Positions 1 to 64,000 of a stretch of 64,000 bases of DNA are shown piece after piece. A program made the translations under genes and the position numbers. This stretch comes from Xanthobacter dioxanivorans (lineage in GTDB: Bacteria; Pseudomonadota; Alphaproteobacteria; Rhizobiales; Xanthobacteraceae): positions 3,514,501 through 3,578,500 of the forward strand of contig NZ_CP063362.1 in the NCBI RefSeq assembly GCF_016807805.1, in the 5' to 3' direction. Position 1 is the stretch's first letter, and each line of letters begins with the position of its first letter. A model generated the notes under the pieces. That model saw nothing but the letters and a program-made list of their open reading frames with translations. It was not told the DNA's origin and did not search any database.

Positions 1-12
1 GACACGCGATCG

Positions 13-1773
13 GTGACGAATTCACGCCCCTTCTTCTCCGTGGCCCTGGCTGCGGGATTTGCTGCAGTGCTTCATTTCGCCGGGCCGGCTCGCGCTGATA
101 CGCCGCCGGACGTGGACGCATCGCTCACCGGAAGCTACCTCGCAGCGCGCCTCGCCATTTCCGAGCGGGACAACGACGCGGCCATCACCTATCTGCGCAA
201 CCTGCTGCGGCTCGATTCGCGCAACGACGAGATCGTCGAGCGCACCTTCTACCTCATGCTCGTCGACGGCCAGATCGACGAGGCGATGAAGCTCACCGAT
301 CGCCTGATCAAGACGGACCGGACCAATCGGATCGCGCGGCTCGCGCTGGCGGTGCGGGCCATCCGCAAGGGCCACTACCAGAGTGCGCGCACTCATCTCG
401 CCCTTTCGGTGGCCGGGCCGGTGGGCGATCTCACCAAGACCCTCCTCGCCGCCTGGACCCTCCTCGGCACCGGCAACGCCAAGGGCGCGGTTGAGCATCT
501 CGACCGCCTCGAAGGCCCGGCCGGGTCCGCGCCGCTCAAGGAACTTCACGCCGGCCTCATCCTCGATGCCGCGGGCATGAAGAAGGAGGCCGGCAAGCGC
601 CTCGAACAGGCGATGAAGATGGATCCGGGCTGGTCGCCGGCAGTGGACGCCTACGCCCGCTGGGCATCGCGCAACGAGGGCATCCCCGCGGCGCTGGCGG
701 CTTATTCCAGTTTCGCCCAGCTGGCGTCCAGCGATGTGTTCGCGCAGCAGGCGATCAAGGACCTCAAGGCCGGCAAGTCGCTTCCCCCGCGGGTGAAGAC
801 GCCGCAGGAAGGGGCTGCCGAGGTGCTCTTCGACCTCGGCTCCCAGCTCGGCCGGCAAGGCGGCGAGGACCTGGGGCTTCTCTATCTCCAGTTCGCCACC
901 TGGCTCCAGCCCGATCACCCCCTCGCCAGCTTCAGCCTCGCAGATATCTACGATCGCGTGCGGCAGCCGGGCAAGGCGATCACGTTCTATGAGGCGGTGC
1001 CGGCCGACTCGCCGCTCAAGCGCGAGGCGGAGATCCGCCGCGCCGTGAACCTGGCGGCCATCGACAAATTCGTGGACGGACGCGCCAGCCTCGAAAAGCT
1101 GATCGCGGCCGATCCGAAGGACCTCGGCGCCCTGCGTGCCCTGGCCATGATCGAAATGACCCACAAGATGTTCGGGGAGTGCGCCGCGACGTTTTCCCGG
1201 GCCATCACGCTCGTGCCCCAGCCGAGCAAGGCCGACTGGCCGCTGTTCTACTTCAACGGCATGTGCAACGAGCGCAGCAAAAACTGGCCGGTGGCCGAGG
1301 CGAGCCTGAAGCGCGCCATCGAGCTCAGTGCGGACCAGCCTGAAGTGCTGAATTATCTCGGTTATTCCTGGGTGGATCAGGGCATGAACCTCGACCAGGG
1401 GCTCAACCTGATTCGCAAGGCGGTGAAGCTTCGCCCCGATGACGGTCCCACCGTCGACAGCCTCGGCTGGGTCTACTACAAGCTCGGCCGCTACGATGAG
1501 GCGGTGACGGAGCTTGAGCGGGCGGTCGAGCTGATGCCGCAGGACCCGGTCATCAACGACCATCTCGGCGACGCGTACTGGAAGGTGGGCCGCAAGCTGG
1601 AGGCGACCTTCCAGTGGGCCCATGCCCGCGACCTGAAGCCCGATCCCGATGACCTGCCGAAGATCGTGCAGAAGATCGAGAAGGGTCTCGACACGGCCGA
1701 GCAGCCGGCGCCGCCGGTGCGCAAGGCGGAGGACCAGACCGCCGCCCCTGCCGCGGCGACCGCCGCCCAGTAG
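13..1773 (+). CDS. Exported tetratricopeptide repeat (TPR) protein
   Basis: A GTG at 13 gives a 586-residue protein. The first ~28 residues look like a signal peptide (hydrophobic run VALAAGFAAVLHFAGPARA followed by ADTPP). Most of the rest is helical TPR-like repeats, clearest at residues ~370–540 (e.g. NYLGYSWVDQG, DSLGWVYYKLGRYDEA, DHLGDAYWKVGR). The C-terminus is Ala/Pro-rich and low in complexity. TPR proteins of this kind are periplasmic or outer-membrane-associated scaffolds; the partner is unknown. The reading frame stays open to base 1, and the 12 bases before the GTG hold no ribosome binding site, so the true start may lie outside the window. The next gene, fhs, is 230 bp away and probably separately transcribed. 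Confidence 0.85.
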   Translation: MTNSRPFFSVALAAGFAAVLHFAGPARADTPPDVDASLTGSYLAARLAISERDNDAAITYLRNLLRLDSRNDEIVERTFYLMLVDGQIDEAMKLTDRLIKTDRTNRIARLALAVRAIRKGHYQSARTHLALSVAGPVGDLTKTLLAAWTLLGTGNAKGAVEHLDRLEGPAGSAPLKELHAGLILDAAGMKKEAGKRLEQAMKMDPGWSPAVDAYARWASRNEGIPAALAAYSSFAQLASSDVFAQQAIKDLKAGKSLPPRVKTPQEGAAEVLFDLGSQLGRQGGEDLGLLYLQFATWLQPDHPLASFSLADIYDRVRQPGKAITFYEAVPADSPLKREAEIRRAVNLAAIDKFVDGRASLEKLIAADPKDLGALRALAMIEMTHKMFGECAATFSRAITLVPQPSKADWPLFYFNGMCNERSKNWPVAEASLKRAIELSADQPEVLNYLGYSWVDQGMNLDQGLNLIRKAVKLRPDDGPTVDSLGWVYYKLGRYDEAVTELERAVELMPQDPVINDHLGDAYWKVGRKLEATFQWAHARDLKPDPDDLPKIVQKIEKGLDTAEQPAPPVRKAEDQTAAPAAATAAQ

Positions 1774-2005
1774 GCTCATCTCCGGTATCCACCAGGGCGC
1801 GCCGGATGGCGCGGTCTCGGGGCCGGGCGCTGGAGCCGGAGACATCACCGATCCGCTTGTTGCCGTCTGATCGGGGCCGGTGCCCAAATGCGCGCCAAAC
1901 CCGGACCGGTGGCGGCCTGCCGGGCGAGCGGGAAGGCGTCAGGGGCAAGGATGCTTCCCTCTGGCGGCGGGACCCGGTAGGTTCTGGCGGTCCGGGGACC
2001 CATTC

Positions 2006-3703
2006 ATGCACCAGAGAACTGCCCGCCCGCTCGATCCCGCGTCCGACGCGGCCATCGCAGCCAGCGTCACCCCCCTGCCGATCGGGGAGGTGGCGGCGAA
2101 GCTCGCCATTCCGGCGGAGGCGCTCTACCGCTACGGCCCCCACAAGGGAAAGCTCTCCCTCGATTTCATCGCCGACCTCGAAGACCGCCCGCGCGGGCGG
2201 CTCGTGCTTGTCACCGCCATCAATCCGACGCCGGCGGGCGAGGGCAAGACCACCACCACCATCGGCCTCGGCGATGCCCTGTCCCGCGCCGGCATGAAGG
2301 CCGCGGTGTGCCTGCGCGAACCCTCGCTCGGCCCGGTCTTCGGCGCCAAGGGCGGGGCGACGGGCGGCGGCCGGGCCCAGATCATCCCCATGCAGGACAT
2401 CAACCTGCACTTCACCGGCGACATCCACGCCATCACCGCCGCGCACAACCTTTTGTCGGCGCTGATCGACAACCACATCCACTGGGGCAACGCCCTCGAC
2501 CTCGATGCCCGGCGCATCGCGTGGCGGCGGGTGATGGACCTCAACGACCGCGCGCTGCGGCAGGTCACCATCGGTCTCGGCGGCCCGGCCAACGGCTTTC
2601 CCCGCGAGGACGGCTTCGACATCACGGTGGCGAGCGAGGTGATGGCCATCCTCTGCCTCGCCGACGGGCTGGAGGACCTGGAGGCACGCCTCTCCCGCAT
2701 GGTCATCGGCCAGACGCGCGGCAGGCGCATGGTGCGGGCGGCGGAGCTGGAGGGCATCGGCGCCATGGTGGCGCTGCTGCGCGACGCCTTCCAGCCGAAC
2801 CTGGTCCAGACCATGGAGGGCACGCCCGCCTTCGTCCACGGCGGCCCGTTCGCCAACATCGCCCACGGGTGCAATTCGGTGATGGCGACCAGGAGCGCCC
2901 TCGCGCTCGCGGACGTGGTGGTGACCGAGGCAGGCTTCGGCGCCGACCTTGGTGCGGAGAAGTTCCTCGACATCAAGTGCCGGCAGGCGGGGCTCGCGCC
3001 CTCGGCCGCCGTGGTGGTGGCGACGGTGCGGGCGCTCAAGATGCACGGCGGCGTGCCGCTCAAGGGGCTTGGCGCGCCGGATGTGGCGGCGGTGACGCGT
3101 GGCTGCGAGAACCTGAAGCGCCACGTGGAGAACCTCACCAAATTCGGCCTGCCGGTGGCGGTGGCGCTCAACCATTTCACCGGCGACACGCCGGAAGAAG
3201 TGGCCGCCGTGGCCGAAGCGTTGGCCGGCCTCGGCGTCGGCGTGCATGTCTGCCGGCACTGGGCCAACGGCAGCAGCGGGGCCGAGGATCTGGCCCGGGC
3301 GGTGATGGAGCTGGTGGAGCGACCTTCCACCTTCCGCTTCCTCTACCCCGAGGACATGCCGCTGGCGCAGAAGATCGAGACCGTGGCCCGCCAGATCTAC
3401 CGGGCGGAGCGGGTGGACTTCTCTTCCGCCGCGACGGCCCGCCTGAAGGAGTTCGAGGCCGCCGGCTTCGGGGCGCTCCCGGTGTGCATGGCGAAGACGC
3501 AATATTCCTTCACCGCCGATCCGGCCGCCCGCAATGCCCCGACGGGGCATGTGCTGCCGGTGCGCGAGGTGCGGCTGTCGGCGGGGGCGGGGTTCGTGGT
3601 GGCGCTCGCCGGCGACATCATGACCATGCCCGGCCTGCCCTCGGTGCCGGCCGCCCGCGACATCTTCGTGATGCCGGACGGGTTCATCGCCGGCCTGTCA
3701 TAA
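2006..3703 (+). CDS. fhs: Formate–tetrahydrofolate ligase
   Basis: ATP-dependent joining of formate to tetrahydrofolate, giving 10-formyl-THF for C1 metabolism in the cytosol. The 565 residues match the usual ~557. The P-loop-like stretch [14 protein letters not shown] (about residue 70) and the following [10 protein letters not shown] and [11 protein letters not shown] segments are family hallmarks; [10 protein letters not shown] lies near the C-terminus. The frame runs 126 bp further upstream, but that part reads as arginine/proline-rich noise, so the ATG at 2006 (GGGGA about 9 nt upstream) is preferred. In this window it could re-assimilate formate released by the frc/oxalate system at 31–36 kb; that link is inference. 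Confidence 0.95.
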
Positions 3704-3772
3704 GGCGCGGCGCACCCTTATCTGATCGTCAGACCAACGCCAGCGCGGCGTCGCGCCGCCGGGAGGAAACCT

Positions 3773-4945
3773 ATGGAAAGCAAGGCCGCCATCGTGGGCT
3801 GGGCGCATTCGCCCTTCGGCAAGCTTGAGGACGCCGACACCGAGGCCCTCATGGGTCGGGTCGCCGGCGCCGCCATCGAGCATGCGGGGATCTCGCCTAC
3901 GGACGTGGATTCCATCCATGTGGGCGTGTTCAACGCCGGCTTCCAGAAGCAGGACTTCCAGGGCGCCATGCCGGCGCTGAGCGTGCCGGAGCTCGCCCAC
4001 ACCCCGGCGGTGCGCCTGGAGAACGCCTGCGCCACCGGCTCCGCCGCCATCCATTCGGCGCTCAACTATATCGAGAGCGGGCAGGGGCGCATCGCGCTGG
4101 TGGTCGGGGCGGAGAAGATGACCGCCAAGCCCACGGCGGAGGTGGGCGACATCCTGCTGAACGCTTCCTACCGCAAGGAAGAGGCGGACATTGACGGCGG
4201 CTTTGCCGGCGTGTTCGGGCGCATCGCCCAGCTCTATTTCCAGCGCTACGGCGACCGCTCCGAGGAGCTCGCCCGTATCGCCGCGAAGAACCACAGGAAC
4301 GGGGTCTCCAATCCCTATGCGCAGCTGCGCAAGGATTTCGGCTTCGAGTTCTGCAACACCGTCTCCGAGAAGAACCCCTACGTGGCGGGGCCGCTGCGCC
4401 GCACCGACTGCTCGCTGGTTTCCGACGGCGCGGCAGCCCTGGTGATCGCCTCGCCCGACGTGGCCGAGACCCTGCAGCGCGCCGTCGGCTTCCGCGCCCG
4501 GGCCCAGGCCAACGACATCCTGCCTTTGTCGCGGCGCGATCCCATCGCCTTCGAGGGCGCCCGCCGCGCCTGGGCCAAGGCGCTGGAGGCGGCCGGCCTC
4601 AGCCTTGACGACCTTGATCTCGTGGAGACCCACGACTGCTTCACCGTCGCCGAGCTGATCGAGTACGAGGCCATGGGCCTCGCCAAGGCCGGCGAAGGCT
4701 ACAAGGTGGTGCGCGAGGGCATCACCGAGAAGACCGGCAAGCTGCCGGTGAACCCGTCGGGCGGCCTCAAGTCCAAGGGCCACCCCATCGGCGCCACCGG
4801 CGTTTCCATGCACGTGCTCTCGGCCATGCAGCTCATGGGCGAGGCCGGCGACATGCAGATCGAGGGCGCCAAGGTGGCCGGCATCTTCAACATGGGCGGG
4901 GCGGCGGTCGCCAACTACGTGTCGATCCTCGAACGGGTGAAGTGA
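3773..4945 (+). CDS. Thiolase family protein (acetyl-CoA acetyltransferase / SCP2-thiolase-like)
   Basis: 390 residues with a thiolase fold. The nucleophile region is RLENACATGSAAIH (Cys ~87), and the C-terminal motifs are NPSGGLKSKGHPIGATG and a glycine-rich NMGGAAVANY. The divergence from FadA/PhaA and the HDCFT motif (~residue 285) place it with the SCP2-type/acetyl-CoA acetyltransferase-like thiolases, which act in lipid or CoA-thioester turnover; the substrate cannot be read from sequence. The start is well supported by GGGAGGAAACCT just before the ATG. Its stop overlaps the GTG of the next ORF (GTGA), suggesting coupling. Confidence 0.9.
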   Translation: MESKAAIVGWAHSPFGKLEDADTEALMGRVAGAAIEHAGISPTDVDSIHVGVFNAGFQKQDFQGAMPALSVPELAHTPAVRLENACATGSAAIHSALNYIESGQGRIALVVGAEKMTAKPTAEVGDILLNASYRKEEADIDGGFAGVFGRIAQLYFQRYGDRSEELARIAAKNHRNGVSNPYAQLRKDFGFEFCNTVSEKNPYVAGPLRRTDCSLVSDGAAALVIASPDVAETLQRAVGFRARAQANDILPLSRRDPIAFEGARRAWAKALEAAGLSLDDLDLVETHDCFTVAELIEYEAMGLAKAGEGYKVVREGITEKTGKLPVNPSGGLKSKGHPIGATGVSMHVLSAMQLMGEAGDMQIEGAKVAGIFNMGGAAVANYVSILERVK

Positions 4946-5712
4946 GGCTCGTTCGCCCAGCCGGCCGGGGCCGGTGCCGGCGGCAGGGGAGCGCCTGGAG
5001 CGTGCCCCTGTCCAGCCTGTTTCTGGTCGCCGCCTTGTTTGCGAGCGCGCCGGCCGGAGCCCTGATGTTCGTGCATACGCTGGGCACCGTGGAGTGGCGG
5101 CTTGTGGGCCGTTTTCAACCGGGCCTGGCGCGGAAGGATTTGGCCGCGCGGGCCGGGGAATGGTTCGTCGCCTTCGACAAGAATGACGATGGAGTCATCG
5201 ACTGGCGAGACGATACCATTGTCCTTGAGCTGGACATGGCGTCGCGCCGCGCGATGGCCATCGCCTATTTCCTTTCGCTGGACCTCGACGGGGACAAGGT
5301 GGTCACCGAACGCGAGGCGAGGACCATAGCGGTTTCCCAGCGCCCCACCCGTGCAGGCCAGACCTACGATCCCGATATGCTGTTCCGCAGCGCCGTGGCC
5401 ACCTATGACCTCGACAAGAACGGGCGAGTCTCCCTGGACGAGATGCTCGCCGCGCTACCCGCGCATACCCCCTCTATCCGCGGCCCGAAAAGCGAAGCTC
5501 CGCTGACGCCCGACGATCCCGCGCTGCAGCGAGCAGGCTACGACGCGCTGGTGGAAGCGCTGTTCACGTCGGCGGACACGGACGCCGACGGCGTGCTTTC
5601 CGGAGAGGAGGCGAACGCCTTTCGGACGCGCCACGGCGCTGCTCCCGCCCTCGTTCGCACGCCGGGAAAGCCGCCTATCCCCGCGACAACCCCTGCGCCT
5701 CCAGGGCCTTGA
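4942..5712 (+). CDS. Exported EF-hand calcium-binding protein
   Basis: Four EF-hand-type loops are visible: DKNDDGVIDWRDD, DLDGDKVVTEREA, DLDKNGRVSLDEM and DTDADGVLSGEEA, so it probably binds Ca2+. A hydrophobic segment (SLFLVAALFASAPAGA) near residue 30 acts as a signal peptide or anchor. The GTG at 4942 overlaps the thiolase stop. An in-frame GTG at 5002, behind AGGGGAG, would give a more typical signal peptide and may be the real start. The Pro/Ala-rich C-terminus overlaps the convergent DUF971 gene by 38 bp. The biological role is unknown. Confidence 0.75.
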   Translation: MRLVRPAGRGRCRRQGSAWSVPLSSLFLVAALFASAPAGALMFVHTLGTVEWRLVGRFQPGLARKDLAARAGEWFVAFDKNDDGVIDWRDDTIVLELDMASRRAMAIAYFLSLDLDGDKVVTEREARTIAVSQRPTRAGQTYDPDMLFRSAVATYDLDKNGRVSLDEMLAALPAHTPSIRGPKSEAPLTPDDPALQRAGYDALVEALFTSADTDADGVLSGEEANAFRTRHGAAPALVRTPGKPPIPATTPAPPGP

Positions 5713-6001
5713 GATAGGCGCCGAACTTCTCTTCCTGCTCCAGGCCGTAGCTGTAGAGCAGCGGCCACGTGTAGAGGCCGGTGCCGTGGCCGTCGTCGAA
5801 GATGAGGCGCACGGCGTAGTTGCCCACCGGCTCCACCTGGGCGATGCGCACGGCGCGCTTGCCGGGGATGGTGATCTTTTCCTCCGGCATGTGGCCCTGC
5901 ACCTCGGCGGAGGGGCTTTCCACGCGCAGATATTCGGCCGGCAGGGTGAAGCTGGTGCCATCATCGAAGGTGACGGCGAGGGCGTGGCGCTCGTTCACCA
6001 C
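5675..6001 (-). CDS. DUF971 domain protein (gamma-butyrobetaine hydroxylase-like N-terminal domain)
   Basis: A small (~108 aa) cytosolic protein with the DUF971 signature: TFDDGTSFTLPAEYLRV at the N-terminus, VEPVGNYAVRLIFDDGH in the middle and GLYTWPLLYSYG after it. The domain is the N-terminal part of gamma-butyrobetaine hydroxylases; alone it is often found near Fe–S or molybdenum cofactor genes, which fits divergent moaA. The GTG at 6001 cuts into the conserved region: the frame upstream reads WPTELRVV, which homologues normally include, yet I found no ATG, GTG or TTG in frame there. The 5' end is therefore uncertain. The 3' end overlaps the EF-hand gene. Confidence 0.85.
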   Translation of the reverse strand: MVNERHALAVTFDDGTSFTLPAEYLRVESPSAEVQGHMPEEKITIPGKRAVRIAQVEPVGNYAVRLIFDDGHGTGLYTWPLLYSYGLEQEEKFGAYLKALEAQGLSRG

Positions 6002-6252
6002 GCGCAGCTCGGTGGGCCAGGGGGCCGCGGGGCAGTCGCTGCCATGATTTTCTCCAATTGCACGGCGCTGGCGGCCACACCGGAATGTGTTGCCCGCCGC
6101 GCCCTATCCATCCGAGCCTTGCATACGATATATAGACCAAGTGCCGAAGTCCGCCGTCTGCCGCAGCCGTGGGATCGCGGCGGTCCTGAAGATCGGCGGG
6201 CGATAAAGTCGGCAGGCCGGGGCGGCGCAGCGTGGTGACCGGGAGTAAGCCT

Positions 6253-7308
<1,056 letters not shown>

Positions 7309-7701
7309 CCGTCGAGACTGCTGAATCCGGCCTGGTTCAATAGGCCGGAGGGAGCTTCGCCGATCACCGGAAACAGCTTCTGTTTCGATCCGATCGGAAC
7401 GCGCTCTGGCCGGATTGCGGCGAAGAGGTGGCGGTGGCATGCCGGGGGCGAAGGGCTCGCCGGTCAGCTCCGGCAATTGAGCAGGGCGCGGTTTACCCGC
7501 CGTAGGCTAAATCTCCTCTATCAAATCGATGAGGGGCGGACGACCGGTTCGCCCTGCGGGAGAAAACCCAAAGAGGACGGCTGTGATCCTGCCCCGGCCC
7601 GCCGCGCGCTTCCGCGCTGGCGAAGCTTTCGTTTCCCGGACGCCTTCCTGTCTTGTGTCCTGTGCGCGGGCCGCGCGCGGGCAAGAGCGGGGGTGCGCTT
7701 C
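7309..7701. other. Intergenic region after moaA
   Basis: 390 bp with no supported gene. It contains the hairpin at 7326–7349 and an open extension of the downstream EamA frame (from 7477) whose Arg-rich composition does not look coding. No tRNA fold or riboswitch motif was recognised. Confidence 0.5.
7326..7349 (+). terminator. Perfect 8-bp hairpin after moaA, possible terminator
   Basis: TCCGGCCT, an 8-nt loop and AGGCCGGA form a perfect stem 18 bp after the moaA stop. There is no T-run behind it, so intrinsic termination is uncertain; it may instead protect the transcript 3' end. Confidence 0.4.
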
Positions 7702-8670
7702 ATGAGCACCGCAGCAAGAGCCTCTTCAAGCCTGAAGGGCGTGGTTGCCATGGGACTCGCCATGGCGATGTTTGTGACCCACGACACCTTCCTGAAGCTG
7801 TCTTTGCAGGAAATACCGCTCGGCGAGGCGCTTGGGGCGCGCTCGCTGCTTGCGGGGGTGGTGCTGTTCCTCCTCATCGTGCGCGGTGGGGACCTGCCGG
7901 CCCTGCGCTACGCCTTTCACCCCCGCGTGGCGTTGCGGTCCTCGCTCGATATGCTGACCACGTTCGTCTATGTGGCGGCGCTCGCGGTGATGCCCATCGC
8001 TTCCTCGACCACCATCTACATGGCCACGCCCCTCATCACGACGGCGCTCGCCGTTCCCATGCTGGGCGAAAAGGTGGGTTGGCGCAGCTGGTGCGCGATC
8101 ATCATCGGTTTTCTCGGCGCGGTCATCGTCACCCGGCCGGAGCCTTCGACCTTCCACATCGTCGCCATCCTGCCGCTGCTCGCCGCCTTCTTCGGTGCGG
8201 TGCGCGATGTCTCCACGCGCGGCATCGGCATGCAGATTCCCGGCGCGGTGGTCGGGTTTTCCGGCACGTTGGTGCTGTGCGCCACCAGCGCCGTCTTCGC
8301 CCTTTCCGAAACCTGGATCATGCCTTCACCACGGGTGCTGGCGTATCTCGCCGTTGCGGGGATCGTGTTCGCGGTCGGTACGCTTGCGCTTGTCTTCGCC
8401 TTCCGCAGCGCGCCCGTCGCCTCGGTCTCGCCCATGCGCTACCTCCTGGTGCTGGGTGCGCTGGTGTCGGGGTATTTTGTCTTCGGCGACCTGCCGGATG
8501 GCTGGACCGCCATCGGCATGGCCCTGGTGGTGGGCGCGGGCCTCTATGCGCTCCAGAGCGAGCGCCAGAAAAGCCAGGCGGCGCGCCGTGCCGCCGCCGG
8601 CGCCTCCGGCCGTGGCGGGGCCACGGCCTCCGGTCGCCCGGCTCCCGCCTGCGGCCCCTCGCACGACTGA
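7702..8670 (+). CDS. EamA/DMT-family inner-membrane transporter
   Basis: 322 residues with about ten hydrophobic segments arranged as two EamA repeats (first from VVAMGLAMAMFVTHD, second from ILPLLAAFFGAVRDV). The AVMPIASSTTIYMATPLI stretch is typical of the drug/metabolite exporter superfamily. Substrate unknown; relatives export amino acids, nucleosides or small metabolites. The C-terminus is a ~35-residue basic Ala/Arg/Gly tail in the cytoplasm. The ATG at 7702 is chosen because the frame before it lacks hydrophobic or conserved sequence. Confidence 0.88.
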   Translation: MSTAARASSSLKGVVAMGLAMAMFVTHDTFLKLSLQEIPLGEALGARSLLAGVVLFLLIVRGGDLPALRYAFHPRVALRSSLDMLTTFVYVAALAVMPIASSTTIYMATPLITTALAVPMLGEKVGWRSWCAIIIGFLGAVIVTRPEPSTFHIVAILPLLAAFFGAVRDVSTRGIGMQIPGAVVGFSGTLVLCATSAVFALSETWIMPSPRVLAYLAVAGIVFAVGTLALVFAFRSAPVASVSPMRYLLVLGALVSGYFVFGDLPDGWTAIGMALVVGAGLYALQSERQKSQAARRAAAGASGRGGATASGRPAPACGPSHD

Positions 8671-8729
8671 GCGGTGGGCCTCCCGGATCCGGCGAAAGCG
8701 GTTGTGCCGGGATGCCGTGCGTTTGAAGG

Positions 8730-8951
8730 TCAGTTCTTTCGTGGCCGATAGTCGCCGGTGACCGGGTCCCGCTCCAGCGGGATGGTTTCCAGCTCGCCGG
8801 TGTCGGCCGCGCGGTGGCGGTCGAGGGCCTCGTTGATCCGACGTGTCTCCGCCGTGATCACCCGCGCGAGGGCGACGGCGCCGAGGGCACCCAATGCGAC
8901 GAGAACAAACGCGGGCACGGGCCTTCTCCCTTCCGGCCGCCGATGCGGCAT
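8730..8951 (-). CDS. Small single-span membrane protein
   Basis: 73 residues. A basic N-terminus (MPHRRPEGRR) precedes one hydrophobic span (PAFVLVALGALGAVALARV), then a charged soluble tail ending in RDPVTGDYRPRKN. The tail resembles the short membrane-anchored proteins common in Hyphomicrobiales, of unknown function. The frame extends upstream to a GTG at ~9050, but those residues lack character; the ATG at 8951 is preferred. Convergent with the EamA gene, lying just past the cysA end. Confidence 0.6.
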   Translation of the reverse strand: MPHRRPEGRRPVPAFVLVALGALGAVALARVITAETRRINEALDRHRAADTGELETIPLERDPVTGDYRPRKN

Positions 8952-9084
8952 GCCGCATGATTCATTCACCACGGCCCCGTGGCGAAAAATCGTCAGGCCG
9001 TGCGAAACCGGCGCGGCGCCGGCCGCCGGTCGTCCCCCCCACCGGGACACATCCCTGTCGCAGCGGGGCTTTCGCCGCCTCGCC

Positions 9085-10137
9085 CTAATGCGAAGCCTGA
9101 GGAAATACCTTGTAGCGACGCGGCATCAGGCCCACCTCGGTGCCCGGCTCCAGCGTCTGGCCGTGGGGAACCGCGGCTTCGACGATGACCGGGCCGCTCG
9201 AGCCGGAGAGCGCCACGTCGGCCCGCCGGGTCGGCCCGAAGGTGCGCACCGCCAGCACCTTTCCGGCGAAGGGGGTGGCGGCCGGGTCGGCGAGGTCCAC
9301 GTCGTGGGGGCGGGCGAGGATGCGCGCCGGCCCGTCCGCGACGCCCTGCGAATCGAGACCCAGCGCCCGCGTGCCGAGATAGAGCGCGCCGCCGCGCACC
9401 TCGCCGGGCAAAGCGATGGTCTCGCCGATGAAGTCGTGCACGAAGGCCGTGGCCGGATTGTCGTAGACCTCGGCGGGCGAGCCCACCTGCTCGATCCGGC
9501 CGTGACCCATGACCACCACGCGGTCGGCCAGCTCCAGCGCTTCTTCCTGGTCGTGGGTGACGAGCACGGAGGTGACCGGCAGCTCCTCGTGCAGGTGGCG
9601 CAGCCAGCGGCGCAGCTCCTTGCGGACCTTGGCGTCCAGCGCCCCGAATGGCTCGTCCAGCAGCAGCACGCGGGGCGAGATGGCGAGCGCGCGGGCGAGC
9701 GCCACGCGCTGGCGCTGGCCGCCGGAGAGCTGGGAGGGATAGCGCTCGGCCAGCCAGTCGATCTGCACCAGAGAGAGCAGCTCGTTCACCTTCTCGCGGA
9801 TGGCGGCCTCGGGCAGCTTGTCCGCGCCGCGCCGCACGCGCAGGCCGAAGGCCACGTTCTCGAACACGTTCATGTGCCGGAACAGGGCATAGTGCTGGAA
9901 CACGAAGCCCACGTTGCGCTCGCGCACGGAGCGCGACAGCGCGTCCTCCCCGTCGAAGCGCACCTCTCCCGTGTCGGGCCATTCGAGGCCGGCGATGATG
10001 CGCAGCAGCGTGGTCTTGCCCGACCCCGAGGGGCCGAGCAGGGCGACGAGCTCGCCCGAGCGGATGGTGAGGCTCACATTGTCGAGCGCTGCGAAAGTCT
10101 TGAAGCGCTTGGTGACGCCGACGACGTCGATGGTCAT
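9085..10137 (-). CDS. cysA: Sulfate/thiosulfate ABC transporter ATP-binding protein
   Basis: 350 residues. The ATPase domain has Walker [10 protein letters not shown] (~36), Q-loop FVFQHYALF, signature [16 protein letters not shown] and Walker [15 protein letters not shown], then the H-loop VTHDQEEAL. The last ~110 residues form the regulatory TOBE-like region of CysA. It powers sulfate import through CysT/CysW. Its ATG overlaps the cysW stop as ATGA, so translation is coupled. Last gene of the sbp–cysT–cysW–cysA run. Confidence 0.95.
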
Positions 10138-11039
10138 CTGTCTCCCTCGGCGAGGCGGTGTTCCAGGATGGTCTTGGCGATGAGCGTCACCAGCGCCAGC
10201 AGCGCCAGCAGCGACGCCACCGCGAAGGACGCGACGAACTGATATTCGTTGTAGAGGATCTCGATGTGCAGCGGCATGGTGTTGGTGAGGCCCCGCACAT
10301 GGCCCGAGACCACCGAAACGGCGCCGAACTCGCCCATGGCGCGGGCGTTGCAGAGCAGCACGCCGTAGAGCAGCGCCCATTTCACGTTGGGCAGCGTCAC
10401 ACGGAAGAAGGTGGAGAGGCCGGAGGCGCCCAGCGAGATGGCCGCTTCTTCCTCGGACGTCCCCTGCTCCTGCATCAGCGGGATCAGCTCGCGCGCCACG
10501 AAGGGGAAGGTGACGAAGATGGTGGCGAGCACGATGCCCGGCAGGGCGAAGATGATCTTGATGTCCCATGCCGCCAGCTCGGCCGCGAACAGGCCCTGCG
10601 CGCCGAACAGCAGCACGTAGACGAGGCCGGCCACCACCGGGGAGACGGAGAAGGGCAGGTCGATGAGGGTGATGAGCAGGCTCTTGCCGGGAAACTCGAA
10701 CTTGGCGATGGACCAGGCCGCCACCAGCCCGAACAGCAGGTTCGCCGTCACCGAGATGGCCGCCACGATCAGGGTGAGGCGGATGGAGGCGAGCGCGTCC
10801 GGCTCCACCAGCGCCGCCACATAGGCCGCCCAGCCGCGCCGGAACGCTTCGTAGAAGACGGTGACCAGCGGCAGGCCGATGAACAGGAACAGGAAGGCGA
10901 GCGCGATCGCCGTGAGCGTGATGCGCACCCAGCGCGGCTCGGTGCGCACCGGCCGGCCGCCATGGCCGGTATAAGCGCGCGACTGGGCGAGCGCCGAGGG
11001 CATGCCCTCGCTGGCGGCGACGTGGTCGAGGGCGCTCAT
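10134..11039 (-). CDS. cysW: Sulfate ABC transporter permease CysW
   Basis: 301 residues with six predicted membrane spans. The ABC permease EAA loop is [20 protein letters not shown]. The N-terminal ~35 residues are an uncharged/basic cytosolic tail before the first span ([19 protein letters not shown]). It forms the inner-membrane channel with CysT. The start is ATG 11039, which overlaps the cysT stop in an ATGA junction; the longer open frame upstream is a shadow of cysT. Overlap at both ends shows a tight operon. Confidence 0.95.
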
Positions 11040-11890
11040 GCGTTCCGACCCCCGCGTTCTTCGGCCCAGCGCTGCAGGCGGTTGATGATGAGCAGCAGCA
11101 CGAAGGAGGCGAGCAGCATCACCGTGGCGATGGCGGTCGCATCCGCGTAGCGGAACTCCTCGAGGCGGATGACGATGAGCAGCGGGGCGATCTCCGACAC
11201 GCCGGGCAGGTTGCCGGCGATGAAGATGACGGAGCCGTATTCGCCCACCGCGCGGGCAAAGGCGAGGGCGAAGCCGGTGAGCAGCGCCGGCCAGACCGAG
11301 GGCAGCACCACCCGGGTGAGCGTCTGCAGGCGGCTGGCGCCGAGGCTGGCGGCGGCATCCTCCAGCTCCTTGTCGAGGTCGGCCAGCACCGGCTGCACCG
11401 TGCGCACCACGAAGGGCAGGCCGATGAAGACGAGCGCCACCAGGATGCCGAGGGGCGTGAACGACACCTGGATGCCGAGCGGCGCCAGCAGGGAGCCGAT
11501 CCAGCCGTTCTCCGCATAGAGCGCCGTCAGCGCGATGCCGGCCACCGCCGTGGGCAGGGCGAAGGGGATGTCGATGATGGCATCCGCCACCTTCTTGAGC
11601 GGAAACTCGTAGCGCACCAGCACCCACACCACGATGGAGCCGAACACCACGTTGACCAGGGCGGCGGCGAGCGACAGGCCGAACGACACCTGGAGCGCGT
11701 GCAGCGTGCGCGGCGCGGTGACGATGGCGATGAAGCGCTCGAAGGTGAGCTCGCTGGTCTTGATGAACAGCGCCGAGAGCGGCAGCAGCACGATGAGGCC
11801 GAGCCAGGTGAGGGTCAGGCCGAGCGCAATGCCGAAGCCGGGGATGACGCTCGGCTGGCGAAAGGCGAGGCGGGGTGGTGAGGCGCTCAT
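11036..11890 (-). CDS. cysT: Sulfate ABC transporter permease CysT
   Basis: 284 residues and six hydrophobic spans. The EAA loop is [20 protein letters not shown], and the sulfate-permease sequence [18 protein letters not shown] is clear at ~residue 210. Partner of CysW in the sulfate/thiosulfate channel. ATG 11890 is taken; an in-frame start 54 bp upstream is less likely because the extra residues are not permease-like. Neither has a strong Shine–Dalgarno sequence, so CysT translation may be weak or coupled. A strong hairpin (11947–11976) separates it from sbp. Confidence 0.94.
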
Positions 11891-11946
11891 GGGGACGTTC
11901 TTATAGGCTCTGGCGGGTCTTGCGTCTCGGGGCCCCGACAGCACAA

Positions 11947-11976
11947 CCGCCCCCCGGCGAGAGCACCGGGAGGCGG
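11947..11976 (-). terminator. Intercistronic hairpin between sbp and cysT
   Basis: An 11-bp GC-rich stem (CCGCCTCCCGG / CCGGGGGGCGG on the minus strand, one G·T pair) with an 8-nt loop. It lacks a T-run. Its position between the binding-protein gene and the permease genes suggests partial termination or 3'-end protection that would keep sbp mRNA in excess. Confidence 0.5.
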
Positions 11977-12007
11977 CTGCGGTTGAGGGTGCGGCGAAAG
12001 CCGCGGT

Positions 12008-13027
12008 TCAGTTGCCGGTGATCTGGTCGAACACGCCACCGTCGCCGAAATGGGTCTTCTGAGCCTTCTGCCAGCCGCCGAACACCTGGTCGATGGTGAA
12101 CAGCTGCACCGGGGCGAACTTGTCCTTGTACCTGGCCGCGACCTGCTCGTCGCGCGGGCGGTAGTAGTTCTTGGCCGCGATCTCCTGGCCTTCCGGCGTG
12201 TAGAGGAACTGGAGGTAGGCCTCGGCGACGGCGCGGGTGCCCTTCTTGTCCACCACCTTGTCCACCACGGCGACGGGCGGCTCGGCGAGGATGGAGAGGG
12301 ACGGGGTGATGATGTCGAACTTGTCCGGGCCGAGCTCGTTCACCGAGAGGTAAGCCTCGTTCTCCCAGGCGATCAGCACGTCGCCGATGCCGCGCTCCAC
12401 GAAGGTAACGGTGGAGCCGCGGGCACCGGTGTCGAGGACAGGGGCATTCTTGAACAGCGCCTTGACGAAGTCTTTCGCCTTGGCCTCGTCGCCGCCGTTC
12501 TTTTTCAGCGCGTAGCCCCAGGCGGCAAGATAGTTCCAGCGGGCGCCGCCGGAGGTCTTCGGGTTGGGAGTGACGATCTTGATGCCGGGCTTGACCAGGT
12601 CGTCCCAGTCCTTGATGCCCTTCGGGTTGCCCTTGCGCACCAGGAACACGATGGTCGAGGTATAGGGCGCGGAATTGTCCGGCAGCCGCTTCTGCCAGTC
12701 CTTGGCAAGGATGCCCTTCTCGGCGATGGCGTCGATGTCATAGGCGAGGGCGAGCGTCACCACGTCCGCGTCCAGGCCGTCGATGACCGAGCGGGCCTGC
12801 TTGCCCGAGCCGCCGTGAGACTGGTTGACCTTGAGCGTGTCGCCTGGGTGGCTCTTGGCCCATTCCGCGCCGAACGCTTTGTTGACGGCCACGTAGAGCT
12901 CGCGGGTGGGGTCATAGGACACGTTCAGGAGCACAGTCTCGGCGGCGAGCGCTGCTCCGGCCGAGAGGACGAGCGCGGCAACGGCGGCGCCGAGCCCGGT
13001 GCCCAGGAAGGTGCGGCGAGACGGCAT
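12008..13027 (-). CDS. sbp: Sulfate-binding periplasmic protein
   Basis: 339 residues. The signal peptide [20 protein letters not shown] ends near AALAAE and has a twin-arginine-like SRRTFL. The mature part has the sulfate-binding hallmarks [31 protein letters not shown], and [18 protein letters not shown] in the middle. It captures sulfate (possibly thiosulfate) in the periplasm for CysTWA. A good GGAGG lies 7 nt before ATG 13027. It has its own AT-rich promoter region between itself and cysH. Confidence 0.95.
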
Positions 13028-13099
13028 GTAAACCTCCGGCGAAAAGGGTCCGGCAAACGGATCATTCGTTCGATGTAGCGAACGATGCCACCGGCCTCA

Positions 13100-13142
13100 T
13101 CCGGGTGTCAATACGTAATATCACCAATTCTATGGAATTAAG
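13100..13142 (-). promoter_or_regulatory. AT-rich promoter/operator region of sbp
   Basis: A short AT-rich island about 75–115 bp before sbp. It contains the inverted repeat AATTC-TATG-GAATT (13126–13139). The minus-strand upstream region of DUF2849–cysI carries a related CCAAATTCTACCAAT. This could be the site of a shared sulfur regulator; regulator identity is inference. Confidence 0.4.
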
Positions 13143-13853
13143 TTAAATCCCATCGCCGAAATGGATACCACACTCCGTCTTGGCCTTGCCGCGCCAGCGG
13201 CCGGCGCGCGGATCCTCGCCCGGCTGGACGCGGGTGGTGCAGGGCATGCAGCCGATGGAGGCAAAGCCGTGCTTCTCCAGCGGATGGCGCGGCAGATGGT
13301 GGGCCTCCATGTAGGCAAGGAGGTCGTCGCGCCCGAATGCGGCCAGGGGATTGAACTTCACCCGCGTCCCGTCCAGCTCGACGAAGGGAATGGCGGTGCG
13401 CGTGGTCGCCTGGTAGCGCTTGCGCCCGTTGATCCACGCCGCATAGGGCGCCAGCGCCCGGGCCAGCGGTTCCACCTTGCGCACGGCGCAGCAGGCGTCC
13501 GGATTCTCCGACCACAGGGCCCGCTCCGCATCCCGCGCCGCCAGGGCGATCGGGTCCGGGCTGAAGGTCTGCACGTTGGTCAGGCCGAGGCTCTCCGCCA
13601 GCGTGTCGCGGTAGGTGAGCGTCTCCTCGAACAGGTGGCCGGTGTCGAGGAAGAGCACCGGTGTCGCCTTGTCCACCTGCGAGATCATGTGCAGCAGCAC
13701 CGCCGATTCCGTGCCGAAGGACGATACGGCGGCGACACGGCCGGGGAAGGCGTCGAGCGCCGCGGCGATGATCTCCAGGGGCGGGGCAGCCTGCAGCCGG
13801 GCGTCGAGCGCCGGCACGTCGATCAGGGGGAGGGTGCGTTCAATGGCATTCAT
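13143..13853 (-). CDS. cysH: Adenylyl-sulfate (APS) reductase, 4Fe–4S type
   Basis: 236 residues. PAPS-reductase-like fold: SSFGTESAVLL P-loop, LFLDTGHLFEETL, and the C-terminal redox motif KTECGIHFG (Cys 228). The pairs Cys121–Cys122 (DACCAVRK) and Cys202–Cys205 (IGCMPC) are the ligands of the [4Fe–4S] cluster that marks the APS-using, assimilatory subgroup. It reduces activated sulfate to sulfite for CysI. The ATG follows the DUF934 stop by 3 nt, so it is the last gene of the DUF2849–cysI–DUF934–cysH operon. Confidence 0.95.
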   Translation of the reverse strand: MNAIERTLPLIDVPALDARLQAAPPLEIIAAALDAFPGRVAAVSSFGTESAVLLHMISQVDKATPVLFLDTGHLFEETLTYRDTLAESLGLTNVQTFSPDPIALAARDAERALWSENPDACCAVRKVEPLARALAPYAAWINGRKRYQATTRTAIPFVELDGTRVKFNPLAAFGRDDLLAYMEAHHLPRHPLEKHGFASIGCMPCTTRVQPGEDPRAGRWRGKAKTECGIHFGDGI

Positions 13854-13856
13854 GGG

Positions 13857-14360
13857 TCACCCCTGCGCCGCAAGTTCGGCGCGTCGCGCGTCGCGGACCG
13901 TGGCCCGCCCGTCGCCCGTGGGCTGGTAGAAGACGGAATAGGTGGCGACCGCCTTGCCGAAGGCCGCGGCGTCCGCCTCCTTCTCCAACGAGAAGGCATC
14001 GAAGCCGGCGCGCACCATGAACAGCACCTGGTCGCGCAGCACGTTGCCCACCGCGCGCAGCTCGCCCTTGAAGCCGAAGCGCTCGCGCAGGAGCCGCGCC
14101 TGGCTGTAGGCGCGTCCGTCGCGGAACTTCGGGAAGGTGAGGGCGATCAGCGACAGGCGCGAGAGGAAGGGCTGGAGCTCCGCCACGTCCCGGTTGTTCG
14201 GCCAGGCGACGCCGAGGTCGCCGTTGCGGGCGGACAAGGCGGGGCCCTCCGACAGCAGCCGTTCGGCGGAGACGATCACCGGCCCGTCGGGCAGGGCTTC
14301 GCCATCGGCGATGGAGACGAAGGCGTCGGCGGCGGGCGCGCCGTTCTTAACGAGAGGCAT
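13857..14360 (-). CDS. DUF934 protein of the sulfite reductase cluster
   Basis: 167 residues, matching the DUF934 family: GVAWPNNRDVAELQPFL, FPKFRDGRAYSQARLLRERFGFKGELRAVG (the conserved core is split here as FPKFRDGRAYSQARLL and FGFKGELRAVG), then DQVLFMVRAGFDAFSL. The family is nearly always encoded beside ferredoxin-type sulfite reductases in proteobacteria and is thought to assist them; no biochemical role is established. The start overlaps the end of cysI by 14 nt. Confidence 0.9.
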   Translation of the reverse strand: MPLVKNGAPAADAFVSIADGEALPDGPVIVSAERLLSEGPALSARNGDLGVAWPNNRDVAELQPFLSRLSLIALTFPKFRDGRAYSQARLLRERFGFKGELRAVGNVLRDQVLFMVRAGFDAFSLEKEADAAAFGKAVATYSVFYQPTGDGRATVRDARRAELAAQG

Positions 14361-16002
14361 AGGCGCGCTCCTTGAAGGGCTCGAGGCCGAGGCGCTCGAC
14401 GGCGGCGATGAAGGTCTCGGCGGGGGAGGTGCGCAGGTCGAGATAGGTGTCGACCAGGCGTTCCACCACGTCCACGATCTCGCTCTCGGGAACGGCGGGG
14501 CCCAGCAGCTCGCCGATGCGCGCCTTGGAATTGCCCTTGCCGCCGAGGGTGATCTGGAAGAACTCCTCGTCCTTCTTCTCGACCCCGAGAATGCCGATAT
14601 GGCCCACATGGTGGTGGCCGCAGGCATTGATGCAGCCGGAAATGTTGAGGTGCAGCCGGCCGATGTCGGCGATGCGGGCGTCATCCGCGAAGCGTTCGGT
14701 GAGCTTCTGCGCGATGGGGATCGAGCGGGCGTTGGCCAGCGAGCAGTAGTCGAGGCCCGGGCAAGCGATGATGTCGGTCACCAGGCCCACATTCGGGGTG
14801 GCGACGCCGATGGCCTTCAGCTTCGCCCACAGGGCGGGCAGATCCTTCTGCCGCACATGGGGGAAGGTGAGGTTCTGCTCGTGGGCGACACGGATCTCGC
14901 CGTGGGCGTACTGGTCCGCGAGGTCGGCGATGGCGTCCATCTGGTCGGCGGTCGCGTCCCCGGGCGGTCCGCCCACCGGCTTCAGCGACAAGGTCACGAT
15001 GGCATGGCCCGCGACCTTGTGCGGGGCGACGGAATTGGCGTGCCAGCGGGCGAAGGCGGGGTCGGTGGCGAGCGCCTGCGCCAGCACCGCCGGCGTGTCC
15101 TCCAGCGCCTCGAAGGCGGGGTTCACGAACCGGTCGCGGATGGCATCGAGAGCTGCGTCGTCGAGCGTCAGGGCGCCGTCGCGGATCTCGGCCCACTCGG
15201 CCTCCACCAGGCGGGCGAATTCCTCGGTGCCGAGCTCGTGCACCTGGATCTTGATGCGCGCCTTGTAGATGTTGTCGCGCCGCCCGCCGAGGTTGTAGGT
15301 GCGCAGGATGGCTTCGAGATAAGAGAGCAGGTGCTCCTTCGGCAGGAAGTCGCGGATGGTCTTGCCGATATAGGGCGAGCGGCCGAGCCCGCCGCCCACC
15401 ATCACCTCGAAGCCGGTCTCCCCGTCCCGCTGGCGCAGGCGCAGGCCCACGTCATGGACGCGGATGGCGGCGCGGTCGTGCTTGGCCGCGGTGATGGCGA
15501 TCTTGAACTTGCGCGGCAGGTAGGCGAATTCCGGATGCAGCGTGGACCACTGCCGGATTACCTCGGCATAAAGGCGCGGGTCCTCCAGCTCGTCCTGCGC
15601 CGCGCCCGCCCACGGATCGGTGGTGGTGTTGCGGATGCAGTTGCCGGAGGTCTGGAGGCCGTGGATGCCCACGGCGGCGAGGTCGGCCATGGCGTCGGGC
15701 AGTTCGGCGAGCTTGATCCAGTTGAACTGGATGTTCTGCCGCGTGGTGAAATGGCCGTAGCCCCGGTCGTACTTGCGGGCCACGGCGGCGAGCGCGCGCA
15801 GCTGCGTCGAGGACAGGGTGCCGTAGGGAATGCACACGCGCAGCATGTAGGCGTGCAACTGCAGGTACACGCCATTCATGAGGCGGAGGGGCTTGAACTC
15901 CTCCTCGTTCAGCTCGCCCGAGAGGCGGCGCGCCACCTGATCGCGGAACTCGGCGACGCGCTCCTGGAGGAAGGTGCGATCGAACTCGTCGTAGACATAC
16001 AT
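14347..16002 (-). CDS. cysI: Sulfite reductase hemoprotein (siroheme, 4Fe–4S)
   Basis: 551 residues. Two ferredoxin-like half domains plus siroheme domains. The cluster/siroheme ligands are CPGLDYC (Cys ~414/420) and GCINAC (Cys ~457/461) followed by GHHHVGHIGILG. GYGHFTTRQNIQFNW in the N-terminal half is the typical siroheme-binding arginine region. It makes sulfide from sulfite by six-electron reduction. The start ATG 16002 gives MYVYDEFDRTFL, as in relatives; the longer frame upstream overlaps DUF2849. The gene order with DUF2849 before and DUF934–cysH after is the alphaproteobacterial assimilatory cluster. Confidence 0.94.
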   Translation of the reverse strand: MYVYDEFDRTFLQERVAEFRDQVARRLSGELNEEEFKPLRLMNGVYLQLHAYMLRVCIPYGTLSSTQLRALAAVARKYDRGYGHFTTRQNIQFNWIKLAELPDAMADLAAVGIHGLQTSGNCIRNTTTDPWAGAAQDELEDPRLYAEVIRQWSTLHPEFAYLPRKFKIAITAAKHDRAAIRVHDVGLRLRQRDGETGFEVMVGGGLGRSPYIGKTIRDFLPKEHLLSYLEAILRTYNLGGRRDNIYKARIKIQVHELGTEEFARLVEAEWAEIRDGALTLDDAALDAIRDRFVNPAFEALEDTPAVLAQALATDPAFARWHANSVAPHKVAGHAIVTLSLKPVGGPPGDATADQMDAIADLADQYAHGEIRVAHEQNLTFPHVRQKDLPALWAKLKAIGVATPNVGLVTDIIACPGLDYCSLANARSIPIAQKLTERFADDARIADIGRLHLNISGCINACGHHHVGHIGILGVEKKDEEFFQITLGGKGNSKARIGELLGPAVPESEIVDVVERLVDTYLDLRTSPAETFIAAVERLGLEPFKERAYASR

Positions 16003-16055
16003 CGGGGTCGGACTTTCGATATCGGATGTGCGCGCGTCGGACGGGCCTTGTGGCC

Positions 16056-16370
16056 TCAGGCGGCGCCGGGCAGGGAAACGGTGGGGCCGCCGACGCGGAT
16101 GCGCTCGCGCAGGTTGGCGGGCGCGGGCGTGCCATTCGCCGCGATGTCCACGCGCGCGGGGTAGGCGCCCACCGCGGTGTTTTCGTCGGCATGGGCCACG
16201 TCCAGCAGAGCGTCCACCGCCTCGCTCGAGCCGGCCACCGCCGCCTCGCCGATGGTCTCTGTCCACCGGCCGTCGGCGGTGAGCCACACCACCACCCCGT
16301 CCGCGAGTCGGTTGGCGGTGACGACGGTGGGGCCCGTGATTTTCAGCTTGCGCTGCAGGGGAGAGGTCAT
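16056..16370 (-). CDS. DUF2849 protein, first gene of the sulfite reductase operon
   Basis: 104 residues. DUF2849 features: KITGPTVVTANRLADGVVVW at the N-terminus, then WTETIGEAAVAGSSE and IRVGGPTVSLPG. Function unknown; the family sits upstream of cysI in many Hyphomicrobiales, often right after cysG. No cysG lies here, so siroheme must be made from a gene elsewhere. The ATG is at 16370; an in-frame start 36 nt upstream is not favoured. Confidence 0.88.
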   Translation of the reverse strand: MTSPLQRKLKITGPTVVTANRLADGVVVWLTADGRWTETIGEAAVAGSSEAVDALLDVAHADENTAVGAYPARVDIAANGTPAPANLRERIRVGGPTVSLPGAA

Positions 16371-16409
16371 GGGTCTGCGGCTCCGCGCTCCAATTTCCCA
16401 TCTCACATC

Positions 16410-16530
16410 GGGCGAGCGCTAATTATTACAAGTCCTATGTGTCTTAAACTAAATCACCGAATAAAAATGCGCAATATGAAAATAACCGCGACACACAAAT
16501 GTAAAATCTATCAGATTGGTAGAATTTGGC
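16410..16530 (-). promoter_or_regulatory. AT-rich promoter region of the cysI operon
   Basis: A sharp drop in GC content relative to the flanks lies between divergent DUF2849–cysI and the enoyl-CoA hydratase gene. It holds the imperfect 15-bp palindrome CTATCAGATTGGTAG (16508–16522) and, on the minus strand, CCAAATTCTACCAAT, similar to the inverted repeat before sbp. Likely promoter plus operator for the sulfur genes; exact -35/-10 not assigned. Confidence 0.45.
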
Positions 16531-16651
16531 GAAAAGCCCCGCGCGCCACCGCATGCGCCGCGACCGGCGACTTGTGAGGACCGGCGCGCTTTGGCAGCTT
16601 GGCGGCCCTGCCGGCCGCATTCCGCGCCGTTGGCCAATCCGAGGAACGCCG

Positions 16652-17452
16652 ATGACCGCCGCCACCGACGAGACCCCCATCCTGCTCGACATTGCCGATG
16701 GCATCGCGCGCATCCGCTTCAACCGGCCGCAGGTGCTCAACGCCATCCACGAGGGGGCGGTGGTGGCGCTGAAGGCCGCGGTGGACAAGGTGGCGAAGGA
16801 CGAGAGCGTCCGGGTGGTGGTGCTCTCCGGCGAGGGGCGGGCCTTCCTCGCCGGCGGCGACGTGGCGCGCTTCCACGAGGCGGGGCGGGACGCGCCGAAG
16901 GTGGTGAACGCCATCATCGACCCGTTCCACCACGCCATCCTGTCGCTTTCCGCCATGTCCGCGCCGGTCATCGCCAGCCTGCACGGGGCGGTGGCGGGGG
17001 CGGGGGTCTCGGTGGCGCTGGCGGCGGACCTCGCCATCGCCGCCGACGACATGAAGATGACCCTGGCCTACACCCGCATCGGCACCTCGCCGGACGGCTC
17101 CTCCACCTTCTCCCTGCCGCGCGTGGTGGGGCTGCGCAAGGCCATGGAGATCGCGCTCCTGTCCGACACCATCGACGCTCCCGAAGCCCTGCGCCTCGGT
17201 CTCGTCAACAAGGTGGTGCCGGCCGCCGACCTCGCCGCGGAAACCGACGCCCTGGCCCGGCGCCTCGCCGCCGGGCCAACGCTGGCCTATGGCCGCATCA
17301 AGCACCTCTTGCGCTCGTCCTTCAGCCACAGCCTGTCCGACCAGCTCCATGCCGAGCGCGATGCCTTCGTGGCCAGTGCCGGCACCAGGGATTTCCACGA
17401 GGGTGCCGCCGCCTTTGTGGAGAAGCGCGCGCCGCGATTCGAGGGGAACTGA
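16652..17452 (+). CDS. Enoyl-CoA hydratase/isomerase family protein
   Basis: 266 residues with a crotonase fold: oxyanion-hole motifs GRAFLAGGDVARF and SLHGAVAGAGVSVALAADL, then TRIGTSPDGSSTFSLPRVVG. The Glu pair of classical hydratases is not fully kept (the second position is in GTSPDGSS), so isomerase or another crotonase reaction is possible. Start ATG 16652 has GAGGAACGCCG in front; the upstream extension is Arg-rich and unlikely. It precedes the Liv-type transporter by 130 bp, but a functional link is not evident. Confidence 0.87.
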   Translation: MTAATDETPILLDIADGIARIRFNRPQVLNAIHEGAVVALKAAVDKVAKDESVRVVVLSGEGRAFLAGGDVARFHEAGRDAPKVVNAIIDPFHHAILSLSAMSAPVIASLHGAVAGAGVSVALAADLAIAADDMKMTLAYTRIGTSPDGSSTFSLPRVVGLRKAMEIALLSDTIDAPEALRLGLVNKVVPAADLAAETDALARRLAAGPTLAYGRIKHLLRSSFSHSLSDQLHAERDAFVASAGTRDFHEGAAAFVEKRAPRFEGN

Positions 17453-17583
17453 GCCGTCCATTCCTGCGGAGGTGGCCGGGGGAGGTGCGCCTGCGCCTTT
17501 TCCCGGCGGCCTCCACCTTGTGCGCGGCTTGAGCCTCTGCAAGGGTGCCGGCACGTCATGACCATCGTGGGGACCATCCGGCC

Positions 17584-18756
17584 ATGCAGCTCAAGGGACT
17601 TCTCGCCGCAACCGCTCTCGCAGGCACGTTCGCCCTCGCCGGCGCGGCCGCCGCCGATCCGGTGAAGGTGGGACTCGTTTCCACTTTGTCCGGCCCGTCC
17701 GCCGTGCTCGGCCAGCACATGCGCGACGGCTTCCTGCTGGCGGTGAAGGAGCTCGGCGGCAAGCTTGGCGGGCAGGAGACCGAGGTGGTCGTGGTCGATG
17801 ACGAGCTCAAGCCCGACATCGCGGTGCAGAAGGTGAAGGGCCTCCTGGAGCGCGACAAGGTGGACTTCGTCGCCGGCGTCGTCTTCTCCAACGTCATGGG
17901 CGCGGTGGCCAAGCCGGTGACGGCGAGCGAGACCTTCCTCATCTCCGGCAACGCGGGGCCGTCCACCATCGCCGGGGCGGGGTGCAATCCCTTCTTCTTT
18001 TCGGCCTCCTACCAGAACGACCAGAACCACGAGGTGCTCGGCCAGTATGCCCAGTCCAAGGGCTACAAGAAGGTTGTGCTGATGGCCCCGAACTACCAGG
18101 CTGGCAAGGATTCGCTCGCCGGCTTCAAGCGCTATTACAAGGGCGAGGTGGCGGACGAGATCTACACCCAGCTCGGCCAGCTCGATTTCTCCGCCGAGCT
18201 CGCCAAGATCGCGGCGGCGAAGCCCGACGCCGTCTTCACCTTCATGCCCGGCGGCATGGGCGTGAACCTGGTGAAGCAGTACCGTCAGGCCGGCCTTGCC
18301 GAGACGACGCCCTTCCTCTCCGCCTTCACCGTGGACGAGACCACGCTTCCGGCCACCGGCGAGGCGGCGCTGGGCTTCTATTCCGGCGCGGCCTGGGCGC
18401 CGAACCTCGACGTGCCCGCCAACAAGACCTTCGTTGCCGCCTTCGAGAAGGAATACGGCTACATCCCCGCCCTCTACGCGGCGCAGGGCTATGACGCGGC
18501 CAAGCTGATCGACAGCGCGCTCAAGGCCACCGGCGGCAAGACCGCCGACAAGGCGGCGCTGCGGGCGGCGCTGAAGAAGGCGGACTTTTCCAGCGTGCGC
18601 GGCGACTTCAAGTTCAACACCAACCAGTTTCCCATCCAGAACTTCTACCTGGTGAAGGTGGGCAAGCGCGGCGACGGCAAGGTGGAGACCATGGTGGCGG
18701 AGAAGATCTTCTCCAACTATGGCGACGCCTATGCGGAAAAGTGCGACATGAAGTGA
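17584..18756 (+). CDS. Branched-chain amino acid type ABC transporter substrate-binding protein
   Basis: 390 residues. Signal peptide MQLKGLLAATALAGTFALAG with cleavage near AAAADP. Mature part is a type I periplasmic binding fold (Peripla_BP_6): VKVGLVSTLSGPSAVLGQHM, DELKPDIAVQKVKGLLE, FLISGNAGPSTIAG, PNYQAGKDSLAGFKRYY. It feeds the LivHMGF-like proteins that follow. Relatives bind amino acids, amides or aromatic acids; the ligand here is unknown. A ~195-bp spacer holding a dispersed repeat separates it from the permease gene. Confidence 0.9.
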   Translation: MQLKGLLAATALAGTFALAGAAAADPVKVGLVSTLSGPSAVLGQHMRDGFLLAVKELGGKLGGQETEVVVVDDELKPDIAVQKVKGLLERDKVDFVAGVVFSNVMGAVAKPVTASETFLISGNAGPSTIAGAGCNPFFFSASYQNDQNHEVLGQYAQSKGYKKVVLMAPNYQAGKDSLAGFKRYYKGEVADEIYTQLGQLDFSAELAKIAAAKPDAVFTFMPGGMGVNLVKQYRQAGLAETTPFLSAFTVDETTLPATGEAALGFYSGAAWAPNLDVPANKTFVAAFEKEYGYIPALYAAQGYDAAKLIDSALKATGGKTADKAALRAALKKADFSSVRGDFKFNTNQFPIQNFYLVKVGKRGDGKVETMVAEKIFSNYGDAYAEKCDMK

Positions 18757-18787
18757 ATCGCCCTCGCGCCCCGGCCGACTGAAGCTT

Positions 18788-18930
18788 AAGCGGAAGCAGA
18801 GCCGGGGCCCAGCGCAAGGCTACGCCGTAGGCGGCGTGACCTGAGACCGCGACGGGGCTTTGCCGGCTTCGCCGACTTTTCCCCTGGATCCCGGATCGGC
18901 GCTCCACCTGCGGTGTCGCTTGTCCGGGGC
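18788..18930 (+). repeat. Dispersed intergenic repeat, copy A
   Basis: One of three related elements in this window (others at 22241–22381, inverted, and 44838–44982). Shared ends are AGCCGGGGCCCAGCG on the left and GGATCGGCGCTCC...CGCTTGTCCGGGG on the right, with inner complementary parts. It lies between the binding-protein gene and the permease genes. Confidence 0.7.
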
Positions 18931-18951
18931 GCCACCTCTCCTTTGCGATCC

Positions 18952-19872
18952 ATGACCCTCACCCTCCTCCTCGTCCAGATCCTCAACGGTCTGCAGCTCG
19001 GCATCCTGCTGTTCCTGGTGGCGGCAGGGCTGACGCTGGTGTTCGGGGTGATGGACGTGATCAACCTCGCCCACGGCGTGCAGTACATGCTGGGCGCCTA
19101 TCTCATGGTCACCGCCACCGCGCTCACCGGCAGCTTCTGGCTCGGCCTGCCGCTGGCCCTCGCCGCCGCGCTGGCGCTGGGGCTGGTGCTGGAACGGCTC
19201 GTCATCCGTCCGCTCTACGGGCGGGACCACCTGGAACAGGTGCTCGCCACCTTCGGCATCATCCTGTTCGTCAACGAAGCGGTGAAGATGACGTGGGGCT
19301 CGGCGCCCCTCGCCATCCCCATGCCGGAGGCGCTCTCGGGTTCCGTGCGGATCATGGACGGGCTCAATTATCCGGTCTACCGGCTGGTGCTGATCGGCGC
19401 CGGCCTGCTGGTGGCGGGGCTGCTCTATGTGCTCGTCACCCGCACCCGCACCGGCATGCTGCTGCGGGCGGGGGCCACCAACGCGCCCATGGTCTCGGCG
19501 CTGGGGGTGGACATCGCCGGGCTGTTTGCCCGCATCTTCGCCTTCGGCGCCATGCTGGCGGCCTTCGCCGGCGCCATGGCCGGGCCCATCCTCTCGGTGG
19601 AGCCGGGCATGGGCGACGGGTTGCTCATCCTCGCCTTCGTGGTCATCGTCATCGGCGGCATCGGGTCCATCCGCGGGGCGTTCGTGGCGGCGCTCATGGT
19701 GGGCCTCATCGACACGCTGGGCCGCTCCTTCCTCACCGACATCCTGAAGCTGGTGATGTCGGCCAGCGCCGCCAGCGCGGCGGGGCCGGCGCTCGCCTCC
19801 ATGAGCGTCTACCTGCTGATGGCGCTGGTGCTGTTCTTCCGCCCGCGCGGCCTGTTCCCGGCGCCGGCATGA
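18952..19872 (+). CDS. livH: Branched-chain amino acid type ABC permease (LivH-like)
   Basis: 306 residues, about eight membrane spans. LivH family motifs: QILNGLQLGILLFLVAAGLT, FGVMDVINLAHGVQYMLGAY and VFVIVIGGIGSIRGA (as AFVVIVIGGIGSIRGAFVAA). Forms the translocation pore with the next gene. The ATG at 18952 starts MTLTLLLVQIL; the frame is open for 39 nt more. Its stop overlaps the livM start (ATGA). Confidence 0.92.
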   Translation: MTLTLLLVQILNGLQLGILLFLVAAGLTLVFGVMDVINLAHGVQYMLGAYLMVTATALTGSFWLGLPLALAAALALGLVLERLVIRPLYGRDHLEQVLATFGIILFVNEAVKMTWGSAPLAIPMPEALSGSVRIMDGLNYPVYRLVLIGAGLLVAGLLYVLVTRTRTGMLLRAGATNAPMVSALGVDIAGLFARIFAFGAMLAAFAGAMAGPILSVEPGMGDGLLILAFVVIVIGGIGSIRGAFVAALMVGLIDTLGRSFLTDILKLVMSASAASAAGPALASMSVYLLMALVLFFRPRGLFPAPA

Positions 19873-20783
19873 GGCGCCTCCTGCCTTTCCTCCTGTTCGG
19901 TGCGCTCGCGGCGGTCCCGCTGTTCGCCGACGCCTTCACCCTGTCGCTGGTGGCGCGCGGCATGATCTTCGCGCTCGCGGCGGTGAGCCTCGGCTTCATC
20001 CTGGGGCAAGGGGCGCTGGTTTCCTTCGGCCATGCGGCGGTCATGGGCATCGGCGCCTATGCGGTGGGCATCCTGATGGAAGAGGGGGGGAGGGACGCCC
20101 TCGTCTCCTTCCCCGTGGCCATGGCCGCCGCGGGGCTGTTCGCCCTTGCCACCGGCGCGGTCTCGCTGAAGACGCGGGGCGTCTATTTCATCATGATCAC
20201 GCTGGCCTTCGGGCAGATGGCCTTCTTCGTCGCCCAGAGCCTCTCGGCCTATGGCGGCGACGACGGCCTGACGCTCGCCGCCCGTTCCACCGTGGCCGGC
20301 CAGCGCTGGCTGAAGGATCCGAAGATCTTCCATTTCACGGTGCTCGGGCTCCTCGTTGCCACGGTTCTCACGTGCCACGTTCTGGCGGCATCGCCCTTCG
20401 GCCGGGTGCTGGCGGCGGGCAAGGAGAACGAGCGGCGGCTGCGGGCCCTGGGGGTGGATCCCTATCCCTACCGCCTCCTCGCCTTCACCATTGCCGGGGC
20501 GCTGGCGGGCCTTTCCGGCGCGCTCTATGCCAACCTCGCCGAATTCGTCAGCCCGGCCTATCTGTCCTGGCACCGCTCCGGCGAGCTCATCGTGATGGTG
20601 GTGGCCGGCGGCGCCGGAACGGTTCTGGGGCCGGTCATCGGAGCGCTGGGCGTGGTGCTGGTGGAAGAGGGCCTGTCCCGGCTCACCGAGCACTGGCGCA
20701 TCCTCTTTGGCCCGTTGCTGGTGCTGTTGGTCCTCTCTCGCGGCGGCCTCTCCGCCCTTTTCGGGAGACGGCGCGATGGCTGA
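19869..20783 (+). CDS. livM: Branched-chain amino acid type ABC permease (LivM-like)
   Basis: 304 residues, eight to ten spans. LivM features: LGQGALVSFGHAAVMGIGAYA, KTRGVYFIMITLAFGQM, GRVLAAGKENERRLRALGVD and AGGAGTVLGPVIGA. The conserved KEN-E-R-LG loop is the ATPase-contacting EAA equivalent. Start chosen at the ATGA overlap with livH; its end overlaps livG by 8 nt. Confidence 0.92.
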   Translation: MRRLLPFLLFGALAAVPLFADAFTLSLVARGMIFALAAVSLGFILGQGALVSFGHAAVMGIGAYAVGILMEEGGRDALVSFPVAMAAAGLFALATGAVSLKTRGVYFIMITLAFGQMAFFVAQSLSAYGGDDGLTLAARSTVAGQRWLKDPKIFHFTVLGLLVATVLTCHVLAASPFGRVLAAGKENERRLRALGVDPYPYRLLAFTIAGALAGLSGALYANLAEFVSPAYLSWHRSGELIVMVVAGGAGTVLGPVIGALGVVLVEEGLSRLTEHWRILFGPLLVLLVLSRGGLSALFGRRRDG

Positions 20784-21521
20784 GGTGCTGCTGGAGATCT
20801 CCGGCCTCGCCAAGGCCTATGGCGCGCTGCACGTCACGGCGGGCGTGGACCTTTCGGTCCATTCCGGCGAGATCCATGCCCTCATCGGCCCCAATGGCGC
20901 GGGCAAGACCACGCTGGTCGCGCAGATCGCCGGCGAGGTGATGCCAGACGCCGGTGCCATCCGCTTTGCCGGGTCGGACATCACGCGCCTGCCGGTGCAC
21001 CGGCGGGCGCGGCGCGGCCTGGCCCGGTCCTTCCAGATCACCTCGGTCTTTCCGGGCTTCACCGTGCGGGAGAACGTGGCGCTCGCCGTGATGGCTGCGC
21101 GCGGGCGCACCTTCCGCCTGCTGCGACCCGCCTCCGCCGATCGCGAGGCAAATGCGCAGGCGGAGCTCCTGCTGGCCGAGGTCGGGCTCGCCGGCCGCAG
21201 CCGTGTGGCCGCATCGGGCCTCAGCCACGGGGAGAAGCGGGCGCTCGAGCTCGCCATGGGGCTCGCCGCCCGGCCGCGCCTGCTGCTGCTCGACGAGCCC
21301 ATGGCCGGGACGGGGCCGACGGAATCCGCCGCCATGGTGGCCCTGCTGGAGCGCCTCAAGCGGCAATATGCCATTCTGCTCGTGGAACACGACATGGAAG
21401 CGGTGTTCCGCCTCGCCGATCGCATCAGCGTGCTGGTGGCTGGCCGCATCATTGCCTGCGGGACGCCGGACGAGGTGCGCGCCGATGACCGGGTGAAGGC
21501 CGCCTATCTGGGGGAGGAGGC

Positions 21522-21525
<4 letters not shown>
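20776..21525 (+). CDS. livG: Branched-chain amino acid type ABC ATP-binding protein (LivG-like)
   Basis: 249 residues. Walker A GPNGAGKTT, LivG-specific GLARSFQITSVFPGFTVREN, signature region LSHGEKRALELAMGLA (LSHGE in place of LSGGQ, as usual in this family), Walker B LLLLDEPMAGTGPTE, H-loop LVEHDMEAVF. ATG 20776 lies inside the end of livM. One of two ATPases that drive the importer. Confidence 0.93.
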
Positions 21526-22232
<707 letters not shown>

Positions 22233-22240
22233 GGTTGCTC

Positions 22241-22381
22241 CCCGGACAAGCGACGGCGCAGCCGGAGCGCTGATCCGGGGTCCAGCGCGAGACTTCCGCG
22301 CAGCGGGCAATGCCCGGAACCGTTGGATCAGGAAGCGCCTTCGGCGAGCCCGTCCGCTGGGCCCCGGCTCGCATTCCGCTG
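22241..22381 (-). repeat. Dispersed intergenic repeat, copy B (inverted)
   Basis: Reverse-strand copy of the element at 18788–18930. It begins CCCGGACAAGCGACGG and ends GGGCCCCGGCTCGCATTCCGCT. It lies just downstream of livF and could form a stem–loop at the operon end. Confidence 0.7.
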
Positions 22382-22440
22382 ACGCCCCATGGGACGTCCC
22401 ACGGGACGCTCCATGCGTCCGGGACGCGATAGCAGATTTG

Positions 22441-22536
22441 TCACCGCCGTCGCCCTCCGGCTTGACCGAAGGTGCATCCATCGGTCGGTGCAAAGGGCGG
22501 GATGGGTGCTCCGGTCAAGCCGGAGGACGACGGTGA
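22441..22536. repeat. Imperfect inverted repeat with CTCCGGCTTGACCG core
   Basis: Left arm 22441–22482 and right arm 22501–22536 are near complements (TCACCG-CGTC-CTCCGGCTTGACCG against its complement). An RNA of either strand would fold into a long hairpin. Similar CCGGTCAAGCCGGAGGA sequences are common between genes of alphaproteobacteria. Confidence 0.65.
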
Positions 22537-22600
22537 TTGCCTTGCGCGGCACAGCTGTCGGGGGATCATTCCGAAGCGGCGTGCACCGCGGAAAGACGCG

Positions 22601-22631
22601 CAAAAGCAAACGGCAGGCCGAGGCCTGCCGT
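22601..22631 (-). terminator. Intrinsic terminator of rpoD
   Basis: On the minus strand a 9-bp perfect stem ACGGCAGGC / GCCTGCCGT with a 4-nt loop is followed by TTGCTTTTG. It lies 25 bp after the rpoD stop. Confidence 0.8.
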
Positions 22632-22655
22632 CCGATCGTGGGCGAGGGGCGCGGC

Positions 22656-24662
<2,007 letters not shown>

Positions 24663-24908
24663 AGACTTCTCCTGCTGATCCCGCCGAATGACAACAGCAG
24701 AACGGCGGCGCGGCCCCTCGGCCTCGCCACCTTTTGCCCTTGTGCCCGGGAGCGGCTTTTTTGACGCCATCCCGTTAAACCAGCCTGAACGTCCTTCCAA
24801 CCCCAATGGTGGATGCGCTAGGCTGCCTTCCGTTCTGCTTCGCGCCGGACTATGGCATCTTTCAGCGCCATGCCCGCCCGGGCGAAATAAAAATTCGCAT
24901 GCCCGCTC

Positions 24909-26819
24909 CTAGATGGATCGCGCCGCGCTCCGGCCTGACGACGCACCGAAGCCTTCCACCAATGCCTCGGTCCCGTCCAGCGCCGACAGGCGCTCGCGGA
25001 CATCCCGAAGCCAGGCGAAATTCGCTTCACTGGGGTCCTCCCCCAAGGTGCGCTCGGCCTCCTTCAACTCTCTAGATAGCGCGTGAGCCTTGTGATGCAA
25101 GGCCATACGCTGATGCCACCAGAGCCGGACGTCGGCTGGTGCGGTATCAGGATATGCCGGCCAGTCGTGCCGCGGGTCGGCCAGGGCTCTTACCCGGCGG
25201 GTCAGGGCCTCAAGATCCGCCTGTCCGAGGCGTTCGGCAAGGCTCGCGGCGTCGAGGCCGTCGAGATTGGCTTCGACCAGCGCCCGGCGCATCCGGTCCG
25301 CTTCCGGATTGGCCAAGGGCAGGTTCGCCACCTCCTCGCTGGCCTCGTCGAGGAGGAAGGCGTGGTTGATGAGGCAGAACAGCAGCAGGGCCTCATTGCG
25401 CGGCAACGCCGCCATGGGTCCGCGCACCAGGGCGCTGCGGGCGATTTCCGTGCCTCGGGGCACCAGGGGCGGGGGAAGGGGAGTGCCCTTGCGGGCCCGG
25501 GGGCCCGCCTGCCAGCTCTCGCGTCGTCCCTTGGCCGGCCCGCGTTCCTGGGGGGCGATGAGGGCGTTGAAGCGGCCCAGCAGGTCCTGCCGGTAGTGCT
25601 TGCGCACGGTCTCGTCGGCGATGGCCGAGACCACCTCGTTCAGGCGCCCTTCCAGCGCCGCCCGGCGTTCCGGCGTGTCGAGGGAGGCGGCCTCGCTTTC
25701 CCGCGCCCACAATTCCGCCGCCAGCGGCCGGGCCTGCACCAGCACCTGTTCCATGGCCTCGCGGCCGGAGCGGCGGATGAGGTCGTCCGGGTCCTGCCCC
25801 TCCGGCAGGGCGGCGAAGGCGAGGCTGCGGCCGGCCTTCAGGTGCGGCAAGGCGAGGTCGATGGCGCGATGGGCGGCGCGGCGGCCGGCCTTGTCGCCGT
25901 CGAACAGCAGCAGCGGCTCCTCGGACATGCGCCAGAGCAGCTGCAGCTGCTCTTCCGTCAGCGCCGTGCCCAGGGGGGCGACGGTGGCGCCGAAGCCGGC
26001 CTCCGCCATGGCGATCACGTCCACATAGCCTTCCACCGCGATCACCCGCGCCCCCGACTGGGCGGCGGTGCGGGCGGCGAAGCCGTTATAGAGCAGTGAT
26101 CCCTTGTGAAAGAGCGGGGTTTCCGGCGAATTCAGGTACTTGGCCGGGACGTCCTTCTCCAGGGCCCGGCCGCCGAACGCGACGATACGGCCCTTCAGGT
26201 CGGTGATGGGGAACATCACCCGGTCGCGGAAACGGTCGTAGGGTACCGGAATGTCGTCGCCGGCGATGAGCAGGCCGGCTTCCACCATGTCTTCCACCGG
26301 CACACCTGCCTTGCCGAGGGCCTCCTTGAGGTGGAAGCGCTCCCCCGCGGCGTAGCCGAGGCCGAATCGCTTCTGGGTGGCGGCGCCGAGCTCGCGGTCG
26401 GCGAGATAGCCGCGCGCCTTCGCGCCGAGGCGTGACTGCAGCGTCTCCTCGAAATGCCGGGCGGCCAGCGCCATCACCTCGAACAGGGTGCGCCGGCGCT
26501 CTTCCTTCTTCGCCGCCTCGGGGGTGGCCTGCGGTACCGGCAGGCCGGCCATGGAGGCGAGACGCTCCACCGCTTCGCCGAAGGGCACGCCCTCGGTCTC
26601 CATCAGGAAGTCGAACACGTCCCCGTGCTTGCCGGAGGAGAAGCAGTGGTAGAAGCCCTTCTGGTCATTGACGAAGAAGGACGGGGTCTTCTCCGCGTTG
26701 AAGGGGGAGAGGCCGGCGAACTCGCGTCCTTGCTTCTTCAGCCGGACCCGCCGGCCCACCACCTCGGACACCGGGAGGCGGGCGCGGATCTCGTCGAGGA
26801 AGGCGGGTGGGAAGCGCAT
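24909..26819 (-). CDS. dnaG: DNA primase with degenerate zinc-ribbon
   Basis: 636 residues. Synthesises RNA primers at replication forks. The N-terminal ribbon aligns with E. coli DnaG, but three of the four zinc ligands are gone: Ser38, Asn41 and Ser62 stand where C40, H43 and C64 would be (LSPFNAEKTPSF, YHCFSSGKHGD); only Cys59 remains. The TOPRIM domain is intact (VEGYVDVIAMAEAGF, LLLFDGDKAGRRAA). The C-terminal ~150 residues correspond to the DnaB-interacting domain. To my recollection this ribbon loss is shared by Bradyrhizobium-type relatives. It sits between the yqeY homologue and rpoD, in part the classical rpsU–dnaG–rpoD arrangement, but rpsU lies elsewhere (41.3 kb). Confidence 0.96.
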   Translation of the reverse strand: MRFPPAFLDEIRARLPVSEVVGRRVRLKKQGREFAGLSPFNAEKTPSFFVNDQKGFYHCFSSGKHGDVFDFLMETEGVPFGEAVERLASMAGLPVPQATPEAAKKEERRRTLFEVMALAARHFEETLQSRLGAKARGYLADRELGAATQKRFGLGYAAGERFHLKEALGKAGVPVEDMVEAGLLIAGDDIPVPYDRFRDRVMFPITDLKGRIVAFGGRALEKDVPAKYLNSPETPLFHKGSLLYNGFAARTAAQSGARVIAVEGYVDVIAMAEAGFGATVAPLGTALTEEQLQLLWRMSEEPLLLFDGDKAGRRAAHRAIDLALPHLKAGRSLAFAALPEGQDPDDLIRRSGREAMEQVLVQARPLAAELWARESEAASLDTPERRAALEGRLNEVVSAIADETVRKHYRQDLLGRFNALIAPQERGPAKGRRESWQAGPRARKGTPLPPPLVPRGTEIARSALVRGPMAALPRNEALLLFCLINHAFLLDEASEEVANLPLANPEADRMRRALVEANLDGLDAASLAERLGQADLEALTRRVRALADPRHDWPAYPDTAPADVRLWWHQRMALHHKAHALSRELKEAERTLGEDPSEANFAWLRDVRERLSALDGTEALVEGFGASSGRSAARSI

Positions 26820-27255
26820 TCGGGTCAGGGTCCGGGGCGTCAGCCCATCAGTCTAGCGAAACAGGAGCGGGTGCGGCAGCGCCGATCGCATGCCGGTGGG
26901 GGGCGCGGCCGCGCCGGCCGCGCCGGCTCGCACTATCCTCGTTATCCACAGCCGGTCATCTCGCGAAATGCGTGCGCACATGCTGCCCGCCGCAGTCGGG
27001 GCCAAGGCAATCGCTGATCGGCCGGCCCTTTCGGCACGGGCCCGGCTGTCACGGGTTCGCTGGCCGATGTCCTGAATACCACCTTCCGGTGTTAAATTCT
27101 CTTTCTGCGGCCTGCCCGCGGTCAGGCGCGCTGCTGCCGGACGCCGGCCGTCCCCGCCATCGGGTTGCCGGCGCACGCGCCTTTTGCGCGCGGGCGGGGC
27201 CTGGAGCCGCCGCCGACGCGTGGTCGGGGCGGCCCCAAAGGTGGGGCGGACAGCG
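26820..27255. other. Intergenic region between yqeY homologue and dnaG
   Basis: 435 bp with no supported gene. It must hold the dnaG promoter. An AT-richer patch (GTGTTAAATTCTCTTTC) is at ~27090–27106. No RNA gene recognised. Confidence 0.4.
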
Positions 27256-27717
27256 TCAGCCCGCGTTGGTGAGCGCGTCCTTCACCCAGCCAGAGGCCTT
27301 GCCGAAGTCGATGGCGCCGGCATGGCGCTCCTTGAGGACCGCCATGGTGCGGCCCATGTCCTTGATGCCCTTGGCCTCGATCTCGGCGATCACCGCGGCG
27401 ATGGCGGCGCGGGTGTCGGCCTCGGAGAGCTGCTGCGGCAGGAAGGCCTGGATGTAGGTGATCTCCTCGCGCTCCTGCGCGGCGAGCTCGGGGCGCCCGG
27501 CCTCGTCATAGATCTTCGCGCTCTCCTCGCGCTGCTTCACCATCTTCGCGAGGAGCGCCCGCAGTTCGTCGTCGGTCAGGGGGTCCTTGCCGTGGCCGCG
27601 CTGCTCGATGTCGCGGTCCTTCAGCGCCGCGTTGATCAGGCGCAGCGTGCCGGTGCGGCGCTTGTCCTGGGCCTTCAGTGACTCTTTCAGAGCCGCATTG
27701 ATGTCGTCACGAAGCAC
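27256..27717 (-). CDS. GatB/YqeY domain protein
   Basis: 153 residues, the usual YqeY length. LRDDINAALKESLKAQDK, RRTGTLRLINAALKDRDI and the C-terminal LKERHAGAIDFGKASGWVKDAL match the family, whose domain also forms the tRNA-binding tail of GatB. Role unclear; often encoded by dnaG and rpoD, as here. Start is GTG 27717 (AAGGA ~9 nt upstream); the longer frame to 27885 is not conserved. Divergent from carA. Confidence 0.9.
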   Translation of the reverse strand: MLRDDINAALKESLKAQDKRRTGTLRLINAALKDRDIEQRGHGKDPLTDDELRALLAKMVKQREESAKIYDEAGRPELAAQEREEITYIQAFLPQQLSEADTRAAIAAVIAEIEAKGIKDMGRTMAVLKERHAGAIDFGKASGWVKDALTNAG

Positions 27718-27955
27718 GGAACGTTGTCCTTGTTGCAATTGTGATCCGGATGGAAGTGCTGGCGCGGGAGGGAGAAGGCGGCCGGGCCTCTTCCGCGTGG
27801 CCGCCACGCCTCCGCAGGAGGCTCCCTGCGTCCGCTCGACCGCGCTTTCGACCGCAGCCGTGGCCCGACATCTGCGGGTCCACATGCACCGCGACGCACA
27901 AATTCACGCGCTTGACGCTGGAAACGTCGCGCGTGAGCCTCTATCTAGGCGATCC

Positions 27956-29191
27956 ATGACGAACGAACAAGACCACGCCCTGACCGCCCCGGCCGCGGGC
28001 CGGGATGCGACGCCCCCCGCCGAAGGCTGGAGCGAGCCCAAGCCCACGGCTGTGCTCGTCCTCGCCGACGGCACGGTGCTCGAAGGCTTCGGCATCGGTG
28101 CCGAGGCGAGCCTGGCTGGCGAGGTGTGCTTCAACACCGCCATCACCGGCTACGAGGAGATCCTCACGGATCCCTCCTATGCGGGCCAGATCATCACCTT
28201 CACCTTCCCGCACATCGGCAATGTGGGCACCAACGAAGAGGACATCGAGACGGTGTCCATGGCCCAGTCCTCCGGCGTGCGCGGCGTGGTGCTGCGCACA
28301 GCGGTGACCGAGCCGTCCAACTACCGCGCCACCCGCCACCTCGACGAGTGGCTGAAGGCGCGCGGCATCCCCGGCATCAGCGGCATCGACACCCGCGCGC
28401 TCACCGCCCTCATCCGCGAGGGCGGCATGCCCAACGCGGTCATCGCCCATTCCCGCGACGGCGTCTTCGATCTCGACGCGCTCAAGGCCGAGGCGCGCCA
28501 GTGGCCCGGCCTCGTGGGCATGGACCTCGTGCCTGGCGTCACCTCGGCCCAGCGCTTCGCCTGGGACGAGACCACCTGGGGCTGGGCGACCGGATACGGC
28601 CGCGAGGATGCGCCCCGCCACCATGTGGTGGCGGTGGACTATGGCGTGAAGCGCAACATCCTGCGCCTGCTCGCCAGCGCCGGCTGCAAGGTGACGGTGG
28701 TGCCGGCCACGGCCTCGGCCGGGGACATCCTGGCGCTGAAGCCGGACGGCGTCTTCCTCTCCAACGGCCCGGGCGATCCGGCGGCGACGGGGGAATATGC
28801 GGTGCCGGTGATTCGCGAGATCATCGCCAGCGGCGTGCCCACCTTCGGCATCTGCCTCGGCCACCAGATGATCGGCCTCGCGGTGGGCGGGCGCACCATG
28901 AAGATGCACCAGGGGCACCACGGCGCGAACCACCCGGTGAAGGACCTCACCACCGGCAAGGTGGAGATCACCTCCATGAACCACGGTTTCGCCGTGGATC
29001 GTGGCAGCTTGCCGGAAAATGCGATCGAGACCCACGTCTCCCTGTTCGACGGCTCCAATGCCGGCATCGCGCTGGCCGACCGGCCGGTCTTCTCGGTGCA
29101 GTACCATCCCGAGGCGAGCCCCGGCCCGCACGACAGCCACTATCTCTTCGATCGCTTCGTGCAGATGATCGAGAAGAGCAAGGCGGCCTGA
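27956..29191 (+). CDS. carA: Carbamoyl-phosphate synthase small subunit
   Basis: 411 residues. Glutaminase subunit that supplies ammonia to CarB for arginine and pyrimidine synthesis. CPSase small-chain N-domain (ITGYEEILTDPSYAGQI, GISGIDTRALTALIREGG) and class I glutamine amidotransferase domain with the nucleophile Cys in FGICLGHQM and His/Glu in VQYHPEASPGP. ATG 27956 is chosen; a ~25-residue N-terminal extension before AVLVLADGTVLEG is usual in alphaproteobacteria. carB is not in the window. A strong bidirectional-looking terminator follows. Confidence 0.95.
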   Translation: MTNEQDHALTAPAAGRDATPPAEGWSEPKPTAVLVLADGTVLEGFGIGAEASLAGEVCFNTAITGYEEILTDPSYAGQIITFTFPHIGNVGTNEEDIETVSMAQSSGVRGVVLRTAVTEPSNYRATRHLDEWLKARGIPGISGIDTRALTALIREGGMPNAVIAHSRDGVFDLDALKAEARQWPGLVGMDLVPGVTSAQRFAWDETTWGWATGYGREDAPRHHVVAVDYGVKRNILRLLASAGCKVTVVPATASAGDILALKPDGVFLSNGPGDPAATGEYAVPVIREIIASGVPTFGICLGHQMIGLAVGGRTMKMHQGHHGANHPVKDLTTGKVEITSMNHGFAVDRGSLPENAIETHVSLFDGSNAGIALADRPVFSVQYHPEASPGPHDSHYLFDRFVQMIEKSKAA

Positions 29192-29212
29192 GCGCGCCGC
29201 CCCTGGACTGAA

Positions 29213-29252
29213 AAGGCCGGCGCCGGGGATATCCTGGAGCCGGCCTTTTTCG
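29213..29252 (+). terminator. Intrinsic terminator of carA
   Basis: AAAAGGCCGGC, a 17-nt loop and GCCGGCCTTTTT, with the A and T runs also able to pair. It lies 22 bp after the carA stop and could also serve transcripts from the other strand. Confidence 0.85.
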
Positions 29253-29298
29253 TTGGGGGGCCAGGGAGGCCTCGGAGTGGCGAGGGCTTCGGGAAGGT

Positions 29299-30042
29299 TC
29301 AGTCCTCCCGCCACGCCCACAGCAGATCGTGCATGCCGTCCCTGAGACGGAAGCCCTTGGCGACGAGGTGGGCCTTCAGGTCGGCGCGGGTGCGCGGCGA
29401 CTGCTTCTGGTCATGCACCTCGATCACCATCTGGCGGATGCGCTTCAGCACGCCGTCGGACGCGCCATAGAGGATGGAAAACTCGGCGCCCTCGCAATCC
29501 ATCTTGAGGAAGGCGCAGCTTTCGATGCCGTGGCGGGCAAAGGCCTCCTCGAGCGTCGTCGTCGCCACCGTCACCTTCTCCCCCTTCGTGCTCAGCAGCG
29601 AACCGGAGGTGGAGACGCCGCCTGCATTTCCACGATGGAAGGTCATTTCCCCCGCCGTGTCGGAGATGGCCTGCGGCACCGGCACCAGCCGGCCGGCGGC
29701 GAGGGCGGCGTTGGCGGACAGGTGAGCGAAATTGACCGGGTCCGGCTCGAAGGCGATCACCCGTCCGGCCGCCAGGCGATGCAGGGCGAACATGCTGAAG
29801 GCGCCGATGTTCGCGCCGATGTCGACGACGGTATCGCCGGGCTGCACCGGGAGCGGCATCCCCTTGAGGTAGGCCTCGTCGAAGAACACTTCCTTGAACT
29901 CGTGCAGCACCTCGCGCGGCACCTTCACCTCGACGCCCGAGCGCAGCCGGAAATGGGCCACGGGCGCCTGGGTCAGGCCGTACTTGAAGGCGAAGTAGGT
30001 GGGCCAGTTGGAGATGTTCTTGACGAGATTGGCATAGCGCAT
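29299..30042 (-). CDS. FkbM family methyltransferase
   Basis: 247 residues. SAM-binding motif VVDIGANIGAFSMFAL, then VIAFEPDPVNFAHL, and the FkbM signature FLKMDCEGAEFSILYG with IEVHDQ after it. Probably an O-methyltransferase; substrate unknown (members modify sugars, lipids or secondary metabolites). ATG 30042 is preferred over an in-frame start 39 nt upstream; neither has a good ribosome binding site. The upstream 14-bp tandem repeats separate it from the GntR gene on the same strand. Confidence 0.85.
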   Translation of the reverse strand: MRYANLVKNISNWPTYFAFKYGLTQAPVAHFRLRSGVEVKVPREVLHEFKEVFFDEAYLKGMPLPVQPGDTVVDIGANIGAFSMFALHRLAAGRVIAFEPDPVNFAHLSANAALAAGRLVPVPQAISDTAGEMTFHRGNAGGVSTSGSLLSTKGEKVTVATTTLEEAFARHGIESCAFLKMDCEGAEFSILYGASDGVLKRIRQMVIEVHDQKQSPRTRADLKAHLVAKGFRLRDGMHDLLWAWRED

Positions 30043-30132
30043 GGGATGAGGAGGCTGCCCTTGTGCGGACCCATGCCGCATGGGTCCCTTCTCCCCCGGA
30101 GGGGCGCCCCCCTCTTTAATCCGAAAACACCG

Positions 30133-30205
30133 AAAGGTCAGTCCGGAAAGGTCAGTCCGGAAAGGTCCGTCCGGACAAGGTCAGTCCAGGCAAGGTCAGT
30201 CGAGG
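30133..30205. repeat. 14-bp tandem repeat running into the GntR gene end
   Basis: About five units of AAAGGTCAGTCCGG: two exact, one with a single change, then two degenerate longer ones (ACAAGGTCAGTCCAGG, CAAGGTCAGTCGAGG). The last unit covers the stop and last codons of the GntR regulator, so repeat expansion may have set that protein's C-terminus. Confidence 0.85.
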
Positions 30206-30885
30206 AAGTGGCCGTGCTCTGCCACGTGCCGGGCGAGGCCCAGCGTGTGCTCGCGCACCAGACGCTCGGCAAGATCCGCGTCGCGCTTCTCGATGGCTTC
30301 CACGATGCGGGTGTGGTCGAGGATGGAGCGCTGCGCCCGGTGATCCTGGCCGATGGTGACCTTGCGCACGCCGCGCATATGCGGGAACAGGCTCTCGGTC
30401 GTCTCGCCGATCAGCGCGCAGCCGGACATGCGGATGATGAGCTTGTGAAAGGCGAGGTTGGCCTCCGAATACTCGGACACGAACTCTTCCGGGTCGCGGT
30501 TGGCGAAGGCGCGCACATTCTCGCGCAGGAGGCGGATCTCGGCCTCGCTCGCCCGCTCGCAGGCCAGCCGCGCCGCCATGCCCTCTAGGGCGGCCCAGAC
30601 GGTGATCATCTCGATGATCTCCCGCTTGGACTTGCGGACCACGAAGATGCCGCGGCGCGGTACCGAGCGCACGAACCCTTCCTGCTCCAGAAGGGTCATG
30701 GCCTCGCGGATCGGCGTGCGGGAGACGCCCAGCTTCTCGGAGAGCTGACGCTCCTCGAGGCGGATTTCCTCGGGGTGGCTGTAGATGTCCATCTCCATGA
30801 TGGCCGCCTTCAGCGCCTTGTAGGCCTTCATCCGGAAGCTCGATTCCGTCTCGATCGGCTTCACGTTGATATCCTGGTACGTCAT
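30196..30885 (-). CDS. GntR-family transcriptional regulator (FCD/FadR subfamily)
   Basis: 229 residues. Winged helix at ~40–85 with the GntR signature LEERQLSEKLGVSRTPIREA and the wing RRGIFVV. FCD effector domain ~95–215 with conserved EMITVWAALEGMAARLA, and His residues for metal binding (NLAFHKLII, DHTRIVEAIEKRDA). Such proteins are ligand-released repressors of acid catabolism genes. It is divergent from the CBS gene and next to frc and two OxlT-like genes, whose upstream regions share GTAT-N5-ATAC; I infer it controls them. A related GTATTGAATAC lies 89 bp before its own start. Confidence 0.9.
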   Translation of the reverse strand: MTYQDINVKPIETESSFRMKAYKALKAAIMEMDIYSHPEEIRLEERQLSEKLGVSRTPIREAMTLLEQEGFVRSVPRRGIFVVRKSKREIIEMITVWAALEGMAARLACERASEAEIRLLRENVRAFANRDPEEFVSEYSEANLAFHKLIIRMSGCALIGETTESLFPHMRGVRKVTIGQDHRAQRSILDHTRIVEAIEKRDADLAERLVREHTLGLARHVAEHGHFLD

Positions 30886-30973
30886 CGCACCCCTTCGCCT
30901 TAGGCTCGTCGACGCGCTCGGCCGGTCGCCGGAATTCCCACCGCCCGCCGCAACGTGTGATTCTCCGCGCGGC

Positions 30974-30984
30974 GTATTGAATAC
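30974..30984. promoter_or_regulatory. Inverted repeat GTATTGAATAC before the GntR gene
   Basis: Perfect GTATT-G-AATAC, 89 bp upstream of the regulator start. It has the same GTAT and ATAC half-sites as the other boxes but a 3-nt spacer. Candidate autoregulatory site. Confidence 0.5.
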
Positions 30985-31093
30985 ATCATATCAGATCGCC
31001 GAATAGGCGTTAGGGCAGGTAATGACGCATGGATAGCTGCGCCCTGTCGTTGCGATGCAGCAAAATCCCCCCTCCCTCCTCCCGCACTGCGCG

Positions 31094-31116
31094 TTGACAG
31101 AATGTATTCTGAATAC
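31094..31116 (+). promoter_or_regulatory. Promoter -35 and GTAT-N5-ATAC operator of the CBS gene
   Basis: A consensus -35 TTGACA (31094–31099) is followed by GTATTCTGAATAC (31104–31116), 73 bp before the start codon. The box fills the space between -35 and the expected -10, a position suited to repression. Confidence 0.6.
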
Positions 31117-31188
31117 CAGCATCAGTGTCCAAGGGCCGCATTGAACGGTCCGCATACGAGGCGGCAGGCGCCGCCAGGGGAGGACATC

Positions 31189-31659
31189 ATGATCACCGTC
31201 GACGATATCCTGCGCGAGAAGCGCCATACCCGCGTTGTCACCCTGCGCATGCAGGAGACCGTGGCCGACGCCGTCCGGGTGATGAAGCGGGAGAACATCT
31301 CCTCCGTCATCGTCACCGACATCTGCGGCACCGAGGGGAGCACCGTGATGGGCGTGTTCTCCGAGCGCGACGTGACGCGCGCGCTTCTGGAGCACGGAAG
31401 CAACACCCCGCGCATGCTGCTTGCGAGCCTGCTCAAGCGGGAGGTCATCTCCTGCCGCCTCGACGACGGCATCGCCACCGTCCTGCGTCTCATGGACGAG
31501 CACCAGGTGCGGCATCTGCCGGTGATGGAAGAATACACGCTCATCGGCGTCATCAGCGCCACTGACCTCATGCGCCACTACCTGCGGGAAGCGGAGATGA
31601 AGACCCTTCTCGATCCCGCGCTGGGCGGCATGGACGCCCACCTCACGCCGCTGCGCTGA
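31189..31659 (+). CDS. Two-CBS-domain protein
   Basis: 156 residues that form a CBS pair: first from TVADAVRVMKRENISSVIV to GVFSERDVTRALLE, second from CRLDDGIATVLRLMDEHQVRHLPV to GVISATDLMRHYL. Such stand-alone pairs bind adenosyl nucleotides (AMP/ATP/SAM) or NAD(H) and regulate a partner; none is identified. AGGGGAGG sits 5–8 nt before ATG 31189; the frame upstream is open but crosses the operator. Co-located and probably co-regulated with frc. Confidence 0.88.
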   Translation: MITVDDILREKRHTRVVTLRMQETVADAVRVMKRENISSVIVTDICGTEGSTVMGVFSERDVTRALLEHGSNTPRMLLASLLKREVISCRLDDGIATVLRLMDEHQVRHLPVMEEYTLIGVISATDLMRHYLREAEMKTLLDPALGGMDAHLTPLR

Positions 31660-31729
31660 GCCCGGCGGGGGGAGCTGACCCATCGTCGCTGAAGAAGATT
31701 GCGGCGGGGAAATGATGATGTTAGTCTTG

Positions 31730-31742
31730 GTATCTGGCATAC
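31730..31742 (+). promoter_or_regulatory. GTAT-N5-ATAC box before frc
   Basis: GTATCTGGCATAC, 105 bp before the frc start and 70 bp after the CBS gene. It indicates a separate promoter for frc. Confidence 0.55.
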
Positions 31743-31846
31743 GTAATGTCGTACACAGTGCCACGGGCGATGATCCTCAGGGTCAGTCCAAGCCGGCGCA
31801 GACCGGCACCCAGCAAGACAAGGGCTAGGAAATCCGGGAGTGGTGC

Positions 31847-33076
31847 ATGGGCAACGCGCTCGACGGCGTACGCGTCCTGGACATGACGCACGTGCAGTCC
31901 GGCCCGTCGGCGACGCAGCTTCTTGCGTGGCTGGGGGCGGATGTCGTCAAGGTTGAGATGCCGCGGCGGGGGGACATCACCCGCTCGCAGCTGCGGGACA
32001 AGTCCAATGTGGACAGTCTCTATTTCACCATGCTGAACGCCAACAAGCGCAGCGTGACGCTGAACATCAAGACGCCGCAGGGCCAGGAGGCGCTGGGGCG
32101 CCTCATCGACGCCTGCGACGTGATGGTGGAGAATTTCGGCCCCGGCGTGCTCGAGCGCCAGGGCTTCGGCTACGAGGCGGTGCGCGCCCGTAACCCGCGC
32201 CTGATCTATGCCTCCATCCGCGGCTTCGCGGAGGCCTCCGGCATTGATGCCAAGGCCTATGAGACCATCGCCCAAGCCATGGGTGGCGCCATGAGCACCA
32301 CCGGATGGCGGTCCGGCCCGCCGACCGCCTCCAGCGCCCAGATCGGCGACACCGGCACCGGCATCCACTGCGTCGCCGGCATCCTCGCCGCCCTCTATCA
32401 GCGCACGGTGACGGGCGAGGGCCAGCGGGTGGACGTGGCCATGCAGGATTGCGTCATGAACCTGCTGCGCGTGAAGCTGCGCGACCAGCAGCGTCTCGAC
32501 GCGGGTCCGCTCACCGAATATCCCGGCGCTCCCGAGGGCGATTGCGTTCCCCGCGCCGGCAATGCGTCCGGCGGCGGCCAGCCGGGAGCGGCGCTGCGCT
32601 GCGCGCCGGGGGGCGAGAATGACTTCTGCTACGTCATCATCCAGCCCCAGGGCTGGGCGCCGCTGATGCGTTTGGTGGGCCGCAAGGACCTCATCGACGA
32701 TCCCAAGTTCGCCGCCCACGAGGCCCGCGCCCAGCGCCTCGACCAGTGCTTCGAGATCATCGAGCGCTGGACGGTGAAGCGCACCAAGTTCGAGGTCATG
32801 GCCGCGCTCAAGGCCATCGACGTGCCCTGCGGCCCGGTGCTTTCCACCCGGGACATCCTGGACGACCGGGCGCTCTACGAGCGCGGCTTCCTGGTGGAGG
32901 TGCCGCACCCCGAGCGGGGCAGCTACGTGACGCTCGGCTCGCCGATACAGCTTTCGGCGAGCCATGTTCCGGTGGACCGTGCTCCCCTGCTGGGCGAGCA
33001 CACGCAGGCGGTGCTCGCCGACCTCGGTTTCACTGAAGAAGAGATCGCCGGCATGCGTGCCGCCGGTGCCGTCTGA
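31847..33076 (+). CDS. frc: Formyl-CoA:oxalate CoA-transferase (class III)
   Basis: 409 residues. Moves CoA from formyl-CoA to oxalate, giving oxalyl-CoA and formate. The N-terminus (LDGVRVLDMTHVQSGP) and middle (SNVDSLYFTMLNANKRSV, VENFGPG) track the Oxalobacter formigenes enzyme closely. The catalytic Asp is Asp168 (AQIGDTGTG, D169 there), and the active-site glycine loop GGGQPG is at 242–247. RVKLRDQQRL and the C-terminal RAPLLGEHT are also conserved. GGGAG lies 6 nt before ATG 31847. No oxalyl-CoA decarboxylase (oxc) is beside it, which is unusual. An OxlT-like antiporter follows. Confidence 0.92.
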   Translation: MGNALDGVRVLDMTHVQSGPSATQLLAWLGADVVKVEMPRRGDITRSQLRDKSNVDSLYFTMLNANKRSVTLNIKTPQGQEALGRLIDACDVMVENFGPGVLERQGFGYEAVRARNPRLIYASIRGFAEASGIDAKAYETIAQAMGGAMSTTGWRSGPPTASSAQIGDTGTGIHCVAGILAALYQRTVTGEGQRVDVAMQDCVMNLLRVKLRDQQRLDAGPLTEYPGAPEGDCVPRAGNASGGGQPGAALRCAPGGENDFCYVIIQPQGWAPLMRLVGRKDLIDDPKFAAHEARAQRLDQCFEIIERWTVKRTKFEVMAALKAIDVPCGPVLSTRDILDDRALYERGFLVEVPHPERGSYVTLGSPIQLSASHVPVDRAPLLGEHTQAVLADLGFTEEEIAGMRAAGAV

Positions 33077-33109
33077 CGGGAGCAAAAATCACCCGTCCGA
33101 GCAATCCGC

Positions 33110-33139
33110 CGCCTCATGAGGGAAAAGAGGATGAGGCGG
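33110..33139 (+). terminator. Intercistronic hairpin between frc and the first antiporter
   Basis: Perfect 9-bp stem CCGCCTCAT / ATGAGGCGG with a 12-nt purine-rich loop, 33 bp after frc. No T-run. It may stabilise the frc mRNA or attenuate read-through. Confidence 0.45.
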
Positions 33140-33181
33140 TTACCAACACCAAAATAAGAAATTGTGCCAAGGGGTAGGAAG

Positions 33182-34477
33182 ATGGTTGAAGCTGCAGTTA
33201 AGGCACCAGCGACGAATCGCTGGATGCAATTGATCGCCGGCGTGGTCTGCATGGTTGCCGCCGCGAACATTCAGTATTCCTGGACGTTGTTCGTGCCCGA
33301 GATCGTCAGCACCCACGGGTGGACGCGCGCCTCGGTGCAGGTGGCCTTCACCGTGTTCGTGGTGGTGCAGACCTGGCTCACCCCCATCGAAGGCTATTTC
33401 ATCGACAAGTATGGGCCGCGGGTGATGGTGATGGTGGGCGGCCTGTTCACCGGCCTCTCCTGGGTGCTGAACTCTTACGCGACCTCGCTCACCGCGCTCT
33501 ACGTGGCCGCCGCCGTCGGCGGCATCGGCGTCGGCTGTGTCTATGCCACCTGCGTGAACGCCGCGCTGAAGTGGTTTCCCGACCGGCGCGGCCTCGCCGT
33601 GGGGCTCACCGCCGCCGGCTATGGTTCGGGCACGGTGCTCACCATCCTGCCCATCGCCGCCATGATCAAGTCGAGCGGCTACCAGGAGACCTTCTTCACC
33701 TTCGGCCTGGTGCAGGGCGCGGTCATCCTGCTCGCCGCCGGCTTCCTGCGGGCGCCGTCGAAGACCGAGGTCGTCTATTCCTCCACCGTGGCCCAGAGCC
33801 GGCGCGACTACACCCTGGGCGAGGCGCTCCAGACCCCGGTGTTCTGGATCATGCTCACCCTGTTCGTCCTCACCGTGTCCGGCGGCCTCATGGCGGTGGC
33901 GCAGCTGGGCGTGATCGCCGAAGACCTCGGCGTGAAGCATATCGAGGTGAACCTCTATTTCTTCGCAATGGCCGCTCTGCCGTTCGCGCTGATGCTGGAC
34001 CGCATCCTGAACGGCTTCTCTCGGCCCTTCTTCGGCTGGATCTCGGACCATATCGGCCGTGAGAAGACCATGTTCTTCGCCTTCGCCATGGAAGGCATCG
34101 GCATCGTCGCGCTGGGGACGTTCGGCCACAATCCATGGGCCTTCATCATCCTCTCGGGCGTGGTCTTCCTGGCCTGGGGCGAAGTCTATTCCCTGTTCTC
34201 GGCCACGGCCGCGGATACGTTCGGCTCCAAGCATATCGGCAAGATCTACGGCATGCTCTACACGGCCAAGGGCTTCGCCGCCTTGCTGGTGCCGCTCGCC
34301 AACATCCTGATGGAGGCGACGGGAAGCTGGACCACGGTGCTCTACACCGTGGCGGCCATGGACCTGACGGCCGCTTTCGGCGCCCTGTTCGTGCTCCGGC
34401 CCATGCTGGCGCGCCACCATCGCCTCAACGCGGAGGCTGCGGCGCGGGCCGCGGCGACGCGCGAGGTCACGGCCTGA
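33182..34477 (+). CDS. OxlT-like oxalate/formate antiporter, copy 1 (MFS, OFA family)
   Basis: 431 residues, twelve membrane spans. The OFA motifs are clear: IQYSWTLFVPEI, PIEGYFIDKYGPR, LKWFPDRRGLAVGLTAAGYG, PVFWIML. The two charged residues that bind oxalate in OxlT (R272, K355) are matched by Arg281 (FSRPFFG) and Lys363 (YTAKGFA). It should exchange oxalate (in) for formate (out), making frc productive; other dicarboxylates are possible. The start ATG 33182 has AGGGGTAGGAAG in front. Same strand as frc, probably co-transcribed, ending in a strong terminator. Confidence 0.88.
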   Translation: MVEAAVKAPATNRWMQLIAGVVCMVAAANIQYSWTLFVPEIVSTHGWTRASVQVAFTVFVVVQTWLTPIEGYFIDKYGPRVMVMVGGLFTGLSWVLNSYATSLTALYVAAAVGGIGVGCVYATCVNAALKWFPDRRGLAVGLTAAGYGSGTVLTILPIAAMIKSSGYQETFFTFGLVQGAVILLAAGFLRAPSKTEVVYSSTVAQSRRDYTLGEALQTPVFWIMLTLFVLTVSGGLMAVAQLGVIAEDLGVKHIEVNLYFFAMAALPFALMLDRILNGFSRPFFGWISDHIGREKTMFFAFAMEGIGIVALGTFGHNPWAFIILSGVVFLAWGEVYSLFSATAADTFGSKHIGKIYGMLYTAKGFAALLVPLANILMEATGSWTTVLYTVAAMDLTAAFGALFVLRPMLARHHRLNAEAAARAAATREVTA

Positions 34478-34600
34478 GCCTTGTCCCATCATGGTCGCAT
34501 CATGCCGCCACGTGCCGCATGGCGGGTTTACCCGACGCCGGGGGTCCGTGATCACGTGAGCGGATAAAAAGTCCCTCCACCGTCCTTGTGGCGGTTCCTC

Positions 34601-34629
34601 AAGCCCCGGCCTGCGCCGGGGCTTTTTTT
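34601..34629 (+). terminator. Intrinsic terminator after the first antiporter gene
   Basis: AAGCCCCGGC-CTGC-GCCGGGGCTT then a run of T, a textbook rho-independent terminator 123 bp after the stop. Confidence 0.9.
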
Positions 34630-34906
34630 GTCCGCGCCGTGCCTGGCGAAGGACCGAAGCCCGTACACGCATACGCCCATCCGCCCCATGCGCACCGCGG
34701 TCACGACGGTATCGGCAGCCCGCATGATGCATTGCCGCAATTGTAAGAGCGTATGGCAAAGTGTTGGGCAGATATTCGCGCAGGCGTGGCGCAGAAGGAA
34801 TCAAGAAAAAGGCCACTGAAGGCCGGGGGTATTCGCCTTCAGGCTGTCGCAGTCGCCCCTGAAAGCCTGTAATACAGCGGATGTAGCGGTTAGGTAGCTG
34901 TTACAT

Positions 34907-34919
34907 GCATTATGTATAC
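34907..34919 (+). promoter_or_regulatory. GCAT-N5-ATAC box before the second antiporter
   Basis: GCATTATGTATAC; its complement GTATACATAATGC differs by one base from the box at 36809–36821. 140 bp before the start codon at 35059. Confidence 0.55.
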
Positions 34920-35058
34920 GATATTTTCGATACACCTTTCTCCGTGGTACGCGAGCGGGTCGGCCGAACATCAACGGCGCAAAGAAGCCCGCAACAGAAT
35001 GGCGACCGTCACGGGCCGTTCATCGCTCTCGATGATCCCCAGTGAGAAAGGGAAGGAA

Positions 35059-36393
35059 ATGCCTCAGAACACCTCCGCGCCCACGCGCGGTCCCGCCGCA
35101 GGCCCCGTCGCGGGTCCCCTGGGCGGGCGCTGGCTGCAACTCGCCATTGGCGTCGTGTGCATGTCCATGATCGCCAACCTGCAATACGGCTGGACGCTGT
35201 TCGTCGAGCCGATGAACGAGAAGCACCAGTGGGGCCGCGCCGCCATCCAGGTGGCCTTCACCATCTTCGTCGTGTTCGAGACTTGGCTGGTGCCGGTCGA
35301 GGGCTGGTTCGTGGACAAGTTCGGCCCGCGCATCGTGGTCTTCGTCGGCGCCATTCTCTGCGGTCTGTCCTGGGTGCTGAACTCGATGGCGGACAGCCTC
35401 ACCATGCTCTACATCTCGGCCGCCCTCGGCGGTACTGGTGCGGGCGCCGTCTACGGGACCTGCGTCGGCTCGGCGCTGAAATGGTTCCCGGATCGCCGCG
35501 GCCTTGCCGCCGGCATCACCGCCGCCGGCTTCGGCGCCGGATCGGCCCTGACGATCGTGCCCATCGCGGCCATGATCAAGTCGCAGGGCTACGAGCACAC
35601 CTTTCTCTTCTTCGGCCTGATCCAGGGCGCGGTCGTTCTCGTGCTCTCGTTCTTCCTGGCGGCTCCGAAGGAAGGCCAGCTTCCGGTGGTAGCCGTCCCC
35701 ACGGTCAACCAGAGCCGGCGCAATTACGGCCCAGGCGAGATGCTGAAGGCCCCGGTGTTCTGGGTCATGTATCTGATGTTCGTGCTGGTGGCGGCTGGCG
35801 GCCTCATGGCGACGGCCCAGCTCGGCTCCATCGCCAAGGACTTCAAGATCGCCGACGTGCCGGTGTCGCTGCTCGGCCTCACCATGCCGGCGCTGACCTT
35901 CGCCCTGTCCATCGACCGGGTGCTGAACGGCCTGACCCGTCCTTTCTTCGGCTGGGTGTCGGACAATATCGGGCGTGAGAACACCATGTTCATCGCCTTC
36001 GGCCTGGAGGCTGTCGGCGTGCTGGCGCTCGCCCACTTCGGCTCCAACCCGGTGCTGTTCGTGCTGCTGACGGGGCTCGTCTTCTTCGCCTGGGGCGAGA
36101 TCTACTCGCTCTTCCCGGCGACCTGCGGCGACACGTTCGGCTCGCGCTACGCCACCACCAATGCCGGTCTCCTCTACACCGCGAAGGGCACCGCATCGCT
36201 GGTGGTCCCCATGGCATCGGTCGCCGTGGCGAGCCTGGGCAACTGGGACCTGGTGTTCATGATCACCGCCGCGGTCAACGCCGTCGCGGCGCTCATGGCC
36301 CTCCTGGTGCTCAAGCCGCTCCGCGCCCGCTTCGTGGCCGGCGCCACCGCCGCCGAGGTGGTGAAGGCGAGCGGCGCCAAGGTCGCCGGCTGA
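35059..36393 (+). CDS. OxlT-like oxalate/formate antiporter, copy 2 (MFS, OFA family)
   Basis: 444 residues, twelve spans, clearly paralogous to copy 1 (LQYGWTLFVEPM, LKWFPDRRGLAAGITAAGFG, PVFWVMY). The substrate-binding pair is kept as Arg294 (LTRPFFG) and Lys376 (YTAKGTA). The N-terminus is longer, with a Gly/Pro/Ala-rich tail. AAGGGAAGGA precedes ATG 35059; in-frame starts at 34912 and 34999 would read through the box and lack ribosome sites. It has its own control box and terminator, so it can be regulated apart from copy 1. Substrate is oxalate/formate or a related acid. Confidence 0.88.
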   Translation: MPQNTSAPTRGPAAGPVAGPLGGRWLQLAIGVVCMSMIANLQYGWTLFVEPMNEKHQWGRAAIQVAFTIFVVFETWLVPVEGWFVDKFGPRIVVFVGAILCGLSWVLNSMADSLTMLYISAALGGTGAGAVYGTCVGSALKWFPDRRGLAAGITAAGFGAGSALTIVPIAAMIKSQGYEHTFLFFGLIQGAVVLVLSFFLAAPKEGQLPVVAVPTVNQSRRNYGPGEMLKAPVFWVMYLMFVLVAAGGLMATAQLGSIAKDFKIADVPVSLLGLTMPALTFALSIDRVLNGLTRPFFGWVSDNIGRENTMFIAFGLEAVGVLALAHFGSNPVLFVLLTGLVFFAWGEIYSLFPATCGDTFGSRYATTNAGLLYTAKGTASLVVPMASVAVASLGNWDLVFMITAAVNAVAALMALLVLKPLRARFVAGATAAEVVKASGAKVAG

Positions 36394-36454
36394 GCGCGCG
36401 GGCCGAACCGGCCCGCCGAAAACGCCTTTGGCCCACCTACCCCGGGCCCACCTG

Positions 36455-36492
36455 GAGGGGGCGGCTTGCCGCTCCCTCTTTTTCCTTTTTTC
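36455..36492 (+). terminator. Intrinsic terminator after the second antiporter gene
   Basis: GAGGGGGCGG-CTTG-CCGCTCCCTC (one G·T pair) followed by TTTTTCCTTTTTT. Confidence 0.9.
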
Positions 36493-36495
36493 CGA

Positions 36496-36717
36496 TCAGT
36501 TCCCGCGGGGCACCGCCATGGCGGGCGCGACCGCGTCGTTCGCCGCGTGGCGCACCTGGGCGAAGCGCGGTTCGGGGGCCTGCAGAAGGACGTCCTCCAC
36601 CGGAATGCCCATGCCGCCTGCGGCGGTCATGTAGGGCTTGTCCGCGGAGATGCCGGTGACCGCCAGCGAAAGCACGATCCCGAAAAGGCCAAGGGCCGTA
36701 AGTTCCAGTGCGTTCAT
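36496..36717 (-). CDS. Small exported or membrane-anchored protein in the frc regulon
   Basis: 73 residues, family not recognised. N-terminal hydrophobic stretch (LELTALGLFGIVLSLAVTGIS) followed by ADKPYMTAAGG, so either a cleaved signal peptide (near ISA-DK) or an anchor. The rest is short and hydrophilic, ending ...AMAVPRGN. GGGAGAAAGAAT directly precedes ATG 36717, supporting real translation. It is convergent to the second antiporter, with their ends only ~100 bp apart, and carries a GTAT-N5-ATAC box 92 bp upstream. It could be an accessory peptide of an antiporter or a periplasmic sensor; both are guesses. Confidence 0.7.
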   Translation of the reverse strand: MNALELTALGLFGIVLSLAVTGISADKPYMTAAGGMGIPVEDVLLQAPEPRFAQVRHAANDAVAPAMAVPRGN

Positions 36718-36808
36718 ATTCTTTCTCCCGGCACCTCAAGTGCCGAAGCCAGGCGCCACCACGCGCCCTTGAGCTGAGAGCGTTCTAGCCCATCCGGGCC
36801 ATGCCGTG

Positions 36809-36821
36809 GTATACATAATAC
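36809..36821 (-). promoter_or_regulatory. GTAT-N5-ATAC box before the small exported protein
   Basis: GTATACATAATAC, 92 bp upstream of the small minus-strand gene at 36496–36717. Close match to the box before the second antiporter. Confidence 0.55.
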
Positions 36822-36838
36822 GCACGGGTTCCCCCTCA

Positions 36839-36855
36839 ATGCTGCATAGCAGCAT
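36839..36855 (-). terminator. Hairpin downstream of pgi
   Basis: Perfect 7-bp stem ATGCTGC / GCAGCAT with a 3-nt loop, 57 bp after the pgi stop. No T-run; possible 3'-end structure of the zwf–pgl–pgi mRNA. Confidence 0.4.
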
Positions 36856-36911
36856 CGTTGCGGGACGCCATCAACGGGAGAGCTGCCGGCGCGACGAGGC
36901 GCCGCGCCGCC

Positions 36912-38555
36912 TCAGGCCTGGGCGAGCCCCTTGAGATGGGCAAGGAGGCCGGCGGTGGAGGGCGAGGTCCCGGCCGGAAGGGGCGCGCCGGTCATGGCCG
37001 GCAGGAACTGGGTGGCGAGTTCCTTGCCCAGCTCCACGCCCCACTGGTCGAAGGCGTTGATGTCCCACACCGCCGCCTCGACGAACACACGGTGCTCATA
37101 GAGGGCGATGATCCGTCCGAGCGTGAACGGGTCCAGCACCGCATAGGCGATGGTCACCGATGGGCGGTCGCCGGGGAAGACGCGGTGCGGAGCAAGGCGT
37201 GCCACCTCCTCCTCGGCGAGGCCCTTGGCCGCGAGCTGCGCCGCTGCCTGCTCCAGGCTCCGCCCGCGCATCAGCGCTTCCGACTGGGCGAGGCAGTTGG
37301 CGACCAGCAGGTCCTGGTGGTTCCTCAGCTCCGGCTCGTGTCCCTCCGCCGCCACCAGGAACTCCACGGGCACGATGTCCGTGCCCTGGTGGAGCAGTTG
37401 GAAGAAGGCGTGTTGCGCATTGGTGCCCGGCTCGCCCCAGACGATGGGGCCGGTGGCGCGCGCCGTCTTTTGTCCGTCGCGCGTCACGCTCTTGCCGTTC
37501 GATTCCATGTCCAGCTGCTGGAGATAGGCCGGAAGACGCGCCAAGCGCTGGTCGTAGGGGATGATGGCGCGGCTGGGATAGGAGCAGACGTTGCGGTGCC
37601 AGAGCCCCACGAGGGCGAACAGAACCGGCAGATTCTGGTCCAGCGGCGCCGAGCGGAAATGCGCGTCCATGGCCGCCGCGCCTGCCAGGAACTCGCCGAA
37701 CCGGTCCGGGCCGATGGCGATCATCACCGGCAGGCCGACGGCGGACCAGACCGAGTAGCGCCCGCCGACCCAGTCCCAGAAGCCGAACGTCCGCTCCGCC
37801 GCGATGCCGAACGCCGCCACCTGGTCGCGCGCGGTGGAGACGGCGGCGAAATGGGCGCCGACCGCTTCCTCGCCCAGCGCGCCGGCGATGAAGGCGCGGG
37901 CGGTGGCCGCGTTGCACATGGTCTCCACCGTGGTGAAGGTCTTCGACGCGACGATGAAGAGGGTGGAGATCGGGTCGAGCCGCTTCAGCAGGTCGGCGAT
38001 GTGTGCGCCATCCACATTGGAGACGAAGTGACAACGCGGGCCGTCATGATAGGGGGCGAGAGCCCCGGTCACCATGGCGGGGCCAAGGTCGGACCCGCCG
38101 ATGCCGATGTTCACCACGTCGGTGAAGGCATGCCCGCGGGCGCCGGCGATGCGGCCGTCGCGCACGCCGGAGGCGAAGGCGGACAGGCGTTGCAGCGTCT
38201 CCTCGATGCCGGGCTGCACGTCGATGCCGTCCACCGGGAGGGGATCGCCGGACCGCTCCCGCAGAGCGGTGTGCAGCACCGCGCGATCCTCGGTCAGATT
38301 GATGTGGTCGCCGGCGAACATGGCCTCGCGCTGCGTCTCCACCTGCGCCGCCGCGGCGAGGTCCAGGAGCCGTTTCAGCGCCTCCTGCGAGATGGCGGTC
38401 TTGGAGAAATCGAGAAGCAGGTCGCCGTAGGCACAGGAGAAGCGCTCGAACCGGTCGGGCACCGCGAACAAATCGAGGATCTGCCCGGTCTGTCCCCGCC
38501 GGACGGTGACGAGCGCCTCGAAGGCGGAGTCGATCGCGGAACGATCAGCGGTCAT
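36912..38555 (-). CDS. pgi: Glucose-6-phosphate isomerase
   Basis: 547 residues, as in E. coli Pgi. It interconverts glucose-6-P and fructose-6-P. Family signatures: [28 protein letters not shown], and [18 protein letters not shown] in the second domain; catalytic Glu/His/Lys lie in [27 protein letters not shown] and [18 protein letters not shown] 38555 is chosen as GGAGG stands 9 nt before it; a TTG 6 nt upstream is unlikely. Last gene of the zwf–pgl–pgi operon, 15 nt after pgl. Confidence 0.96.
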
Positions 38556-38570
38556 CGGCAAGAACCTCCG

Positions 38571-39293
38571 TCAGGGGCACCACAGCACGTCGAGAGGTGC
38601 GCGGGCGTTGTCGAGCACGGCACGGATGGGCAGCTCGGCCACATCGCCGGGCGCGCAGGCGCGCTCCAGCACCGCGCGTTTGCCCATGCCTTCGATGTGC
38701 AGAAGCAGCGTGTCGGCCGATACGAGGCGGGGCAGGGTGAAGGTGATGCGCGGCTCGCCCGCCGCCTCGGCCCGTACCGCGACGAGCGGCGCCGTCGCCG
38801 CCGGGTCGATGGCGTCGGCAAGCGCCTCGGCGCCGGGGAAGAAGGACGCGGTGTGCCCGTCATCGCCCATGCCCAGCACCACGGCGGAAAAGGGGGCGGG
38901 AAGGCTGGTGATGCGCGCTTCGGCGGCGGCGAGGCCCGCCTCCGGTGTCGGATCGCCGGTATAGAGCGGCACGAAGCGCGCTGCGGCCGCCGGGCCGTCG
39001 AGCAGGTGTCGGCGCACGAGGGCGGCGTTGGAGCGCTCCGAGCTCTCCGGAACCCACCGCTCGTCCACCAGCGTCACCGCCACCCGGCTCCAGTCGATGG
39101 GCGCGCCCGACAGGGCTTCGAGGAAGCGCACCGGCGTGCGCCCGCCGGAGACGGCGAGGCTCGCGGTGCCGTCCCGCGCGATGCGGGCCCGCAGCGCCTC
39201 GGCCACGTGGGCGGCGAGGGCCCGGGCGAGGGCCGCGGCGTCCGCATAGGTCGCGAGGGCGATGGGGGAGGGGCGGCGCACGGGCCCGCTCAC
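38571..39293 (-). CDS. pgl: 6-Phosphogluconolactonase
   Basis: 240 residues. Hydrolyses the lactone made by Zwf. SugarP-isomerase-like fold: LAVSGGRTPVRFLEAL, VTLVDERWVPESSERSN and VLGMGDDGHTASFFPGA (active-site His) are hallmark motifs. Start at GTG 39293, whose GTGA overlaps the zwf stop; a second GTG at 39281 is possible. Sits between zwf and pgi in one operon. Confidence 0.93.
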   Translation of the reverse strand: MSGPVRRPSPIALATYADAAALARALAAHVAEALRARIARDGTASLAVSGGRTPVRFLEALSGAPIDWSRVAVTLVDERWVPESSERSNAALVRRHLLDGPAAAARFVPLYTGDPTPEAGLAAAEARITSLPAPFSAVVLGMGDDGHTASFFPGAEALADAIDPAATAPLVAVRAEAAGEPRITFTLPRLVSADTLLLHIEGMGKRAVLERACAPGDVAELPIRAVLDNARAPLDVLWCP

Positions 39294-40765
39294 GCGTCGT
39301 CGGTCCAGGTGCGCCCGTCGCGCTCGATCAGGGCGATGGCGGCCGAGGGACCCCAGGTGCCGGCGGTGTAGGGCTTGGGCGGTTCGCGGGAGCCGCGCCA
39401 GGCCTCGAGGATGGGGCCGACCCAGCGCCAGGCGGCCTCCACCTCGTCGCGGCGCATGAACAGGGTCTGGTTGCCGCGGATCACGTCCATGATCAGGCGC
39501 TCGTAGGCATCCGGGTTCCGGACGCCGAACACGCTGGCGAAGCTCATGTCCAGCGGCACGTGCTGGAGGCGCATGCCACCGGGGCCGGGATCCTTGATCA
39601 TGAGCCACAGCTTCACACCCTCGTCGGGCTGCAGGCGGATGACGAGGCGGTTGGCCATGATGGGGCCGGCCTGGCCGTCGAACACCGAATGGGGAATGGG
39701 GCGGAAGGCGACCACGATCTCCGAGACGCGGGCGGCGAGGCGCTTGCCGGTGCGCAGGTAGAAGGGCACGCCGGCCCAGCGCCAGTTGCCGATCTCCGCC
39801 TTCAGCGCCACGAAGGTCTCCGTTTCGGATTGGCCGGAGCCCAGCTCCTCCAGATATCCCGGCACGGCGCCGCCGGCGGACGCTCCGGCGCGATACTGGC
39901 CGCGCACGGTGAACTGGGCGGCATTGCGCTCGTCGATGGGCTCCAGCGCCTTCAGCACCTTCAGCTTCTCGTCGCGCACCGCGTCCGCGTCGAGGGAGAC
40001 CGGCGGCTCCATGGCGACGAGGCACAGCAGCTGGAGGATGTGGTTCTGCACCATGTCGCGCAGCGCGCCGGCGGTGTCGTAATAGCCGGCGCGGCCGGCT
40101 GTCCCGATGCTCTCCGCCACCGTGATCTGCACATGGTCGATATGGGCGTTGTTCCACACCGGTTCGAACAGGGCATTGGCGAAGCGCAGCGCCATCAGGT
40201 TCTGCACCGTCTCCTTGCCGAGATAGTGGTCGATGCGGAACACGGCTTCCTCGCGGAAGACCCGGCCCACCGCCGCATTCACCTCGAGCGCCGAGGCGAG
40301 GTCCTTGCCCACCGGCTTCTCCACCACCACCCGCGTCTTCTCGGTGACGAGGCCGTGGGCGCCGATGCGTGAGCAGATGGGGTCGAAAAGGTCAGGTCCG
40401 ACCGCGAGATAGAAGACGCGCACCCGTTCGCGGCCTTCTTCCAGCGTGTGGGCGAGGTTTGCCCAGCCCTCGTCGGTCACGGCGTCGACGGCCACATAAT
40501 CGAGCCGATCGAGGAAGCCGGCGAGGCGCGCGGGCGCCACCTCCTCGATGCCGTCGGACAGGCCCACCGCCTCGTGGGCGAACGTCTGGAATTCATCGCG
40601 CGGCATGGGGCGGCGGGAGACGCCGATGATGCGTGCTTCCTCCGGGAGCTGCCCGGCGAGGTCCCGCTCGAACAAGGCGGGCAGAAGCTTGCGCCGGGCG
40701 AGGTCTCCCGTGGCGCCGAAGACGACGATATCGAAGGGCTCGACCGTGACCACGCGCGCGACCAT
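39290..40765 (-). CDS. zwf: Glucose-6-phosphate 1-dehydrogenase
   Basis: 491 residues. NAD(P)-binding VVFGATGDLARRKLLPAL at the N-terminus, and the catalytic RIDHYLGKETVQNLMALRF segment with His. VVVEKPVGKDLASA precedes it. It oxidises glucose-6-P to the lactone, feeding the pentose phosphate and Entner–Doudoroff pathways. GGGAGAAGCGT precedes ATG 40765; the long frame upstream to 41149 is not coding-like. First gene of the operon; no edd/eda nearby. Confidence 0.96.
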   Translation of the reverse strand: MVARVVTVEPFDIVVFGATGDLARRKLLPALFERDLAGQLPEEARIIGVSRRPMPRDEFQTFAHEAVGLSDGIEEVAPARLAGFLDRLDYVAVDAVTDEGWANLAHTLEEGRERVRVFYLAVGPDLFDPICSRIGAHGLVTEKTRVVVEKPVGKDLASALEVNAAVGRVFREEAVFRIDHYLGKETVQNLMALRFANALFEPVWNNAHIDHVQITVAESIGTAGRAGYYDTAGALRDMVQNHILQLLCLVAMEPPVSLDADAVRDEKLKVLKALEPIDERNAAQFTVRGQYRAGASAGGAVPGYLEELGSGQSETETFVALKAEIGNWRWAGVPFYLRTGKRLAARVSEIVVAFRPIPHSVFDGQAGPIMANRLVIRLQPDEGVKLWLMIKDPGPGGMRLQHVPLDMSFASVFGVRNPDAYERLIMDVIRGNQTLFMRRDEVEAAWRWVGPILEAWRGSREPPKPYTAGTWGPSAAIALIERDGRTWTDDA

Positions 40766-40780
40766 ACGCTTCTCCCACAA

Positions 40781-40831
40781 GAGGATGCCCGGAAAGCGAG
40801 GATGCCCGGAAGGCGAGGATACCCCCGGAGG
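40781..40831. repeat. 17-bp tandem repeat upstream of zwf
   Basis: GAGGATGCCCGGAAAGC, GAGGATGCCCGGAAGGC, then a degenerate third unit GAGGATACCCCCGGAGG. It starts 16 bp before the zwf start codon, so it is probably in the 5' leader. Confidence 0.75.
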
Positions 40832-41223
40832 CGCCGGACGCCTCGATGGCGCGGATGCCCGACCTCCCGAGATGCCCGGCCTCCCGCCCGCTCGGGCCGT
40901 TTCCTTGCGGAGACGCCCGGACGATCGTGCCACAGGACTTTCAACGCCTTCGGCGCTGGTCCGGGTCCGCAGCGCGCGGTGCGACACGTTGCGTCCCTTT
41001 GCGGCACCGGGTCCGCACTCTAGTTCCGGTTGGGAGCAGATTGAATGAAGGAGAGCCGTAAATCCGCCGTCAGGCTTAAAAAATCCGCGTGCGCACCCGG
41101 CTCGCAAGGTCGGTGGGGGGCGGCTGGCGCGTCGGGGACACAAAAGCAAAATCCGCGCGAGGCGGCTCGCGCGGAGACTTCAGGCTCAGAACTTCGGAGG
41201 TCGACGCGAAGAAGCGCCCGAAT

Positions 41224-41245
41224 GCGCCGGGAAACGACCCGGCGC
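41224..41245 (-). terminator. Hairpin downstream of rpsU
   Basis: Perfect 8-bp stem GCGCCGGG / CCCGGCGC with a 6-nt loop, 12 bp past the rpsU stop. No clear T-run behind it on the minus strand. Confidence 0.45.
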
Positions 41246-41256
41246 GCCGGTCGCGA

Positions 41257-41487
41257 TCAGCGCGTGGGGCGCGGCTTGGAGGGGATCAGCCCCTCGCGCT
41301 GGGCACGCTTACGGGCCAGCTTGCGGGCGCGGCGGATGGCCTCGGCCTCCTCGCGGGCCCGCTTTTCGGACGGCTTCTCGTAGTGGCCACGCAGCTTCAT
41401 CTCGCGGAAGATCCCCTCGCGCTGCATCTTCTTCTTGAGCGCCTTGAGGGCCTGATCAACATTGTTGTCGCGGACGAGAACTTGCAC
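41257..41487 (-). CDS. rpsU: 30S ribosomal protein bS21
   Basis: 76 residues, very basic. [20 protein letters not shown] and [17 protein letters not shown] are typical of bS21; the C-terminal extension [16 protein letters not shown] is the longer form found in alphaproteobacteria. It aids base-pairing of mRNA leaders with 16S rRNA. GTG start at 41487, with AAGAGG upstream. It is 15 kb from dnaG–rpoD, unlike the rpsU–dnaG–rpoD order of E. coli. Confidence 0.95.
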
Positions 41488-41704
41488 GTGTTTACCTCTT
41501 CGAGCTGGTGCGCCGATCCGGAGCCGAACCTGGTCTGAGACGTCCGGGCCCTTGAAGACGAGACGTTGCGCTCGTCCTCAGCATGCCCGAAGGAGCCGCT
41601 CTCTTATCAGAACGCCTCTCAGGTGTCCACATCTCCCGTGCCGGGAAAACGGCCGTCGAAGCGTTGCGCCGGCTTACTTTTCCGTGTGCTGCCCCGAGGG
41701 TGGG

Positions 41705-41986
41705 TCAATGGGCAGCAGCGGCGAGGCCCGCGGGCAGGGAATCGGAGGCCGGTACCGACGCCGCCGGCAGGGGCAGGGTGCGCAGCGCGCGCTGCTTCTG
41801 CGCCTGGCGGCACAAGGTATCGAGTTCGGCGCGGATGTCCGTATCGCCGAAGCACAAGGCCGCCTCGCGAATGCCGCGCATGAAGCGCAGCTCGATCAGG
41901 ATCAGCCGCCAGCTGCAATAGCGGCCGGACTGTGCCATGTGCCGCGCAAGATCACGCAGCCGCTGTAGGAAATGATCTTCAGCCAT
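41705..41986 (-). CDS. Small conserved-looking protein of unknown function
   Basis: 93 residues, not recognised. Helical N-terminal two thirds rich in Arg, Leu and Cys (HFLQRLRDLARHMAQSG, LILIELRFMRGIREAAL) with no signal peptide or membrane span; Ala/Pro-rich tail. GGGGAGGCCG before ATG 41986 is a good ribosome site, and the codon usage is like its neighbours. It lies between rpsU and the probable 6S RNA. A frame extension to 42076 overlaps the RNA candidate and is not used. Confidence 0.6.
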   Translation of the reverse strand: MAEDHFLQRLRDLARHMAQSGRYCSWRLILIELRFMRGIREAALCFGDTDIRAELDTLCRQAQKQRALRTLPLPAASVPASDSLPAGLAAAAH

Positions 41987-42021
41987 CGGCCTCCCCGCAG
42001 CCGTATGGTAATATGATAATG

Positions 42022-42175
42022 AAGAATAGACCGTCGGCCGTCTGACTTCCATGCGCCTTTTGTCGCCGTCCACCACCGTAAGGTCGCGGGTTCCCCTTCG
42101 GGCGACGAGGTATCATAGGCACGGCACATGACAGCGATTCGACACCCCTTCCGGACTGTCTCCACGCCAAGGAAA
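42022..42175 (-). ncRNA. ssrS: Candidate 6S RNA next to purK
   Basis: The 106 bp after purK plus ~55 bp further can fold, on the minus strand, into a 6S-like shape. Outer stem: AGACAGTCCGG (plus-strand 42151–42161) with CCGACGGTCT (42028–42037), one mismatch and one bulge. Next comes a large asymmetric bubble, then an upper stem (CCGTGCC with GGCGCATGG, then GTCGCC with GGCGAC). In alphaproteobacteria 6S RNA genes are often beside purK, as recalled from surveys of the family. Ends are approximate, and I found no sequence match I can be sure of. Confidence 0.42.
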
Positions 42176-42182
42176 CCGCTGC

Positions 42183-43292
42183 TCAGCAGCCTTCTTCGGG
42201 GATATTGGCGCACACGTCCGGATCACGCTTGACCCGCACCACATGCCCCATCTTGCGGCCGGCGCGGGCCTCGTCCTTGCCGTAGAGATGCACATGGGCG
42301 CCGGGCTCGGCGAGCAGCGCATGCCAGTCATGCACGTCGGCGCCGATCAGGTTGGTCATCTGCGCCCGGCCGATCCGCGAGACCTCGCCCAGAGGCCAGC
42401 CGGCGATGGCGCGCACGTGCTGCTCGAACTGGGAGGTCACGGCGCCGTCCTGGGTCCAGTGGCCGCTGTTGTGGACGCGGGGCGCGATCTCGTTGACCAC
42501 CACCCGCTCGCCCGCGCCGCGCCCCACCACGAACAGCTCCACCGCGAAGACGCCTTCATAGTCGAGGGCATCGCCGATGGTGCGCGCGATGATGCGCGCC
42601 CGCTTCGCCGTCTCGGCGGTGAGAGCCGCCGGCACGGTCGATGTGTGCAGGATGTGCTCGCGATGCACGTTCTCGGTCACGTCGAAGGCGGAGAAGGCGC
42701 CATCGCCGCGCCGCGCCGCGACCACAGAGACCTCGCGCTCGAAGGCGACGAACCCTTCCAGAATGGCGCTCTGCCGCCCCAGAGCATGCCAGGCGGCGGT
42801 CAGGTCGTCGCCGGGACGGATCATCACCTGCCCCTTGCCGTCATAGCCGAAGCGCCGCGTCTTCAACACCGCCGGCAGGCCGAGCGCGGCCACCGCCCGC
42901 TCAAGGCCCGCGAGGTCGTCCACCGCCGCGAACGGCGCGGTCTCGATGCTCAGGTCGCGCACGAAGGTTTTTTCGAGCAGCCGGTCCTGGGTGACGGCGA
43001 GGGCCTTCGCCCCCGGCTTCAGCGGCACGCGGGCCACCAGGAACTCCGCGGTCGAAAGCGGCACATTCTCGAATTCGTAGGTGACCACGTCCACGGCCGC
43101 CGCGAAGCGGTCCAGCGCGTCGCGGTCGTCATAGGCGGCGCAGATGTGGTGCGCGCTCACCTGGAAAGCGGGGCTGTCCTTGTCCGGGCAGAGGACATGG
43201 GTCTTCAAGCCGAGCTCGGCAGCGGCAAGGGCGATCATGCGGCCGAGCTGGCCGCCGCCGAGGATGCCGATGACGCTGCCGGGAACGAGCAT
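42183..43292 (-). CDS. purK: N5-carboxyaminoimidazole ribonucleotide synthase
   Basis: 369 residues. ATP-grasp enzyme that carboxylates AIR with bicarbonate. GILGGGQLGRMIALAA opens the chain; TYEFENVP, PAVLKTRRFGYDGKGQ (ATP-binding) and VVNEIAPRVHNSGHWT are family hallmarks. ATG 43292 follows the purE stop by 2 nt, so the pair is coupled and acts in sequence in purine synthesis. Confidence 0.96.
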   Translation of the reverse strand: MLVPGSVIGILGGGQLGRMIALAAAELGLKTHVLCPDKDSPAFQVSAHHICAAYDDRDALDRFAAAVDVVTYEFENVPLSTAEFLVARVPLKPGAKALAVTQDRLLEKTFVRDLSIETAPFAAVDDLAGLERAVAALGLPAVLKTRRFGYDGKGQVMIRPGDDLTAAWHALGRQSAILEGFVAFEREVSVVAARRGDGAFSAFDVTENVHREHILHTSTVPAALTAETAKRARIIARTIGDALDYEGVFAVELFVVGRGAGERVVVNEIAPRVHNSGHWTQDGAVTSQFEQHVRAIAGWPLGEVSRIGRAQMTNLIGADVHDWHALLAEPGAHVHLYGKDEARAGRKMGHVVRVKRDPDVCANIPEEGC

Positions 43293-43294
43293 GG

Positions 43295-43777
43295 TCAGGA
43301 CGGACGATCCGCAACCGCCTCGGTGCGCGCGGCGCGCCAGTTCTCGAGGCGCGTGGCGAGGGCGGGATCGGAAAGGGCGAGGACCGCGGCGGCCAGCAGC
43401 GCCGCATTGGTCGCCCCCGCCGCGCCGATGGCGAGGGTCCCCACCGGCACGCCAGCCGGCATCTGGACGATGGAATACAGGCTGTCGAGCCCGGACAGGC
43501 TCTTCGACTGCACCGGCACGCCGAAGACCGGCAGCGTCGTCAGCGCCGCCACCATGCCCGGCAGGTGCGCCGCCCCGCCGGCGCCGGCGATGATGATCTT
43601 GATGCCATCCGCCTTCGCCGTCTTGGCGAAGGCGTACATGCGATCCGGCGTGCGATGGGCGGAAACGATGCGGGTCTCGTGCGGGATCTGCAGCGCCTGC
43701 AGCGTTTCGGCTGCGTGGCGCATGGTGTCCCAATCGGACTGGCTGCCCATGATGACGGCGACTTCAGCCGCGCTCAT
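43295..43777 (-). CDS. purE: N5-carboxyaminoimidazole ribonucleotide mutase
   Basis: 160 residues. [19 protein letters not shown] at the N-terminus, then [14 protein letters not shown] (active-site His) and [17 protein letters not shown]. Converts N5-CAIR to CAIR. The class I form (works with PurK). First gene of purE–purK; 66 bp past the lpxXL end. Confidence 0.96.
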
Positions 43778-43843
43778 CCCTCAAGACCCCGCAAAAAGGA
43801 AAGCGCGGCTTTATAGGATCGTCGCCCCCGGGGCAAGGGCCTC

Positions 43844-44800
43844 TCATCGCCAGCGGCGGTGCAGCCACAGCCACTGGTCCGGATATTCGCGCACCCAGCC
43901 CTCGATCACCGAGGTCACCGCCTGCATGGCGCCCACCACTTCGATCTTGCCATCGGCATCGCGGGGCAGGGCAACTTCCTCGGTGACTTCCACGCGGAAG
44001 CGGGCGCCGGGCAGGCGGACGACGCGCATGCCGTGCACCGGGCAATCGAACTGCCGGGCGAGGCGCGCGAGGGTGGGATTGGTGGCGCAGGGCCGGCCGA
44101 AGAACACCACTTCGGGCCCGCCGGTCCAGTACTGGTCCACCAGCATGCCCAGGTGCTGACCATCGGCCAGCATGCGCGCCATCACGCGGCCGGCATCGCG
44201 TCCGGCGCGGACGAGGCCCGGCATGGTGCCGGAGCGCATCTCCTCGATCATGGCCGCAGCGCGCTTGTTGTTCGGCGCTCGGTAGAGCACGCCGCCGGGC
44301 ACGTTCAGCTTGGCCCCGGCGATGGCGCACATTTCCCAATTGCCCGTATGGGCGGTGAAGAAGAGGGCCGGGCGGCCGTCCTCGCGCAGCCGCGCCATGA
44401 TGTCCGCCCCCTTCACCTCGACGCGTCCGGCATCGGGGCTTTGGGGATCGTAGTCCCACAGGCGGTCCTGCTGGGCGAACTCGGCGGAGAGCCGGCCCAT
44501 ATTGGCCCAGATGCCGCGCACGAGGGCGTTGATCTCCGACGGGCTTTTCTCGGGGAAGGCGGCGGAAAGGTTGCGCCGCGCCACCTTGCTCACCGCGAAG
44601 AACGGGCCGAGCAGGCGCGCCCAGAAGGCCATGCCGCCAGCGGAGAGCCAGAGCGGCCATAGCCTCAGCCACCAGATGGAGAAGCGCACATAGCCCGCCA
44701 CCAGCGCCTCGGCCGCCGGCGCGAGGGCGAGCTTCAGGCGGTGCAGGGCCTTGCGGACGGGGCGGGGAAATATGGGCACAGTCAGCGCCTCGTCAGCCAC
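43844..44800 (-). CDS. lpxXL: Lipid A VLCFA acyltransferase (LpxL/HtrB-type)
   Basis: 318 residues. HtrB/LpxL family: a membrane segment near residues 35–75, the catalytic His in FFTAHTGNWEMCA (HX4E-type), GVLYRAPNNKRAA, and MLVDQYWTGG. Last gene of the very-long-chain fatty acid cluster that begins with acpXL, so it probably transfers the C26–C28 hydroxy acid from AcpXL to lipid A at the inner membrane. The GTG start at 44800 is uncertain; an in-frame GTG at 44779 is another choice. It lies 232 bp past adh2XL, behind a repeat. Confidence 0.88.
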   Translation of the reverse strand: MADEALTVPIFPRPVRKALHRLKLALAPAAEALVAGYVRFSIWWLRLWPLWLSAGGMAFWARLLGPFFAVSKVARRNLSAAFPEKSPSEINALVRGIWANMGRLSAEFAQQDRLWDYDPQSPDAGRVEVKGADIMARLREDGRPALFFTAHTGNWEMCAIAGAKLNVPGGVLYRAPNNKRAAAMIEEMRSGTMPGLVRAGRDAGRVMARMLADGQHLGMLVDQYWTGGPEVVFFGRPCATNPTLARLARQFDCPVHGMRVVRLPGARFRVEVTEEVALPRDADGKIEVVGAMQAVTSVIEGWVREYPDQWLWLHRRWR

Positions 44801-44837
44801 CGGCTCGCGCCCCGGCCGACAGGAGCGGAGCGAAAGC

Positions 44838-44982
44838 GCAGTGGAAGGAGAGCCGAGGGCCAGCGCAAGGACTCGCCGGAGGCGGCTTCGTCTTCCACGT
44901 CCCGGAGTATTTGACTGCTGCGCAGGAGTCTTGCGCTGGACTCCGGATCGGCGCTCCGGCTGCGCCTCCGCTTGTCCGGGGA
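44838..44982 (+). repeat. Dispersed intergenic repeat, copy C
   Basis: Third member of the family at 18788 and 22241. The left part GGGCCAGCGCAAGGACTC (44858–44874) and the right part GAGTCTTGCGCTGG (44926–44939) are near-complementary, so it can form a stem; it ends CGCTTGTCCGGGG. Lies between adh2XL and lpxXL. Confidence 0.7.
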
Positions 44983-45032
44983 ACAGGGGAAGTCGCCGGC
45001 GGGGCCCCGTTTCACCTGTGCCGGCATCGCGT

Positions 45033-46055
45033 TCAGAACTTCACCACGATCTTGCCGAAGACCTTGCGGCTTTCCAGCCGCTCCAGCCCCTCGTTGAAAT
45101 TCTCCAGCGGCACCACGGTATCGATCACCGGCATGACGCCACGGCCCATCTTCTCAAGTCCGTCGGCCACATTGCGGATGGTGGCGCCGAACGAGCCGAA
45201 GATCTTGTACTGGCGCTGGAACAGCTGCATCAGGTTCATCTGCACCGAGACGCCCGAGGTGGAGCCGCAGGTGACGAGGCGCGCGCCGGGCTTCATGGAG
45301 AGCAGCGAGGCGTTCCAGGTGTCGGCGCCCACATGCTCGAACACCACGTCCACGCCGACCTTCTTGGTGATCTTGCGGACCTCGTGCTCGAAGCGGTCCT
45401 TGCGGTAGTTGATGACGTGGTCGGCGCCCAGTGCCAGGGCCTTCGCCATCTTCTCGTCGTCGCCCACGGTGGTGATGACGGTGGCGCCCACGTCCTTCGC
45501 CAGGCGGATGGCGGCGGAGCCGATGCCCGAGCCGCCCGCATGTACCAGCACGGTCTCGCCCTGTTCGAGCTCGGCATTGTCGAACAGCATGTGCTCGACG
45601 GTGGAGAAGGTGATGCCGGCGCAGGCCGCGTCCTCGAACGAGACCCCCTCGGGGGCGGGAATGACGAGGCGCTCGGGCATGTTGATCACGTCGCGGGCGA
45701 AGCCGTCGATGTGGAAGCCGAGCACGCCGCCCACGTTCTGGCAGAGATTGTCGCGGCCCTTAAGGCAGTTCTTGCAGTGGCCGCAGGTCATGGCGCCGTA
45801 CATGGCGACCGTCTGGCCCACCTTCAGGCCGCGCACGTCGGCGCCGAGCGCCACGATCTCGCCGGCGGCTTCCGCCCCCACCACGAGGGGCATCTTGCGC
45901 TTGGCGAAGGCCATGCCGCGCCAGCCCCACACGTCGATATGGTTGAGCGCCAGGGCCTTCACGCGGATCTGAACCTCGCCGGCGCCGGGGGCGTCGGGTT
46001 CGGGCAAGTCGACGAGTTCGAGCTTGCGGTCGGAGACGAGCTGGAGGCCACGCAT
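45033..46055 (-). CDS. adh2XL: Zinc-binding dehydrogenase/enoyl reductase of the VLCFA cluster
   Basis: 340 residues, medium-chain dehydrogenase family. VKALALNHIDVWGWRG, GAEAAGEIVALG, structural zinc cysteines CGHCKNCLKGRDNLC, and the NAD(P)-binding VLVHAGGSGIGSAAIRLA. Equivalent genes in rhizobial acpXL clusters are named adh2XL; enoyl-ACP or carbonyl reduction during elongation is inferred. The catalytic zinc set is not obvious. Follows the SDR gene by 21 nt. Confidence 0.85.
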   Translation of the reverse strand: MRGLQLVSDRKLELVDLPEPDAPGAGEVQIRVKALALNHIDVWGWRGMAFAKRKMPLVVGAEAAGEIVALGADVRGLKVGQTVAMYGAMTCGHCKNCLKGRDNLCQNVGGVLGFHIDGFARDVINMPERLVIPAPEGVSFEDAACAGITFSTVEHMLFDNAELEQGETVLVHAGGSGIGSAAIRLAKDVGATVITTVGDDEKMAKALALGADHVINYRKDRFEHEVRKITKKVGVDVVFEHVGADTWNASLLSMKPGARLVTCGSTSGVSVQMNLMQLFQRQYKIFGSFGATIRNVADGLEKMGRGVMPVIDTVVPLENFNEGLERLESRKVFGKIVVKF

Positions 46056-46076
46056 TGTTATTCTCTGGATTTGAAG

Positions 46077-46838
46077 TCAGCGGTGGGCGGCGAGCGAGGC
46101 GGAAAGCCCGCCATCCACCGGCAATATGGCGCCGGTCATATAGCCCGCGCCGGGGGAGAAGAGAAAGGCCACCACCTGCGCCACGTCATCCGGGGTGGCG
46201 AACCGGCCGGCGGGGATCTGGGCTTCCATCTTCGCGCGGTAGTCGGCGAACTTCTCCAGCATGGCGGTATCGATGAAGCCGGGGGCCACGTAATTCACCG
46301 TCACGCCCCGCCGCGCCGTCTCGATGGCAAGGCCACGCACGTGGGCGAGAAGGGCTGCCTTGGAGGCGGCATAGGCCGCATTGCCCTGGTTGGCCTGGAG
46401 CGCCGCCACCGAGCCGATAGCGACGATGCGGCCCTGCCGGGCGCGCGTCATGGGCCGTACCACGGCCCGGGCGAGGCGCACGAAGGCGAAGTGGTTCACC
46501 TGCATCACGCCTTCCGCCTTGTCCTGGTCGATCATGGCGGCGAGCGTGTCATAGGAGGCGCCGGCATTGTGGCACAGGCCGTAGAGCGTCTCGCCGGCCT
46601 CCAGCTCCTCGGCGAAGGCCTCCACCGCCGCGCGGTCGGCAAGGTCGAGGGAGCGGGAGGTCAGCTGCGCCTGCGGATGGATGGCGCGAATGTCGCCGAT
46701 CAGCGCCTCCGCCTCCGCCACCGCCGAGCGGTAGGTGAAGGTGACCGGGTATCCCGCCGCCACCAGCGCGCGCACGATGGAGGCGCCGAGGCCGCGCCCG
46801 CCGCCGGTAACAAGGATGGGTTTGGATGCGGTGCTCAC
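46077..46838 (-). CDS. SDR-family 3-oxoacyl-ACP reductase-like protein
   Basis: 253 residues. Cofactor motif LVTGGGRGLGASIVRAL, HNAGASYD, catalytic Ser in VAIGSVAAL, and the YAASK Tyr/Lys motif; NYVAPGFIDTAML and PVDGGLSA close it. FabG-like. Placed between fabF1XL and adh2XL, it probably supplies the ketoacyl-ACP reduction step for VLCFA elongation. An inverted repeat separates it from fabF1XL. Confidence 0.88.
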   Translation of the reverse strand: MSTASKPILVTGGGRGLGASIVRALVAAGYPVTFTYRSAVAEAEALIGDIRAIHPQAQLTSRSLDLADRAAVEAFAEELEAGETLYGLCHNAGASYDTLAAMIDQDKAEGVMQVNHFAFVRLARAVVRPMTRARQGRIVAIGSVAALQANQGNAAYAASKAALLAHVRGLAIETARRGVTVNYVAPGFIDTAMLEKFADYRAKMEAQIPAGRFATPDDVAQVVAFLFSPGAGYMTGAILPVDGGLSASLAAHR

Positions 46839-46846
46839 GATGGCAT

Positions 46847-46973
46847 CCCCTCTCCCGCTCGCGGGGGAGGGTTAGGGAGGGGGCAGGATCGCGCGGGGGC
46901 TGTGAGACATCCGAGCGTGGCGCCAACGGAGGGGTTCGCCACCCCGACCCTCCCCCGCAAGCGGGAGAAGGGG
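46847..46973. repeat. Long inverted repeat between fabF1XL and the SDR gene
   Basis: Arms 46847–46872 and 46947–46973 are complementary except for one mismatch and one extra base. The arm core is CTCCCGCTCGCGGGGGAGGG, itself partly palindromic. RNA would form a strong cruciform-like hairpin inside the cluster transcript. Confidence 0.8.
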
Positions 46974-47004
46974 CGCGGCGCCCATGCGTCGACGGTCCGC
47001 ACCC

Positions 47005-48287
47005 TCACGCCGGCTCCCCCGCCAGCACCAGGCAGACATTCTGTCCGCCGAAGCCGAAGGAGTTGGAGATCACCCGCGTCACCCGCGCATCGCGGGCGAC
47101 GTTCGGCACCACGTCCAGCGGAATGGCCGGGTCGGGGATGTTGTAGTTGATGGTGGGCGGAATGCGCCCATGGGCGATGGTGAGCAGCGACACCGCCGCC
47201 TCGATGGCGCCCGCCGCCGTCAGGGTGTGTCCGATCATGGACTTGTTGGACGAGATGGGGATCTGAGCGAGCTTCTCCTCGCCGAAGACGCCCTTCAGGC
47301 CCACATATTCCATGCGGTCGTTCTCGGGCGTCGAGGTGCCGTGGGCGTTGATGTAGTCCACGTCGTCCGGCGTCACGCCGGCATCCTCCAGCGCGTTCTT
47401 CATGCAGCCGACGATGGGCCGGCCGTCCGGGCTGGAACGGGTGCGGTGGAAATTGTCCGCCATCTCGCCGCAGCCTTCCAGCACGCCGAGGATCTTCGCA
47501 CCGCGCGCCACCGCATGCTCGTAGCTCTCCAACACCAGCGCGGCGGCGCCCTCGGCCATCACGAAGCCGTCGCGGTTCTTGGCGAAGGGGCGGGCGGCTT
47601 CCTCCGGCTTGTCGTTGGCGGTGGTGAGCGCGGAGAGCAGCGAGAAGCGGATCAGGGCCTCCGGATGCACCGAGCCGTCCGTGCCGAGGGAAAGGGCGAC
47701 ATCGGTGTCGCCACGGCGGATGGCCTCGACGCCCAGCTGGATGGCGGTCGCGCCCGAAGCGCAGGCGGTGGACAGGGAGATGGGCTGGCCGCGGGTGCCG
47801 AAGCGGTCGGCGAGGCGGTCTGCCACCGAGCCGAACAGGAAGCGCTCGTGCCACGGGCGGAACTTGCCGGACGCCGCGGCGCCCAGAAGATCGTGGTAGA
47901 CGATGGGATAGTGGCCCACCGCATCGGCGATCTGCTGGCGCTCGGGCCATTCCAGCTCCACCGGGGGACCGCGGCGAAGAGCGGGCCGGGGAAATCACCC
48001 GGCGTGCCGATGCCGGCCTCGGAAATGGCTTCCTCCGCGGCAAGCGTCGCGAGCTTTTCCGACAGGTTGGGCGCCGCGACGCGGCTGTCGAACAGGAAGT
48101 CCACGGTGCCGGCGATGGTGGTGCGCATGCCCTCGATGGGGAAGCGCGTGATGGTGTGGATGCCGGATTCGCCCGCCGTGAGGCGGCGCCAGTTGTCGTC
48201 CTTCCCCTGACCCAGGGAGGTGACGACGCCGATGCCCGTCACCACCACGATGGGGCGTCCGAACTTGTCCAAATGCGCCTGTGTCAT
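47005..48287 (-). pseudogene. fabF1XL: 3-Oxoacyl-ACP synthase FabF1XL, interrupted by a one-base frameshift
   Basis: Condensing enzyme of the VLCFA cluster. Residues 1–108 read from ATG 48287 (MTQAHLDKFGRPIVVVTGIG … GPLFAAVP) in one frame; the rest (VELEWPERQQIADAVGHYP … to stop at 47005) is in another. The frame changes at a run of five G (47963–47967; C on the coding strand). One more base there gives a continuous ~427-residue protein. The catalytic triad is intact in the second part: Cys in STACASGAT, His in NAHGTSTPEND, His in KSMIGHTLTAAG. It is either a sequencing/assembly error or a true loss. The second part alone could start at GTG 47961 but would lack the N-domain. Confidence 0.85.
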
Positions 48288-48560
48288 GTTCGCGGCTCCC
48301 TTGCGTGAAGCGCGCCCGCCCCAGGCGCCTGTCCTTTGATTCCGCCGGCCCCGCGCAGGCTGGCTGCGCGGCCGTTCCCGCCGACGGGCTGGAAAATAAG
48401 CCGAAGCCGGCTTCGAGGACAATGCGCCGGCGCCCGGCCTCCTGTCGCCGTCAGGCCGGGGGGCGACCCGCACGCTGCGTCGGGCCGCAGCCCTACGCCT
48501 TCTCGACGAGGCCCGCGCCTTCTCCACGCCAGTGGCCGACCTGGGTCACCACCACGCGTG

Positions 48561-49685
48561 TCACACCGTCGCCGCCCTTCTCCACCGGATCGCCGGGAGC
48601 GGTGGGAAGAGCGTGCCCTTCGACACTGCGAGGGCGGCCAGCGCGAGGCCGGCGATGAACTGCGCCTCGAAGCCGTGACCCATGCGGTTCGCCACCGCGC
48701 GCACGGGCAGGCCGGTTTCGACCAGCACCTGCGCTTCGGCCTCGGTCGCCTCCCGGGCGCCGGTGGTGCCGGAGATGACCGCCGTGCCGGCACCGGTGCC
48801 GGCATTGGCGAGGAGGTCCCTGACCTTCTCGGCGATGGCGCCCGCCACCGCCCGCTTCGCCCGCTCCGACCAGACGCCGGAGAGCCTGGCGATGGGCTTC
48901 GCCCCGCGCGCCGTGGCGTGCTCGGGCGATTCGAGCACCAGGAAGGCGCCCATGGAGCCGGAGGCGATGCCCGGCGCGGTGAAGGCCGGCCGGAACTCGC
49001 CCTTCAGGCAGAAGCCGTCGAGGTCGTTGAGGAGCAGCGTGTCCTCGCGCTCCGCATTGTAGGCGCCGCCCACCAGGGCGATCTCGCTCTGGCCTGCCGC
49101 GATGCGCGAGTAGGCGACGCGCGTCGCATCCACCCCGGCGCTTTCCTCGCCCATGAAGGTGCGCGAGGAGCCGGTGACGCCGTGCACGATGGAGATATTG
49201 CCGGCGAGCAGGTTCGAGAGCTGGGCCAAAGAGAGGGTGGGCCGCAGGTCCGACAGCAGCCGCTCGTTCAACAGCCGCCCGGGATCGTTGGAGGCGGACA
49301 GGTCATTGAGGATCGACGCGTCCACCTGGAAATCCCGCTCGCCGCCGCCAGCGGCGACGATCATGTCGGTCTTCGACAGGATCTCGGTGTTCTTGGCGAT
49401 TCCGGCGGCATCGAGCGCAAGGCCCGCCGCGTAGGTGCCGATCCGCTGCCAGGGCTCCATCTGCCGCTGATCGCCCTTCTTGGGGATCTGGCTGTCGAAG
49501 GAAACCTTGACGAGGGGGTGGACCACATACGGCGCGTAGGTGGTCGCGTCCGTCCGCGGCCCGGCGCCCGAGGAGAGCGCCTCCCAGTGGGCGTCCAGCC
49601 CCTCCCCGAGGGAGGAGACGAGGCCGATGCCAGTGATCCACACGTCGCGGTGGAGCCGGCCGGCTTTGGGATCAGGCATCGGCAA
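48561..49685 (-). CDS. fabF2XL: FabF2XL, ketosynthase-like protein without catalytic Cys; C-terminal frameshift
   Basis: 374 residues as read. KAS fold: VWITGIGLVSSLGEGLD and DFQVDASILNDLS. At the nucleophile site the sequence is SIVHGVTGSSRTFMGEESAG, with no Cys, and the first His motif is ISGTTGAREA; only MGHGFEAQ keeps a His. It therefore resembles a chain-length-factor partner of FabF1XL. The last residues (PLPAIRWRRAATV) are off-frame: adding one base at 48595–48597 (a GGG) continues as PGDPVEKGGDGVTRVVV to a stop at 48493, giving ~397 residues. The start overlaps fabZXL by 14 nt. Confidence 0.85.
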   Translation of the reverse strand: MPMPDPKAGRLHRDVWITGIGLVSSLGEGLDAHWEALSSGAGPRTDATTYAPYVVHPLVKVSFDSQIPKKGDQRQMEPWQRIGTYAAGLALDAAGIAKNTEILSKTDMIVAAGGGERDFQVDASILNDLSASNDPGRLLNERLLSDLRPTLSLAQLSNLLAGNISIVHGVTGSSRTFMGEESAGVDATRVAYSRIAAGQSEIALVGGAYNAEREDTLLLNDLDGFCLKGEFRPAFTAPGIASGSMGAFLVLESPEHATARGAKPIARLSGVWSERAKRAVAGAIAEKVRDLLANAGTGAGTAVISGTTGAREATEAEAQVLVETGLPVRAVANRMGHGFEAQFIAGLALAALAVSKGTLFPPLPAIRWRRAATV

Positions 49686-50145
49686 AGTCCGCGAGGGGGA
49701 AGGAGACGTGCTCGGCCACCTTCATCACCACCGGCTTCATCTTGCCCTCGGGCCAGGGAAGCACGCGGAAGGTGAGTTCGGCGCTGCAGATGGGCTTGCC
49801 CTCGAGCGTCGCGTGGGTCTTGGCCACCACGAAACCCGAACCCTCGTGCAGGATTTCCGAGAAGAGGTCGAGATTCTGCCCCGGCAGCACGAAGGTGCGC
49901 AGCTTCGCCTCCTTCACGGTGGCGAGGAAGGGCATCTTGTTGAAGCGGTTGCGCGCCAGCACCAGCCAGCCGGTGGTCTGCGCCATGGCCTCGATCAGCA
50001 GCACGCCGGGCATGATGGGGTAGCCGGGAAAGTGCCCATCGAAGATGGAACTTTCCTCGGGTACCATTCCCTGGCAGTGGATCTTTTGGAGCGACGGGTC
50101 GATGGTCACGACCCGGTCGATCATCTTGAAAACTTCAGGACGCAT
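49672..50145 (-). CDS. fabZXL: 3-Hydroxyacyl-ACP dehydratase FabZXL
   Basis: 157 residues, FabZ hot-dog fold. The active-site helix region is FDGHFPGYPIMPGVLL then IEAMAQT (His38, Glu52). Second gene of the VLCFA cluster, dehydrating 3-hydroxyacyl-AcpXL during elongation to C26–C28. Starts 11 nt after the acpXL stop. Confidence 0.93.
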   Translation of the reverse strand: MRPEVFKMIDRVVTIDPSLQKIHCQGMVPEESSIFDGHFPGYPIMPGVLLIEAMAQTTGWLVLARNRFNKMPFLATVKEAKLRTFVLPGQNLDLFSEILHEGSGFVVAKTHATLEGKPICSAELTFRVLPWPEGKMKPVVMKVAEHVSFPLADFADA

Positions 50146-50156
50146 CTAGTCAGGCC

Positions 50157-50438
50157 TCACGCGGCCTTCGCAGCGACCAACTCGTCGATGCGGGCGCAGA
50201 GGTTCTTGAGCACGAAATACTGCTCGGTGGTCGCCTTGCCGTCGTTGACTTCCTGCGTCCACTGCTCCAGCGGCAGCTTGATGCCGAACGCCTTGTCGAT
50301 GGCGAAGGCGATGTCGAGGAAGTCGAGGCTGTCGATGCCGAGATCGTCGATGGCGTGGCTGTCCGGCGTGATGGTGTCCCGCGGAATGTCGCAGGTTTCC
50401 GCGATGATGTTGGCCACCGTGTCGAACGTCGAAGACAT
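50157..50438 (-). CDS. acpXL: Acyl carrier protein AcpXL for very-long-chain fatty acids
   Basis: 93 residues, the length of AcpXL and longer than AcpP. Phosphopantetheine site is Ser37 in [28 protein letters not shown] and [17 protein letters not shown] are typical of the special ACP that carries 27-hydroxyoctacosanoate for lipid A. ATG 50438 is preceded by GAGAGGCG; the much longer open frame upstream overlaps the aidB gene and is a shadow. First gene of the cluster. Confidence 0.95.
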
Positions 50439-50716
50439 GGACTGACGCCTCTCGTGTACTCGGCCGGTCCGGCCGCGGCCGCTGCGCGCATCATGCTCTC
50501 GCGCATCATGCACGGGCACCGGCCAGGGCCGAGGGTTGGCCGCATGGCCCCTTCGGAATGATTTGTCGGCCCCTATAGCGAAGGCTGCAAGAGGTTTCAA
50601 TGGCCGACGCCGAACGGCTCGCGCGGGAGGTTCTCCCGCGGCGGTGCCGTGCGTTCCCGCGTCCTTCGCACGATGTCGGCCCAAGGGCAAGGGCGGCTTG
50701 CGCCCGACGGCCGGCC

Positions 50717-52366
50717 TCAGGCCGCGAACGCGCGCTCCAGCAGGAGATTGCGCGCGCTGTCCACGGCATTGGCGCCATAGACCGCCGCAGGGCGGGCGAG
50801 GCGCGTGGCCGCATACGCCTCGGCCACGGCGGCGGGGGCTGATTCGGCCAGCGCGGCGGCGGTGGCCAGGGCCGCCAGCCGGTCGGCGGCCCGGCGGGCA
50901 TGCGCCTCGCGGTCGCCGGACCTGAGGCAGGTGGACACGATTTCCGCCGCGGCCGCGGCGCCGGGCAGGGCGCCGGCATCCCGCAGGAGGTCGGCCAGCA
51001 TGGTTTCGAGGGCGTCCGGCTCGCGCTGGGCGACGCGGACGAGGTCGAGCGCCATCACGTTGCCGGAGCCTTCCCAGATGGCGTTCACCGGCGCCTCGCG
51101 ATAAAGCCGCGGCAGGCCGCTGTCTTCCACGTAGCCATTGCCGCCGATCGCCTCCATGGCTTCCGCGACGAAGGCCGGGGCGGCCTTGCACACGGCGAAT
51201 TTCACCACGGGGGTGAGCACGCGGGCACGGGCCGCCTCCTCCTGCCGGCCTTCGCCGGCGCCGTTTGCGAGGTCGTAGCTGCGCGCGAGGCGCAGTGTCA
51301 GGGCGGTCGCTCCCTCCGCCTCCAGGGCGAGATCGGCCAGCACCATGGCCATGGCCGGCTGGTCCAGGAGCTTGCGCTGGAACACCGTGCGGTGGCGGGC
51401 ATGGTGCAGGGCGCGGGACAGCGCCATGCGCATCAGGCCGGCGGAGGAGACGGCGCAGTCGAGCCGTGTCAGCTGCACCATCTCGAGAATGGCGGGAATG
51501 CCTCGCCCTTCCTCTCCCAGCCGCCAGGCGAAGGCCCGCTCGAACTCCACCTCGGAGGAGGCGTTGGAGCGGTTGCCGAGCTTGCGCTTCAGCCGCACCA
51601 GCCGCAGCCCGTTCACCGTCCCGTCCGGGCGGAAGCGGGGCATGAAGAACGCCGTGAGGCCGCCCGGCGCCTGCGCCAGCACGAGGAAGGCGTCGCTCAT
51701 GGGGGCGGAGAAGAACCATTTGGCTCCGGTAATTTCATACTCGTCGCCCTGGGTGCGTTCCGCCCGCGTGGTGTTGGAGCGCACATCGGTGCCACCCTGC
51801 CGTTCCGTCATGCCCATGCCGAGGGTGACGCCGGCCTTTTCCCAGAACGGCAGGAAGCGCCCGTCATAGGTGCGCGATCGGATGCGCGGCAGGAAGTCGC
51901 GCAGGAGATGGGGGGCGGCGGCCAGGCTCGCGGGGGCGGCGTGGGTCATGGTGAGGGGGCAAACGTGCCCCGCCTCCACTTGGCTCACCAGGTAGAGGCG
52001 TGCCGCGCGGGTCGCCTGCCCCCGCCGGTCGGAGCGGTCCCAGCTTGATGAATGCAGCCCGGCGCAGACGCTCTGCGCCATGAGGGCGTGGTAGGCGGGA
52101 TGGAACTCCACGATGTCGCAGCGCCGGCCGTTGCCGTCGTGGCTGTGCAGTTCGGGTGGGTTCTCGTTGGCCAGCCGGCCGAGGGCCAGTTGCTCGGATG
52201 CGCCCCAGTCCCTGCCGAAGGCGAGGATCTCGTCCGTTGCCCCGTCACGCGCGACGGCCGCCATCAGCGGGGCGTCGAGCGCAGCAAGGTTCAAGTCGGC
52301 GAAGGGGGGCGGCTGGTTGCTGGGATCGTCCGGAGGGAGCGCGCGATCATGCTGCGGAGTGTCCAT
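50717..52366 (-). CDS. aidB: AidB-type acyl-CoA dehydrogenase family protein
   Basis: 549 residues. Acyl-CoA dehydrogenase fold with [92 protein letters not shown]. The GGTDVRSN and NGYVEDS segments match E. coli AidB, a DNA-binding flavoprotein tied to alkylation resistance; the actual activity here is not proven. ATG 52366 has GGGGAGGACGCC. It lies upstream of acpXL on the same strand, 280 bp away. Confidence 0.9.
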
Positions 52367-52535
52367 GGCGTCCTCCCCGCTGGCCGTCCGCTCCTCTGCC
52401 GGAATCGTGCAGCCAGAAACGGCCGTCCACCGATGCACGCCGGGGCTCTGGCCGTCTGCAAGTCGTGCGAGCATTCGCCGCAAAATGCAAGGCAAGCCGC
52501 CGCGATGAGCCCCTCGGGGTCCTCCGGCCGGGAGG

Positions 52536-53426
52536 TCAGATGGGTCCGGAAAATGCGTTGCACTGTTGCATGGAGCCGCTCTTCAGTCCGCGGGTGAACC
52601 AGTTCACGCGTTGCTGCGACGTGCCATGGGTGAAGCTGTCCGGCACCGCATAGCCCTGTGCCTGCTTCTGCAGCCGGTCGTCGCCGATGGCGCTCGCCGC
52701 GCCCAGCGCCTCCTCCACGTCGCCCGGCTCAAGGATGCGGAACCGGGCATTGGCGTGGTAGGCCCACACCCCCGCGAGGCAATCGGCCATCAGCTCCACG
52801 CGAACGGAGAGATTGTTCGCCTCGGCGCGCGAGGACGCGCGCGCCTGCGCCTGCTGCACCTTGGGCAGGAGGCCGATGAGGTTTTCCACGTGGTGGCCCA
52901 CCTCGTGGGCGATGACGTATGCCGCGGCGAAGTCGCCCGGCGCCCTGAAGCGCTCCTTCATCTCCCGGAAGAAGGACAGGTCGAGATAGACCTTCTGGTC
53001 CAGCGGGCAATAGAACGGACCCATCGCCGACTGGGCGCCGCCGCAGGCCGAGCGCGTCGCGCCGGAGAACAGCACCAACTTGGGATCCTGGTAGGTCTTG
53101 CCCTCGGAGCGGAAGATCTCGGTCCACACGTCCTCGGTCTGCGCCAGCACCGCGGCGGCGAATCGGCCGAGATCGTCCTTCGGCGGGCCGCTCTGGGTGG
53201 TGCGCGGCGCGCTCTGCTGCGGGGCGCTGCCGCTCGTACCGTTGATGGCCTCCAGCCCGCCGATGATCACGGCCGGATTGATGCCCAGCGCCCAGCCGAT
53301 CAGGCCGACCACGAGGATGGTGCCGATGCCGAGGCCGCCCCGGCCCCCCGGCATCTGGAACCCGCCACCGCCGCCGCCACGCCGGTCCTCCACATTGTCG
53401 CTGGAGCGGAAATCCTCCCAACGCAT
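52536..53426 (-). CDS. ypfJ: YpfJ-type neutral zinc metallopeptidase
   Basis: 296 residues. Gly-rich N-terminus (residues 14–27), one membrane span ([20 protein letters not shown]), then a peptidase domain with [15 protein letters not shown] (HEXXH-type zinc site), [14 protein letters not shown], and the [18 protein letters not shown] segment. Membrane-anchored with the peptidase outside or inside unresolved; physiological substrate unknown. ATG 53426 follows GGGAGG. Divergent from rnhB. Confidence 0.92.
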
Positions 53427-53623
53427 GGCTCGCCTCCCGCAGCGCCACTCGGCGGCCCACGCCGCCATTGCCGAAACTCTTCCGGCGGGGGCCTCCCTCG
53501 CCGGAAGATGGGTTTACAACGCCCGCGGGGGAATGCCCAGTTCCCCGACCCGTGGCATGCTATCAGGACGCGAAAGGGCGCGAATCGTCCGCCCCTGTGA
53601 CCGAGTGGATTTCACCGGACGCC

Positions 53624-54373
53624 ATGGCTCCCCGCGGCAAAGCCCCGCCTGCCCAGACCCAGCTTGTCCCCGGACGGCGACGCGGTCGGCCGCCCAAGGC
53701 GAGCGACGTGGCCGGCATGCCGGCCTGGAGAGGTCTCGATTTTTCCCGCGAGCGCGCGCTCTACACGGGGGGCTTTGCGCCCGTGGCCGGTGCCGACGAG
53801 GTGGGACGCGGGCCCCTCGCCGGGCCGGTGGTGGCCGCCGCCGTGGTGCTCGACCCGGCGCGGGTGCCGCAGGGCCTCGACGATTCGAAGAAGCTGACCC
53901 GCGCCAGGCGCGAGGCGCTTTATGCCGAGATCTGCGCCACCGCAGAGGTGGCGGTGGCGCTCGCTCCGCCGGTCCGCATCGATCGCGACAACATCCGCCA
54001 GGCGACGCTCTGGGCCCTCGCCAATGCCGTGCGCGGACTGCCCCGCTGCCCCGCCTTCCTGCTGGTGGACGGCAATGATCCGCCGCAGGTCGCCTGTGCC
54101 GTGGAGGCGGTGGTGGGGGGAGACGGGCTCATCGCCTCGATCGCGGCGGCGTCCATCGTGGCCAAGGTGGTGCGCGACCGGCTGATGGCGGGGGTCGGCG
54201 CCGCCTTTCCCGCCTATGGCTTCGAGCGCCACATGGGCTACGGCACGCCGGAACATGGCGCAGCGTTGCGCGCGCACGGCCCGTGCCTGCACCATCGCCG
54301 TTCCTTCGCTCCGGTGCGTGAGCAGCAGCTCGCCCTGTTTTCAGCGGCAGGGGAGCTGGAAGAGGCGGACTGA
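53624..54373 (+). CDS. rnhB: Ribonuclease HII
   Basis: 249 residues. Cleaves the RNA strand of RNA–DNA hybrids and single ribonucleotides. [18 protein letters not shown] carries the first metal-binding Asp/Glu, then [35 protein letters not shown] and the C-terminal HMGYGTPEH. The ~45-residue N-terminal tail ([18 protein letters not shown]) is Pro/Arg-rich, usual in this group. In-frame starts at 53597 and 53468 exist but overlap the promoter space. Convergent with cydB. Confidence 0.93.
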
Positions 54374-54395
54374 AGGCCCCGGAGGGACGTGCGCC

Positions 54396-55400
54396 TCAGT
54401 GGTACCCTTCGCCCTCGCGCACCTTGCCGCGGAAGATCCAGTAGACGAACACGATGTAGCCCAGCACCACCGGCAGCAGGAAGATGACGCCGAACAGCAT
54501 CAGGATCTGGCTCGGCGCGGCGGCGGCGGTCTGCCACACGGTGAGGCTCGGCGGCACCAGATAGGGAAAGGTGGAGATGGCGAGGCCCAGGAAGCCGAGC
54601 ACGAACAACCCCACCGTGCCGAAGAAGGGCAGCATCTCCCGCCCCGTTCGCAACCAGTGCCATACGGCATAGGCCAGGAGCGCGGTGACGATGGGCACCG
54701 GCGCCAGGAAGAAGATGTTGGGCCGCGAGAACCAGCGCGTGGCGATGCGCTCGAAGGCGATGGGCGTCCACAGGCTCACGAGGCCCATCAGCACCAGCAC
54801 GGCGAGGAGCAGCGGAATGGCGTGCTGGCGCGCCCGCGCGGCCACCGCGCCGTCGGTCTTGACGAGCAGCCAGGTGGCGCCGAGCAGAGCGTAGCCCATC
54901 ACCACGCCGACGCCGCAGAGGAAGGCGAAGGGGGTCGCCCAGTCGAGCGGGCCGCCGGCGAAGGCGCCGTTTTTCACCGTGATGCCCTGGACGAGGCCGC
55001 CGAGAATCACCCCCTGGGAGAAGGCGGCCACCAGCGAGCCGCCGGCGAATGCGGCGTTCCACCAGCGCCGGCTGCTCATGGCCACCCAGCGAAATTCAAA
55101 GGCGACCCCTCGGAAGACCAGGGCCAGCAGCATGATGATGACCGGCAAATAGAGCGCCGGCATCACCACGGCATAGGCCTTGGGGAAGGCGACCCAAAGG
55201 CCGCCGCCGCCAAGGATGAGCCACGTCTCGTTGCCGTCCCAGAAGGGCGCCACCGTGTTCATCATGGTGTCGCGCTCGCGCTCCTCCTTCGCGAACGGAA
55301 AGAGGATGCCGATGCCAAGATCGAAGCCGTCGAGCACCACGTACATGATGACCGCGACACCGATGATGAGGCCCCAGATGACGGGGAGATACCATTCCAT
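54396..55400 (-). CDS. cydB: Cytochrome bd oxidase subunit II
   Basis: 334 residues, about nine spans. LPVIWGLIIGVAVIMYVVLD, DGFDLGIGILFPF, VAPFWDGNETWLILGGGGLW, VFRGVAFEFRW are strongly conserved CydB motifs. Forms the quinol oxidase with CydA. The length fits CydB/CioB. Starts 49 nt after cydA; no cydX-like small gene was found after it. Confidence 0.95.
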   Translation of the reverse strand: MEWYLPVIWGLIIGVAVIMYVVLDGFDLGIGILFPFAKEERERDTMMNTVAPFWDGNETWLILGGGGLWVAFPKAYAVVMPALYLPVIIMLLALVFRGVAFEFRWVAMSSRRWWNAAFAGGSLVAAFSQGVILGGLVQGITVKNGAFAGGPLDWATPFAFLCGVGVVMGYALLGATWLLVKTDGAVAARARQHAIPLLLAVLVLMGLVSLWTPIAFERIATRWFSRPNIFFLAPVPIVTALLAYAVWHWLRTGREMLPFFGTVGLFVLGFLGLAISTFPYLVPPSLTVWQTAAAAPSQILMLFGVIFLLPVVLGYIVFVYWIFRGKVREGEGYH

Positions 55401-55449
55401 GGCCTGATCCTCTCACACGTCGAAAGGTTGGGAGGGAGCGACGCCGGGC

Positions 55450-56844
55450 TCAGGTGCCCGGGGTCATCTGGCCTTCGCCATGGGCGGCGGCGAGGGGGCG
55501 GCTGGGACGGTCCTTCGCCGGCGGCTCGATGAGCACGCCGCCGGGACCGCGCACGATCAGGCGGTTCATGAAATAGATCCCGGTGGCGAAGATGATGGCG
55601 TAGACGATGAGGAACAGCGCCAGCGTCAGCCCCACGGTCCAGCCGGCAATGGGCGAGATGGCGTCCTCGGTCCGCAGCAGGCCTTCCACCACCCAGGGCT
55701 GGCGGCCCTGCTCGGTGACGATCCAGCCGGACAGGATGGCGATGAAGCCGAGCGGCCAGGCCCAGGAGGAGCCGAGGAGGTACCAGCGCGTGGTGGTCAC
55801 CCGGCCCCTGAAGATGAGCCAGGCGCCGATCCAGCCCATAAGGATCATGATGACGCCGACGCCCACCATGGCCCGGAAGCCGAAGAACGGGCCGAACACC
55901 GGCGGGCGGTCCTGCGGCGCGAAGTCCTTCAGCCCCGGGAACAAGCCGTCGAGGCGATGGGTGATCATCAGCGACGCCCCGTGCGGGATCGAGATCTCGA
56001 ACAGGTTCTTCTCCGCCTTCTCGTCCGGCCAGGCGAACAGCACCAGCGGCGCGGGCTTGCTGCTGTCCCAGTGGGCCTCCACGGCGGCGATCTTCGCCGG
56101 CTGGTAGTGGGCGGAATTGAGGCCGTGGCTGTCGCCCACGAAAGCCTGGATGGGGCCGACGATGGCGAGCATGCCGATGCCCATCACCATCATCACCTTC
56201 GATTCCTCCTGGAACTTGCCGGCGAGGAGATAGCGCGCGCCCACCGACAGGACCACGAGGGAGGTGGTGAGATAGGCCGCCAGCAGCATGTGCGGCAGGC
56301 GCCAGTGGAAGCTCGGGTTGAAGATGATGGCCAGCCAGTCAAGGGGATAGGCCACGCCGTCGCGCAGCTCGAAGCCGGCGGGGGTCTGCATCCAGCTGTT
56401 GGCGGCGAGGATCCAGAAGGCGGACATGAAGGTGCCGAACGCCACGACGCAGCAGGAGAGCACGTGCAGCCAAGGGGGCACCCGGTTCCAGCCGAACAGC
56501 ATGATGCCGAGGAACGTGGCCTCCAGAAAGAAGGCGGTGAGCACCTCGAAGCCGATGAGCGGGGCCACCACCGAGCCGACGAACTCGGCGTAGCGGCTCC
56601 AGTTGGTGCCGAACTGGTAGGACAGCACGATGCCCGACACCACGCCCATGGCGAAGGAGACGGCGAAGATCTTGGTCCAGAAGCGCGCGAGGCGGTGAAA
56701 CACGTCCTTGCCGGTCTTCAGCCAGATCAGCTCCAGCGTCGCGATGAAGGCGGAAAGCCCGATGGTGAAGGCGGGGAAGATGATGTGGAAGCAGACGGTG
56801 AAGGCGAACTGGATGCGCGCGAGGGTGACCGGATCGAAATCCAT
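55450..56844 (-). CDS. cydA: Cytochrome bd oxidase subunit I (short Q-loop, CIO-type)
   Basis: 464 residues. Heme ligands lie in FTVCFHIIFPAFTIG and in the segment with MQTPAGFEL; GWIVTEQGRQPWVV is conserved. The Q-loop region (residues ~240–315) is short compared with E. coli CydA (522 aa), which marks the cyanide-insensitive oxidase (CioA) subgroup. It oxidises ubiquinol and reduces O2 without proton pumping, likely at low oxygen. AAAGGAGCGGGCCA precedes ATG 56844; the frame extension to 57267 is noise. Confidence 0.95.
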   Translation of the reverse strand: MDFDPVTLARIQFAFTVCFHIIFPAFTIGLSAFIATLELIWLKTGKDVFHRLARFWTKIFAVSFAMGVVSGIVLSYQFGTNWSRYAEFVGSVVAPLIGFEVLTAFFLEATFLGIMLFGWNRVPPWLHVLSCCVVAFGTFMSAFWILAANSWMQTPAGFELRDGVAYPLDWLAIIFNPSFHWRLPHMLLAAYLTTSLVVLSVGARYLLAGKFQEESKVMMVMGIGMLAIVGPIQAFVGDSHGLNSAHYQPAKIAAVEAHWDSSKPAPLVLFAWPDEKAEKNLFEISIPHGASLMITHRLDGLFPGLKDFAPQDRPPVFGPFFGFRAMVGVGVIMILMGWIGAWLIFRGRVTTTRWYLLGSSWAWPLGFIAILSGWIVTEQGRQPWVVEGLLRTEDAISPIAGWTVGLTLALFLIVYAIIFATGIYFMNRLIVRGPGGVLIEPPAKDRPSRPLAAAHGEGQMTPGT

Positions 56845-57106
56845 TGGCCCGCTCCTTTGGTCCGTTGGCCGCTTGCCGCGCCGGCCCCCGATGGAGCCCC
56901 GCGCGGGGATGATCCCGATTCCACACGGCAGCGCTTGACGATAGCCGCATCCACCCGGCCCGTCGATGACTACAAGCGCCGCGTGCCGCATTGCCGCATT
57001 GCGGCATGAGCGACCCCGGGGGGCGAGCCGGCGTGCCTGGCATGCGCCGACGGCGGCTTGAATTGGCCGCGGAAGTCGATCAAGAAGCCCCGCTTTGGAG
57101 AATCGG

Positions 57107-58354
57107 ATGAGCGCCTGCGGACTGGACTTCGGCACCTCGAACACGACTCTCGGCGTGTCGCGCGGGGACGTGCCGGCCCTGTGCGATCTCGAGGGCCACC
57201 ACAAGACTGTGCCGAGCGCCATCTTCTTCGGCACCGACGGGTCGAGCCGTATCGGCCGCGCTGCCATCGAGGCCTATGTGGAGGGGGTCGACGGGCGCCT
57301 GATGCGCGGCCTCAAGTCCGTGCTCGGCAGCGCGCTGATCGACGAGGCGACGCCGATCGGCCGGCAGCGGGCGCCGTTCCGCGCGGTGATCGCGCGCTTC
57401 ATCGCCGAGGTGAAGGCCCGCGCGGAGGCGGAGGCCGGCCGCGCCCTGACCGCGGTGGTGCACGGACGCCCCGTGCATTTCGTCGACGGCGATGCCGAGG
57501 GCGACCGCAAGGCGGAGGCCACGCTGCGCCAGATCGCCCACGAGGTGGGCTTCAGGGACGTGCTGTTCCAGTACGAGCCCATCGCCGCCGCCCTCGACTA
57601 CGAGCAGCACATCTCCAGCGAGGAACTCGCCATCATCGCCGACATCGGCGGCGGCACGTCCGACTTCTCGATCGTCCGCATCAGCCCCGATCGCCGCAGG
57701 GCGGTGGAGCGGGCGGGCGATATCCTCGCCAATGACGGCGTGCGCATCGGCGGCACCGACTTCGATCGGGTGCTGAGCCTGCGCTCGCTCATGCCGCTGC
57801 TCGGCTTCCGCTCGGCGATGAAGCGCGACAATCTCGAGGTGCCCTCGGCCTATTTCCACGATCTCGCCAGCTGGCATTCCATCAACCGGGTCTACGAGCC
57901 CAAGGTGTTGCGCGAGATCCGCCAGGTGCGGCGCGACGCCATCGAGCCCGATCGCCTCGACCGGCTTGTGCAGGTGATCGAGGAGCGGCGCGGCCATGCC
58001 CTGGCCGGCGCGGTGGAGGCGGCGAAGATCGATCTTGCCGACGCGCCCGCCGCCCGCATCCCCCTCGGCTGGATGGAGGACGGCTTCGGGGTCTCCCTCA
58101 CCCGGGAGGATCTCGCCGGCAACACCGCGGAGCTCGCCGCCCGCATCGGCGCGCGCATGGACAAGATCCTGAAAGCCGCCGGCCTCGCCGCCGGGCAGAT
58201 CGACGCCCTCTTCCTCACCGGCGGCTCCACGCGCCTCGCCCATGTGCGCCGCGCCATCACGAGGGCCCTGCCGGATGCGAAGGTGGTGGACGGCGACACG
58301 TTCGGCTCGGTGGGCATCGGGCTCACCATCGAGGCCGCCCGCCGCTTCGGCTGA
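57107..58354 (+). CDS. YegD-like Hsp70-family protein
   Basis: 415 residues. ATPase domain only, no Hsp70 substrate domain. GLDFGTSNTTLGV (phosphate 1), IIADIGGGTSDFSIV (phosphate 2), FLTGGSTRLAHVRRA (adenosine). FEPIAAALDYE-like (YEPIAAALDYEQ) is the connect region. Such proteins are putative chaperones of the actin/Hsp70 superfamily; function unknown. ATG 57107 has GGAG 6 nt upstream, better than a TTG 12 nt earlier. Divergent from cydA; followed by an ABC transporter 200 bp later. Confidence 0.88.
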   Translation: MSACGLDFGTSNTTLGVSRGDVPALCDLEGHHKTVPSAIFFGTDGSSRIGRAAIEAYVEGVDGRLMRGLKSVLGSALIDEATPIGRQRAPFRAVIARFIAEVKARAEAEAGRALTAVVHGRPVHFVDGDAEGDRKAEATLRQIAHEVGFRDVLFQYEPIAAALDYEQHISSEELAIIADIGGGTSDFSIVRISPDRRRAVERAGDILANDGVRIGGTDFDRVLSLRSLMPLLGFRSAMKRDNLEVPSAYFHDLASWHSINRVYEPKVLREIRQVRRDAIEPDRLDRLVQVIEERRGHALAGAVEAAKIDLADAPAARIPLGWMEDGFGVSLTREDLAGNTAELAARIGARMDKILKAAGLAAGQIDALFLTGGSTRLAHVRRAITRALPDAKVVDGDTFGSVGIGLTIEAARRFG

Positions 58355-58555
58355 CACGGGTGCCGTCGGCGCGGCGAAAAATTCAAAACGATGGATCGTG
58401 GCCTCGCAATGAAAGCCGGCTGAAAGCTTGGGGCGCCTATGAAGGGTGGAATGGCCGGGTCGGAAACCTCCACGGCCGCACCACCAAGAATGCCCCAAGG
58501 CATCGCCGCTACGAGGAAACGAGCGCGCACAGCGCCCTTCAAGGAAGGTCATGCC

Positions 58556-59611
58556 ATGAAATTCCCCCTCTCCCGCAAGGCGGGACAGCGCCCGAACCTG
58601 CGCCTATGCGCGTTCGCCGGCTCGCTTGCCGTCGCCGCCGGCCTTCTGGTGTCTGGAAGCGCGTTCGCGGAAAAGCTCACCATCATCGTCGGCGGCATGG
58701 AGAAGCAGATCTACCTGCCGGCCGTGCTCACCCGCGAGCTCGGCTACTTCAAGGACGAGGGGCTCGACATCGAGCTCATCAACACCCGCGCCGGCGTGGA
58801 GGCGGAGAACGAGCTGCTCGCCGGGGCCGTGCAGGGCGTTGTCGGCTTCTATGATCACACCATCGACCTGCAGGCCAAGGGCAAGTTCATCACCTCCGTG
58901 GTGCAGTTCAGCCAGGCGCCCGGCGAGGTGCAGATGGTCGCCACCAAATATGCCGACCAGATCAAGTCGCCGGCCGACTTCAAGGGCCATACCTTGGGTG
59001 TGACGGGCCTCGGCTCGTCCACCGACTTCCTCACCCGCTATCTCGCGGCGCGGGCCGGCCTCAAGCCCGGCGACTTCTCGCTGCTGCCGGTGGGCGCCGG
59101 CAATACCTTCATCGCCGCCATGAAGCAGGACCAGATCCAGTCCGGCATGACCACCGAGCCCACCATCGGGCAATTGGTGAAGACCGGCGTCGCGAAGATC
59201 CTGGTGGACATGCGCACCCCGGGCAAGACCCTGGAAGCGCTCGGCGGACCTTATCCCGCTGCCTCCTTCTACGTGCAGAACGCTTGGCTCGACGGCCACA
59301 AGGACGAGGCGCAGAAGCTCGCCAACGCCTTTGTGCGCACCATGCGCTTCATCGCCAGCCACTCGGCCGCCGAGATCGCCGAGAAGATGCCGAAGGATTA
59401 CTATGTCGGCGACAAGGACCTCTACATCCAGGGTCTCGCCGAGGGCAAAGCCCAGTTCACCCCGGACGGCCGCATGCCGAAGGATGGCCCCGAGACGGTG
59501 CTGAAGGTGCTCTCCGCCTTTTCGAAGAATGTGCAGGGCAAGCAGATCGACCTGTCGAAGACCTACACCACCGTGTTCGTCGACAATTCGGCCAAGACGC
59601 TGGGGAATTGA
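58556..59611 (+). CDS. NitT/TauT-type ABC transporter substrate-binding protein
   Basis: 351 residues. Signal peptide with hydrophobic core LCAFAGSLAVAAGLLVSG ending near SAFAE. Mature part is a type II binding protein (SsuA/TauA/NMT1-like): IYLPAVLTRELGYFKDEGLD, GFYDHTIDLQAKGKFI, LGVTGLGSSTDFLTRYLA, MTTEPTIGQLVKTG. Ligand not predictable; members bind nitrate, taurine, sulfonates, or pyrimidines. Start ATG 58556 is preceded by AAGGAAGG. Part of a three-gene transporter with the two genes that follow. Confidence 0.9.
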   Translation: MKFPLSRKAGQRPNLRLCAFAGSLAVAAGLLVSGSAFAEKLTIIVGGMEKQIYLPAVLTRELGYFKDEGLDIELINTRAGVEAENELLAGAVQGVVGFYDHTIDLQAKGKFITSVVQFSQAPGEVQMVATKYADQIKSPADFKGHTLGVTGLGSSTDFLTRYLAARAGLKPGDFSLLPVGAGNTFIAAMKQDQIQSGMTTEPTIGQLVKTGVAKILVDMRTPGKTLEALGGPYPAASFYVQNAWLDGHKDEAQKLANAFVRTMRFIASHSAAEIAEKMPKDYYVGDKDLYIQGLAEGKAQFTPDGRMPKDGPETVLKVLSAFSKNVQGKQIDLSKTYTTVFVDNSAKTLGN

Positions 59612-59709
59612 CGCTCAGCGCCCCCGCCACGGCCTGACCCGCCGCGGCCCTTTTCAACATCTGCGAACAGCAGGTCGCCGCGCCCCGCGCTGGCGACGGG
59701 AGGAAACGC

Positions 59710-60567
59710 ATGTCTCTTCAATCCATTGCGGCCGCGCGCCCGCCGCTGATGCCCGCCGCCGCTCTGGCGCCGGCCATCGAGCTCGACAACGTCACCCGCC
59801 GCTTCCTGACCCCGGACGGCAAGTCCATGACGGCGCTGCGCGATTTCACCATGACGGTGGATCGCGGCGAGTTCGCCTGCGTGGTCGGACCCACCGGCTG
59901 CGGCAAGTCCACCATCCTCAACCTGGTCACCGGCCTCGCCCGTCCGAGCGCCGGCGAGGTGCGGGTCATGGGCGAGCCGGTCTCCGGCATCCACAAGGAC
60001 GTGGGCTTCGTGTTCCAGGCGGATGCGCTCTTCCCCTGGCGCTCGGTGCTCGACAACGTGGCGGCCGGCCCCCTCTATCGCGGCCTGCCCAGGGCCCAGG
60101 CCTATGAAAAGGCGCGCGACTGGATCGCCCGCGTGGGCCTCGCCCGCTTCGAGAGCCACTACCCGCACCAGCTGTCCGGCGGCATGCGCAAGCGCGTGGC
60201 GCTGGCCCAGACCTTCATCAACGAGCCGAAGATCCTGCTCATGGACGAGCCGTTCTCGGCCCTCGACGTGCAGACCCGCACCAACATGCAGGACGAGCTG
60301 CTGGACCTGTGGTCCGGCTCCGGCGCCTCGGTGGTGTTCGTCACCCATGATCTGGAAGAGGCGGTGGCGCTCGCCGACAAGGTCTATGTGCTCACCGCCG
60401 GCCCGGCCACGGTGAAGAGCGTCTACCACATCGACCTGCCGCGCCCGCGGGTGATGGCGGAGATCCGCTACGACACCGCCTTCGTCGAGAAGTGCCGCAC
60501 CATCTGGGACGACCTGCGCGAGGAAGTGCAGATCGGCCAGCAGCGCACCCTCGACACCGGCCACTGA
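59710..60567 (+). CDS. NitT/TauT-type ABC transporter ATP-binding protein
   Basis: 285 residues. Walker A GPTGCGKST, FVFQADALFPWRSVLDNV, signature QLSGGMRKRVALAQTFI, Walker B ILLMDEPFSALDVQ, H-loop VTHDLEEAV, as in SsuB/TauB. The 80-residue C-terminal tail binds the permease region. GGGAGGAAACGC precedes ATG 59710. Energises import with the permease 18 nt downstream. Confidence 0.92.
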   Translation: MSLQSIAAARPPLMPAAALAPAIELDNVTRRFLTPDGKSMTALRDFTMTVDRGEFACVVGPTGCGKSTILNLVTGLARPSAGEVRVMGEPVSGIHKDVGFVFQADALFPWRSVLDNVAAGPLYRGLPRAQAYEKARDWIARVGLARFESHYPHQLSGGMRKRVALAQTFINEPKILLMDEPFSALDVQTRTNMQDELLDLWSGSGASVVFVTHDLEEAVALADKVYVLTAGPATVKSVYHIDLPRPRVMAEIRYDTAFVEKCRTIWDDLREEVQIGQQRTLDTGH

Positions 60568-60585
60568 CACACAGGGAGGACAAAC

Positions 60586-61473
60586 ATGACCATGCAGGCA
60601 GAAGCCCCGTCCGCCCGGTTCCAGGCGACCCCGCGCGCCGTGCCGACCGAAGCCGAGATCGAGGCCAAGGCCCGCGCCCGGCTCAAGGCCCGCCGCGCCC
60701 TCGTCATCACCCTGCGCATCGCCATCCTCGTCGGCGTGCTCGGCATCTGGGAGCTGGGGGCGCAGACCGGCTTCATCGACCCCTTCTTCTTCGCCAGCCC
60801 CTCCGGCATCGCCGAGCAGATCTGGGTGTGGATGACCGAGGGCACCTCGCAAGGCTCGCTCTGGGTGCAGATCCTGGTCACCCTGGAGGAGACCGTGCTC
60901 GGCTTCTTCATCGGCGCGGCCGGCGGCATCGTCTGCGGCATCGTGCTCGGTCGCAACAAGCTGCTGGCGGATGTGTTCTCCATCTACATCAAGGTGGCGA
61001 ACTCCATCCCCCGCGTGGTGCTGGGCTCCATCTTCATCATCGCGCTGGGCCTCGGCATGGCGTCCAAGGTGGCACTCGCGGTGGTGATGGTGTTCTTCGT
61101 GGTGTTCGCCAACGCCTTCCAGGGCGTGCGCGAGGCGGACCGCGCCATGATCGCCAATGCGCAGATCCTCGGTGCCTCGCCCTTCCAGATCACCACCAGC
61201 GTCATCATCCCCTCGGCCATGAGCTGGATCCTCGCCTCGCTGCACGTCTCCTTCGGCTTCGCTTTGGTGGGCGCGGTGGTGGGCGAGTTCCTCGGCGCCA
61301 AGCAGGGTGTCGGCCTGCTCATCGCCACGGCGCAGGGCGCCTTCAACGCCAATGGCGTGTTCGCGGCCATGATCATCCTTGCGGTGCTGGCGCTGGCGAT
61401 GGAGTTCCTCATCACGCTGGTGGAAAACCGGCTCGTGAAGTGGCGGCCGGTGCCCTACAGCGAACAGAACTGA
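60586..61473 (+). CDS. NitT/TauT-type ABC transporter permease
   Basis: 295 residues, six spans after a ~35-residue cytosolic N-terminus. The EAA loop is READRAMIANAQILGASPFQ, in SsuC/TauC style; FGFALVGAVVGEFLGAKQGVG is conserved. GGGAGG lies before ATG 60586. Forms the inner-membrane channel for the preceding binding protein. Confidence 0.92.
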   Translation: MTMQAEAPSARFQATPRAVPTEAEIEAKARARLKARRALVITLRIAILVGVLGIWELGAQTGFIDPFFFASPSGIAEQIWVWMTEGTSQGSLWVQILVTLEETVLGFFIGAAGGIVCGIVLGRNKLLADVFSIYIKVANSIPRVVLGSIFIIALGLGMASKVALAVVMVFFVVFANAFQGVREADRAMIANAQILGASPFQITTSVIIPSAMSWILASLHVSFGFALVGAVVGEFLGAKQGVGLLIATAQGAFNANGVFAAMIILAVLALAMEFLITLVENRLVKWRPVPYSEQN

Positions 61474-61524
61474 GCCTCCTCCCGGCTCGCGCGCGGGGGT
61501 GACTGCTGGCCTCGGAGCGGGTCC

Positions 61525-62934
61525 TCAGGCCCCGCGCGCACTTTCTACCGGCTTGCCGGCGGCGGATGTCGCCGGCAAGCGCATTTCCACCCGCAGCCCG
61601 CCGCTGGACGCGGTGACCAGCGCGAGCGTGCCGCCGGCCCCGTCCACCACCTCGCGCACGATGGACAGGCCGATGCCGGAGCCTTCGCCCGGCGTTCCCG
61701 GCATGCGGTAGAAGCGCTCGAACACCTTGTCCCGTTCCTGAGGGGCGATGCCGGGCCCGGAATCCTCCACCGCCAGCACCGCCCAATCCGCGTCCCGCCG
61801 CACCGCCACGGTGACCGTGCCGCCCGTCGGCGTGTAGCGCAGGGCATTGTCCACCAGGTTGACGATGGCCTCGCGCACCATGGCGCCATCGCCGCTTGTG
61901 GCGACCGGCTCGTCCGCCTCGAGCCCCAGGTCGATGCCGCGCTGGACCGCGAGATCCGCGAGCCCCTCCAGCACCAGCCGCGCCGAGGCGGACAGGTCGA
62001 TATCCTCGGCGCGCGGGCGGCGGCTGCCGGGCTCCGAGCGGGACAGGGTAAGGAGCTGGCTCGCGAGCCGGGCCAGGCGATGGGTGCTCTGCTGGACCGC
62101 GGCGAGGGCCTCCTCCCGCTCGCCGGCATCGGTGGTGCGCCGGGCATAGGTCACCTGGGTGCCCAGCAGCGCCAGCGGCGTGCGCAACTGGTGGGCGGCA
62201 TTGGCCACGAAGCGGCGCTGCGCCGCCATCTGCCCGGCGACGCGGGCCATGTAGGTGTTGAGGGCGACGACGAGGGGGCGCAGCTCGCTCTGCACCGCCT
62301 GGTCGGGCAAGGGCGTGAGGTCGTCGCGGCCCTTCTCCATCACCGCATCACGCAGGCGCAGCAGCGGGGCAAGGCCCTGGCGCAGTCCCACCAGCACCAG
62401 GAGGCCCGCCGCGGCGAGCAGCACCAATTGCTGGCTGAAGCTGCCGATCCACAATTCGCGGACCATGGCCGCATGTCCCGCCAGCGTCACTCCCACCACC
62501 ACCGTCACCCGCTCGCCGTCGGGGGCGCCGACCACGGGGTAATGTAGCGCCACGAGCCGCAGTTCCTGGTCGCGATAGGTCCCGGAAAAGGGCAGCGGCA
62601 CGCCTTCCTTGGGAGTGCCGCGCGGCAATGGCAGGTCCGGATAGCCGGTGAGCAGGCGTCCCCTCGCACCGTCCACCCGGTAATAGACCCGGTCGCGATG
62701 GCCGGTGTCGAACATCTCCAGCGCCACCGGCGGGATGGTGGCGTCCACCACGCCGCGATCGAGGCGCACATCTTCGGCGATGGCGCGGGCGGAGGCGTCG
62801 AGGGTGCGGTCGGTGACGAGGTCGGCGGTGGCGCGCGCCGCGCGCCAGCTCGTCCACACGTTCACCGCCACGAGGCCGGCGAGCGGCAGGAGGAGCCAGC
62901 ACAGGAGCTGGAGGCGCAGGCTGTCAATGCGCAT
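61525..62934 (-). CDS. TctE-like sensor histidine kinase
   Basis: 469 residues. Two membrane spans (residues ~8–30 and ~170–188) flank a periplasmic sensor of the 2CSK_N type. A HAMP-like linker is followed by the phosphoacceptor His248 (ANAAHQLRTPLALL) and an HATPase with NLVDNALRYTP, AVEDSGPGI and GEGSGIGLSIV. Its ligand is unknown (TctE senses tricarboxylates). The ATG overlaps the response regulator end by 11 nt. Convergent to the ABC transporter. Confidence 0.9.
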   Translation of the reverse strand: MRIDSLRLQLLCWLLLPLAGLVAVNVWTSWRAARATADLVTDRTLDASARAIAEDVRLDRGVVDATIPPVALEMFDTGHRDRVYYRVDGARGRLLTGYPDLPLPRGTPKEGVPLPFSGTYRDQELRLVALHYPVVGAPDGERVTVVVGVTLAGHAAMVRELWIGSFSQQLVLLAAAGLLVLVGLRQGLAPLLRLRDAVMEKGRDDLTPLPDQAVQSELRPLVVALNTYMARVAGQMAAQRRFVANAAHQLRTPLALLGTQVTYARRTTDAGEREEALAAVQQSTHRLARLASQLLTLSRSEPGSRRPRAEDIDLSASARLVLEGLADLAVQRGIDLGLEADEPVATSGDGAMVREAIVNLVDNALRYTPTGGTVTVAVRRDADWAVLAVEDSGPGIAPQERDKVFERFYRMPGTPGEGSGIGLSIVREVVDGAGGTLALVTASSGGLRVEMRLPATSAAGKPVESARGA

Positions 62935-63592
62935 GCTGGAGCAGGTAGCCGAGGCCGCGCAAGGTCACGATCCGCACGTCGGATCCCTCCAGCTTGCGGC
63001 GCACGCGATGGACATAGATCTCGATGGCGCTGGGGTCGGCGAGGTCGTCGAGGCTGAACACGCTTTGCGAGAGCTGGGTCTTGCTCACCGTCTGCCCCGA
63101 TTTCAGCAGCAGCATTTCCAGCACGGCATGCTCGCGCGGGGTCAGGGCCAGCGGCGCGCCGGCGAGCTGGAACAGCCGGGTGTTGGTGTCGAGGGCCAGC
63201 GCTCCGCAGCTGATCACCAGGTCGGGCCGCCGCGCCGAGCGGCGCAGCTGCACGCGGATGCGCGCTTCCAGCTCGGCGATGTCGAACGGCTTGGCGAGAT
63301 AGTCGTCCGCGCCCTCGTCGAGGCCGGCGACGCGCCCGTCGAGGCTCGCATTGGCGGTGAGGATGATGACCGGCACCGCATCCTGCCGGCGGCGGATGCG
63401 GCGCAGGAGCTGCATGCCGCCGATCTTCGGCAGGGCGAGGTCGAGGATGACCAGGTCGTAGGTGGTCACGCTCAGCGCGTGGTCCGCCTCCTCGCCGTCG
63501 TGGAAGACATCGACGACGTAATTGTCCCGCCGCAGGATCTTCGCCAGCCACGTGGCCAGATCCAGATTGTCCTCCACCAGAAGAAGGCGCAT
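62924..63592 (-). CDS. TctD-like OmpR-family response regulator
   Basis: 222 residues. Receiver domain with Asp8, phosphoacceptor Asp51 (YDLVILDLALPK) and Lys in DDYLAKPFDI; then a winged-helix DNA-binding domain (LALTPREHAVLEMLLLKS, IEIYVHRVRRKLEG, TLRGLGYLL). Partner of the kinase that follows. The target is unknown; the neighbouring multicopper oxidase gene and the ABC operon are candidates only by proximity. Confidence 0.93.
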   Translation of the reverse strand: MRLLLVEDNLDLATWLAKILRRDNYVVDVFHDGEEADHALSVTTYDLVILDLALPKIGGMQLLRRIRRRQDAVPVIILTANASLDGRVAGLDEGADDYLAKPFDIAELEARIRVQLRRSARRPDLVISCGALALDTNTRLFQLAGAPLALTPREHAVLEMLLLKSGQTVSKTQLSQSVFSLDDLADPSAIEIYVHRVRRKLEGSDVRIVTLRGLGYLLQHAH

Positions 63593-63679
63593 CCCGTTTT
63601 CCGCCCTTTTGCGACCGACACTACAGCACGGGCGCCTGAGGCCGGAAGGGGGCGGGTTTCCGTCTCTTCTGATCTTTCC

Positions 63680-64000
63680 CTACGTCACCTGAAGCACCGT
63701 CATCATGCCGGTGGCCATGTGGTAGAGGTGATGGCAGTGCAGGAACCACTCGCCCTTCTGCCCGGCGTCGAAGGCGATCGTCACCGGCGCGTGCGGCGGC
63801 ACGATCACTGTGTCGCGGACCGGCCCCGAAACGCGCCGCCCGCCGATGCCCACCACCTGGAAATGGTGCCCGTGCAGGTGCATGGGGTGGGTCATGGCGG
63901 TGGGGTTCATGAACGTCATCTCCACCCGCTCGCCCTGGCGCACCACGAAGGGCTGGTGCTCGCCATGGATGCGGCCGTTGATGGTCCAGCGATAGCCGGG
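63680..64000 (-). CDS. Multicopper oxidase, C-terminal part (cut by window edge)
   Basis: The frame is open from 64000 to the stop at 63680 (~106 residues). It holds the C-terminal cupredoxin copper sites: HPMHLHGHHFQVVG and WFLHCHHLYHMATGMM (the HCH-x3-H-x4-M type 1/3 signature). The INGRIHGEHQPFVVRQGERVEM (split: RWTINGRIHGEHQPF, VVRQGERVEM) resembles the CopA/laccase-like copper-resistance oxidases. The N-terminus lies beyond the window, so subtype and export signal cannot be judged. Confidence 0.85.
   Translation of the reverse strand, partial: PGYRWTINGRIHGEHQPFVVRQGERVEMTFMNPTAMTHPMHLHGHHFQVVGIGGRRVSGPVRDTVIVPPHAPVTIAFDAGQKGEWFLHCHHLYHMATGMMTVLQVT

Follow-up and report, generated by a model that had tools for sequence, protein, structure and literature searches.

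The window analyzed here, a 64,000-nucleotide stretch of the Xanthobacter dioxanivorans genome, carries a gene cluster that includes a gene for an FCD-type GntR regulator (gntR1), a gene for a two-CBS-domain protein (cbs), the formyl-CoA transferase gene frc, two oxalate/formate antiporter genes (oxlT1 and oxlT2), and a small gene (Table 1). The oxlT1 gene is probably cotranscribed with frc. Family searches gave no match for the small 73-residue protein; of the 17 other orthologous gaps, 11 contain a tblastn relative that is 40 to 81% identical. An unlinked second locus contains oxc, two more frc genes, a second regulator gene (gntR2), a PanE/ApbA-type gene, and an IclR-type gene. Over the two loci, the family calls exceeding their cut-offs were TIGR04259 (twice), TIGR03253 (three times), and TIGR03254, covering oxalate uptake, formyl-CoA transferase, and, for oxc, oxalyl-CoA decarboxylase. 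The PanE-type gene encodes a protein with ApbA domains PF02558 and PF08546 that is assigned by NCBIfam to 2-dehydropantoate 2-reductase; its gene neighborhood is like that in Cupriavidus necator, and it is a candidate oxalyl-CoA reductase (PanE2).

Table 1. Genes, predicted promoter elements, and boxes of the window cluster, with the unlinked oxc gene
Feature	Position	Strand	Details
gntR1	30196..30885	-	FCD-type GntR regulator, 229 aa; PF07729 and PF00392, both over cut-off
Degenerate box GAATACATCATAT	30979..30991	.	2 mismatches; gntR1 promoter side
-35 of cbs	31094..31099	+	TTGACA
Box 1, GTATTCTGAATAC	31104..31116	.	3'-most 13 bp between -35 and -10 of cbs (17-bp spacer)
Likely -10 of cbs	31117..31122	+	CAGCAT
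cbs	31189..31659	+	Two-CBS-domain protein, 156 aa; PF00571 71.7 bits, 2 stretches; ATG 31189
Likely frc promoter	31699..31727	+	TTGCGG 31699-31704, 17-bp spacer, extended -10 TGT-TAGTCT 31719-31727
Box 2, GTATCTGGCATAC	31730..31742	.	Immediately 3' of the -10, over the predicted frc transcript start
frc	31847..33076	+	Formyl-CoA transferase; TIGR03253 573.8 bits, cut-off 504.2
oxlT1	33182..34477	+	Oxalate/formate MFS antiporter; TIGR04259 657.1 bits, cut-off 335
Box 3a, GCATTATGTATAC	34907..34919	.	1 mismatch; before oxlT2
Box 3b, ATATTTTCGATAC	34921..34933	.	1 mismatch; 14 bp from box 3a
oxlT2	35059..36393	+	Second oxalate/formate MFS antiporter; TIGR04259 663.2 bits, cut-off 335; ATG 35059
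Small gene	36496..36717	-	Small predicted membrane/exported protein, 73 aa; ATG 36717
Box 4, GTATACATAATAC	36809..36821	.	Before the small gene
oxc	G000:C1:668133-669794		Within a same-strand gene run, tctC first; unlinked to the window cluster

A preliminary description of this DNA had reported exact GTAT-N5-ATAC boxes at 31104, 31730, and 36809, together with the 11-mer GTATTGAATAC at 30974 and one further box, at 34907, with a single mismatch; all of these were present as placed. Its box-to-start range of 73 to 140 bp also held: with only the intervening bases counted, box and start codon are 72 (cbs), 104 (frc), 139 (oxlT2), and 91 bp (small gene) apart. Box 3b had been overlooked; three relatives (L043 to L045) carry an exact GTATTTTTGATAC at its position. 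The placement of the cbs box between TTGACA and the -10 was likewise borne out, with TTGACA-N4-box found in 20/20 orthologous gaps and the likely -10 reading CAGCAT in 16/20, CACGAT in 3, and CAGAAT in 1. The likely frc promoter follows the pattern TTGC-N16-TG-N-TA, which recurs at constant spacing in 19/19 relatives, the spacing range having been set from the sequence itself. On the other hand, the element at 30974, previously taken as the box before the GntR gene, was rejected: GTATTGAATAC is kept in only 1/20 orthologous gaps and overlaps the degenerate box GAATACATCATAT, of which ATACA-N2-ATA occurs in 19/20.

Conservation was scored over 17 to 20 related Xanthobacteraceae loci per promoter, which are not independent samples. 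The box in orthologous promoters was exact in 20/20 at cbs and in 16/19 at frc (18/19 with at most one mismatch), present with at most one mismatch in 14/17 gaps upstream of oxlT2, and exact in 13/18 before the small gene (18/18 with at most one mismatch). The frc-oxlT1 gap, which served as a within-operon control, had a box in 0/19 loci. Column conservation was 0.89 to 1.00 in the half-sites, 0.60 to 0.91 in the box centers, and 0.54 to 0.65 elsewhere. When the spacer was varied from 0 to 15 in the Xanthobacteraceae loci, spacing 5 gave 55 exact matches and every other spacing 0 to 4; half-sites permuted at spacing 5 gave a mean of 0.8 and a maximum of 5.

The same spacing recurred outside the family. 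Starting from 80 loci, removal of 14 duplicates of loci from the G-series genomes left 66 annotated loci, 62 of which have an oxc, frc, or PanE relative at the regulator locus. Setting aside 8 judged Xanthobacteraceae-like and, as duplicates, 17 of 18 Pandoraea, 2 Inquilinus, and 1 Cupriavidus loci left 38 non-Xanthobacteraceae alpha- and betaproteobacterial loci. These contained 20 exact matches at spacing 5 (permuted half-sites: mean 0.18, maximum 1), and a box with at most one mismatch occurred in 52/106 upstream regions, compared to a mean of 3.3 and a maximum of 9 in shuffles that preserved base composition alone. A box stood upstream of 11/12 PanE-type and 25/32 gntR1-type genes. Within 250 bp, it was found for 0/6 gntR2-type, 8/23 oxc, 3/19 frcA, 1/5 frc, and 0/2 frcB genes; an operon-internal position would explain most of the missing boxes at gntR2-, oxc-, and frc-type genes. 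On these comparisons, which draw on more than the one cluster of the window, the conclusion that the boxes are real is well supported.

The 6.65-Mb genome contains 11 exact GTAT-N5-ATAC sites, 3 of which fall inside the 5.7 kb considered here (Poisson P of about 1.4e-7, a post hoc value because the pattern was read off the same cluster). Allowing one mismatch, the window holds 5 boxes, compared to a mean of 1.56 in dinucleotide shuffles, 2/100 of which reach 5. Genome-wide, the one-mismatch form has 232 sites and is rarer than its reversed control (363), which makes this pattern alone useless for a genome-wide scan; individual one-mismatch sites beyond about 2.29 Mb of contig C1 were seen via stricter patterns only. 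Six of the remaining 8 exact sites lie within ORFs, two of them clearly coding (GC3 of 0.85 to 0.88), and no oxalate genes were recognized beside the 8 when their neighbors were read as ORFs. Base counts for the box were taken from sites preselected at no more than one mismatch and are therefore informative at flanking and central positions only. The box is not evenly frequent in unrelated promoters, a point raised with the earlier description: 6 of the 8 own-genome matches to the extended consensus TGGYATACAWAATAC (up to 2 mismatches) lie in the two oxalate loci, and four genus members without gntR1 have 0 to 1 matches to the extended pattern per genome, compared to 4 to 10 in ten members with gntR1, although the reversed control also gives 0 to 4. 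ORF reading without family searches revealed no oxalate-related neighbor for the two off-locus matches, nor, in the 2 of 4 contexts read in this way, for a recurrent TGGCATCCAGAATAC in four genus members.

At the unlinked locus, a one-mismatch box starts 40 bp before the PanE-type gene. The gap before tctC has an exact box in 0/19 loci, one with at most one mismatch in 7/19, and, in 14/19, a site that differs from the 15-base consensus at no more than 2 positions; the gntR2 gap has a one-mismatch site in 2/18 and otherwise 2 mismatches. The expectation of a box at oxc was borne out only in a limited sense, with degenerate boxes at the first gene of its run and a one-mismatch box at the PanE-type gene but no strong box adjoining oxc itself. 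For fhs (window positions of about 2042 to 3700), also expected to carry an upstream box, the best upstream match has 3 mismatches, and we rejected this gene as a regulon member.

Both regulators have the expected FCD-type GntR architecture, with an N-terminal winged helix-turn-helix (PF00392, cut-off 27; GntR1, 49.2 bits; GntR2, 46.5 bits) and a C-terminal FCD domain (PF07729, cut-off 24.3; GntR1, 93.6 bits; GntR2, 88.5 bits). A search of 149 genomes placed GntR1 orthologues, 88 to 94% identical, in 17 others. The GntR1 model (mean pLDDT of 87.9) has a helical C-terminal part, and its best Foldseek matches are GntR proteins, Atu1419 and TM0439 among them. Residues N142, H146, H190, and H212 are invariant in 26 sequences and may correspond to the putative metal-site residues of FCD-type GntR proteins (Asp/Asn plus three His). 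GntR2 is a GntR1 paralogue of 61% identity, and the winged helix-turn-helix domain is near-identical in GntR1, GntR2, and alpha- and betaproteobacterial relatives. Because of this near identity, both paralogues could read one box.

We propose, with a probability of roughly 0.82, that GTAT-N5-ATAC (extended form, tGGTATaCannATACg) is the putative operator of an oxalate regulon and is recognized by FCD-type GntR proteins, namely, GntR1 and very probably also GntR2, with repression relieved by oxalate. The conserved boxes and their clustering at oxalate loci support the original idea of a single FCD-GntR oxalate/formyl-CoA regulon. Its regulator is kept, but probably not as the sole reader, since a paralogue with a near-identical DNA-binding domain could bind too. 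Repression as the mode of action is suggested by where the boxes lie, between the -35 and -10 of cbs and on the predicted start point of frc. Without oxalate, a GntR dimer would occupy the box at these places and would exclude RNA polymerase from the promoters of cbs, frc-oxlT1, oxlT2, and the small gene. Repression would extend to the PanE-type gene, with its oxalyl-CoA reductase-like product, and, more weakly, to the tctCBA-gntR2-oxc-frc-frc run. Oxalate or a CoA derivative in the FCD pocket would then release the dimer, so that uptake and CoA activation would be induced jointly with decarboxylation or reduction.

One alternative is that a single paralogue reads the box, for instance, with GntR1 serving uptake and GntR2 serving oxc and the PanE-type gene through a slightly different word. 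Each locus indeed has its own regulator, box subtypes differ between the PanE-type gene (TGGCATACATAATAC) and cbs (GTATTCTGAATAC), and gntR2-type genes outside Xanthobacteraceae have a box in 0/6 upstream regions. However, the winged helix-turn-helix helices are almost identical, and in three Inquilinus limosus records (L095 to L097), GntR1 orthologues directly face a PanE gene across an exact GTATACAAAATAC, so that we hold this division of labor to be rather unlikely. It is also conceivable, though improbable in our view, that the functional site is a short FadR/VanR-type core (GT-N2-AC or GTATAC) with an extra half-site 7 bp off, the 13-bp palindrome being a by-product. GTATAC occurs within 19/19 sites of the small-gene gap and 16/27 of the oxlT2 gap, the VanR-type Atu1419 binds ATGTATACAT according to the sections of PMC7797058 considered here, and extra half-sites 7 to 12 nt away are known for the family from those of PMC4494728. 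Against such a core, GTATAC is missing from 20/24 gntR1-cbs, 14/23 cbs-frc, and 15/18 PanE-gap sites, as well as from Cupriavidus boxes such as GTATGTGATATAT, and the 5-base spacing is kept in both the Xanthobacteraceae and the 38-locus sets. The earlier view of a GTATAC-like operator stands only in that some boxes contain this word, which by itself does not describe the operator.

The GntR assignment of the box is itself drawn from sequence comparison, and with an IclR-type gene at the PanE locus, the box might belong to a different regulator, its linkage to gntR being coincidental. We consider this very unlikely, given that the box accompanies gntR across alpha- and betaproteobacteria (it precedes gntR1-type genes in the 25/32 cases above), that a reference search found no IclR relative beside the window's gene cluster, and that genus members without gntR1 also lack the box set. 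Chance AT-rich promoter words that resemble palindromes, which the 232 one-mismatch sites below the 363 of the reversed control might bring to mind, can be dismissed for practical purposes in view of the conservation, the spacing specificity, and the permuted-half-site controls.

Oxalate, an acid of plants and fungi, is abundant, and the bacteria that consume it feed the oxalate-carbonate carbon sink. No GntR regulator of oxc or frc turned up in the open-access literature searched. The proposed operator, GTAT-N5-ATAC, is compact and could serve to mark oxalate regulons across many alpha- and betaproteobacteria. It would link oxalate use to an uncharacterized CBS-domain protein as well as to a small exported protein and would offer a case in which the half-site spacing of FCD regulators deviates from the consensus. 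The chances appear evenly balanced that these proteins form a widespread, unnamed branch of oxalate-sensing FCD-GntR repressors, reaching from Xanthobacteraceae to Pandoraea and Cupriavidus, whose wide 13-bp operator (GT and AC 9 nt apart) violates the spacing rule published for the FadR subfamily; the two paralogues of Xanthobacter would then use this one operator to couple their unlinked loci, and control of the PanE-type branch point would fall to the oxalate GntR together with a BhcR-like IclR regulator.

The known systems are compared here as far as the sections of the cited papers considered extend. By both sequence and fold, GntR1 has some of its best matches in the VanR-subgroup FCD-GntR repressors Atu1419 (PDB 6z74 and 6za3) and PmiR (7xp0 and 7xp1). 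The Atu1419 operator likewise lies over the -10 or between the -10 and -35, but it is a 10-mer, ATGTATACAT, with GT-N2-AC, whereas GT and AC are 9 nt apart in the Xanthobacter box (PMC7797058). Ligands and targets of Atu1419 and PmiR also differ from those proposed here, Atu1419 acting in hydroxycinnamic acid degradation (PMC7797058). E. coli NanR is another FCD-GntR, and its half-site TGGTATAW resembles the TGGTAT half-site found here; however, NanR recognizes direct repeats, (GGTATA)3, and the Xanthobacter box has inverted halves with a fixed 5-base gap (PMC4494728 and PMC8012715). In a PDB search, NanR was a weak sequence match to GntR1 (22.4 bits). FadR-subfamily operators share with the box a conserved GT...AC in A/T-rich palindromes, at a GT-AC spacing of 3 nt in most groups and 2 nt in several (PMC4494728, the main text of which contains the word oxalate 0 times). 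The boxes depart from the subfamily consensus TKGT-N2/3-ACMA, as the spacing scan peaked solely at GTAT-N5-ATAC with a GT-AC distance of 9 nt, part of the boxes holding GTATAC too. Finally, the glyoxylate/oxalate route of Cupriavidus necator and Methylobacterium extorquens involves, as here, a frc-oxc operon with an ApbA/PanE2 homologue nearby (PMC7486775); the main text of that report mentions GntR 0 times, and a regulator of the route is not described in the sections considered. In the C. necator record (L156), one-mismatch boxes precede the panE-type gene as well as gntR, frc, and oxc.

Every box sequence quoted in the preliminary description, which proposed an oxalate regulon around frc (formyl-CoA transferase) sharing the palindrome GTAT-N5-ATAC, was found at its place. 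Across the 6.65-Mb genome, in which the window lies at G000:C1:3514501-3578500, the exact palindrome occurs at 11 sites, 3 of them within this locus (Poisson P of about 1.4e-7, post hoc). The one-mismatch form was not enriched genome-wide (232 matches versus 363 for the reversed control), and the evidence was therefore decided by the relatives.

Genes of the frc locus in the window
Feature	Position	Strand	Remarks
gntR1	30196-30885	minus	
cbs, two-CBS-domain gene	31189-31659		
frc	31847-33076		TIGR03253 over cut-off
oxlT1, oxalate/formate antiporter	33182-34477		TIGR04259 over cut-off
oxlT2, oxalate/formate antiporter	35059-36393		TIGR04259 over cut-off
Predicted exported/membrane protein, 73 aa	36496-36717	minus	relatives in 11/17 other orthologous gaps

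Intergenic gaps were compared across orthologous loci of the Xanthobacteraceae (at most 20 per gap); among named genomes, those with 93-94% GntR1 identity are Xanthobacter strains. With the reservation that these counts are not independent because the genomes are kin, the exact box was present in 20/20 gntR1-cbs, 16/19 cbs-frc, 3/17 oxlT1-oxlT2, and 13/18 oxlT2-pgi gaps, the last of which holds the small 73-aa gene preceding pgi. Allowing one mismatch raised the last three to 18/19, 14/17, and 18/18, respectively, and no box was found in the 19 frc-oxlT1 gaps, which lie within the operon. Over all gaps, half-sites spaced by 5 nt gave 55 matches, each other spacing from 0 to 15 gave 0 to 4, and permuted half-sites at spacing 5 gave a mean of 0.8 (maximum, 5). 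Column identity was 0.89-1.00 in half-sites, 0.60-0.91 in box centres, and 0.54-0.65 outside the boxes. The 15-base pattern TGGYATACAWAATAC, at up to two mismatches, had 8 matches in the genome, of which the two oxalate loci account for 6; it was found 1, 1, 1, and 0 times in four genus members lacking gntR1 and 4-10 times in ten carrying it (reversed control, 0-4 per genome). Two further features were noted: fhs (formate-tetrahydrofolate ligase, PF01268; about 2042-3700), some 28 kb away, has no box, and an imperfect tandem repeat with a unit of ~14 bp (GGTCAGTCCGG-like; about 30130-30205) was seen by eye directly downstream of gntR1.

A GTATAC core plus an extra half-site, rather than the wide palindrome, could also be the functional site, and this reading keeps some room because GTATAC occurs in all 19 small-gene sites and 16/27 oxlT2-gap sites. 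However, we consider it unlikely, as the core is absent from most sites in the cbs (20/24), frc (14/23), and PanE (15/18) gaps.

At cbs, TTGACA (31094-31099) lies 4 bp upstream of the box in 20/20 loci and the likely -10, CAGCAT (31117-31122; 16/20), begins exactly at the box end, so that the box forms the last 13 bp of a 17-bp spacer. At frc, TTGC-N16-TG-N-TA is constant in spacing (19/19), and the box begins directly after the likely extended -10, covering the predicted start point. A pair of boxes offset by 14 bp precedes oxlT2; the one at 34921, the second of the pair, had been overlooked and is exact in three relatives. At gntR1, the previously proposed box GTATTGAATAC was confined to this genome, and the conserved element is instead a degenerate box at 30979-30991 (ATACA-N2-ATA in 19/20). 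These positions are consistent with a repressor. In several genomes, the oxlT2 half-sites also recur every 7 or 14 bp (34900-34940 in the window; L050:6680-6715 and L046:5710-5735 at other loci), which suggests arrays of more than one dimer. Separately, an inverted repeat, TGCTGCATAGCAGCA (36840-36854), lies about 19 bp from the box before the small gene; it is exact in 13/18 orthologous gaps, retains the form CTGC-N3-GCAG in 14/18, and resembles a PhaR-type site.

A second locus (L004), unlinked to the first, carries oxc, encoding oxalyl-CoA decarboxylase (C1:668133-669794). Its 20-kb neighbourhood reads, on one strand, fah-sucD-sucC-frcB-frcA-oxc-gntR2-tctA-tctB-tctC, followed by an IclR gene and a PanE/ApbA-type gene; sucC, sucD, tctA, and tctB were named from position and sequence reading without a family call, and the rest by family search. 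A one-mismatch box of the form TGGCATACATAATAC begins about 40 bp upstream of the PanE-type gene, and the iclR-panE2 gap holds an exact box in 3/18 relatives and one within one mismatch in 17/18. Two one-mismatch boxes precede tctC, where a site within two mismatches of TGGYATACAWAATAC is found in 14/19 relatives; the tctC-iclR gap has 0/19 exact boxes and 7/19 at up to one mismatch. The accessible text of PMC7486775 describes PanE2/ApbA2, as candidate or enzyme, as a CoA-acylating glyoxylate dehydrogenase in C. necator and M. extorquens, with the C. necator gene close to frc-oxc. By family and neighbourhood, the PanE-type gene here encodes a putative oxalyl-CoA reductase. The intervening IclR gene (L004:13679-14760; G000:C1 about 674.7-675.8 kb) encodes a protein close to BhcR (284.8 bits, under the 350 cut-off). 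TTTTCC-N5..9-GGAA occurs before the PanE-type gene in 18/18 relatives and the fuller palindrome TGGAATTAATTTCCA in this genome only (1/18); here a glyoxylate-type sensor may act on the same promoter as the oxalate box.

In a broader sample, at least one oxc, frc, or PanE-type relative (identity, 50% or more) was present at 62 of 66 further GntR loci. Of these loci, 38 were retained to represent non-Xanthobacteraceae; in their 106 upstream regions (250 bp each), spacing 5 gave 20 exact hits (permuted half-sites: mean, 0.18; maximum, 1), and 52 regions had a box at up to one mismatch (shuffle: mean, 3.3; maximum, 9). Boxes preceded PanE-type genes in 11/12 cases, gntR1-type in 25/32, oxlT2 in 4/7, oxc in 8/23, frcA in 3/19, and frc in 1/5, with none found before gntR2-type (0/6) or frcB (0/2) genes. 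The low oxc and frc scores are consistent with a putative position inside operons. The CBS-domain gene recurs at regulator loci of other alphaproteobacteria (L095-L098, L101, L104, and L119), adjoining a PanE-type gene without its own box at L095-L098 and L101 and having its own box at L119 (exact) and L104 (one mismatch); the CBS protein, though uncharacterised, seems to belong to the core of the oxalate module. Locus L098 (NZ_VCCH02000052.1), titled Mycobacterium sp. KBS0706, encodes GntR and PanE proteins 73% and 72% identical to the queries and shares the cbs-PanE-box arrangement of Inquilinus limosus, but its gntR is ~7.6 kb distant; the organism name looks doubtful.

GntR1 and GntR2 are both FCD proteins (61% identical), and their wHTH regions are almost identical to each other and to those of alpha- and betaproteobacterial relatives; all 26 sequences compared share E44, R45, S54-R55-T56-P57, R59, E60, and P75-R76-R77-G78. 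The predicted model (mean pLDDT, 87.9) best matched PmiR, a Brucella GntR entry, and Atu1419. N142, H146, H190, and H212 are also invariant (26 sequences) and presumably correspond to the established metal-site residues of the FCD domain; a metal-bound dicarboxylate, e.g., oxalate, is a plausible candidate effector.

The predicted oxalate regulon very probably exists and extends further than first described. No GntR regulator of the oxc/frc route was recognised among the open-access papers searched; subscription papers were outside this search, and absence of such a report is therefore not proven. The system is of a known kind, a putative local FCD-GntR catabolic switch. Operator placement at cbs and frc resembles that of the structurally close FCD repressor Atu1419, whose sites lie over the -10 and between the -10 and -35 (accessible text of PMC7797058). 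GT and AC are 2-3 nt apart in most groups of FadR-subfamily sites, NanR and others excepted (accessible text of PMC4494728), versus 9 nt in the word supported here. In this putative switch the operator spacing is unusual, and one predicted operator would serve two unlinked loci and two paralogues.
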